Source: Gammaproteobacteria bacterium (GTDB taxonomy: Bacteria > Pseudomonadota > Gammaproteobacteria > Steroidobacterales > Steroidobacteraceae). Taken from it: a DNA stretch of 35,466 bases. The notes under the pieces are model-generated. The model had not been told where the DNA came from. It did not search any database and saw nothing but the letters and a program-made list of their open reading frames with translations. Below, in pieces: positions 1-35,466 of the stretch (positions within the stretch are counted from its first letter, which is position 1; each line of letters starts with the position of its first letter). Where the stretch lies: the NCBI GenBank assembly GCA_016874175.1, contig VGUP01000010.1, positions 1 through 35,466 on the forward strand, read 5' to 3'. Both the position numbers and the translations under genes were made by a program.

Positions 1-1
1 C

Positions 2-55
2 GGCGCGCTCGCCGAGGCGGGTCACAAGGTCGAAATGTTCCACATCGGCGGGTGA
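2..55 (+). CDS. moaA: MoaA C-terminal end (partial gene)
   Basis: The first 17 codons of frame 2 end in His-Ile-Gly-Gly followed by TGA. A C-terminal Gly-Gly is characteristic of MoaA (GTP 3',8-cyclase), the radical SAM enzyme that starts molybdopterin synthesis, and it is needed for catalysis in that family. The stop codon overlaps the GTG proposed as the moaC start, which fits a moaA-moaC operon. The rest of the gene lies upstream of the window. The call rests on a very short piece plus its neighbour, so an unrelated protein ending in GG is possible but less likely. Confidence 0.7.
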
Positions 56-570
56 GGCGGACGGTGAAGCAGCGCAAATCGACGGCCGGGCTCACCCACC
101 TCGACGCCACGCAGCGACCGACCATGGTCGATGTCAGCGCCAAAGAAATTACGCCACGTGAAGCCACCGCCGAGGCGCGCATGCGCCTGCCCGCCGCCGT
201 GGCCCGCGCGCTCGCTGCCACCGGTCATCGCACCCACAAGGGTCCGGTGTTCGACACCGCAGTGATCGCGGCGGTGCAGGCGGTCAAGCGCACGCACGAA
301 CTCATTCCGTTTTGTCACCCGCTGCCGATCGATCATTGCGAGCTCGACATCGACTCGACGCGCCGCGGGCGGATCACCATCCGTTGCACGGTGCGCACCA
401 CGCACAAGACGGGCGTCGAAATGGAGGCGCTCACCGGCGCCACCGTCGCCGCCCTCACCGTCTATGACATGTGCAAGGCGCTCTCCCACGACATCGTCAT
501 CGAGAGCGTTCGGCTGCTCGCCAAGCGCGGTGGCAAGCGCGACTTCAAGCGCGCCCCGAAATCACGATGA
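52..570 (+). CDS. moaC: Cyclic pyranopterin monophosphate synthase MoaC
   Basis: MoaC works with MoaA in the first step of molybdenum cofactor synthesis, converting the cyclised GTP product to cyclic pyranopterin monophosphate in the cytosol. The 172-residue product carries the family signatures [24 protein letters not shown] and YDMCK, which contain the conserved His, two Glu, Asp and Lys of the active site. The length matches the usual 160-170 residues. The start is either GTG 52, overlapping the moaA stop, or GTG 64. The internal ATG at 124 would remove the conserved LTHLD segment, so it is unlikely. The gene is followed 7 bp later by the mobA-moaD fusion, suggesting one transcript. Confidence 0.95.
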
Positions 571-577
571 ACTCCCG

Positions 578-1426
578 ATGATGGATTCCGTGCCGCCGCT
601 ATTCGGCCTGCTGCTTGCCGGCGGGCGCAGCACGCGCATGCGCCGCGACAAAGCTGCGCTGCAGTACCACGGTCGCGCCCAGCTCGAGGCGGCCTATGAT
701 TTGTTGGCCAAAGTAACCGTCCAAGCCTACGTCTCGGTACGCGCCGATCAGGCCGCAGACCCGCTGCGCAGGCGCTATCCGCAGATTGTCGATCGAGACG
801 ATCACATGGGACCCCTCGCCGGCATCCTAGCAGCGCAGCAGCGCCATCCCGAGGCAGCATGGCTGGTGCTCGCCTGCGATCTGCCTTTTCTGGACGAAGC
901 GACCTTGCAACATCTCGATAAACATCGGGATCGCGCCGGGCTCGCCACCGCCTACCGCTCGAGTCACGACGGTCTGCCCGAACCGCTGTGTGCCGTCTAC
1001 GAGCCGGCCTCGGCCCTGCCGCTCGCACGCTACGCCGCCGCCGGGCGGAACTGCCCGCGGAAATTTCTGCTGGAACAGTCGGCGAAGTTGCTCGAACCGC
1101 TGCACGCCGCCGCTCTCGACAACGTCAATTCCAGCACCGACTATTGGCAGACCATGCAAACGCTGTCCGCCACCGCCGCCGCATCGCTCACCTTGCGGGT
1201 GCAGTACTTCGCGCTGCTGCGCGAGCAAGCCGGTCGCCGCGACGAATCACTCGTCACCGCGGCACGCACGCCGGCCGAGCTCTACACCGAGTTGCAAGCG
1301 AAGTACGGTTTCAGCTTGCCGCTCGAAATGCTGAGAGTCGCCGTCAATGCCGAGTTCGGCGATTGGCATCAACCCTTGCAAGACGGCGACGCCGTCGTTT
1401 TCATTCCGCCCGTCGCCGGCGGTTGA
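578..1426 (+). CDS. MobA-MoaD fusion: Mo guanylyltransferase plus MPT synthase small subunit
   Basis: This is a single uninterrupted 282-residue ORF. Residues about 8-195 resemble MobA, which attaches GMP to molybdopterin: the nucleotide-binding LAGGRSTRM..DKA loop is at residues 13-25 and a Mg-binding Asp101 lies in ACDLPFLDE. Residues about 204-282 are a ubiquitin-fold MoaD, ending in VAGG. That free Gly-Gly tail is the one adenylated by MoeB and thiocarboxylated to feed sulfur to MPT synthase. MoaD is C-terminal, so its tail stays available. The MobA loop has Arg22 where Gly is usual (RMG to RMR). Start choice is ATG 578 or ATG 581; the longer ORF running back into moaC is a shadow. It sits between moaC and the moaE fusion in the same operon. 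Confidence 0.92.
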   Translation: MMDSVPPLFGLLLAGGRSTRMRRDKAALQYHGRAQLEAAYDLLAKVTVQAYVSVRADQAADPLRRRYPQIVDRDDHMGPLAGILAAQQRHPEAAWLVLACDLPFLDEATLQHLDKHRDRAGLATAYRSSHDGLPEPLCAVYEPASALPLARYAAAGRNCPRKFLLEQSAKLLEPLHAAALDNVNSSTDYWQTMQTLSATAAASLTLRVQYFALLREQAGRRDESLVTAARTPAELYTELQAKYGFSLPLEMLRVAVNAEFGDWHQPLQDGDAVVFIPPVAGG

Positions 1427-1437
1427 CGCCGAGCAAT

Positions 1438-3075
1438 ATGGCGCGCTCGCCTGCCGATCACAGCCGCTTCCGTTTCAGCGCGACGGCCGTCGATGTGCCA
1501 GCGCTGCAGCGCGAACTTGCTGATCCTCGCTGCGGCGGCTATGCCGCTTTCGAAGGCTGGGTGCGCAATCACAATGAAGGCCAAGAGGTCACTCACCTCG
1601 AGTACGAGGCTTTCGCCGAACTCGCCGTGCGCGAGGGCGAGCGCATCATCGCCGAGGCTTGCACGAAATACGGTGTCGATAACGCACGTTGCGTGCATCG
1701 CGCCGGCGATCTGGCGCTCGGCGAACTGGCCGTCTGGGTCGGCGTCAGTGCGCAGCATCGCGATGAAGCCTTCAAGGCTTGTCGCTACATCATCGACGAG
1801 GTCAAGCACCGCGTTCCGATCTGGAAAAAAGAGCACTACGTCAGTGGCGACTCGGGCTGGGTGAACTGCGAGCGCTGCGCCACCGCACCGCAGCACGCAC
1901 ACGATCACGCTCACACGCACGATCACGCTCACGATCACGCTCACACGCACGATCACGCTCACGATCACGCGCAACCCGCGGCGCTCGCACCCGATTACTC
2001 GCGGCAGATGAATCTGCGCGAAGTCGGTGCGGCTGGCCAAGCCAAACTGCGCGCGGCGCAAATCGCAGTGGTGGGCGCTGGCGGTCTCGGGGTGCCAGTG
2101 CTGCAATTTTTGGCGGGAGCCGGCGTCGGTCGACTCATCATCATCGACGGCGATCGGCTGGAGCCCTCGAATCTGCATCGTCAGACCTGGTACGCGCTCG
2201 CCGATTGCGGACAAGCCAAGGCCGAACTCGCAGCGGCTCGGGTGCGCGCGCTTAATCCGGAGGTTGCGGTCGAGGTGCACACGCAGCGACTCGATGCACT
2301 GAACGCCGCTGGCCTGCTTGCCAATGCCGAGCTGCTCATCGATTGCAGCGACAACTTCGGGACCAAATTTTTGCTCAACGATCTTGCGCATGCGCTCGGT
2401 CGACCCGCCATCTTTGCCAGCGTTCATCAGTACGAGGGCCAGTTGCAGGTGGTTGATCCGCGCCGCGCTGGTGCCTGTCTGCGTTGCCTGTGGCCCGAAG
2501 CCACACGCGACGGCGTCGTCGCCAACTGCGCCGAGGCCGGCGTGCTCGGCCCCGTGCCGGGCGTACTCGGCAGTCTGCAGGCGCTGGAAGCGATGAAGTT
2601 GCTGCTGGATCTACCGGGACGGCTCGGCGACGAAGTGCTCACGGTCGATCTGCTCGGCCTCGGCACCACGCGCATCCGCGCACGGCGGCGCGGCGATTGC
2701 GCGGGCCGCTGCACGCTCGCGGCGAGCGTGCTGCAAAAAGCCACGCAGCAGCGGCAGTCCGAGCAGGCACAGGGCGCGCCTGAGCTGCACTTCGACGATC
2801 TGCAAATGGCCGTCGACGCGGGCTATGCCTTGATCGATATCCGCGACGCCAAAGAAATCGCGGCAACGCCGCTGCCCCTGCCCACCCTCGCCATTCCGAT
2901 GCACGAATTGCTCGAAGGACGGAACCTGCCCGCCGAAGGCCGCTACCTGCTCGTCTGTGCGCGGGGCGCGCGCAGCCTTGGCACCACGCGAGCGCTGCGC
3001 GAGCGCGGCCTCACGGCCGTGTTTTCTTTGCAGGGTGGCGCACTTGGGCTCCTGGAGCGCCGCACGGGCCAATAG
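1438..3075 (+). CDS. MoaE - His-rich linker - MoeB/ThiF E1 - rhodanese triple fusion
   Basis: The 545-residue protein joins three steps of molybdopterin sulfuration. Residues about 10-145 are MoaE, the MPT synthase large subunit, with Lys123 and Lys130 in K-HRVPIW-K spaced like the two catalytic lysines of E. coli MoaE. Residues 153-178 alternate His with Asp, Ala or Thr (13 His in 26). Residues about 186-430 are a MoeB/ThiF adenylyltransferase with VGAGGLG at 212-218, a CLRC pair at Cys347/Cys350 and Cys364 in NCAEAGV. Residues about 455-545 are a rhodanese domain with active-site loop CARGARS starting at Cys507. MoeB-rhodanese resembles eukaryotic MOCS3; adding MoaE is unusual. ATG 1438 was chosen; TTG 1423, overlapping the previous stop, is an alternative. 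Confidence 0.93.
   Translation: MARSPADHSRFRFSATAVDVPALQRELADPRCGGYAAFEGWVRNHNEGQEVTHLEYEAFAELAVREGERIIAEACTKYGVDNARCVHRAGDLALGELAVWVGVSAQHRDEAFKACRYIIDEVKHRVPIWKKEHYVSGDSGWVNCERCATAPQHAHDHAHTHDHAHDHAHTHDHAHDHAQPAALAPDYSRQMNLREVGAAGQAKLRAAQIAVVGAGGLGVPVLQFLAGAGVGRLIIIDGDRLEPSNLHRQTWYALADCGQAKAELAAARVRALNPEVAVEVHTQRLDALNAAGLLANAELLIDCSDNFGTKFLLNDLAHALGRPAIFASVHQYEGQLQVVDPRRAGACLRCLWPEATRDGVVANCAEAGVLGPVPGVLGSLQALEAMKLLLDLPGRLGDEVLTVDLLGLGTTRIRARRRGDCAGRCTLAASVLQKATQQRQSEQAQGAPELHFDDLQMAVDAGYALIDIRDAKEIAATPLPLPTLAIPMHELLEGRNLPAEGRYLLVCARGARSLGTTRALRERGLTAVFSLQGGALGLLERRTGQ
1899..1970 (+). repeat. 30-bp in-frame tandem repeat encoding the His-rich linker
   Basis: Positions 1911-1940 and 1941-1970 are identical 30-mers. 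The 10 bases before them (1901-1910) match the last 10 bases of the unit. The unit itself is built from CACGATCACGCT-like sub-units. It encodes alternating His residues between the MoaE and MoeB domains. Because 30 is a multiple of 3, gain or loss of a unit would keep the reading frame. Confidence 0.95.
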
Positions 3076-3095
3076 CCCGCAGCAACAAATAACGC

Positions 3096-4391
3096 TCAGG
3101 GTCTGATCTGCCCCGAGCCGCGCACCACATATTTGTAGCTCGTCAGCTGTTCAAGACCCACCGGGCCGCGCGCGTGAAAACGATCCGTAGAAATACCGAT
3201 CTCGGCGCCCATGCCGAACTCACCGCCATCGGCAAATTGCGTGGAGGCATTGTGCAGCACAATCGCGCTGTCTACGCCCTCGAGAAACTCGCGGGCTGTA
3301 GCTTCGTTGCCGGTAATGATCGATTCGGTATGCGATGAGCCGTGGCGCGCGATATGCGCCATCGCCTCGCTGACGCCATCGACCACGCGCACGGCGATGA
3401 TCGCATCGAGAAACTCGGTATCCCAATCGGCCGCGACCGCCGCGGTAACGCGCGCATCGACCTGTTGCACGGTTTCATCGCCACGCACTTCGCAGCCGGC
3501 ATCGAGCAGCGCCGTCACGAGCGCCGGCAGATACGCGGGCGGCGCCGCACGATCGACGAGCAAAGTTTCCGCCGAACCGCAAACCCCGGTACGTCGCAGC
3601 TTGGCGTTGAGCGTGATCGCCATCGCCATCGCAACATCGGCGTCGCGGTCAATATAAAGATGGCAGTTGCCGTCGAGGTGACCGATCACCGGTACTCGCG
3701 CCTCGCGCTGCACGCGGGCCACCAGACCCTTGCCGCCGCGCGGTACGATGACATTGATCGCGCCATCGAGGCCAGCGAGCAGCATGCCAACGGCAGCGCG
3801 ATCGGCCACCGGCACGCATTGCACGCAAGCTTCGGGCAGACCCGCTGCGCGCAAGCCCTCGACCAAACACGCGTGGATCGCGGCGCTCGAATGCAGACTC
3901 TCCGAACCACCCCGCAGGATCACCGCGTTACCTGACTTCAAGCACAGCGCTCCGGCATCGGCGGTCACGTTCGGGCGACTTTCATAGATGATGCCGATGA
4001 CGCCGAGCGGCACCGCCACCCGCGCAAAGCGCAGGCCGTTGGGTCGCGTCCACTCGGCAAGACTACGACCGACCGGATCCGGCAGCGCCGCAATAACCTC
4101 GAGCCCGCGTGCGATCGCCTCGATGCGCACCGCATCGAGCCGTAGGCGATCGAGCATCGCCGCTGACAGATCGCGCGCTTCGGCGGCCTGCATGTCGCGC
4201 GCATTCGCCGCGAGCAGCGTTGGCAGCGAACGCCGCAGAGCCACGGCTGCGGCGATCAAGGCGCGATCTTTTTGCGCACGGGTGGCCCGCGCGAGTACCG
4301 GTTGGGCTGCGCGAGCGGCAACACCCAAGCGTTGCATGAGCGCGGCAAGTGCGGCGTTCCCTGCAGCATCCGTCGCTGTCGCGTCAGTCAC
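3096..4391 (-). CDS. proA: Gamma-glutamyl phosphate reductase ProA
   Basis: ProA reduces gamma-glutamyl phosphate to glutamate semialdehyde with NADPH, the second step of proline synthesis in the cytosol. The 431-residue product matches the family length. It contains YESRPNV, LRGGSES and the catalytic Cys271 in [12 protein letters not shown]. It ends with a typical [18 protein letters not shown] segment. The start is GTG at 4391, which shares GTGA with the proB stop, so translation is probably coupled to proB. The gene ends 20 bp from the convergent moaE fusion. Confidence 0.97.
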
Positions 4392-5530
4392 TGCATCACC
4401 AGATCATCGCGGTGGATGAGCTCATCGCGACCCGCGAAGCCGAGTACGGCGGCGATCTCGCCGCTGCGACGACCGAGGATTTGCGCCGCTTCTGCATCGG
4501 AGTACGCGACGATGCCGCGCGCCAGTTCGCGCCCTTGACCATTCACGACGCTGACCGTGTCGCCGCGCTCGAAGCGACCGCGTAGCGCGGTCACACCCGC
4601 AGGCAGCAGACTCTTGCCCGCGCGCAGTGCACGCTCCGCGCCGGCATCGACTACGAGTTCACCAGCTGGCCGCAACGTTCCTACGATCCACTGCTTGCGC
4701 GCGGCGACCGGTGACGATTTCGGTTTGAACCAGGTGCAGCGCGCGCCTTGTTCGATCCGGCGCACCGGGTGCCGCGGCGAACCGGCAGCGATACAAAAAT
4801 GTGCGCCCGCAGCGATCGCAATCTTTGCCGCAATAATTTTGGTCGCCATGCCCCCACGACCGACATCGGACGCGGACTCACCGCCCATGGCTTCGATCGC
4901 GGGCGTGATCTCGCGAACCAGCGGAATAAACTCGGCCGTGGCGTGCAGGTTCGGGTCCGCCGTATAAAGACCATCGATATCGGAGAGCAGCAACACGCAA
5001 TCGGCGCTCACCATCTGCGCCACCCGCGCCGCCAAACGATCGTTATCGCCGTAACGGATTTCGGCTGTGGCCACGGTGTCGTTTTCATTGATGACCGGGA
5101 TCGCACCGCGCTCGAGCAAGGCGTTGAGCGTGGCGCGGGCATTCAGATAGCGCACCCGCTGCTCGCTATCCTCGAGCGTCAGCAACACTTGCGCGACCTG
5201 CAAGTCCCACTGCTCGAGCAGTTCTTTGTAGGCATGCGCGAGGCGGATCTGGCCGACCGCCGCCGCCGCCTGACTCTCCTCGAGACGCAACGGACCCTTC
5301 GCCAAGCCAAGATGGCGCCGCCCGAGCGCAATGGCGCCCGAAGACACCAGCACCACCTCCTTGCCCTGCGAGCGCAGCCGCACCACATCTTCGATCAGTG
5401 ACTCGAGCCAAGCCCGATTCAGGCGTCCGGTTGCGCCATCGACGAGCAAAGCCGAGCCAACCTTGACCACGACGCGGCGGGCACGGCTGAGCGGAGAGGC
5501 AGACGGACTGGTTTGTACGCGGGCGGGCAT
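4388..5530 (-). CDS. proB: Glutamate 5-kinase ProB
   Basis: ProB phosphorylates glutamate to gamma-glutamyl phosphate, the first and usually proline-inhibited step of proline synthesis. The 380-residue protein has an amino-acid-kinase domain ([11 protein letters not shown] near the N terminus, [25 protein letters not shown]) and a C-terminal PUA domain from about residue 285, the usual bacterial architecture. ATG 5530 places the kinase Lys loop near residue 23, as in relatives. The ORF can be read much further upstream, but that part lies over the divergent DUF6763 gene and is not family-like. It overlaps proA by 4 nt. Confidence 0.97.
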
Positions 5531-5620
5531 GCAGAAGCGTCCTGAACGCGTGGCACTATAGTTGAGAGTCGCAGTAAAATCCCGCACCGGAGCCCATATT
5601 CTCCGTGTTGAGGTGTAGCC
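5531..5620. promoter_or_regulatory. Divergent spacer between proB and the DUF6763 gene; weak -10 for proB
   Basis: In this 90-bp spacer the minus strand reads TATAGT at 5559-5554, which could be a -10 box placing transcription start about 17 nt before the proB ATG. No convincing -35 element is visible. On the plus strand an AGGTG run at 5611-5615 sits just before the GTG start at 5621. The promoter call is weak. Confidence 0.3.
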
Positions 5621-5941
5621 GTGAGCAGAGATTACGAACCCGTCAAGGGTCAGTGGTACGAAAACGTCGAGGACGATGAAACATTTCGCGTGCTCTCGGT
5701 GGACGAAGATGCCGAAATCATCGAGATCGAATACCTCGATGGCGAAATTGAAGAACTCGATCTCGAAGAGTGGCACGAGTTCGACCTCGAACTCATCGCC
5801 GAACCAGAAGGCTGGTCCGATGAGGACGATGATGAGGACGACGATTGGGAGGAAGAAGACGACGAAGATGAAGATGACGACTGGGACGAGGACGAAGACG
5901 AGGACCTCGACGACGATGACGACGATGCCCGCGAACGCTAG
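5621..5941 (+). CDS. Small hyperacidic protein, DUF6763-like
   Basis: This is a 106-residue protein of unknown function. Residues 1-62 form a compact-looking segment ([12 protein letters not shown], then alternating beta-type [19 protein letters not shown]) that I recognise as like the small gammaproteobacterial DUF6763 family. Residues 66-102 are almost entirely Asp and Glu, broken only by Trp76 and Trp88. No signal peptide or membrane segment is present, so it should be cytosolic. The start is GTG 5621 with AGGTG just upstream. It lies 21 bp before the metal transporter gene on the same strand. The acidic tail could bind basic proteins, nucleic-acid-binding surfaces or cations, but that is only inference. 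Confidence 0.8.
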
Positions 5942-5962
5942 CCGTCGTCGCGTGCAACACCC

Positions 5963-7003
5963 ATGAGCGGGGGGCTCGACAGCTGGTATCACGAAAAGGA
6001 ATCGGCGTGGCTGTACGCCCACGTCGCTGCGCGTGAAAGCGATCCGGCGAAGAGCCGGATGTTTGGTCTGCTAGGCGAAGCTGCTGCAGACCAAGCCCTC
6101 AAGTGGCAGGCGCTCGAGCCCAACCGCGATTACGGCTTTCAGCCTTCGATCCGCGCCCGCATCGTTGCCGCTCTGGTCGATCGCATCGGTCCGCGCGGGG
6201 CACGACACGTGCTCGCCGCCATGAAACTGCGTGGTGTGTCGGTGTACTCGGGCAGTACCGCCGCTGGCCATGCGATGCCCACCTCGATTTCGCAAGTGGG
6301 TCAGCGCCATCGCGGCGTGTCGGGCGTCAATCTGCGCGCCACGGTGTTCGGCATTAACGATGGCCTGGTCTCGAATGCGGCGCTCGTCATGGGTGTCGCC
6401 GGTGCCGGCAGTTCGCCCGGTACCGTGCTGCTGACCGGTGTCGCAGGCTTGCTCGCCGGCGCGCTGTCGATGGCAGCGGGCGAGTACGTGTCGGTGCGAT
6501 CGCAGCGCGACATGTACGAATATCAAATCGCTCTCGAAAAAGAAGAGCTCGACGAATACCCCGAAGAGGAAGCCGAAGAACTCGCGCTCATCTATGCCGC
6601 GCGCGGCATGGATGTCGACCAGGCCCGCGAAATGACCCGCGCCCTCGTCGCCCGACCCGAGCAGGCGCTCGAGGTTTTGGCACGCGAAGAACTGGGGCTC
6701 AACCCGGATGATCTCGGCTCGCCCATCGGGGCGGCACTGTCCTCGTTCCTCGCCTTCTCGATCGGCGCGGTGTTGCCACTGCTGCCGTTCCTGATCGGCC
6801 CGCTACTCGGTATCGCCGCTGCGGGCGCCCCTTTTTGGACGATCGGGATCACGGTCGTGGCGCTCGCCGGCGTCGGCATGGCCATCAGCCTGTTTACCGG
6901 TCGCAATGCGTGGCGGGGCGCGCTGCGCATGGTGCTGATCGGTGGCGGCGCCGGCCTCATTGCCTGGTTCGTCGGCAGCCTGCTCGGGGTCGACGCCGCC
7001 TAA
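5963..7003 (+). CDS. VIT1/CCC1-family metal transporter with short N-terminal ferritin-like segment
   Basis: This is a 346-residue inner-membrane protein. From about residue 123 it has the VIT1/CCC1 pattern: [21 protein letters not shown], a second helix ending [12 protein letters not shown], a cytosolic Glu-rich loop (residues about 188-250, including [15 protein letters not shown]), and three further hydrophobic helices. This family moves iron or manganese across membranes, and the acidic loop binds metal in plant VIT1. Residues 1-50 ([30 protein letters not shown]) resemble part of the ferritin/rubrerythrin-like domain found in longer relatives such as MbfA, but it is too short for a full four-helix di-iron site. 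The exact metal is not decidable from sequence. Confidence 0.88.
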
Positions 7004-7096
7004 GCGCAAAGGCCGCGATCAACCGCGCTGCGGGCTGCGCCGGGAGCCACTCTCGGCCTGCCGCCGCCCCATGCTAGTTTTCCGCAAGAACCTTCC

Positions 7097-7101
7097 GGAG
7101 G
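7097..7101 (+). promoter_or_regulatory. Shine-Dalgarno GGAGG that decides the large-subunit start
   Basis: GGAGG ends directly before ATG 7102 but 6 nt before ATG 7108. Normal spacing favours ATG 7108 as the start of the SCP2-transhydroxylase gene. The upstream spacer 7004-7096 contains no other obvious signal. Confidence 0.75.
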
Positions 7102-7107
7102 ATGCGA

Positions 7108-10068
7108 ATGAATCTCTCGGTATTGTTGTGGGGCATCCCGCAAGCCATGCGGGCCATGTCGAAGCTCTATCCGGCCTACGCCGCGCGCCTGCGCGAACGC
7201 AATCTCGTCGCCCAGTTCCGCCTGCGTGACGTGGCCGAGGGCCGCTGGATCGAGCTGCGCGACGGCAAGATCAAAAGTCGCGCGGGGCTGCATGCCGCGC
7301 CCAACCTCACCATCCACTTCAAAAACCGCGAGATCGCCGAAGGTTTTCTCACCCCGCCCTTCGACATGCTCGAACGCATCGACGCGGCAAAGAATTTCAA
7401 GATCGGCTTCGATGGTCCGGACAATCTCGCCGTGTGGTTCATGCAGACCCTCACGCGTCTCGAGACCGTCACCTGGAAAGCCGGCACCGATATGGGCGAT
7501 GGCGTCACGCGCTACACCAACGGCACCAACAGCGGACCGATTTTCGTCTATGTGAAGGACGGCAAGATCATCCGCACCACGCCCATCGATTTCGATGACA
7601 GCGATGCCGACTCTTGGTCGATCAAGGCACGCGGCCAAACCTTCAAGCCCAGCCGTCGCACCACCGTGGCGACCCATGGCCTCTGCCTGAAATCGATGGT
7701 CTATTCGAAAAACCGCATTCTGCATCCGATGAAACGCGTCGACTTCGACTCCGACGGCGAGCGCAACATCCAGAATCGAGGCAAGTCGAAGTTCGTGCGC
7801 ATCAGTTGGGATGAAGCACTCGATATCGTCAGCCAAGAAATCAAGCGCGCCAAGGCGGTCGGCCCGGGTGCGGTGTGCGTCGCCAACGGCTCACATCACC
7901 AGTGGGGAAATCTCGGGCACTACATGAGTGCCTTCAACCGCTTCTGGAACCTCATCGGCGTCACCAAGCTCGTGCACACGCCAGACAGTTGGGAAGGCTG
8001 GTTCTGGGGCGCGATGCACCACTGGGGCAACAGTCTGCGACTCGGCTGCCCCGAGTTTTACGGCACGGTCGAAGACTGCCTCAAAGAAGCCGAGATGATC
8101 GTCTTCTGGTCCAGCGACCCGGATGCCACCTACGGCTTCGAGGGCACCGAGCGCCGCGAGTGGGGAAAGAAACTCGGCATCAAGATGGTGCACATCGACC
8201 CCTATCTCAATCACACCGCCGCGCACTTGGGCGGCAAGTGGATTTCGCCCAAGCCCGGCACCGACCCCGCCATCGCGCAGGCGATCTGCCACGTCTGGAT
8301 CACCGAAGGTCTCTACGACAAAAAATTCATCGAAGGTCGCACCACGGGCTTCGATGAGTGGAAGGCTTATATCCTGGGCGAAAGCGACGGCATCGCTAAA
8401 ACCCCCGAGTGGCAAGCTGGCGAAACCGGGGTGCCGGCGCGCGATGTGCGAGCACTGGCCCGCGAGTGGGGTTCAAAGAAAACCTATCTCGGTGCAGGCG
8501 GTTGGGGCGTGGGTCTGGGCGGCGCCGGCCGCAGTCCGATGGGCGCGCAATGGGCGCGCATGATGACCATCCTCGGTGCCATGCAGGGCTACGGTCGACC
8601 GGGCTCCAACTTCGGCAATCTGCAGTTCGGCGCACCGCTCGATTTCAATTTCTATTTCCCGGGATACGGCGAAGGCAGCTTCTCGGGTGAACTCACCACG
8701 AGCGCAAACTCCGCCAACAATTACCAGCGTATGCCGCACATCGTGACCATGAGCTCGGTGCGACAGGCGATCCCGCGCATGTGGTTCCCCGAAGCGATCA
8801 CCCAAGGCAAGGCCATGGGTTATCTCACCGATGTGTCCTCGATTCAGGGGCAGTTCTTTCCCTTTGGCTACCCCTCGCCCGGCCACGTGCGCGTGCAGAT
8901 GCTCTACAAGTACGGCAGCTCGTCGCTTGGCACGCAGGTGGGATCCAATCGCTGGATCCAGGCCTATCAGCACGAGAGCCTGAAATTCGTCGTCAATCAG
9001 TCGGTGTGGTGGGAAGGCGAAACGCCGTTCGCCGACATCGTGCTGCCGGCGTGTACGGTGTTCGAGCGCTGGGACATTGGCGAGTGGTACAACGTCGGCG
9101 CGGGCTACGTGCATCACATGTACTCGATGAACAACCATCGCGTGATCGCCCTGCAACACAAGGCGATCGAGCCCCTCGGCGAGTCAAAGTCGGACTACGA
9201 CATCTTTCTCGCCATCGCCGAGAAACTCGATCTCGGCGCGGTGTATTCGGAAGGCGGTACCTCCGAATACGACTGGTGCAAGCGCGTGTTTGATTCCTCG
9301 GATCTCGCCAAACTCACGAGCTGGCGCGAGTTCCTCAAAAAAGGCTACTACGTCGTCGCTCCCGATCCCGAGGCTGCTCGCGCACCGACCGCGAATCGCT
9401 GGTTCTACGAGGGTCGCAAGAAAGACACGCCCGAACCCTATCCGCTGCCCTCCGAATACGTCGCCGGACTCGGCAACGGCTTGCAAACCCCGTCGGGCAA
9501 ATTCGAATTCGTCGCCAGCACGCTCAAACGCATCGACGATCCGGACCGACCCCCGCTCAATCAGTACATGCCCGTCTACGAAGACGGCAAGCGCGAACCG
9601 CAGCTCGCCGAGTTCCCACTGCAGTTGTTGTCGCCGCACTCACGTTATCCCTTTCACCTGATGGGCGATGACGAAGGCTGCAGCGTGCGCGACATCCGCG
9701 AGCATCGCGTACGCAAAGACGGCCACTATTATTTGGTCGCCCGCATCAATCGCGAAGACGCCGCGGCGCGCGGTATTCGTGACGATGATCTCATTCGCCT
9801 TTGGAACAATCGCGGCTCGGTCGTCTGTGCCGCGCAGCTCACCGATCGACTGCGTCCCGGCGTGGTGTCGGCTTCGACCGCTTCGGCCGAGTATCGCCCG
9901 GCGGGCGAACCCGGCAAATCCACCGATCTCGGCGGCTGCATCAACATGCTGAACCCGAACAAAGCCATAGCACGCAAGACCCACGGCATTCGGCCGAATA
10001 CCACGCTCATCCAGATCGAGAAGTGGACCGGCGTCGACACCTGGCAACCGCGTGCGGAGATCGCCTGA
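7108..10068 (+). CDS. SCP2-like domain fused to transhydroxylase-type molybdoenzyme large subunit
   Basis: The protein is 986 residues. From about residue 131 it matches, nearly end to end, the large subunit of Pelobacter acidigallici pyrogallol-phloroglucinol transhydroxylase (DMSO reductase family, bis-MGD molybdenum). Shared segments include GPIFVYVKDGKIIR, SHH.WGN, PDSWEGW, EMIVFWSSDP, VPFADI.LPAC, FERWDI, GRKKDTP and GGCINMLNP. Ser294 in PDSW should ligate Mo, with Asp293 and His263 as active-site residues; these sit 119 positions beyond the Pelobacter numbers 175, 174 and 144 as I recall them. Residues about 25-120 resemble a sterol carrier protein 2 fold (QFRL, GRWIELRDGKIKSRAG, PNLTIHFKNREIAEGFL, GPDNLAVWF). 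No Tat signal is seen, so it should be cytosolic. It is coupled to the small subunit by TGATG. The substrate is unknown. Confidence 0.9.
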   Translation: MNLSVLLWGIPQAMRAMSKLYPAYAARLRERNLVAQFRLRDVAEGRWIELRDGKIKSRAGLHAAPNLTIHFKNREIAEGFLTPPFDMLERIDAAKNFKIGFDGPDNLAVWFMQTLTRLETVTWKAGTDMGDGVTRYTNGTNSGPIFVYVKDGKIIRTTPIDFDDSDADSWSIKARGQTFKPSRRTTVATHGLCLKSMVYSKNRILHPMKRVDFDSDGERNIQNRGKSKFVRISWDEALDIVSQEIKRAKAVGPGAVCVANGSHHQWGNLGHYMSAFNRFWNLIGVTKLVHTPDSWEGWFWGAMHHWGNSLRLGCPEFYGTVEDCLKEAEMIVFWSSDPDATYGFEGTERREWGKKLGIKMVHIDPYLNHTAAHLGGKWISPKPGTDPAIAQAICHVWITEGLYDKKFIEGRTTGFDEWKAYILGESDGIAKTPEWQAGETGVPARDVRALAREWGSKKTYLGAGGWGVGLGGAGRSPMGAQWARMMTILGAMQGYGRPGSNFGNLQFGAPLDFNFYFPGYGEGSFSGELTTSANSANNYQRMPHIVTMSSVRQAIPRMWFPEAITQGKAMGYLTDVSSIQGQFFPFGYPSPGHVRVQMLYKYGSSSLGTQVGSNRWIQAYQHESLKFVVNQSVWWEGETPFADIVLPACTVFERWDIGEWYNVGAGYVHHMYSMNNHRVIALQHKAIEPLGESKSDYDIFLAIAEKLDLGAVYSEGGTSEYDWCKRVFDSSDLAKLTSWREFLKKGYYVVAPDPEAARAPTANRWFYEGRKKDTPEPYPLPSEYVAGLGNGLQTPSGKFEFVASTLKRIDDPDRPPLNQYMPVYEDGKREPQLAEFPLQLLSPHSRYPFHLMGDDEGCSVRDIREHRVRKDGHYYLVARINREDAAARGIRDDDLIRLWNNRGSVVCAAQLTDRLRPGVVSASTASAEYRPAGEPGKSTDLGGCINMLNPNKAIARKTHGIRPNTTLIQIEKWTGVDTWQPRAEIA

Positions 10069-10913
10069 TGTCAAAGAAATGGAATCTCATCGTCGATATC
10101 GAGCGCTGCGACAACTGCCGCGGCTGCTTCATCGCCGTGAAGGACGAATACGCAGGCAATAATTTCCCGGGCTACAGCGCGCCGCAGCCCGCGCTGGGTC
10201 ACAACTGGCTCGAGATCAAGCGCCACGAGCGTGGCAGTTATCCGCTCGTCGATGCACGTTTTCAGCCGGTCATGTGCAACCACTGCGACGACGCGCCCTG
10301 CATGAAAGCCGCGCGCGACGGCGCCGTCAAAAAACGTGCTGACGGCATCGTGATCATCGATCCCATCAAGGCCAAGGGGCAGCAGCAAATCGTCGCCGCC
10401 TGCCCCTACGGCGCCGTGTCTTGGAACGAAGAGCTGCAGCTGCCGCAGCATTGGACCTTCGATGCGCATCTGCTCGATGCGGGCTGGACCAAGACGCGGG
10501 CCGAGCAGGCTTGCCCGACCGATGCGTTTCGCACCGTCAAACTCGACGACGCCGAGATACAGCGCCTCGCGGCAAGCGAGGGACTGGAGGTCGAACGCGC
10601 CGAGCTCGGTACCAAGCCGCGCGTCTATTACAAAAATCGCCACCTCATGACGCACTGCTTCGTCGGCGGCACGGTGGTGCAACGGGTCGGCGGGGTCGAG
10701 GAATGCGCCCCGGGCGCGACGGTAGTGCTCAGTCAGGCGGGGCGCGAGATCGGCCGCGCGACCACCGACACCTTCGGCGAGTTCAAGATCGACCGACTAC
10801 CCCCGGGCAGCGGCCGCTACGACCTCGAGGTGAGCGGCGCGGCGGGTCGGGCGAGCACGAGTTTCGAGCTCGGCAGCGCGAGCCCCTATCTCGAGGTGTT
10901 GACGCTCGCCTAA
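10068..10913 (+). CDS. Transhydroxylase small (Fe-S) subunit with reduced cluster set
   Basis: This 281-residue partner of the preceding molybdoenzyme resembles the Pelobacter transhydroxylase beta subunit, including GLEVERAELGTKPRVYYKN near residues 170-190. It also has a C-terminal Cna/transthyretin-like domain (about 200-281: APGATVVLS, GEFKIDRLPPG). Eight cluster Cys remain: 14, 17, 20 with 149, and 70, 73, 78 with 112, enough for two [4Fe-4S] clusters. The Pelobacter protein binds three. Here its fourth motif-1 Cys is Val, its CTMC pair is replaced in HWTFDAHLL, and the first Cys of CAHNC is absent. So exactly one cluster's ligands are gone. It starts at ATG 10068, overlapping the large-subunit stop. 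Confidence 0.9.
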   Translation: MSKKWNLIVDIERCDNCRGCFIAVKDEYAGNNFPGYSAPQPALGHNWLEIKRHERGSYPLVDARFQPVMCNHCDDAPCMKAARDGAVKKRADGIVIIDPIKAKGQQQIVAACPYGAVSWNEELQLPQHWTFDAHLLDAGWTKTRAEQACPTDAFRTVKLDDAEIQRLAASEGLEVERAELGTKPRVYYKNRHLMTHCFVGGTVVQRVGGVEECAPGATVVLSQAGREIGRATTDTFGEFKIDRLPPGSGRYDLEVSGAAGRASTSFELGSASPYLEVLTLA

Positions 10914-10914
10914 G

Positions 10915-10963
10915 CCCTTGAAATTTCAAGTGTGACCCTTGAAATCGGTCTGGCGGACCTCAG
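10915..10963 (+). promoter_or_regulatory. Candidate regulatory region of htpX: palindrome and 21-bp-spaced direct repeat
   Basis: CTTGAAATTTCAAG at 10917-10930 is a perfect 14-bp palindrome. CCCTTGAAAT occurs at 10915-10924 and again at 10936-10945, exactly 21 bp apart, or two helical turns. CTTGAAA is also the -35 consensus of heat-shock sigma-32 promoters. A weak CCTCAGT follows the second copy after about 13 bp. htpX is a heat-shock/envelope-stress gene in E. coli, so control by sigma-32 or by a dimeric repressor/activator is plausible but unproven. Confidence 0.45.
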
Positions 10964-11070
10964 TTCTGGCGTGAGGCCGGGGGCTTGGCTAAATTGTTGC
11001 AACCAGCGAAACTTCGCAGCCCGGACTGAGTCGAAATTATGGTTACTTCTTTCAGGAGCCTGCCTACCCC

Positions 11071-11958
11071 ATGAAACGCATCGCGTTGTTCCTCATTACT
11101 AATCTTGCCGTTGTCCTCGTGCTGTCGATCGTCATGCGGATTCTCGGCATCGATCAGTACATCGCCGCGCAAAACGGCAGCTATTACGGCTTGCTGGTGT
11201 TCGCCGCCGTGTTCGGCTTCGGTGGTGCGCTGATCTCGCTCGCCATGTCGAAGTGGAGCGCCAAGCGCATGATGGGCGTGCGCGTCATCGAGCAGCCGCG
11301 CGACAACGTCGAACGCTGGTTGGTCGATACGGTGCGCAAGCAGGCTGACGAGGCCGGCATCGGCATGCCGGAAGTGGGCATCTTCGACAGCCCTGAGCCG
11401 AATGCTTTCGCGACCGGTGCCAACAAAAACAAGGCCCTGGTAGCGGTCAGCACGGGCCTGCTGCAGCGCATGCGCAAAGAAGAAGTCGAGGCCGTTCTCG
11501 GCCACGAAGTGGGCCACGTTGCCAACGGCGACATGGTCACGCTCACGCTCATTCAGGGCGTGGTCAACACCTTCGTCATCTTCTTGGCGCGGATCATCGG
11601 CAATTTCATCGACAAAGCCGTGTTCAAGAACGAAAACGGCAGCGGCATCGGCTATTTCGTGATCGTGATGGTCTGCGAGCTGCTGCTCGGCATCCTCGCC
11701 AGCGTCATCGTCATGTGGTTCTCGCGCAAGCGTGAGTTCCGTGCCGATGCGGCGGGCGCTCTGCTCACCACCCCGCAGGCCATGATCGGTGCCCTCGAGG
11801 CCCTCAAGCGTGCACAGCAGCCGGAAGGCCTGCCGCAGCAGATGGCCGCCTTTGGCATCAATTCGGGTACGCCGACGGGCCTCAAGCGCTTCTTCATGAG
11901 CCACCCACCGCTCGATGAGCGCATCGACGCCCTCAAGCGTCAGCACGGGGCCATCTGA
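11071..11958 (+). CDS. htpX: Membrane zinc metalloprotease HtpX
   Basis: HtpX is an M48B protease of the inner membrane that degrades misfolded membrane proteins, overlapping with FtsH. The 295-residue product has two N-terminal membrane helices (residues about 4-24 and 38-58). The zinc site is HEVGH at 145-149, with a third ligand Glu222 in [12 protein letters not shown]. Two further hydrophobic helices (about 158-175 and 193-215) lie between the zinc-ligand segments. Length and order match E. coli HtpX. AGGAG at 11054-11058 precedes the ATG by 12 nt. The gene stands alone between a 157-bp upstream spacer and a terminator. Confidence 0.97.
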
Positions 11959-11989
11959 GCTCCTAGCGGTCTGACCTGGCCTCAAGACC

Positions 11990-12027
11990 CGCGCCGCGGA
12001 CCCCGAGGTCCGCGGCGCGTTTACTTT
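11990..12027 (+). terminator. Rho-independent terminator after htpX
   Basis: A perfect 13-bp GC-only stem (11990-12002 pairing with 12007-12019) closes a 4-nt CCGA loop and is followed by TTTACTTT. It lies 31 bp after the htpX stop, so it should end htpX and separate it from the desaturase gene. Confidence 0.9.
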
Positions 12028-12071
12028 GGGGTCGAGGTTTGGCATCGTAAACTGTCAAGAGTTTTGGACAC

Positions 12072-13040
12072 ATGACCGAGCAAGCCCTCCCCTTCTGGCG
12101 TCGCTGGTTGCACGCCTTCATCAACTGGTTCGACACCGGTCCGCTCACGGCCCCGGCCGACGGCACGCTGTTACCCGAAATTGCGGATCGGGTGGAGTGG
12201 GCGCGCATCCTGCCCTTCATCGCCGTACATGCCACCTGCCTCGGCGTCATATGGGTGGGCTGGAGTCCGATCGCCGTCACGGTTGCGGTCATCGCCTATC
12301 TGGTGCGCATGTTTGCGATCACGGGTTTCTACCATCGCTATTTCTCGCACCGCTCGTTCAAAACCTCGCGCGCAGGGCAGTTCATCTTTGGTTTGCTCGG
12401 CGCTTCGGCCGTACAGCGCGGACCGCTGTGGTGGGCGGCCCATCATCGACATCACCACGCGCACTCCGACAAACCGGAAGACGCCCACTCGCCGGTGCAA
12501 CATGGCTTCCTGCGTTCGCACATGGGCTGGTTCCTAACGGCGCGTGGTTTCCGTCCCGACCTGCGTCGCGTGCGCGACCTGATGCAGTTTCCCGAACTGC
12601 GCTGGCTCGATCGCTTTGACATCCTCATTCCGGTGGCGCTCGCGGTCGGCATGTTCGGGCTCGGAGTGCTGCTCGAGCGCGTGGCGCCCGACCTCGGCAC
12701 GAGTGGTGGCCAGATGCTGGTGTGGGGATTTTTCATCTCTACCGTGGCTTGCTACCACGGCACCTACACCATCAATTCGCTGTCGCATGTGTTTGGACGC
12801 CAGCGTTATCGCACGGACGACGCCAGTCGCAACAATTGGCTGCTCGCGCTGATCACGCTCGGCGAAGGCTGGCACAACAACCACCACCACTTTCCGAGCT
12901 CGACGCGGCAGGGCTTCTATTGGTGGGAAGTCGATATCACCTACTACCTGCTCAAAGTGATGGCCTGGCTCGGCATCATTTGGGACCTCAAACCGGTACC
13001 GGTCGCGATTCGCGACCACTCGCCGCGGCGCATCGCCTGA
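12072..13040 (+). CDS. Membrane fatty acid (acyl-CoA) desaturase
   Basis: This 322-residue di-iron integral-membrane desaturase is of the delta-9 type, introducing a double bond into fatty acyl chains with O2. The three histidine boxes are HRYFSH at 88-93, HHRHHH at 124-129 and HNNHHH at 268-273. Hydrophobic segments flank them at about 45-85, 105-120, 200-222 and 230-250. The electron donor is not encoded beside it. It lies 37 bp upstream of the FAD oxidoreductase-DUF1365-methyltransferase genes, so it may provide unsaturated acyl chains for them. The start is ATG 12072, with no strong Shine-Dalgarno sequence visible. Confidence 0.93.
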   Translation: MTEQALPFWRRWLHAFINWFDTGPLTAPADGTLLPEIADRVEWARILPFIAVHATCLGVIWVGWSPIAVTVAVIAYLVRMFAITGFYHRYFSHRSFKTSRAGQFIFGLLGASAVQRGPLWWAAHHRHHHAHSDKPEDAHSPVQHGFLRSHMGWFLTARGFRPDLRRVRDLMQFPELRWLDRFDILIPVALAVGMFGLGVLLERVAPDLGTSGGQMLVWGFFISTVACYHGTYTINSLSHVFGRQRYRTDDASRNNWLLALITLGEGWHNNHHHFPSSTRQGFYWWEVDITYYLLKVMAWLGIIWDLKPVPVAIRDHSPRRIA

Positions 13041-13077
13041 GCGATCGCCGGCGAGCGCAACGGTCCCTGTATCTGAC

Positions 13078-14409
13078 GTGAGTCGCATCGCCATCATCGG
13101 AACCGGAATCGCCGGACTCACGGCTGCGTGGCATTTGCGTGATCGTCACGGACTGGTGCTGTTCGAGGCCAATGATTATGTCGGCGGCCATACGGCTACC
13201 AAAGATGTCGAATATGGTGGCAGTCAGTACGCGATCGACACCGGCTTCATCGTCTTCAATGATTGGACCTACCCGAACTTCATCGCTTTGCTCGAGGCAC
13301 TCGGCGTGCCCTGGCAGTTCTCGAACATGAGCTTCTCGCTGCGCTGCGAGCGCAGTGGCCTCGAATACAATGGCACCTCGATCAATTCTTTGTTCGCGCA
13401 GCGTCGCAATGCGCTCAACCCGCGCTTCCTGCGCATGATTGCGGACATCCTGCGCTTCAATGGTCGGGCTAAAGAACTGCTCGCACCGCCGACGATCGCC
13501 GGCCATCCTGACCCTGAGGGTCGGCTCACGCTCGGTGACTATCTCGCCAAAGGCGGCTATTCACGCGCCTTCATCGAGCACTACATCATCCCCATGGGAC
13601 GGGCAATCTGGTCGGCCACCGGTCGCGGCATGCTCGAGTTTCCAGCGCGCTTCTTCGTCGATTTCTTTGATCGACACGGATTCTTGAATGTGGATGATCG
13701 TCCGACTTGGCGCACGGTCACCGGCGGCTCGCGCGAATATGCCCGCCGCCTGACCGCCAAATTTGGCGAATTTATCCGCCTTTCGACGCCGGTGCAGCGG
13801 GTGCTTCGCAGCGACGACGGGGTATGGATCGGCAGCCGCGCAGGCGATGAGTACTTCGATCAGGTTTTCTTTGCCTGCCACAGCGATCAGGCGCTCGCGA
13901 TACTCGAAGATCCGAGCGACACCGAGCAGCAAATCCTCGGTGCGTTTCCCTATCAGGGAAATGACGCCGTGTTGCACACCGATCGCCGGATGCTGCCGCG
14001 CGCGCCGCTTGCGCGTGCCGCCTGGAATTACCACTTGCTCGACCCCGACAGCGGCCGTGTCGCGCTCACCTACGACATGAACGTGCTGCAGGCGATCGAC
14101 GCCGAGACGACCTTCATGGTTACGCTCAATCGCACGGCCGAGATCGACCCGGCGAAGGTGCTAGGTCGTTACACCTACCATCACCCCGTCTACACGCCGG
14201 CAGCAGTCACCGCGCAGGGCCGCCGCCGCGAGATCAGTGGTGTGCGTCGCACCCATTATTGCGGCGCCTATTGGCGCTACGGCTTTCACGAGGATGGAGT
14301 TGTCAGCGCTCTCTGGGCGCTCGAAGATTTTGCGCGCGCAACCGGCACAACGCCGCCCCCTGCCCCACGGCTCGAACCCGTGCGTCGCAGCCTTCAGCAA
14401 ACCACCTGA
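13078..14409 (+). CDS. FAD-dependent amine-oxidase-like oxidoreductase of the DUF1365/CFA cluster
   Basis: This 443-residue flavoprotein begins with a dinucleotide-binding loop (IAIIGTGIAGLTAAW, residues 4-18), followed by the FEANDYVGGHTAT acidic-end motif typical of amine oxidase/phytoene-desaturase-like enzymes. Its C-terminal FAD segment is YCGAYWRYGFHEDGVVSAL. In many proteobacteria this protein is encoded directly before DUF1365 and a CFA-type methyltransferase. In Rhodobacter sphaeroides such genes belong to the sigma-E/ChrR singlet-oxygen response. The reaction is not established from sequence; oxidation of a modified acyl chain is an inference. The start is GTG 13078. The stop overlaps the next start by one base (TGATG). 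Confidence 0.85.
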   Translation: MSRIAIIGTGIAGLTAAWHLRDRHGLVLFEANDYVGGHTATKDVEYGGSQYAIDTGFIVFNDWTYPNFIALLEALGVPWQFSNMSFSLRCERSGLEYNGTSINSLFAQRRNALNPRFLRMIADILRFNGRAKELLAPPTIAGHPDPEGRLTLGDYLAKGGYSRAFIEHYIIPMGRAIWSATGRGMLEFPARFFVDFFDRHGFLNVDDRPTWRTVTGGSREYARRLTAKFGEFIRLSTPVQRVLRSDDGVWIGSRAGDEYFDQVFFACHSDQALAILEDPSDTEQQILGAFPYQGNDAVLHTDRRMLPRAPLARAAWNYHLLDPDSGRVALTYDMNVLQAIDAETTFMVTLNRTAEIDPAKVLGRYTYHHPVYTPAAVTAQGRRREISGVRRTHYCGAYWRYGFHEDGVVSALWALEDFARATGTTPPPAPRLEPVRRSLQQTT

Positions 14410-15173
14410 TGAGTGCGAGTTGCCTCTATCACGGCTATATTCGTCACCGGCGCTTCGGGCCGCGCCGCAACGAGTTTCGTTACCGCATCTTCCTCACCTA
14501 CCTCGATTTGGCCGAACTGCCGGCGCTATTTCGCAACCGTTGGTTCTGGTCCGCAAGCAAACCGGCGCTTGCCTGGTTTCGTCGGACCGATTTTTTGGGA
14601 GATCCGCGCACATCTCTCGATACCGCCGTACGCGATCGAGTCGAAGACAGCACGGGGCGCCGGCCGACCGGACCCATCCGCCTGCTCACCCACCTGCGCC
14701 AGTTTGGCTACAACTTCAATCCCGTCAGCTTTTACTACATTTTTGATGCCAAAGATGAACGCCTAGAAACCGTCGTGGCCGAGATTACCAACACGCCCTG
14801 GGATGAGCGGTACGCTTATGTGCTCGAGGTCGAGAAGGCTGAGCAGGTGGGGGCGCAGGTGTTGCGGTGGCAATTCGAAAAGGCTTTTCACGTCTCGCCC
14901 TTCCTGCCCATGGACATGCGTTACGACTGGCGCTTTTCGCAGCCCGGGGACACACTCAACGTCCACATGGAAAACTGGAAAGACGGTCGCTCGCAGTTTG
15001 ACGCGACGCTCACCCTGCATCGTGAACCTTTGACCGCCCGTTCGCTGAGGCGGGCATTGCTGGCATTTCCGTTCATCACCCTCAAAGTATCTGCACTCAT
15101 TTACTGGCAGGCGCTGGTGCTATTGCTCAAGCGCACGCCGGTCTTCACTCACCCGGACAAACTCGCAAGTTGA
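14409..15173 (+). CDS. DUF1365 family protein
   Basis: The 254-residue product belongs to DUF1365, a family of unknown biochemical function usually found between an FAD oxidoreductase and a cyclopropane-fatty-acid-synthase-like gene. Recognisable family parts are LYHGYIRHRRFGPRRNEFRY at the start, LLTHLRQFGYNFNPVSFYY in the middle, ITNTPWDERYAYVL, and a hydrophobic C-terminal segment (about 215-240) that may associate with membrane. It overlaps the preceding stop as TGATG and lies 9 bp before the methyltransferase, so all three should be co-translated. The longer ORF start upstream is a shadow of the FAD gene. Confidence 0.92.
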   Translation: MSASCLYHGYIRHRRFGPRRNEFRYRIFLTYLDLAELPALFRNRWFWSASKPALAWFRRTDFLGDPRTSLDTAVRDRVEDSTGRRPTGPIRLLTHLRQFGYNFNPVSFYYIFDAKDERLETVVAEITNTPWDERYAYVLEVEKAEQVGAQVLRWQFEKAFHVSPFLPMDMRYDWRFSQPGDTLNVHMENWKDGRSQFDATLTLHREPLTARSLRRALLAFPFITLKVSALIYWQALVLLLKRTPVFTHPDKLAS

Positions 15174-15182
15174 CGAGGGGCC

Positions 15183-16490
15183 ATGAGCGAACGCAGCGAG
15201 AAACCATCGATCATCCCCACCGCGGCCATGGACGCCTGGCGCGCAACCGGCGCCGGTCGACCCTCGCCTCTCGCTGCGCTCGGCCGCAAATTGCTGCTCG
15301 GTCAGTTCGCGATGCTGCAACACGGCGAATTGCAGATTGTCGAATGGGACGGACAGCGGCATCGCTTCGGCAGGCGCACGCCGCGCCTCGATCTGGCGGT
15401 CACGCTGCACATCGATCATCCCCAGCTCTACGCCGATGCAGCTTTTGGCGGTACGGTAGGTGCCGGCGAGGCTTACATCCGCGGACTTTGGCGCTGTGAC
15501 GACTTGACGGGCCTCGTGCGTCTGTTCGTGGCTAATCGCAAGATGATGAACGGCATGGACAGTCGCTGGGCGATCGTCAGTCGACCACTGCTCAAAATAT
15601 CCCATTTTCTCAACAGCAACAGTCGCCATGGCAGCGCCCGCAACATCGCGGCCCATTACGACCTCGGCAATGCGTTCTACGAGCTCATGCTCGATCCCAC
15701 CATGGCTTATTCCTGCGGCATTTTCGCTGCCGAGAACTCGACGCTGGAACAGGCTTCGCTCGCCAAGTTCGATGCCGTCTGCCGCAAGCTGTGCCTGCAG
15801 CCCGGCGATCGCGTCGTCGAGATCGGTACCGGCTGGGGCGGGCTCGCCATCCATGCCGCAGCGCGTTACGGCTGCCACGTCACGACCACCACGATCTCGC
15901 GCGAGCAGCATGACTACGCCCGCGAGAAAATCGCCCGTGCCGGGCTCAGTGACCGCATCACCTTGCTGCTCGAAGATTACCGTGACCTCAAGGGTCGCTA
16001 CGACAAGGCCTTTTCGATCGAGATGATCGAAGCCGTGGGCGCCGAGTACCTCGATACATACCTCGGCAAGTGCGCCTCGCTGCTCGAGCCACATGGCGCG
16101 ATGCTGCTGCAGGCCATCACCATTCAGGACCAGTTTTACGAGCAGGCGCGCAAGTCGGTCGATTACATCCAGCGCTTCATCTTTCCGGGCAGCTTCATTC
16201 CGAGCGTCGAGGCCATCAGTCGCTCGCTGACGCGGGTGACCGATCTGAAGATGTTCGGCCTCGAGGATATCGGCTCGCATTACGCTCGCACCTTGCGCGA
16301 ATGGCGGCGCAATTTCTTTGACCAGCTGCCGAAAGTGCGCGCACTTGGCTACCCCGAGTCCTTCGTTCGTCTCTGGGAGTTTTATCTCTGCTACTGCGAA
16401 GGCGGCTTTGCCGAGCGCCAACTCGGCGATGTGCAACTGCTGCTCACCAAGCCAGACTGTCGGCTGCCGTCACCGGCGCTCGCGACATGA
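15183..16490 (+). CDS. CFA-synthase-like SAM methyltransferase
   Basis: This 435-residue enzyme of the cyclopropane-fatty-acyl-phospholipid synthase family uses SAM to add a carbon to acyl-chain double bonds. The SAM loop EIGTGWGG is at 213-220. Aligned by motif to E. coli CFA synthase, Cys178 (YSCG), Glu283 (MIEAVG), Ile312 and Tyr367 keep four of the five bicarbonate-site residues. The His (LLHTIG in E. coli) is Gln310 in LLQAIT. The product may therefore be a methylated rather than cyclopropanated chain, as in furan fatty acid routes; this is inference. ATGA links it to the next gene. ATG 15183 lies 9 bp after DUF1365. Confidence 0.88.
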   Translation: MSERSEKPSIIPTAAMDAWRATGAGRPSPLAALGRKLLLGQFAMLQHGELQIVEWDGQRHRFGRRTPRLDLAVTLHIDHPQLYADAAFGGTVGAGEAYIRGLWRCDDLTGLVRLFVANRKMMNGMDSRWAIVSRPLLKISHFLNSNSRHGSARNIAAHYDLGNAFYELMLDPTMAYSCGIFAAENSTLEQASLAKFDAVCRKLCLQPGDRVVEIGTGWGGLAIHAAARYGCHVTTTTISREQHDYAREKIARAGLSDRITLLLEDYRDLKGRYDKAFSIEMIEAVGAEYLDTYLGKCASLLEPHGAMLLQAITIQDQFYEQARKSVDYIQRFIFPGSFIPSVEAISRSLTRVTDLKMFGLEDIGSHYARTLREWRRNFFDQLPKVRALGYPESFVRLWEFYLCYCEGGFAERQLGDVQLLLTKPDCRLPSPALAT

Positions 16491-17926
16491 TGCCGGACGG
16501 AGCAGCTTCGCCGCTGCAACAACTCATCGCCCGCTTCGGCACGGCGATCATCGTCACCGAACCGCAGCAGCTCGCCGCGGTGAGCGTCGATCATCGTCAA
16601 CTCTATCGTGGCAAAGCGCTCGCGCTCGCCTTGCCGCGCAGCACCGCAGAGGTGTCGCAACTTCTCACCCTCTGCAACGCGCTGCGTATCGGCGTGGTGC
16701 CGCAAGGCGGCAATACCTCGTACTGCGGCGGCACCGTACCCGATGAGACCGGCCAACAACTCGTGCTCTCCTTGCGACGTCTGAATGCGATCCGCGAGGT
16801 GCAGCCGCTCAATAATTCGATGGTGGTCGAAGCCGGCTGCATCCTTGCCGATGTGCAGAAAGCAGCAACCGCAGCAGGCCGTTTCTTTCCTTTAAGTCTG
16901 GGTGCCGAGGGCAGCTGCCACATCGGCGGCAATCTCTCGACCAATGCCGGTGGCGTCAACGTCGTGCGCTACGGTATGGCGCGCGATCTCGTGCTCGGGC
17001 TCGAGGTCGTGCTCGCCGACGGGCGTGTGCTCTCGACGCTCGGCGCACTGCGCAAAGACAACACGGGCTACGACTTGCGGCATCTCTTCATCGGTGCCGA
17101 AGGCACGCTCGGGATGATCACCGCCGCCAGCCTCAAACTTTTTCCGGCGCCACGGACGATCGCCTGCGGTTTCACCGCCGTACCCGATCCGGCCGCAGCC
17201 GTGGGCCTGCTCGCACATCTGCGCGAACGCTGCGGTGATCTCGTCACGTCATTCGAACTCATTCCGGCAGTCGCCGTGGAGCTTGTGCAGCGTCACCTTC
17301 CCGGCAGCCGTGCCCCACTGTCCTCGGGCTCACCGTGGTACGTGCTGTGCGAGATCACGAGTGCGGTCGCCGCTGAAGCGCTGGGCGAGCGACTCGAAGA
17401 AACGCTCGGTACCGCGCTCGAGGCCGGGCTGGTCACCGACGCCGTAATCGCACAAAGTGAACGCGAGCGGCAGGAGTTCTGGTTTCTGCGCGAAAATATC
17501 CCGGAAGCGCAGCGTCGCGACGGCCCTAGCCTCAAGCACGACGTGTCGCTGCCCATCAATCGGCTAGCCGAGTTTATTGAACGAGCAAGCGACTGGCTCG
17601 CGCGCGAAGTCGCCGAGGCCTACATCGTGTGCTACGGACACGTCGGCGATGGCAACCTGCACTTCAATCTCAATCAATCGCGATCCGGGGCCGCCGACAG
17701 CGTGGGTCGACTGGCCGCACGCGAGCTGGAGATTCGCCGTACGCTACATGATCTTGTCAAAGAAATGGACGGCAGTTTCAGCGCAGAGCACGGGATCGGC
17801 CGACACAAAGTCGAAGAACTCGAGCGCTATGCACCGCCGCTCGAACTCGAGCTGATGCAAGCCATCAAACGCGCCTTCGATCCACACGGCATCATGAACC
17901 CGGGCAAAGTGCTGCGTGCCCGCTGA
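16487..17926 (+). CDS. FAD-binding D-2-hydroxyacid dehydrogenase (GlcD/D2HGDH-like)
   Basis: This 479-residue flavoprotein is of the FAD_binding_4 / FAD-oxidase C superfamily, whose members oxidise D-lactate, glycolate or D-2-hydroxyglutarate. The FAD loops are PQGGNTSYCGGTVPD (about 71-85) and GGNLSTNAGGVNVVRYG (about 147-163). The substrate-side C-terminal motifs GHVGDGNLHFNLN and SAEHGIGRHKVEEL carry the conserved His residues. It starts with tandem ATGs at 16487/16490, overlapping the methyltransferase stop (ATGA), and overlaps the VOC gene at its end. The substrate is not resolved; D-2-hydroxyglutarate or D-lactate are the best guesses. Confidence 0.88.
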   Translation: MMPDGAASPLQQLIARFGTAIIVTEPQQLAAVSVDHRQLYRGKALALALPRSTAEVSQLLTLCNALRIGVVPQGGNTSYCGGTVPDETGQQLVLSLRRLNAIREVQPLNNSMVVEAGCILADVQKAATAAGRFFPLSLGAEGSCHIGGNLSTNAGGVNVVRYGMARDLVLGLEVVLADGRVLSTLGALRKDNTGYDLRHLFIGAEGTLGMITAASLKLFPAPRTIACGFTAVPDPAAAVGLLAHLRERCGDLVTSFELIPAVAVELVQRHLPGSRAPLSSGSPWYVLCEITSAVAAEALGERLEETLGTALEAGLVTDAVIAQSERERQEFWFLRENIPEAQRRDGPSLKHDVSLPINRLAEFIERASDWLAREVAEAYIVCYGHVGDGNLHFNLNQSRSGAADSVGRLAARELEIRRTLHDLVKEMDGSFSAEHGIGRHKVEELERYAPPLELELMQAIKRAFDPHGIMNPGKVLRAR

Positions 17927-18356
17927 GTCGCGACCTCAGCTGCTGCATGCGATGCTGCCGGTCAGCGACCTCGCGCGCTCGCTAGTTTTTTATCGCCAGT
18001 ACTTTTCATTCGTCGAACTGCGGCGCATCGAACTAACGTCGCCCGCACGCACCCTAGTTTTCATCGGCACCGAGAGCGAACCCGGCAGCGCTTACAGCGA
18101 GGGCAGCGCGATGCAGCTCGAACTTTGGTACGAGCCCGCACGCCAAACGCCGCCACCCGCTACGCAGCACGCGCCATCGACGCTGCGCGCTCATGTCGGC
18201 ATTGCCGTGAGCGGCATTGACGGCTTCGTGGACCGGCTCGCCGCTGCAGGCGTTCCGGTGCTGCAGCGACCCGCCGCCTTGCGTCCGGGCGGGCGCCGTC
18301 TCGCGATGATCGCCGATCCCGATGGCCACGAGATCGAGTTGCTGGAAGTTCTTTGA
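17916..18356 (+). CDS. Glyoxalase I-like VOC protein
   Basis: A 146-residue vicinal-oxygen-chelate protein. All four metal ligands of E. coli glyoxalase I appear conserved: His11 (LLHAMLPV), Glu69 (QLELWYE), His93 (RAHVGIAV) and Glu141 (HEIELLEV). DPDG precedes the last ligand, as in GloA. It probably acts in the cytosol on methylglyoxal-type or similar thiol adducts. It would produce a D-2-hydroxyacyl thioester, which fits the D-2-hydroxyacid dehydrogenase just upstream. The start is GTG 17916, 11 nt inside the previous gene. It ends 2 bp before the next VOC gene's ATG. Confidence 0.82.
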   Translation: MPAESRPQLLHAMLPVSDLARSLVFYRQYFSFVELRRIELTSPARTLVFIGTESEPGSAYSEGSAMQLELWYEPARQTPPPATQHAPSTLRAHVGIAVSGIDGFVDRLAAAGVPVLQRPAALRPGGRRLAMIADPDGHEIELLEVL

Positions 18357-18358
18357 CG

Positions 18359-19423
18359 ATGTCAGCACCGAATCAGCCCGCTCACACCCAAAGCGACCCA
18401 CCCGCCGCACACTGCGTGGGCGGTCTGCACGAGGTCTGCGTCGGCGTTCCCGACCTTGAGCTCGCCGCCGCGGATTTTGCAGCCTACGGTTGCCGCGTCG
18501 GTGAGCGTGGGCAACTCGACGCGGCTGCAGCGCGCGCGCTTTACGGCGTCGATTCCGCAGTGCGCTCGCTGCGTTTGCTGCATCAGCAGTCCGATCACGG
18601 ACTCGTACGCCTGATGCAATGGGCGCAACCCCTCAATGACGGACTCGGCTTGACTGAGAACCTGCGTTGCGTCGGTTCACGCTGGGGCGTACGCGTCACC
18701 GCGAGCGTGTTCAACATCGTCAACCATGCCGAGCGCGCAAGCCAGTCCGGCCAAGCGCTGACGCTCATCGAGCCGCTGCTCGCGGTCATCGGCGAAGTCA
18801 GCGGGACGCGCGCCGCCACACCTTTTCGTGACCCCATTGTCGGTGTCCGCGAAATGGTGCTGCTGCAGCCTGACTACCGGCAGGTTTTCTTTGAACGCTT
18901 CGGCTATCAAAGCCCGCTCTATGGACAGATCGACCCGTCCAGCCTGCTGCAGACCAGCCAGCACACGCACTTTGGACTGATGATTGCCGACGACGATCCG
19001 CAGGTATTCGACTTCTATGACAGCGTTTTGGGACTCAAGCGCATGCTTGATGGGCGTACGCCCTATGAGAACGCCACCGGATCACGACGAATCTTTGGTC
19101 TCGAGCCCGACGAGGGCTTCCATATGGTCGACTTCGATGACCCGTCCTCGGGCCACGCACTCGCGGAGCGACGCTCGGGCAAGCTCAAGTGCGTGCGGTT
19201 TGCGGCCAAGGCGAAGATGGCGCATCGGCTCGATCGCTCACGCGCTGGCTGTCTCGGCTATAGCCTTTATTGCTGGCGGGTCGATGACATCGAAAGGATG
19301 CACAACCGCGTCGCTGCGTCGAAGGCGACAGGACTCAGCAAGGTGCGGTCCGACGAATTCGGTCGTCGCAGCTTCACGTTCTTTGCCCCGGACGGTTATC
19401 AATGGATGCTGTTGCAGGCCTGA
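18359..19423 (+). CDS. Two-domain VOC family protein, function unknown
   Basis: The 354-residue product has two vicinal-oxygen-chelate modules. The N-terminal one starts at about residue 21 (GLHEVCVGVPDLELAAADF). The C-terminal one starts at about 208 (HFGLMIADDDPQVFDFYDSVLGL) and ends FFAPDGYQWMLLQA. Canonical metal-ligand positions are not obvious in the N-terminal half, so the protein may be a non-canonical VOC enzyme or binding protein. ATG 18359 is preferred over TTG 18353, which overlaps the previous stop. It lies 1 bp from the alpha/beta hydrolase gene, suggesting a common transcript. I cannot assign a substrate. Confidence 0.75.
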   Translation: MSAPNQPAHTQSDPPAAHCVGGLHEVCVGVPDLELAAADFAAYGCRVGERGQLDAAAARALYGVDSAVRSLRLLHQQSDHGLVRLMQWAQPLNDGLGLTENLRCVGSRWGVRVTASVFNIVNHAERASQSGQALTLIEPLLAVIGEVSGTRAATPFRDPIVGVREMVLLQPDYRQVFFERFGYQSPLYGQIDPSSLLQTSQHTHFGLMIADDDPQVFDFYDSVLGLKRMLDGRTPYENATGSRRIFGLEPDEGFHMVDFDDPSSGHALAERRSGKLKCVRFAAKAKMAHRLDRSRAGCLGYSLYCWRVDDIERMHNRVAASKATGLSKVRSDEFGRRSFTFFAPDGYQWMLLQA

Positions 19424-19424
19424 C

Positions 19425-20318
19425 ATGAAACGCACACTGCTCATTGCTGCTTCGACTGCACTTTTTGCCATGGCCGACGCCACCGCTGCGGTGACCCCCG
19501 TGTACCACCACCACGCGCCTTCGATCACCGGCATCGCGACTGGCGCTGCCGAAGTCACTATCCACTACCGATTGTATGGCACTCCCCATGCCGAGCAGCC
19601 ATTGCTCGTGCTGGTGCACGGCTGGTCCTGCGATTCGAGTTATTGGCGCGAGCAAATTGCTGTACTGACGGCGGAGCATGCCGTGCTGACGCTTGATCTT
19701 GCAGGCCACGGCGCCTCGAGTGATGGACGCGATGACTATTCGATGCGCAGCTTCGGCGAAGACGTCAAACGCGTCATCGAATTGCTTCCGACCTCGGCAC
19801 CCGTCATCCTCATCGGTCACTCGATGGGTGGACCGGTGTCGATCGAAGCCGCGCGGCTGCTGGGATCACGCGTTCGCGCGGTGATTGGTGCCGACACCTT
19901 TGCCTCGATCGGCGCCCCGCCCGCACCCGCCGCGGAGACTGCCGCGCGCTTTGCTTTCTTTGAGAAAGATTTCGCCGGCACGACCCGGATGTTCGTCGAG
20001 CGCAGTTTTTTCCGACCCGACGCCAAAGCCGAACCCAAACGCTGGATCATCGAAGACATGGCAGCCGGCAACCCGCGCGTCGGCATCGCCGCCGTGCGCG
20101 GCCTCAACGCCTGGGAGGGCGCCACAGCGCTGCGCGAGCTCGGCATTCCGGTGATTGCCATCAACTCCGATCTCACGGTCACCGATGAAGGGCGACTGCG
20201 CGCGATCAACCCGAACTTCAGATTGCGCGTGGTCAGCGGCACCGGCCACTTTCTGATGATGGAAGAACCGACGGGGTTCAATGCCGTGTTGCGCGAGGAA
20301 CTCGCGCGGCTACGCTGA
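19425..20318 (+). CDS. Secreted alpha/beta hydrolase
   Basis: This 297-residue alpha/beta hydrolase has an N-terminal signal peptide (basic MKR, hydrophobic run to about residue 22), so it is likely periplasmic. The oxyanion segment is VLVHGWSCD, the nucleophile Ser133 lies in GHSMGG, the acid is probably Asp249 in NSDLTVTD, and His275 lies in GTGHFLMMEEP. These form a complete triad. The substrate cannot be read from the sequence; esterase or lactonase activity is most likely. It begins 1 bp after the VOC gene and ends 17 bp from the convergent cytochrome gene. Longer upstream readings of this ORF overlap the VOC gene and are shadows. Confidence 0.87.
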   Translation: MKRTLLIAASTALFAMADATAAVTPVYHHHAPSITGIATGAAEVTIHYRLYGTPHAEQPLLVLVHGWSCDSSYWREQIAVLTAEHAVLTLDLAGHGASSDGRDDYSMRSFGEDVKRVIELLPTSAPVILIGHSMGGPVSIEAARLLGSRVRAVIGADTFASIGAPPAPAAETAARFAFFEKDFAGTTRMFVERSFFRPDAKAEPKRWIIEDMAAGNPRVGIAAVRGLNAWEGATALRELGIPVIAINSDLTVTDEGRLRAINPNFRLRVVSGTGHFLMMEEPTGFNAVLREELARLR

Positions 20319-20335
20319 GAAACCGCGCCCCACGC

Positions 20336-20779
20336 TCAACGCGGCGCGCTTTCGATCTCGAGGTAACGAATCAGCGCGGCGCGATCGGCAGGATTGGCGA
20401 TCCCTGAAAACGCCATGGTGTTGCCCGGCGCGAGCGCGCTGGGTTTTTCCAACCAGCGATCGAGCGTCGGCTTATCCCACACCAGTTTGGCCGCCTTGAG
20501 CGCCGGTGAATACGCGAAGTCGATGTCGGCCCCCGCGCGGCGACCGATGATCCCGGCGAGATTGGGTCCCACTTTTTCGACGGGACTCGGCTGCAAATCG
20601 TGACAGGCACGACACTGAATGTAGAGCAGCCGCCCGCGCTTGAACTCGGCGCTTTGCTCGACCGGCGCCTGCGCCTGCCCCTGCGCAAGCGCCAGTCCCG
20701 GCACGAGACTCGCGGCCAGCACGGCAGTGACCGACACCATCACTTTGACACTCAATGAAATCTTCGCTGTCCTGCTCAT
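20336..20779 (-). CDS. Class I cytochrome c, secreted
   Basis: This 147-residue periplasmic c-type cytochrome has a signal peptide in residues 1-33 (ending around LALAQG), a heme-binding CRACH at 56-60, GPNLAGIIGR after it, and a likely Met122 axial ligand in NTMAFSG. The pattern resembles mitochondrial-type cytochrome c. It would carry electrons between periplasmic or membrane redox enzymes. A second in-frame ATG (Met14) could be the true start and would give a shorter leader. It lies 60 bp downstream of tesB on the same strand; that spacer contains two similar CTCAACCCC runs. Confidence 0.92.
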   Translation of the reverse strand: MSRTAKISLSVKVMVSVTAVLAASLVPGLALAQGQAQAPVEQSAEFKRGRLLYIQCRACHDLQPSPVEKVGPNLAGIIGRRAGADIDFAYSPALKAAKLVWDKPTLDRWLEKPSALAPGNTMAFSGIANPADRAALIRYLEIESAPR

Positions 20780-20839
20780 CTCTCAACCCCCGAAACTTTT
20801 CTCAACCCCAAGAACTTTCGCACCGAATCTATTTTTGAC

Positions 20840-21706
20840 TCAAGACTCGCGTCTGCGTACGCGAATCAGACCTTCCTGCGCCGCGCTAGCCACGAGTCGA
20901 CCATCGCGACTGTAAATGCTGCCGCGCGCAAAGCCGCGCCCTCCAGAGGCACTCGTACTCTCCACGTCGTACAGCAACCACTGATCCGCACGAAACGGTC
21001 GATGAAACCAGAGCGCATGATCGATGCTCGCCATCACCAGATCGCCGATCGCAAAGCTTCCTTGATGCGGGCGGGTCGATGCTGCGAGCAGATTGAAGTC
21101 CGACATGTACGCGAGCAGGCAGCGATGCAGTCGATCATCGTCAGCGACGGCCTCGGGAATCCGAAACCACACGCGCTCGAGCGCGGGCCCAGAACGCCGA
21201 TGCAGATAATCGATGGGCTCGATCGGTCGCAACTCGATCGGTCGCTCGTGTATCAACATGCGACGCAACAACTCGGGTAACTGCGCCGCCACTTCGGGCG
21301 TCGGTCGACTCCAGTCAGGCAAGGTCTCGGGCGCCGGCACCTCGGGCATGGTCGATTGATGATCGAGCCCCTGCTCGCTACGCTGAAATGACGCTGCACA
21401 AGTGAAAATCTGCTCGCCGTTCTGCAAAGCGATCACCCGTCGTGACGAGAACGAGTGCCCATCGCGGCTGCGATCGACCTGATAGACGATGGGACGATTA
21501 AAATCGCCGCGGCGCAAAAAATACGCGTGCAAAGAATGCACATCGAGACCATCGATGGTGTGGTAGGCCGCCATCAAGGCCTGACCGAGCACCTGTCCAC
21601 CATAAACCTGCGGACTGCCGATGTCGCGACTCTCGCCGCGAAAAAGATTGACCTCGAGTCGCTCGAGTTCGAACTGCCGCAGCAGATCGACGACGCGAAC
21701 GTTCAC
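20840..21706 (-). CDS. tesB: Acyl-CoA thioesterase II TesB
   Basis: TesB hydrolyses medium and long acyl-CoA to free fatty acid and CoA. The 288-residue protein matches the double-hotdog family in length. Typical segments are LFRGESRDIGSPQVYGGQVLGQAL near the start, SLHAYFLRRGD, and MASIDHALWFHRPFRADQWLLYD with the catalytic-region Asp. The C terminus SASGGRGFARGSIYSRDGRLVAS also fits. The start is GTG 21706, sharing GTGA with the stop of the ferredoxin-NADP reductase gene, so the two are probably coupled. Confidence 0.95.
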   Translation of the reverse strand: MNVRVVDLLRQFELERLEVNLFRGESRDIGSPQVYGGQVLGQALMAAYHTIDGLDVHSLHAYFLRRGDFNRPIVYQVDRSRDGHSFSSRRVIALQNGEQIFTCAASFQRSEQGLDHQSTMPEVPAPETLPDWSRPTPEVAAQLPELLRRMLIHERPIELRPIEPIDYLHRRSGPALERVWFRIPEAVADDDRLHRCLLAYMSDFNLLAASTRPHQGSFAIGDLVMASIDHALWFHRPFRADQWLLYDVESTSASGGRGFARGSIYSRDGRLVASAAQEGLIRVRRRES

Positions 21707-22734
21707 GACGCCGTCACCCCCAAACGCTTCTGCATGACCGGGCTCGTGGTCGTGTACTGCAGGAACTGCTTTTTCTCGGGGTAGAGCCAGGACTGGATGC
21801 CGAACGCGGCCAGCGCCGCTTCGTGAAAGCCCGACAGAATCAGTTTTTTCTTGCCCGGGTAGGTGTTGATATCACCGACGGCAAAGATTCCGGGCACGCT
21901 GGTCTGGAATTTTTCGGTGTCGACCCTGAGTGCCTTGCGCTCGAGGTCCAGCCCCCACTCGGCAACGGGACCGAGCTTCGGATGCAGCCCAAAGAATGCG
22001 AACACGTGATCAGCTCGCAGATCGTGCAGCACGCCATCGGCTGCCTTGACGCGCACACCGGTCATATTCTCGCCTGCGGTGAGCATGGCTTCGGCAAGAC
22101 CTTCGATGAAACGCACCTTGCCCTGCGCTTCGAGCTCGCGCATCCGCGCGACCGAGGCCGGTGCCGCGCGAAAATCGCTGCGTCGATGCACGAGCGTGAC
22201 CACGGGCGCCGTCGCGGCAAACTCGATCACCCAATCGAGCGCCGAATCACCGCCGCCAAAGATCACAAGGTGCTTGTTGCGATAGTCGTCAGCGCCTTTG
22301 ACCCGGTAGTGCAGGGTCTTGCCCTCGAAGGCATCGCAGCCCGGCACCCCGAGCCGACGCGGCTGGAACGAACCCACGCCGGCGGCGATGACAATGGCGC
22401 CCGTATCGAAACGCGTCCCGGCCGAAGTGACCACATCGAAGCGACGCTCGCGCGGGCGTACCGCGAGCACCTCCTCGCCGAGGTGGAACACCGGCTCGAA
22501 CGGCTTGATCTGCTGCATCAGGCGATCGACCAGTTCTTGGGCGCCGCAGACTGGCAGGGCCGGAATGTCGTAGATGGGTTTGTCGGGATAGAGCTCGGTG
22601 CACTGACCGCCCGGGGCCTGCAGCGAGTCGAGCACATGGGCCCGCATGCCGAGCAGGCCAAGTTCGAAGACTTGGAACAGTCCGCACGGTCCCGCGCCGA
22701 CGATGACGACTTCTGTCTGTATACTCTCGGACAC
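21703..22734 (-). CDS. Ferredoxin/flavodoxin-NADP+ reductase, thioredoxin-reductase-like
   Basis: This 343-residue flavoprotein has an FAD loop VGAGPCG at 12-18 and an NADP(H) loop GGGDSALDW at 160-168. The C-terminal FAD contact is FAVGDINTYPG. It lacks the CxxC redox pair of true thioredoxin reductase and matches the TrxB-like ferredoxin-NADP reductases (YumC type) in length. The role is electron transfer between NADPH and a ferredoxin. The start is GTG 22734, giving VSESIQTEV. The longer ORF upstream crosses the divergent [2Fe-2S] gene and is a shadow. It is divergent from an orphan [2Fe-2S] protein, a possible partner by location only. Confidence 0.92.
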   Translation of the reverse strand: MSESIQTEVVIVGAGPCGLFQVFELGLLGMRAHVLDSLQAPGGQCTELYPDKPIYDIPALPVCGAQELVDRLMQQIKPFEPVFHLGEEVLAVRPRERRFDVVTSAGTRFDTGAIVIAAGVGSFQPRRLGVPGCDAFEGKTLHYRVKGADDYRNKHLVIFGGGDSALDWVIEFAATAPVVTLVHRRSDFRAAPASVARMRELEAQGKVRFIEGLAEAMLTAGENMTGVRVKAADGVLHDLRADHVFAFFGLHPKLGPVAEWGLDLERKALRVDTEKFQTSVPGIFAVGDINTYPGKKKLILSGFHEAALAAFGIQSWLYPEKKQFLQYTTTSPVMQKRLGVTAS

Positions 22735-22751
22735 CTGCTCACCCCACCTGC

Positions 22752-22781
22752 AATATCGGAAAACCGTCGAAAAAGAGGCAA
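22752..22781 (-). promoter_or_regulatory. Candidate sigma-70 promoter for the ferredoxin-NADP reductase/tesB genes
   Basis: On the minus strand TTGCCT (22781-22776) and GATATT (22757-22752) are 18 nt apart, each matching four of six consensus bases. This places transcription start shortly before the GTG at 22734. The call is weak and made by eye. Confidence 0.25.
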
Positions 22782-22821
22782 ATTCTAACAGAGGCGATCT
22801 TCGTCGCCGGAGGCGCAATCC

Positions 22822-23286
22822 GTGATCCAGCTGAACGTCAATGGCCGAGCCGTCGAAGTCGATGCAGACCCGGAAACGCCCCTGCTTTGGGTATTGCGCG
22901 ACACCATCGGTCTGACCGGTACCAAATACGGTTGCGGCATGGCGCTTTGCGGGGCCTGCACGGTCCATCTCGATGGCCAGCCCGTGCGCTCCTGCGTGAC
23001 CCCGGTGGCGGCAGTCGGCGCGCAGCTCATCACCACCATCGAAGGGCTCTCGCCCGATCGCAGCCATCCGGTGCAACGCGCCTGGATCGAAATCGACGTA
23101 CCGCAGTGCGGCTACTGCCAGTCCGGTCAGATCATGTCGGCCGCGGCGCTGCTCGCCAAGACCCCGAAACCGACCGATGCCGATATCGACTCGGCTATGT
23201 CCGGAAATCTTTGTCGCTGCGGTACTTATCAGCGCATCCGCAGCGCCATCCATCGCGCCGCCGAACTCGCCGGCGACCAGAGCTGA
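22822..23286 (+). CDS. [2Fe-2S] subunit of a xanthine oxidase-family hydroxylase, without its partner
   Basis: The 154-residue protein has both clusters of the small subunit of isoquinoline 1-oxidoreductase/CO-dehydrogenase-type molybdenum hydroxylases. The plant-type [2Fe-2S] site is Cys38, 43, 46 and 58. The C-terminal helical site is Cys96, Cys99 (CGYC) with Cys131 and Cys133 (CRC). It normally shuttles electrons from a Mo-containing large subunit of about 700 residues. No such gene is adjacent: gabT follows after 2 bp. GTG 22822 follows a CCGGAGG Shine-Dalgarno (22807-22813) at 8 nt. The large subunit may be encoded elsewhere, or the protein may serve another partner. Confidence 0.92.
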
Positions 23287-23288
23287 CC

Positions 23289-24569
23289 ATGCCCACCAAT
23301 GCCGATCTGGCGCGGCGTCGTACGGCGGCGATCCCGCGCGGCGTCGGCAACCTGCTGCAGGTCTACGCCGAGCATGCGAGCAATGCCGAAATTTGGGACG
23401 TCGAGGGTCGCCGCTACATCGACTTCGCGAGCGGCATCGCCGTACTCAACACCGGACACCTGCACCCGCGGGTGCAGGCCGCCGTGGCTGCGCAACTCGC
23501 CAAGTTGTCGCACACCTGCTTTCAGGTCACGCCCTACGAAAACTATGTCGTGCTCGCCGAGCGCCTCAATGAAATCGTCCCCGGCGCTGGGCCAAAGAAA
23601 ACGATATTCCTGACCACCGGCGCCGAGGCGATCGAAAACGCGGTGAAGATCGCTCGTCATCACACCAAGCGCTCGGCAGTGATCGCTTTCGGCGGCGCCT
23701 TTCACGGACGCACCCTCGCCTGCATGAGCCTGACCGGCAAAGTGCAGCCGTACAAAGCGGGCTTCGGCGCGATGCTGCCCGATGTTTTTCATGCGCCGTT
23801 CCCGATCGAATACCACGGCGTCAGCGTCGCGCAAGCACTCGCCGCTCTCGACAACCTGTTCAAGGCCGATGTCGATCCGCAACGAGTCGCGGCGATCCTC
23901 GTCGAACCCGTGCAAGGCGAAGGCGGCTTTTACATTGCACCGCCCGAGTTCCTGCAGGCCTTGCGCACGCTCTGCGATCGGCACGGCATCGTGTTCATCG
24001 TCGATGAAGTACAAACGGGCTTTGCACGCACCGGACGCATGTTTGCCATCGAGCATTCGGGCGTGGAACCCGACCTCGTCACGCTCGCCAAAAGTCTTGC
24101 GGGTGGCTTGCCGCTCGCAGCCGTGGTCGGTAAAGCCGAGATCATGGACTCGCCCGCGCCGGGCGGTCTCGGCGGCACTTATGCGGGCTCACCCCTCGGC
24201 TGCGCGGCGGGGCTCGCGGTGCTCGAGGTGATCGAGTCGGAGCAGCTCTGCGCGCGCGCCGAGCACCTTGGCGCTGCGGTGCGCGCACGGCTCGTCGATC
24301 TGCAATCGCGCTGGCCTTGCATCGGCGAGGTCCGTGGCCTCGGCGCGATGGTAGCGATGGAACTCGTCAAAGATAGACGCCCGGATGCGCCGGATGCCGA
24401 ACTGACCAAGGCACTGGTGCAAGCGGCGGGACGGCGCGGCCTCGTGCTGCTGTCCTGCGGCGTTCACGCGAACGTGATCCGCTTCTTGATGCCGCTGACG
24501 ACGCCCGATGCGATTCTCGCCGAGGGTCTCGCTATCCTCGAGGCAGCGCTCGAAGACGTCGCCGGCTGA
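23289..24569 (+). CDS. gabT: 4-aminobutyrate aminotransferase (GabT-like)
   Basis: This 426-residue class III PLP aminotransferase converts 4-aminobutyrate and 2-oxoglutarate to succinate semialdehyde and glutamate. PLP contacts are visible: GAEAIENAVK (111-120), the AFHGRT loop (137-142), Asp239 in IVDEVQTGFARTGR, and Schiff-base Lys268 in TLAKSLAGGLP. The C terminus contains FLMPLT with the preceding Arg. It fits GabT better than ArgD by length and by the FASGIAVLNTGH start. It begins 2 bp after the [2Fe-2S] gene. No succinate-semialdehyde dehydrogenase is adjacent, so related omega-amino acids are possible substrates. Confidence 0.88.
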   Translation: MPTNADLARRRTAAIPRGVGNLLQVYAEHASNAEIWDVEGRRYIDFASGIAVLNTGHLHPRVQAAVAAQLAKLSHTCFQVTPYENYVVLAERLNEIVPGAGPKKTIFLTTGAEAIENAVKIARHHTKRSAVIAFGGAFHGRTLACMSLTGKVQPYKAGFGAMLPDVFHAPFPIEYHGVSVAQALAALDNLFKADVDPQRVAAILVEPVQGEGGFYIAPPEFLQALRTLCDRHGIVFIVDEVQTGFARTGRMFAIEHSGVEPDLVTLAKSLAGGLPLAAVVGKAEIMDSPAPGGLGGTYAGSPLGCAAGLAVLEVIESEQLCARAEHLGAAVRARLVDLQSRWPCIGEVRGLGAMVAMELVKDRRPDAPDAELTKALVQAAGRRGLVLLSCGVHANVIRFLMPLTTPDAILAEGLAILEAALEDVAG

Positions 24570-24570
24570 C

Positions 24571-24882
24571 TCAGGCGCGGCCGACGTTGGTGTCGTTCGG
24601 GCTGTGGTAGTACTCGCTCTCTTCGGAGAGCTGGCGAATCAGCCGCTGCAGTTCGCCCATGCGGCCCTCGGCCGTGCTCACCGGCATGCAATCGAGACAG
24701 CGCGGATCGTTGCAGGGCTGGCGCGAGTACAGCCAATACTGAATCGCCCCGGCGAGCAGCCCATCGGCGATATCCCAGAGATCCGCCTCCTTGTCGCGAT
24801 CGGCGAGCTGATTGCCGAGGTTCACGGCGTCGGTGAAGGCCGCATCGAACCCGTTGGTCGCTTCGGGATAGTCCTTTTCCAT
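24571..24882 (-). CDS. Hypothetical protein with CX4CX2C motif
   Basis: I do not recognise this 103-residue protein. It begins with acidic and amphipathic helices, followed by an aromatic LLAGAIQYWLYSRQ stretch, then PCNDPRCLDCMP with three Cys as CX4CX2C, and a Glu-rich helical end. Three close Cys could bind zinc or an Fe-S cluster with an outside ligand, but this is only a possibility. There is no signal peptide or clear membrane helix. It ends 1 bp from the convergent gabT stop, so the two 3' ends are unusually tight. The ATG is at 24882. Confidence 0.65.
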   Translation of the reverse strand: MEKDYPEATNGFDAAFTDAVNLGNQLADRDKEADLWDIADGLLAGAIQYWLYSRQPCNDPRCLDCMPVSTAEGRMGELQRLIRQLSEESEYYHSPNDTNVGRA

Positions 24883-25064
24883 GACGGAATCTTAGCCGAT
24901 CGAAACCCCGACCAACGCGCGACCCGACTCGGTTCCCGCAGAGAGCGGCCAAGCCCGTCGACAGGGGCCCTAGGGGAAAAATAAAACTTTGTTGCGCAGA
25001 TATTACTGAGATTTAACGTACAACAATCCAACCACGCATTAGTCTTCTGCTAGCGTCCTAAAGG
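24883..25064. other. AT-richer intergenic spacer upstream of the AraC-type gene
   Basis: This is the largest gene-free stretch in the window. Bases from about 24975 to 25025 are clearly richer in A and T than their surroundings. TTGTTG (24989-24994) and TTTAAC (25012-25017) are 17 nt apart and could form a weak plus-strand promoter for the regulator. I see no RNA gene or ORF of interest in it. Confidence 0.35.
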
Positions 25065-25087
25065 TACCAATCATAGAATGATTGGTA
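25065..25087. promoter_or_regulatory. Perfect 10-bp inverted repeat across the regulator start
   Basis: TACCAATCAT (25065-25074) and ATGATTGGTA (25078-25087) are perfect inverted copies around the 3-nt centre AGA. The right arm contains the first possible ATG of the AraC-type gene (25078). Such a site could be an operator for autoregulation, or as RNA a small hairpin hiding the start codon. Confidence 0.6.
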
Positions 25088-25521
25088 GAAGCGTCGCAGA
25101 GATGATGCCCAAGACCGAACAGCATACCGGTACGCGCGCAATCGAATTGCCCGAACCGCCAGCCGACAAGCTGAACGTGCTCCCGCCGCACTCGCGGGTG
25201 CTCGACGCGGCCGCCTTTGTCCGCGACCATTTTCACGAGAAGTTTCCCGCCCGCGATATCGCCGCCCACTGCGGACTCAGCCGGTTTCAGTTCAGCCGCA
25301 ACTTTCACGCGGTCTTTGGCATCACCTTCCGCGAATATTTGCTTCGTTATCGGATCCGCGCCGCTTGCGAACGCCTGCTGGCGGGCGACATGCCCGTGAC
25401 CGAGATTGCCTTTGCCGTGGGCTTTCACGACGGCTCGTACTTCGCCCGCATGTTCCTTCGCTACACCGGGGTCCTGCCCTCGCAGTATGCTCGGGCGCAT
25501 GCCGCCCAGCCCCGAGCCTGA
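25078..25521 (+). CDS. AraC-family regulator, DNA-binding domain only
   Basis: The 147-residue protein consists of an AraC/XylS DNA-binding domain with a roughly 40-residue leader. The first helix-turn-helix is at about 56-95 (ARDIAAHCGLSRFQFSRNF, FREYLLRYRI). The second is at about 105-137 (MPVTEIAFAVGFHDGSYFARMFLRYTGVLPSQY). No sugar- or effector-binding domain is present, so it resembles short MarA/SoxS-type regulators whose activity follows protein level. The start is ATG 25078, inside a palindrome, or ATG 25102/25105. It overlaps the next gene by 23 nt and may control that oxidoreductase-ABC-HAD chain. Confidence 0.9.
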   Translation: MIGRSVAEMMPKTEQHTGTRAIELPEPPADKLNVLPPHSRVLDAAAFVRDHFHEKFPARDIAAHCGLSRFQFSRNFHAVFGITFREYLLRYRIRAACERLLAGDMPVTEIAFAVGFHDGSYFARMFLRYTGVLPSQYARAHAAQPRA

Positions 25522-26581
25522 CCACACGCTACGCCGCGCTTGGCGCCTCACCCAAGCCGGATCCCTCGCCCGTCTCAAGCTGATCGAAGAGTCGCTGCCG
25601 CCACCCGCAACCGGCGAGGTGCAGGTGGAGGTCGAAGCCATTGGCGTCAATTTCGCCGATGTGTTTGCCTGCCTCGGGCTCTACTCCGCCACCCCAAAAG
25701 GCAGCTTTGTGCCCGGACTCGAATGCGCCGGGCGTGTCCGTCGCTTGGGCAGCGGCGTGACTGGCTGGCAGGAAGGCGATGCCGTCATCGTGCTGACCCG
25801 CTTCGGCGGTTACACGACCCACCTGAATGTCGATGCGCGGACCCTCTGGCCGATCCCTGCGGGCTGGACCTTCGAAGAGGCCGCAGCGTATCCCGTGCAA
25901 GCCCTCACCGCTTGGTACGGGCTGCTGCCCTTGGGCAACGCGCGAGCAGGATCCGCGGTGCTCGTGCAATCGGCGGCCGGCGGTGTCGGACTCAACGCCC
26001 TGCATGCCCTGCAGCGCATCGGCGCACCGCCGGTGGCCGTGGTCGGCTCGGCCGGTAAACGCGATTGGCTGATCGATCGCTTCGGTCTCGATCCCGCAAC
26101 CGTGGTCGTTCGCGACCCCGGGCTCGCCGCGGCACTCGATGCCGCGCTCGCGCACCTTGGCAAACCTGGCTTCGATGTGGTGCTCGATGCCGTGTATGGC
26201 GCGGGCTTCCGGCTTGCCTTCGAGCGCCTCGCACCAGAAGGACGCTACGTGCTCTATGGCGCCGCCGATTTCATGGATGGTGGGCGTCGACCGAATTTTC
26301 TCAAGCTCGCTTGGCGCTATCTGCGTCGCCCACGGCTCGATCCGCTGGCGATGATTCCGCAGAACCACGGTTTTCTGGCCTTCAATTTGATCTGGCTGTG
26401 GGAGCAAGCCGACCGCTTGCCCGAATCGATGCGCGCGACGCTCGCGCTGATTGTCGAACGCCCGCACATCGGGGCGACCTATCGCTTCGATGAGGCCCAT
26501 GCAGCGTTGGCTGCGATACAGTCTGGTCACACTACGGGCAAGCTCATCCTGCGCAGCAAGTTACAATCTGCCGATGGCTGA
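25499..26581 (+). CDS. Medium-chain dehydrogenase/quinone reductase, VAT1-like
   Basis: This 360-residue NAD(P)H-dependent oxidoreductase belongs to the zinc-free MDR branch. The catalytic half begins with GVNFADVFACLGLY (about 43-56). The nucleotide-binding half has VLVQSAAGGVGLNALHAL (about 157-174) in place of the usual GxGxxG. It also has a VAT1-like RNFLKLAWR/NHGFLAFNL region and the usual GKLIL end. No structural zinc Cys cluster is seen. The start is ATG 25499; ATG 25487 would add four residues. It is overlapped on both sides (AraC gene 23 nt, ABC gene 8 nt), which points to one operon. The substrate is unknown; quinones or reactive enones are typical. Confidence 0.88.
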   Translation: MPPSPEPDHTLRRAWRLTQAGSLARLKLIEESLPPPATGEVQVEVEAIGVNFADVFACLGLYSATPKGSFVPGLECAGRVRRLGSGVTGWQEGDAVIVLTRFGGYTTHLNVDARTLWPIPAGWTFEEAAAYPVQALTAWYGLLPLGNARAGSAVLVQSAAGGVGLNALHALQRIGAPPVAVVGSAGKRDWLIDRFGLDPATVVVRDPGLAAALDAALAHLGKPGFDVVLDAVYGAGFRLAFERLAPEGRYVLYGAADFMDGGRRPNFLKLAWRYLRRPRLDPLAMIPQNHGFLAFNLIWLWEQADRLPESMRATLALIVERPHIGATYRFDEAHAALAAIQSGHTTGKLILRSKLQSADG

Positions 26582-28376
26582 TGCTTCACTGCCGGAACGC
26601 CCGAAAAGCAAATCCGTAAAACCGCTGGTCTCATTGTGGCCTTACCTCAAACCCCACCGCGGCGTACTCGCTTGGGCCATGGTGGCCTTGCTGCTCGCCT
26701 CGGGCTCCATGCTGGCCTTGCCAGTCGCGCTCTCGAAGCTCGTCGACAAAGGCATGAGCGCCGGCAGCGCCGAGACGGTCAACATCTATTTCGTCGCCTT
26801 TCTCGGCGTGGCAGTGCTGTTCGGCGCCTTCGCCGCGATGCGCTTTTATCTCGTGACTTGGCTCGGCGAGCGCGTGGTGGCGGACATTCGTGCCGCGACC
26901 TATCGCAATGTCATACGCATGGACCCTCAATTCTTTGAGGTGACGCGTACCGGCGAAGTGCTCTCACGCCTCACCACCGACACCACGCTCGTGCAATCGA
27001 TCTCGGGCGTCGGCATTTCGATCGCCCTGCGCTCGACCATCAATTTGCTCGGCTCCATCGTCATGATGGGAGTCACCAGCCTGAAACTGCTCGGTCTCAT
27101 GCTGATCGCGATGCCAGCGGTGATCGTCCCGGTCATTTTTTTGGGTCGCAAGCTGCGTAAACTGTCGCGCTCATCGCAAGATCGCATCGCCGACACCAGC
27201 GGTCTCGCGGGCGAAACACTGAACGCCATCCAGACGGTACAGGCGTTCACGCTCGAGGCGCTCAATACACGTCGTTACGATCAGGCCGTCGAAGCCTCCT
27301 TCGATGTGGCAGTGGTGCGCACGCGCGTCCGCGCCTGGCTCACGGCGCTCTCGACCACGCTGGTGGTCGCGGCGATCACCATCGTGCTCTGGTTCGGTGC
27401 GCATCAGGTGCTCTCCAAAGAAATGTCGGGGGGCGGGCTCGTGCAGTTCCTGTTGTTCGCGGTGTATGCGGGTGTCGCGGCCGCCTCGCTGAGCGAAATG
27501 TGGAGCGAAGTGCAGCGCGCAGCCGGTGCCATGGAACGCCTCGTCGAACTGCAACAGGCGACGCCGGCCATCGTTGCGCCCGCCCAGCCGCAGCCCCTAC
27601 CCGCCGTGCAACCGGGCGCCAAGGCGGGCCATGTACGCTTCGAGCACGTGCGTTTTCATTACCCCTCGCGGCCCGAGACCCCGGCGCTCGATGATTTCTC
27701 GTTGGCGATCGCCCCGGGCGAAACCGTCGCCTTCGTCGGCCCTTCGGGTGCGGGCAAGAGCACCACCTTCCAATTGCTGCTGCGGTTCTACGACCCGCAG
27801 TCCGGTCAGGTGATCCTCGATGACGTCGACATCGCCCGCGCCGATCCGCTCGTGGTGCGTCAAAGAATCGGGCTCGTCCCGCAAGATACCGTGCTCTTCG
27901 GCACCAGCGCGCGCGAGAACATCCGCTACGGACGGCCGGATGCGACCGATGCGGAGGTCGAAGCGGCGGCGCGCGCCGCGGCCGCTCACGATTTCATCAC
28001 GGCCTTACCACAGGGCTATGAGACCTTCCTCGGTGAGCGCGGCACGCGGCTCTCGGGTGGTCAGCGCCAGCGCATCGCCATCGCCCGCGCTATCCTCAAA
28101 AATCCGCCGTTGTTGTTGCTCGATGAGGCGACGAGCGCACTCGATGCCGAAAGCGAGCGCGTGGTGCAAGAGGCTCTCGAGCGACTGATGGCAACCCGCA
28201 CCACCATCATCATCGCGCACCGCTTGGCGACGGTGCTCAAGGCCGATCGCATCATCGTCATGGATCACGGCCGCATCATCGCGAGCGGTCGCCACGAAGA
28301 ACTGATCGCCGCGAACCCGCTCTATGCGCGGCTCGCCGCGCTGCAATTTACCGACGGACCTGCCGCCGCCGCATGA
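26574..28376 (+). CDS. ABC exporter, fused membrane and ATPase domains (MsbA-like)
   Basis: This 600-residue half-transporter acts as a homodimer in the inner membrane. It has six hydrophobic segments in residues about 30-320 and an ATPase domain from about 350. The Walker A loop GPSGAGKST starts at Gly389, the signature LSGGQ is at 493-497, Walker B is LLLLDEATSALD, and the H-loop is IIIAHRL. The family includes lipid A flippase MsbA and multidrug exporters. MsbA itself is usually linked to lpxK, which is not here, so lipid or drug export under the AraC-type regulator is the more cautious reading. It overlaps the MDR gene by 8 nt and the HAD gene by 4 nt. Confidence 0.93.
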   Translation: MADASLPERPKSKSVKPLVSLWPYLKPHRGVLAWAMVALLLASGSMLALPVALSKLVDKGMSAGSAETVNIYFVAFLGVAVLFGAFAAMRFYLVTWLGERVVADIRAATYRNVIRMDPQFFEVTRTGEVLSRLTTDTTLVQSISGVGISIALRSTINLLGSIVMMGVTSLKLLGLMLIAMPAVIVPVIFLGRKLRKLSRSSQDRIADTSGLAGETLNAIQTVQAFTLEALNTRRYDQAVEASFDVAVVRTRVRAWLTALSTTLVVAAITIVLWFGAHQVLSKEMSGGGLVQFLLFAVYAGVAAASLSEMWSEVQRAAGAMERLVELQQATPAIVAPAQPQPLPAVQPGAKAGHVRFEHVRFHYPSRPETPALDDFSLAIAPGETVAFVGPSGAGKSTTFQLLLRFYDPQSGQVILDDVDIARADPLVVRQRIGLVPQDTVLFGTSARENIRYGRPDATDAEVEAAARAAAAHDFITALPQGYETFLGERGTRLSGGQRQRIAIARAILKNPPLLLLDEATSALDAESERVVQEALERLMATRTTIIIAHRLATVLKADRIIVMDHGRIIASGRHEELIAANPLYARLAALQFTDGPAAAA

Positions 28377-29041
28377 CGCCGCGGGCGATTCTGTTCGACT
28401 TCGACGGCACGCTGGTCGACTCGGCGCGCAGCATCCTCACAGGTCTTGGTCGCGCGCTGGAGAGCGAAGGGGTGACACCCGTCATTCCTCTGTCGCCGAG
28501 CCTCATCGGGCCGCCCCTACCACGGACGCTCGCGACGCTCGCCGGCTCGGGCGAACCCGCGTTGATCGAACGACTGGCAGCCGCCTTCCGCTCGTACTAC
28601 GACACGACGGGTTACCGCGAAACCGAAGTCTATGCCGGCGTCAGCGACATGCTGGCGAGCCTCGCCCGTGAGGGCCGCGCGCTCTACATCGTCACCAACA
28701 AGCGCATCAAACCGACGCGGCTCATCATCGATCATCTCGGATGGAGTGCGCATTTTCGCGGCATCCATGCGCTCGATGGCCTCGACCCGCCGACCGTCAA
28801 TAAAACTGCACTGGTGCGCGAAGTGCTGCAGCGCGAATCTTTGACGAGCACGCAAACCTGGATGGTCGGCGACTCGGCCGAGGACCGGCAGGCCGCCGAG
28901 GGCAACGGGCTCGATTTTTTGGCCGCCACCTGGGGTTATGGCGCCGCGGCGGCAGATCAAAAAAATCTTGCTGCACAGCTCGCCAGTCCGCTCGAGCTGC
29001 TGCAGCGTATCAGAGCTTACGCGGCCGGACGCACGCCCTGA
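28373..29041 (+). CDS. HAD-superfamily phosphatase, phosphoglycolate phosphatase-like
   Basis: The 222-residue protein has all four HAD motifs: DFDGTLVDS at 9-17 (nucleophile Asp9), IVTNKR as the Thr motif at about 107-112, a Lys in the NKTAL region, and VGDSAEDRQAA near residue 166 for Mg binding. The cap between motifs 1 and 2 is the helical type of the Gph/PgmB group. The likely substrate is a small phosphate ester such as 2-phosphoglycolate. It shares ATGA with the ABC transporter gene and closes the operon, followed 21 bp later by a convergent gene. Confidence 0.9.
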   Translation: MTPRAILFDFDGTLVDSARSILTGLGRALESEGVTPVIPLSPSLIGPPLPRTLATLAGSGEPALIERLAAAFRSYYDTTGYRETEVYAGVSDMLASLAREGRALYIVTNKRIKPTRLIIDHLGWSAHFRGIHALDGLDPPTVNKTALVREVLQRESLTSTQTWMVGDSAEDRQAAEGNGLDFLAATWGYGAAAADQKNLAAQLASPLELLQRIRAYAAGRTP

Positions 29042-29062
29042 CTGACGCGCCGGCGTGTCCGC

Positions 29063-29824
29063 TCAGAGCCTCATGCCGCCGTCGACATCGACACAGCGAC
29101 CCGTGAAGAAATCGTTTTCGACGATGAACACCGCCGTCGCCGCAATCTCGGCGGCATCGCCCAAGCGCCGCAACGGAACCTGCGCCGTCATTTTCTCGAG
29201 AATCTCCGGCCGCATGGCCGAGAGAATGTCAGTGCGCGTGTAGCCCGGAGCGATGGCGCCCGTGCGGATGCCGTAGCGCGCGAGTTCCTTGCCCCACACT
29301 TCGGCCATCGCCGCCACGCCCGCTTTGGCCGCGCTGTAGTTGGTCTGGCCTGCATTGCCGTAACGCGACACGCTCGAGATGTTGATGATCACGCCACCCT
29401 TGCCGCGCTTGATCATGCGCTCGGCGGCTTCACGACCACAAAGAAATACGCCAGTGAGATTGATGTCGATAACCGCCTGCCACTGATCGAGGGTCATCTT
29501 GCCGGTGACCGCGCCGTCCTTGACCTTGATCAACAGCCCATCCTTGACGATGCCGGCATTGTTGACGAGCACATCGACACCACCAAAATCGGCTGCGACT
29601 GCATCCATGCCGGCCACCACCGCAGCCTCTTGCGTGACGTTGACGACGTAGCCCCGGGCTTTCACGCCCTTGGCCTCGCAGAGCCGCACGGTCTCATCGA
29701 GATCGGCCTGATTGAGATCGAACAGCGCGACATTTGCGCCACGCGCTGCAAATGCGCGTGCCATGTCGCGACCGATACCGCGTCCGCCGCCCGTCACCAC
29801 TACCGTGCTGCCCTGGATCTGCAT
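29063..29824 (-). CDS. FabG-like short-chain dehydrogenase/reductase
   Basis: This 253-residue classical SDR has a cofactor loop TGGGRGIG at 11-18, NNAG at 88-91, and a catalytic Ser150, Tyr163 and Lys167 (YSAAK). The end FFTGRCVDVDGGMRL is like FabG. Compared with FabG, the region after NNAG has a small insertion (LLIKVKDGAVTGKMTL). It may reduce 3-oxoacyl-ACP or 3-oxoacyl-CoA, or another keto substrate. It stands alone, not with other fatty-acid-synthesis genes, so it is more likely an accessory paralogue than the essential fabG. The start is ATG 29824, with a repeat-rich leader region upstream. Confidence 0.9.
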   Translation of the reverse strand: MQIQGSTVVVTGGGRGIGRDMARAFAARGANVALFDLNQADLDETVRLCEAKGVKARGYVVNVTQEAAVVAGMDAVAADFGGVDVLVNNAGIVKDGLLIKVKDGAVTGKMTLDQWQAVIDINLTGVFLCGREAAERMIKRGKGGVIINISSVSRYGNAGQTNYSAAKAGVAAMAEVWGKELARYGIRTGAIAPGYTRTDILSAMRPEILEKMTAQVPLRRLGDAAEIAATAVFIVENDFFTGRCVDVDGGMRL

Positions 29825-29846
29825 GTCGAACTCCGTGAAAAATCGG

Positions 29847-29958
29847 TTACGGCGTCGTAAGCCGTTACGGCATCATAATAGGCCGCGATAGGCCGCGATA
29901 GGCCGCGTGCCCTGCCGCGCGACCTGCCGCGCGACCTGCCGTGCGACCTGCCGTGCGA
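29847..29958. repeat. Three adjoining short tandem arrays in a divergent spacer
   Basis: Three different tandem arrays stand side by side. An imperfect 18-bp pair occupies 29847-29882. Three exact copies of the 10-bp ATAGGCCGCG occupy 29878-29907. Four copies of a 12-bp unit (CCTGCCGCGCGA twice, CCTGCCGTGCGA twice) occupy 29911-29958, followed by a partial fifth. They lie between the divergent FabG-like and GNAT genes, where both promoters should be. There are no unique spacers, so this is not a CRISPR array. Confidence 0.92.
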
Positions 29959-29989
29959 CCTGCTCGACTGCGTAGACCCCGGAGACGCC

Positions 29990-30511
29990 ATGCTCAAACT
30001 GCGACCCGCTCGCCACGACGACGCTACCACCCTGCTCGAACTGATTCGCGAGCTGGCCGATTACGAAAAGCTGCTCGATCAGGTGGACGCCACGGCGCCC
30101 GCGCTCGCGCAAGCCTTATTCGGCGCGAACCCGCGGGTCTTCAGCGACGTTGCCGAATGGACTAAGCAAGGCAAAACCACGGTCGCAGGATTCGCGCTGT
30201 GGTTCTACAACTTCTCCACCTTTCGCGGACGGCATGGCATTTATCTCGAAGATCTCTTCGTGCGCCCGGAATTTCGTGGTCATGGGATTGGCAAGGCGCT
30301 GCTGTCCAATCTCGCCAAACGCTGCGTCGATGAGCAGCTGACGCGTCTTGAATGGGCCGTGCTCGATTGGAACACCCCAGCGCGACAGTTCTATGAATCG
30401 CTGGGTGCGCAGGCACTTACCGAGTGGGTACCGCATCGCGTCACGGGCGCAGCGCTGCCAAAGCTCGCCTATCCAGCGACTCACGCAGAGCAAGCGCCGC
30501 CTCGACAGTGA
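29990..30511 (+). CDS. GNAT N-acetyltransferase
   Basis: The 173-residue protein begins LKLRPARHDDATTLLELIRELADYEKL, typical of the diamine/thialysine acetyltransferase-like GNAT group. It contains the acetyl-CoA-binding segment LFVRPEFRGHGIGKALL (about 90-106), followed by LEWAVLDWNTPARQFYESLGA. The family acetylates polyamines or amino compounds; the exact substrate is unclear. The ATG at 29990 has a GGAG about 7 nt upstream, directly after the tandem repeats. Its 3' end overlaps the convergent Nudix gene by 71 nt. Confidence 0.9.
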   Translation: MLKLRPARHDDATTLLELIRELADYEKLLDQVDATAPALAQALFGANPRVFSDVAEWTKQGKTTVAGFALWFYNFSTFRGRHGIYLEDLFVRPEFRGHGIGKALLSNLAKRCVDEQLTRLEWAVLDWNTPARQFYESLGAQALTEWVPHRVTGAALPKLAYPATHAEQAPPRQ

Positions 30512-31208
30512 ACTCGCCGCCCGCCAAGGCCACTTCGACCTCGGCGATCGACAGACAAAGAAATTTGCTGACTTCGCCATCGCGACCGATGGGTACAAAG
30601 TCCAGCGGCAACTCGAGATCGGCCACGATCACGAGTTCATCATGCATGCCGAAGGTAGTCTCGCGAAGACTGCGGATGATCATCCCCGGAAAATCGATGC
30701 GGCGCGCAAGCCCGACCGGCACCCCCGCCTCTTCCCACGCTTCGCGCAACGCGGTGCGCCGCGCCGACTCGCCAGCCGACACGCCGCCTGCCGCAAGATT
30801 GTCGAGCTTGCCGGGATCGGCCCGCTTCAGTTCACTGCGGCGCGCCACCCACACTCGACCATCGGCGCGATAGCCATTAACGTGCACGGCGCGGTTTTGC
30901 AGACCCAAGGTACGAAAGGCGCCGCGCTCGCAACGCGCGATTTCCGCGCCGTCCTGATCGAGCACGGCTGACAACTCGTTACGCCAGTCGGCGATCAGCC
31001 CCTTGCGGTGCAGGCCCTGCGCCACCTGTTGCAAGGCGCGGCTACGCGCCGAGCGCGCGACGCCGGGTTCGCTCAAGCGCAAGCCGAGATCAGCCGCTTC
31101 GATCCCCGGCAAGTCAGCGAGCATCCGCGCGACATCGCGACGGACGCGACCGCGAATGGCACCACCCAACCAGAACGGGACGTACGACGAGGGCGCTGGG
31201 TCGACCAT
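30441..31208 (-). CDS. DUF4743-Nudix hydrolase
   Basis: The 255-residue protein has an N-terminal DUF4743-like region (residues about 5-105, YVPFWLGGAIRGRVRRDV through AFRTLGLQNRAVHVNGY) and a Nudix domain. The Nudix box at 141-163 fits GX5EX7REUXEEXGU exactly (G-GVSAG-E, REAWEEAGV). Plant and yeast relatives with this layout hydrolyse damaged (oxo- and oxy-) thiamine diphosphate, so metabolite repair is the best guess. ATG 31208 overlaps the hydrolase stop (TGATG), so the two are coupled. The 3' end overlaps the convergent GNAT gene. Confidence 0.87.
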   Translation of the reverse strand: MVDPAPSSYVPFWLGGAIRGRVRRDVARMLADLPGIEAADLGLRLSEPGVARSARSRALQQVAQGLHRKGLIADWRNELSAVLDQDGAEIARCERGAFRTLGLQNRAVHVNGYRADGRVWVARRSELKRADPGKLDNLAAGGVSAGESARRTALREAWEEAGVPVGLARRIDFPGMIIRSLRETTFGMHDELVIVADLELPLDFVPIGRDGEVSKFLCLSIAEVEVALAGGEFTVEAALALRESLDRRALAALRP

Positions 31209-31882
31209 CAGTCGCGAAGAAAATCGACGACCGTGCGCGTGAAATCTTCGGCCTGCTCGAGGTGCGAGCGATGGGCGGCATCGAGCACCACGAGATCCGC
31301 GCCGGCGATACCGTCGGCCAATTCTTCGGCGCGCTCGATCGGGATCACGGGATCGTGCGCACCGGCGATCACCAGAGTGGGTGCCTGCACCTCGCCGAGA
31401 CGCCCGGCAAGCTCGGCATCGCGCACGGCGATCTCGCGCACCGGGCTCTCGCGATCGGCAAGTACGCGGTCGGTCGCGAACGGCAGCACACTCGCGGCAG
31501 TGTGGGCCACCACCAGTCGCAGTACGCGCCGCGGCGCCATCAGCGCCACCTGCAGCGCCGCAAGGCCACCCATCGACAGTCCGCACCAATGCGCACGCTC
31601 GATATGCAGCGCATCGAGAACCGCGAGCGCATCGAGCGCCAGATCCTGCAGGCTGCAGGACTGCGCTGGGCCGTCATCAAACTTTGACAGCCCATGACCC
31701 CGCAGATCGAGGCGAATCACGCGAAAGAAACGCTCGAATTCGGCGAGTTGCAGGTCCCAGCTGGCAAGACTCGCAGCCAACGGATGCAACAAAACGAGTG
31801 CCGGGGCGTGGTTACGCCCCGACACGATGTAGTGGATGACGCCGCCCGCGCGTGGCAAGATCGTCGGCAGAATGTCGGTCAT
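31208..31882 (-). CDS. Alpha/beta hydrolase, enol-lactonase-like with reduced cap
   Basis: This 224-residue cytosolic hydrolase resembles 3-oxoadipate enol-lactonase (PcaD). Segments include LVLLHPLAASLASWDLQL, DLRGHGLS, nucleophile Ser103 in GLSMGG, Asp177 in AGAHDPVIP, and His204 in AAHRSHLEQ. It is shorter than typical PcaD (about 260 residues): the cap region between about 133 and 163 is reduced, while the core and triad are intact. No other beta-ketoadipate genes are in the window. ATG 31882 is preferred over the TTG one codon earlier. It is coupled to the Nudix gene by TGATG and follows cytochrome c' by 18 bp. Confidence 0.87.
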   Translation of the reverse strand: MTDILPTILPRAGGVIHYIVSGRNHAPALVLLHPLAASLASWDLQLAEFERFFRVIRLDLRGHGLSKFDDGPAQSCSLQDLALDALAVLDALHIERAHWCGLSMGGLAALQVALMAPRRVLRLVVAHTAASVLPFATDRVLADRESPVREIAVRDAELAGRLGEVQAPTLVIAGAHDPVIPIERAEELADGIAGADLVVLDAAHRSHLEQAEDFTRTVVDFLRD

Positions 31883-31900
31883 CAAAGATTAAATCGCCCT

Positions 31901-32371
31901 TCAGTCTGCTTTGTATTTGTCGTGGCAGGCCTTGCAGCTCGCACCCGTTGCACCGAAGGCCGGCTTGAGGGCCTCGAGGTCACCACCGCGCGCAGTGGTC
32001 GCGAGCGCAGTCACGTTGCCTTGCATGTCTTTCATCAAGCGCTGGAACTCGGCTTGCTGCTGCCACAACTCGGGCTTCGCCTTGCTGCTTGGGGTAATCG
32101 AGCCCGCCGGAAACAACTCCGGCACATAGTTGCCCATGGCAGCCGCGCGCTCCGCCGCGGCACGAAACGCATTGGCGTCGTAGGGTGCACGACCCGCTGC
32201 CATCGCGCCCATTAGACCCATTTGCGCACCGAGTACGGTGTATGCCGACTGGCGCAGCTTCACCTGTTGCGCAGCCCGCGCATCCTGCGCGCTGGCGCTC
32301 GGTAGCCAGGTCGTCACAGCGACCAGACTCGCGGCAAGGGCAACGAGAAGCGATTTACGGATCTGGAACAT
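31901..32371 (-). CDS. Cytochrome c' (class II cytochrome c)
   Basis: This 156-residue periplasmic protein has a signal peptide (residues 1-28, ending ASA) and a mature four-helix-bundle pattern. The heme site CKACHDKYKAD (Cys146, Cys149, His150) is at the very C terminus, as in cytochrome c'. VKLRQSAYTVLGAQMGLM is the usual first helix. These proteins bind NO and may protect against nitrosative stress. ATG 32371 has AAGGAG (32383-32378) at 6 nt, which fixes the start. The longer ORF upstream lies over the typA leader. It heads the minus-strand trio with the alpha/beta hydrolase and Nudix gene. Confidence 0.93.
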   Translation of the reverse strand: MFQIRKSLLVALAASLVAVTTWLPSASAQDARAAQQVKLRQSAYTVLGAQMGLMGAMAAGRAPYDANAFRAAAERAAAMGNYVPELFPAGSITPSSKAKPELWQQQAEFQRLMKDMQGNVTALATTARGGDLEALKPAFGATGASCKACHDKYKAD

Positions 32372-32515
32372 GAGCCACTCCTTGGGGTGATGCGACACGG
32401 AAGACGAAACCAAGCCGGATTGTATGCCGAAGGCGATAGCAGGTCGCAACCAAGCGCAGGCTCTGCTACGCTCCGCGGCCTTTTTGGCCCTGCGTGGGTC
32501 GTCCCGGAAGCTTTC
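32372..32515. promoter_or_regulatory. Divergent spacer between cytochrome c' and typA
   Basis: This 144-bp spacer must hold both promoters, but no clear -35/-10 pair stands out on either strand. GGCCTTTTTGGCC at about 32478-32490 could form a small hairpin in the typA leader. GGAAG at about 32506-32510 is the typA ribosome-binding site. Confidence 0.35.
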
Positions 32516-34366
32516 ATGGCCACCGCCTGCCCCATTCGCAATATCGCGATCATCGCTCACGTCGACCACGGCAAGACCACACTGGTCGATTGCCTGCTGA
32601 AGCAATCAGGCACCTTTGCCGCACACGAACGCGTCGGCGAGCGTGTGATGGATTCCAACGATCTCGAACGCGAGCGTGGCATCACCATTCTCGCCAAGAA
32701 CTGCGCGATCGAATATCACGGTACGCGCATCAACATCGTCGACACGCCGGGCCACGCCGACTTCGGTGGTGAAGTCGAGCGCGTGCTGTCGATGGTCGAT
32801 GCGGTGCTGCTGCTGGTTGATGCCGTTGAAGGGCCGATGCCGCAGACGCGCTTCGTCACCCGCAAAGCGCTCGCGCTCGGCCACAAGGCCATCGTCGTCA
32901 TCAACAAAGTCGACCGGCCGGGCTCGCGCCCGAACTGGGTGATCGATCGCACGTTCGAACTGTTCGACAAACTCGGTGCGAGTGACGCGCAGCTCGATTT
33001 TCCAATCGTCTACGCCTCGGCGCTGCAAGGCTGGGCCACCACCGACCTCGCGCGCCCGGCGAGCGACATGACCGCTCTCTTTGACGCGGTTTTGGCGCAC
33101 GCGCCAGCGCCGCCGACCGAAGTCGACGCGCCGCTGCAGCTGCAAATCTCGCAACTCGACTACAACCCCTATGTGGGTCGCATCGGCATTGGTCGGATTC
33201 GTCGCGGCACGCTGCTCGCCGGACGCAACGTCGCCGTACGCTGGGGTGATGAGGATCGCGGCACCGGCAAGATCGGCCAAATTTTGAGCTTCCGCGGGCT
33301 CGAGCGCTTTCCGGTGGAGAGCGCCTCGGCCGGTGACATCGTCGCCATCACCGGCATCGATGCAGTGAACATTGGCGTCACGCTCTGCGACCCCGAACAG
33401 GCCGACGCGCTGCCGCCCATCAAAGTTGACGAGCCCACGCTCTCGATGACCTTTCAGGTCAACACGTCGCCCCTCGCCGGTCGCGAAGGCAAGTTCGTCA
33501 CCAGCCGACAGATTCGCGAGCGCCTGGCCCGTGAACTGCAGAGCAACGTGGCACTGCGGGTCGAAGATACGATCGACGCCGACGTGTTCCGCGTCTCAGG
33601 TCGCGGCGAACTGCACCTGACCATCCTCGTCGAGAACCTGCGGCGCGAGGGCTATGAGCTCGCCGTCGGCAAACCCCAGGTTTTGAAGCGCGTGGTCGAT
33701 GGCGTGGTGCAGGAGCCTTTCGAAGCGCTCACCATCGACATCGACGAGGGCTACCAGGGTTCGGTCATGTCTGAGCTGGGTACGCGACGCGGCGAGTTGC
33801 TCGACATGACGGTCGAGGGCGACCCGACCGGTCGCGGCGGTGGCCGCGTGCGGCTCGAATATCGAATCCCGGCGCGTGGTCTGATCGGCTTTCAAGGCGA
33901 GTTCATGACCATGACCCGCGGTACCGGACTCATGAGCCATATCTTCGATGGCTATGACGTGGTCAAAGGCGAGATCCCCGAGCGCCACAACGGCGTGCTG
34001 ATCAGCAATGAAAACGGCGAGGCCGTCGCTTATTCTTTGTTCACGCTGCAGGCGCGCGGCCGGCTGTTCGTGGAGCATGGCTCGAAGGTCTATGAGGGCA
34101 TGATCATCGGCATCCACAGCCGCGACAACGATCTCGTCGTCAATCCGATCAAGGAAAAAAAGCTCACCAACATTCGCGCTGCCGGCAAGGACGACGCCTT
34201 GTTGCTGACCCCGCCCATCGCGCTCACGCTCGAATATGCAGTCGAGTTCATCAACGAAGACGAACTCGTCGAAGTGACGCCGCAATCGATCCGCCTGCGC
34301 AAGCGCTTCCTGAAAGAGCACGAGCGCAAGCGCGCCGCGCGTGACGCCGAGGTCGCCGTCGGCTGA
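32516..34366 (+). CDS. typA: Ribosome-associated translational GTPase TypA/BipA
   Basis: TypA/BipA is an EF-G/LepA-like GTPase that binds the ribosome and supports 50S assembly and growth under stress or cold. The 616-residue protein matches the family length. G1 is AHVDHGKT at 14-21, and RGITI, VDTPGH and NKVD follow. The EF-G-like domains include [20 protein letters not shown] and the [20 protein letters not shown] motif. The BipA-specific C-terminal domain includes [15 protein letters not shown] and the [18 protein letters not shown] segment. ATG 32516 follows a GGAAG motif. The longer upstream ORF reading is a shadow over the divergent spacer. Confidence 0.97.
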
Positions 34367-34415
34367 AGCGGCTGATGCCCGCTCGCCGAGTCACCAGCGG
34401 CCTAGCTGCCGGCGA

Positions 34416-35186
34416 CTATTTTTTGCGTGGCCCCGGAATGAACGCGTTGGTACGGCGAATGTAATCGGCGTACTCGGGACGGCGCTGACCGATATCGCGC
34501 TCGAGCAGCGTCACCCCGGACACCCGCAGCAGCAGCAGCGTCATGAGCACCGGGCCGAAAATGCTCCACCAAGCGCCGCCCGACAGGGCGATCAGGTAAA
34601 AAGCCCACCACTGCGCGCAGTCACCAAAGTAATTCGGGTGGCGAGTGTAGCGCCAAAAACCGCGATCCATGACTTTGCCGGCATTGGCAGGGTCGCGCCT
34701 GAAGCGGGCGAGCTGCCAGTCGCCACCGGCCTCGAAGGCAAAGCCTAGCAGCCACAGCGCAAGTCCGAGGTAGTCGAGTACACCGAGCAGCGCCTCGCTG
34801 CCGATGGCGCCATGCAGGGGTAGCGAAATCACCCAGGCCAAAACCGCCTGTAAGGCGAACACGCGATACAGGCTGCTGAACGCAAAACCCGGTTCATTGC
34901 GCTGGCGGATCGCCTGGTAGCGCCGATCCTCTTCATGGCCCCAATTGCGGGCCGTGATGTACACCGAGAGCCTGATCGCCCACAGGGCCACCAGCACAAA
35001 GAGCAGCCGGCCGCGCACCGTCTCCGCCGGGAACCCGGCATAGACCAGAATCGCCACCAAAAACATCAGCGACCAAAGAGTATCGACCACATCGACATTG
35101 CGCCGAGGCAAAGAAACCAGCCAGCCAAGGGCTGCCAGACCCAGCATCCAGGGCAGCGCCTGAAGGTATTCAAAAAATTGAAACAT
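34416..35186 (-). CDS. DUF1295 steroid-5-alpha-reductase-like membrane protein
   Basis: This 256-residue inner-membrane protein has about six hydrophobic segments. Residues about 170-190 carry the RGFWRYTRHPNYFGD signature of DUF1295 and related isoprenylcysteine methyltransferase/steroid reductase-like families, and ERDIGQRRPEYADYIRRTNAFIPGP is near the C terminus. The biochemical role is not settled. In other gammaproteobacteria such genes are often near the FAD oxidoreductase-DUF1365-CFA cluster. Here it lies about 18 kb from that cluster, convergent with typA. The ATG is at 35186 with a GGAGT-like Shine-Dalgarno sequence upstream. Confidence 0.9.
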   Translation of the reverse strand: MFQFFEYLQALPWMLGLAALGWLVSLPRRNVDVVDTLWSLMFLVAILVYAGFPAETVRGRLLFVLVALWAIRLSVYITARNWGHEEDRRYQAIRQRNEPGFAFSSLYRVFALQAVLAWVISLPLHGAIGSEALLGVLDYLGLALWLLGFAFEAGGDWQLARFRRDPANAGKVMDRGFWRYTRHPNYFGDCAQWWAFYLIALSGGAWWSIFGPVLMTLLLLRVSGVTLLERDIGQRRPEYADYIRRTNAFIPGPRKK

Positions 35187-35251
35187 GCGGTAACTCCTGA
35201 GGTCGCAGTTTGAACCGCGACGAGGCCATGGACAACTCTCGCCCCTAGTCT

Positions 35252-35466
35252 ATGATTATCCCCATGATTGCGCTGTTCGGTTCCATCGTCGTTCTGGTGA
35301 CGGTAATCGTCGGCTTCCTGATGGCGGGTGGCAGCCTGTTGTAGCTGTGGCACGCCTCCGAATACGTCGTGATCCTCGGCGCTGCACTCGGCGCCTTCAT
35401 CACCGGCAACTCCCTCAAGGTCGTCAAAGCTTCGTTTGCAGGGGCGATCAGCCTCATCAAGCCGCT
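35252..35466 (+). pseudogene. motA: MotA-like flagellar stator gene start, interrupted by in-frame TAG
   Basis: Reading from ATG 35252 gives MIIPMIALFGSIVVLV and then GFLMAGGSLL, ending at a TAG at 35342-35344 (codon 31). The same frame then continues LWHASEYVVILGAALGAFITGN and LKVVKASFAGA to the window end. Together this matches the first 70 residues of MotA, the proton-conducting stator subunit, where the second part is the conserved P/SE-hxIIxGAxxGAF region. Only a single codon is wrong: there is no frameshift. It could be a nonsense mutation or a base-calling error. The gene runs off the window, so its integrity downstream is unknown. Confidence 0.75.

Follow-up and report, generated by a model that had tools for sequence, protein, structure and literature searches.

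The window analysed here, a stretch of 35,466 nucleotides from a Gammaproteobacteria bacterium, encodes a molybdoenzyme of the pyrogallol-phloroglucinol transhydroxylase (PgtL/PgtS) type whose large subunit is predicted to carry a fused SCP2-like domain at its N terminus. This fusion, suggested in a preliminary description of the sequence, is backed by AlphaFold2 and Foldseek, by hhalign and by homology to PgtL, and the layout seems to be undescribed, as had been supposed, since no account of an SCP2-transhydroxylase fusion was found in the literature searched. The reading we favour, to which we give about an even chance of being right, is that a cytoplasmic Mo-bis-MGD enzyme of the PgtL type would shift a hydroxyl on one phenolic ring or from one such ring to another, using no O2 and exchanging no net electrons, and that the SCP2-like domain would act as a built-in carrier, holding a hydrophobic portion of the phenolic substrate (or co-substrate) and presenting it to the Mo site. 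We infer here the ligand binding by the SCP2 domain, the redox-neutral chemistry and the choice of a phenol with a hydrophobic part as the substrate.

The catalytic part of the large subunit is homologous to PgtL from end to end, with 49% identity and residues 133-975 aligning to residues 4-869 of 4v4c_A (phmmer, E 4.6e-267); this covers the whole catalytic subunit of the RhL/PgtL family, including its AhtL-like domain 1. An alternative in-frame ATG at 7102 would give a protein of 988 aa. The small subunit starts on the final base of the large-subunit stop codon and has a CarboxypepD_reg-like domain at its C terminus (Pfam). Genes for the molybdenum cofactor sit upstream, and close relatives share these neighbours. 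The features are collected in Table 1.

Table 1. Features of the window discussed in the text (residue counterparts in transhydroxylase numbering).
Feature	Position	Strand	Basis
MoaC	52-570	+	Pfam
MobA-like and ThiS-family (MoaD-type) fusion	464-1426	+	Pfam
MoaE and ThiF-family (MoeB-type) ORF	988-3075	+	Pfam
Large subunit, 986 aa: SCP2-like domain and pyrogallol-transhydroxylase-like Mo enzyme	7108-10068	+	Homology, ORF list
Predicted SCP2-like N-terminal domain, residues 1 to about 129	7108-7494	+	AlphaFold2, Foldseek, hhalign
AhtL-like_1st (Pfam PF21423), residues 143-197	7534-7698	+	E 3.2e-28
His263, counterpart of His144	7894-7896	+	Alignment
Asp293-Ser294-Trp295, counterparts of Asp174, Ser175, Trp176	7984-7992	+	Alignment
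Tyr520, counterpart of Tyr404	8665-8667	+	Alignment
Tyr667, counterpart of Tyr560	9106-9108	+	Alignment
Small (iron-sulfur) subunit, 281 aa	10068-10913	+	4v4c_B homologue, E 2.6e-62
Small-subunit Trp129 to Asp132, replacing Cys126 and Cys129	10452-10463	+	Alignment

The large subunit exceeds the transhydroxylase by about 130 residues at its N terminus, and this extension is predicted to have an SCP2 fold: the fold check proposed for residues 1-130 gave an AlphaFold2 model with a pLDDT of 84.3 and a pTM of 0.75, in which the extension takes that fold. Upon comparison of this model with the PDB by Foldseek, ranks 1-36 were taken by SCP2-type proteins or alkylsulfatases (E 1.2e-5 to 9.4e-3), and rank 37 by a different fold (E 0.042). 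The TM-scores by query across these 36 ranks are moderate (0.43-0.61), the highest, up to 0.61, belonging to UbiJ-SCP2 structures, and the Foldseek table is silent on which part of each alkylsulfatase aligned. The C-terminal domain of alkylsulfatases has an SCP2-like fold and is attached to a metallo-beta-lactamase-type hydrolase. A homologous domain from Deltaproteobacteria, 37% identical to that of the window, was modelled with a pLDDT of 81, and its ranks 1-40 were likewise SCP2-type proteins or alkylsulfatases.

Profile comparison also supports this assignment, since extension profiles compared with 23 SCP2 domains by hhalign reached probabilities of 52 and 70, with scores of 29.0 and 31.8 against maxima of 16.5 and 18.1 across 100 column shuffles each. 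The expected relation to two Pfam families held for homologues, with SCP2 (PF02036) matched by 7 of 29 homologous extension domains (best E 0.0013) and Alkyl_sulf_C (PF14864) by 5 of the 29 (best E 0.027), but not for the window's own extension, which as a single sequence had no Pfam match at E<=10. In a more diverse set of extension domains, SCP2 was matched by 3 of 21 (best E 0.0017). No Pfam SCP2 match rose above the curated cut-off, and the scan of the full-length protein made no SCP2 call. When the extension profile was searched against the PDB with hmmsearch, SCP2-like 2 appeared at E 1.1, beneath a chance match at E 1.0, and a second such search had no SCP2 among its matches.

The fusion extends well beyond this genome. 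A search for further proteins of the same domain order yielded 41 fused proteins, which form a single clade with the transhydroxylase as nearest neighbour; its support was 100/99 in a first tree that included the extension columns, and 99 when the tree was rebuilt without them by a quick method, with the same outcome. In both trees long branches lead to the Pelobacter PgtL and to several fused rows, and the root was set so as to separate a pair with 33-36% identity from the remaining rows. The extension is covered in 73 of 78 loci, and the other five start at positions 1-3, which means that the end of the stretch truncates them. A match that looked unfused, in Sinorhizobium terangae, proved to be a copy split by a transposase gene (IS110-type, typed by eye), and is counted among the 41. 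Members of the clade come from many Gamma- and Alphaproteobacteria, from Acidobacteria and Deltaproteobacteria, and from plasmids carried by soil Beta- and Alphaproteobacteria, among them the root-nodule isolate Ensifer canadensis T173; the distribution is patchy, at 55 of 196 genomes within the order. A PF21423 search over 397 genomes drawn from the phylum returned the window's own genome and no additional relatives, and the viral contigs scanned gave no match. Judging from the trees, the fusion is old.

The alignment places His263, Asp293 and Ser294 in register with His144, Asp174 and Ser175, as had been proposed; the offset of 119 residues given then is correct at the active site, even though the extension itself is about 129 residues long. 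We take Ser175 of the transhydroxylase to be the Mo ligand, and the list of catalytic-site residues is likewise our assignment. These residues (His144, Asp174, Ser175, Trp176, Tyr404 and Tyr560) are conserved in the window enzyme and throughout the 20 rows of its clade, so that it has the Ser ligand and the His, Asp and Tyr catalytic residues of the RhL/PgtL family, whereas Asp174 is absent from five fused rows outside this clade (Ile in L102, L147 and L106; Glu in L105 and L107). The proposed comparison of the pocket with the transhydroxylase gave a divided answer, with the catalytic residues kept and four other positions changed: in the window's clade Arg153 is replaced by Tyr and Trp354 by Leu, Val or Ile in 20 of 20 rows, and Phe468 by Thr and Cys557 by Val in 19 of 20. 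Since these four are, on our assignment, pocket-lining positions, the pocket of the clade is predicted to be altered relative to PgtL.

The small subunit differs in another way. The 12 cysteines of PgtS presumably bind three [4Fe-4S] clusters, and following the ferredoxin rule we assume that Cys23, Cys126, Cys129 and Cys145 would ligate one of them. The window's subunit retains 8 of the 12: besides the Trp and Asp listed in Table 1, Val24 and Ala145 (residue numbers derived by hand from the alignment) replace Cys23 and Cys145, and together these substitutions remove the ligands of one cluster. After reduction to distinct sequences (n=101), 93 small subunits, the window's included, are without the cysteines expected for one cluster; all 93 conserve Cys13, 16, 19, 68, 71, 76, 109 and 149 and show Trp in place of Cys126 and Asp in place of Cys129, and Cys is absent at 23 in 93 and at 145 in 84. 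This loss, as read from the alignment, is a new observation, and it suggests redox-neutral chemistry. The earlier proposal of an O2-independent hydroxyl transfer or reduction is hence narrowed, transfer being favoured by the missing cysteines and net reduction or oxidation disfavoured. The loss is not universal among fused enzymes, since L100 and L101 keep all 12.

Neighbouring genes were counted by tblastn over 96 loci; these include one gene fetched twice (L076 and L163, for example), so the numbers are counts of loci rather than of independent genes. The window's own neighbourhood reveals no pathway: its VOC gene at 18353 has no NCBIfam match, and a glyoxalase-family neighbour (c2) had no match in the PDB. 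A further neighbour cluster (c3) was discarded as a gene family, consisting mostly of antisense ORFs over the small subunit. On plasmids, loci of fused relatives have genes for a FAH-family hydrolase (8 of 8), an acyl-CoA synthetase (7 of 8) and a 356-aa VOC protein resembling extradiol dioxygenases (4 of 8; HpaD 6.7e-18, below the cut-off), and outer-membrane channel genes lie near the fused genes. Such neighbours would fit hydrophobic phenols.

Three other fused relatives (L100, L101 and L108; Deltaproteobacteria, 51-55% identical) are surrounded by clusters resembling those of phloroglucinol degradation. The preliminary description had named close relatives with proven phenolic activity and the same extension as evidence against its lipid reading; this context comes near to that, the phenol activity of the three being putative. 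If these relatives act on small water-soluble phenols, the SCP2-like domain may be structural, and the window's enzyme might simply be a pyrogallol- or resorcinol-type (trans)hydroxylase for such phenols whose domain binds no ligand and serves structure, regulation or assembly. We regard this as possible, though less likely than our preferred reading. Apart from the three clusters and the conserved catalytic core, it draws on the DPGC-like genes of genomes G059, G180 and G207, in the first and last of which roughly 10 and 12 kb separate a 71% identical gene from the fused one. However, a homologue of DPGC, the enzyme of phloroglucinol ring opening, was found at E<=1e-10 in none of the 33 genomes with a window-type enzyme (G000 and 32 more), whereas genomes with other fused types have a match in 6 of 9, one of them weak (28% identity, G091); the window's genome thus has at this cut-off no DPGC of the kind that would mark PgtL/PgtS proper. 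The altered pocket, the retention of the extension in every locus not cut by a contig end and the persistence of SCP2 topology at 37% identity also speak against a small-phenol enzyme with an idle domain.

The substrate first proposed, a sterol or acyl lipid undergoing hydroxyl transfer or reduction, has fared poorly and is now unlikely: the SCP2 fold, the acyl-CoA synthetase and channel genes of the plasmids and the name Steroidobacteraceae on some records would suit it, but the catalytic half is that of a phenol enzyme, three relatives sit in phloroglucinol-type clusters, and no steroid-degradation gene was recognised beside the fused gene in the loci looked at. We also think it quite improbable that the enzyme trades electrons with a carrier, whether as a phenol dehydroxylase working reductively or as a hydroxylase akin to resorcinol hydroxylase. 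The small subunit is still expected to hold two Fe-S clusters, and the available part of PMC10100899 assigns resorcinol hydroxylase, too, to the small Ser-ligated RhL/PgtL family; against this stand the lost ligands of one cluster and the position of the catechol dehydroxylases, which available excerpts of PMC7028382 place in a separate clade near acetylene hydratase. The large subunit is set apart from that clade by its phmmer scores, 54 bits for acetylene hydratase against 892 for PgtL. The phenolic precursors of ubiquinone bear a hydrophobic tail, and together with the TM-scores of UbiJ this would suit an O2-independent hydroxylation of such a prenylated precursor, the domain acting like UbiJ or UbiT. 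This role was judged very unlikely once two UbiH-type hydroxylases over the cut-off and COQ7 were found in the window's genome, which also encodes an SCP2 protein following a UbiE-like ORF (named by eye); the patchy spread and catabolic contexts of the fused enzyme point the same way.

Among known systems, PgtL/PgtS (4v4c) shares with the window's enzyme the AhtL-like_1st domain, the Ser/Asp/His/Trp/Tyr core and an Fe-S partner subunit that ends in a beta domain, and differs in lacking an SCP2 domain, in its 12 cluster cysteines and at the four pocket positions. RhL/RhS from Azoarcus anaerobius falls in the same family by description. The alkylsulfatases SdsA1, Pisa1 and YjcS, which Foldseek ranks among the best matches to the extension, would by analogy be precedents for an enzyme with an SCP2-like domain, although theirs is C-terminal and the catalysis is unrelated. 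UbiJ and UbiT have the same fold, but as stand-alone proteins within a biosynthetic complex, unfused to an enzyme. The gut catechol dehydroxylases (Dadh and relatives) are also bis-MGD enzymes altering phenol hydroxyls, and apart from them very few such enzymes have aromatic rings as known targets, pyrogallol hydroxytransferase being the sole other one named in the portion of PMC7028382 available. A widespread clade that combines a domain resembling lipid carriers with a shortened Fe-S chain points to an unassigned phenol reaction, and these enzymes bear on the old question of why a transhydroxylase needs Fe-S clusters despite a redox-neutral reaction.

Our preferred reading implies that the fusion enzyme may handle greasy phenols without oxygen. 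A bolder form of it, which we put forward tentatively and think more probably wrong than right, is that such Mo enzymes shuttle hydroxyls on phenolic lipids without O2 or external electrons, the SCP2 domain lifting the greasy substrate from a membrane or carrier to the Mo site, and that the window's clade performs a new reaction whose product bypasses the phloroglucinol pathway. Alkylresorcinols and acylated or prenylated phenols are candidate phenolic lipids.

The large subunit of the molybdoenzyme in the window, a protein joining an SCP2-like N-terminal domain (the extension) to a transhydroxylase-like enzyme, has the pyrogallol-phloroglucinol transhydroxylase of Pelobacter (large and small subunits PgtL and PgtS) as its nearest solved structure, with a match of 892 bits over residues 133-975 and 49% identity. 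Its Pfam domains (Molybdopterin, AhtL-like_1st, and Molydop_binding) all lie from residue 143 onward. The last base of its stop codon is the first base of the small-subunit gene, and in 89 of 96 loci the large-subunit gene is followed, at -60 to +150 bp, by a match to the small subunit.

Coordinates of the genes considered in the window
Feature	Position	Strand	Remarks
Large subunit	7102/7108-10068	+	988/986 residues
Small subunit	10068-10913	+	matches 4v4c_B (PgtS), E 2.6e-62
Mo-cofactor ORF	464-1426		MobA-like and ThiS-family (MoaD-type) domains, apparent fusion
Mo-cofactor ORF	988-3075		MoaE, His/Asp-rich stretch and ThiF (MoeB-type) domain, apparent fusion

The SCP2 fold of the extension, as claimed in the preliminary description, is well supported by structure prediction. 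With the AlphaFold2 model of the window's extension (pLDDT 84.3) as query, Foldseek ranks 1-36 are all taken by SCP2-type proteins or alkylsulfatases, and a different fold first appears at E 0.042. The predicted model of a deltaproteobacterial extension, 37% identical, gives the same outcome over ranks 1-40. Comparison by hhalign of extension profiles with 23 gammaproteobacterial SCP2 domains agrees, with scores of 29.0 and 31.8 (probability 52 and 70); the 100 shuffles run for each peaked at 16.5 and 18.1, and the reversed profile scored 14.1 and 11.4. Single-sequence Pfam and HMMER profiles do not concur: residues 1-129 of the window's protein alone have no Pfam match, and HMMER profiles of the extension do not reach SCP2 structures at significance. 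Among 29 homologous extension domains, seven match SCP2 in Pfam (best E 0.0013) and five the alkylsulfatase C-terminal domain; in a more diverse set, SCP2 is matched by 3 of 21. The SCP2-like domain of alkylsulfatases is a carrier for the hydrophobic part of the substrate, and by analogy the extension would most simply play the same putative role.

Many other fusions of the same order were found. Of 101 matches in the bacterial genome collection, the best 80 represent 78 loci, of which 73 cover the extension and five start at position 1-3 of their stretch, in a set biased to fused copies because one of the six search peptides sits in the extension. Plasmids carry seven fused genes and one split gene (54-59% identity); the latter, from Sinorhizobium terangae (L148:8067-12565), has an ORF reading as an IS110-type transposase between the SCP2 and enzyme parts. 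Among 98 relatives searched, 26 genomes match at E<=1e-60, and unfused relatives reach at most 48% identity. Within the order, 55 of 196 genomes have the extension domain, one copy each, mostly in frames of ~985-1350 residues, the rest being short frames or partial matches; no stand-alone or differently fused copy was recognised in these 196 genomes. In three loci (L152, L157, and L158, from genomes G059, G180, and G207), an unfused relative sharing 43-46% identity with the window's enzyme is encoded next to the fused one, in divergent orientation. In L154, L155, and L160, a second, very distant molybdoenzyme (~760-780 aa, 23% identity) adjoins the fused gene, divergently in the first two. No description of an SCP2-molybdoenzyme or SCP2-transhydroxylase fusion was found in the open-licence literature, in keeping with the claim that the layout is undescribed, and one may exist elsewhere; open-licence papers mentioning both SCP2 and phloroglucinol concern other subjects, judging by their titles and abstract openings.

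A tree of 48 rows unites the 41 fused ones, including the IS-split copy, in one clade (support 100/99), so that on this tree the fusion needs only a single origin. Pelobacter PgtL is the next branch (98/96), a position to be read with long branches and midpoint rooting in mind. Once the extension columns are removed, the SH-aLRT values are 99 for the fused clade and 95 for the PgtL placement.

The preliminary description was right in placing the core His, Asp, and Ser in register: in the alignment His144, Asp174, and Ser175 of PgtL, and also Trp176, Tyr404, and Tyr560, are all conserved in the window's protein and throughout the 20 rows of its clade. Asp174 is replaced by Ile or Glu in 5 of the 21 other fused rows. 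In our reading, the catalytic half carries out transhydroxylase-like chemistry on a phenol. Compared with PgtL, the window's clade differs at six positions which we take to line the pocket, as reportedly described in the 2004 PgtL structure paper: Arg153 to Tyr, Tyr152 to His, Gly470 to Val, and Trp354 to Leu, Val, or Ile (20/20 each), and Phe468 to Thr and Cys557 to Val (19/20 each).

Gene neighbourhoods bear on the substrate. Three loci in records titled Deltaproteobacteria (L100, L101, and L108) have as neighbours an arylformamidase-like cyclase, a cupin, an SDR, a 3-hydroxyacyl-CoA dehydrogenase, and a 3-keto-5-aminohexanoate-cleavage-like enzyme. A study on phloroglucinol degradation in Clostridium scatologenes gives the same gene set minus the cupin (PMC10470551). 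Judged by sequence, these neighbours probably constitute a phloroglucinol-degradation pathway; some counterpart pairs are mutually just 35-44% identical, and the cyclase, the dehydrogenase, and the cleavage enzyme match NCBIfam models only below cut-off. A gene like DPGC, which opens the phloroglucinol ring, occurs in six of nine genomes with other fused types, one match being weak, and in none of 33 with a window-type enzyme. These phloroglucinol-type neighbourhoods link the fused clade to phenol metabolism. The window's clade has its own pocket and, in this reading, a pathway other than the phloroglucinol type. In 19 of 96 loci, all of this clade, a conserved two-domain VOC protein with no significant PDB match is encoded directly upstream of the fused gene (e.g., L064:1329-2333), and in 13 of 96 a TorD/NarJ-type chaperone gene lies nearby. 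The eight plasmid loci (Burkholderia stagnalis, Paraburkholderia, Cupriavidus, Ensifer, Rhizobium, Sinorhizobium, and Salipiger) encode a FAH-family hydrolase (8/8, the Salipiger copy 30% identical), an acyl-CoA synthetase (7/8), proteins of OmpW or FadL type by similarity (6/8), and a VOC protein of 356 aa with similarity to extradiol dioxygenases (4/8), contexts that fit hydrophobic phenols as substrates. A sterol or acyl lipid, the substrate initially proposed, is possible, with the SCP2 fold as its one support. The G059 contig also carries a pair of DPGC-like genes, adjoined by two further distant AhtL-like genes (33%).

The iron-sulfur subunit sets most of these enzymes apart. In a set of 101 distinct small subunits that counts the one from Pelobacter, eight keep all 12 cluster cysteines: Pelobacter, five partners of unfused enzymes, and the proteins of L100 and L101. 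The remaining 93, which include that of the window, all keep Cys 13, 16, 19, 68, 71, 76, 109, and 149, and have invariant Trp at 126 and Asp at 129 in place of cysteines; Cys is absent at 23 in all 93 and at 145 in 84. By the usual ferredoxin ligand rule, positions 23, 126, 129, and 145 are presumably ligands of one cluster, and these 93 proteins would therefore lack the cysteines expected for one of the three [4Fe-4S] clusters. Without this cluster the path for electrons should be shorter, in keeping with a redox-neutral reaction. L108 also lacks these cysteines, although the tree groups it with L100 and L101, so there may have been two losses.

The two Mo-cofactor ORFs of the window lie ~4 kb upstream of the molybdoenzyme, in an order that is the same in close relatives.
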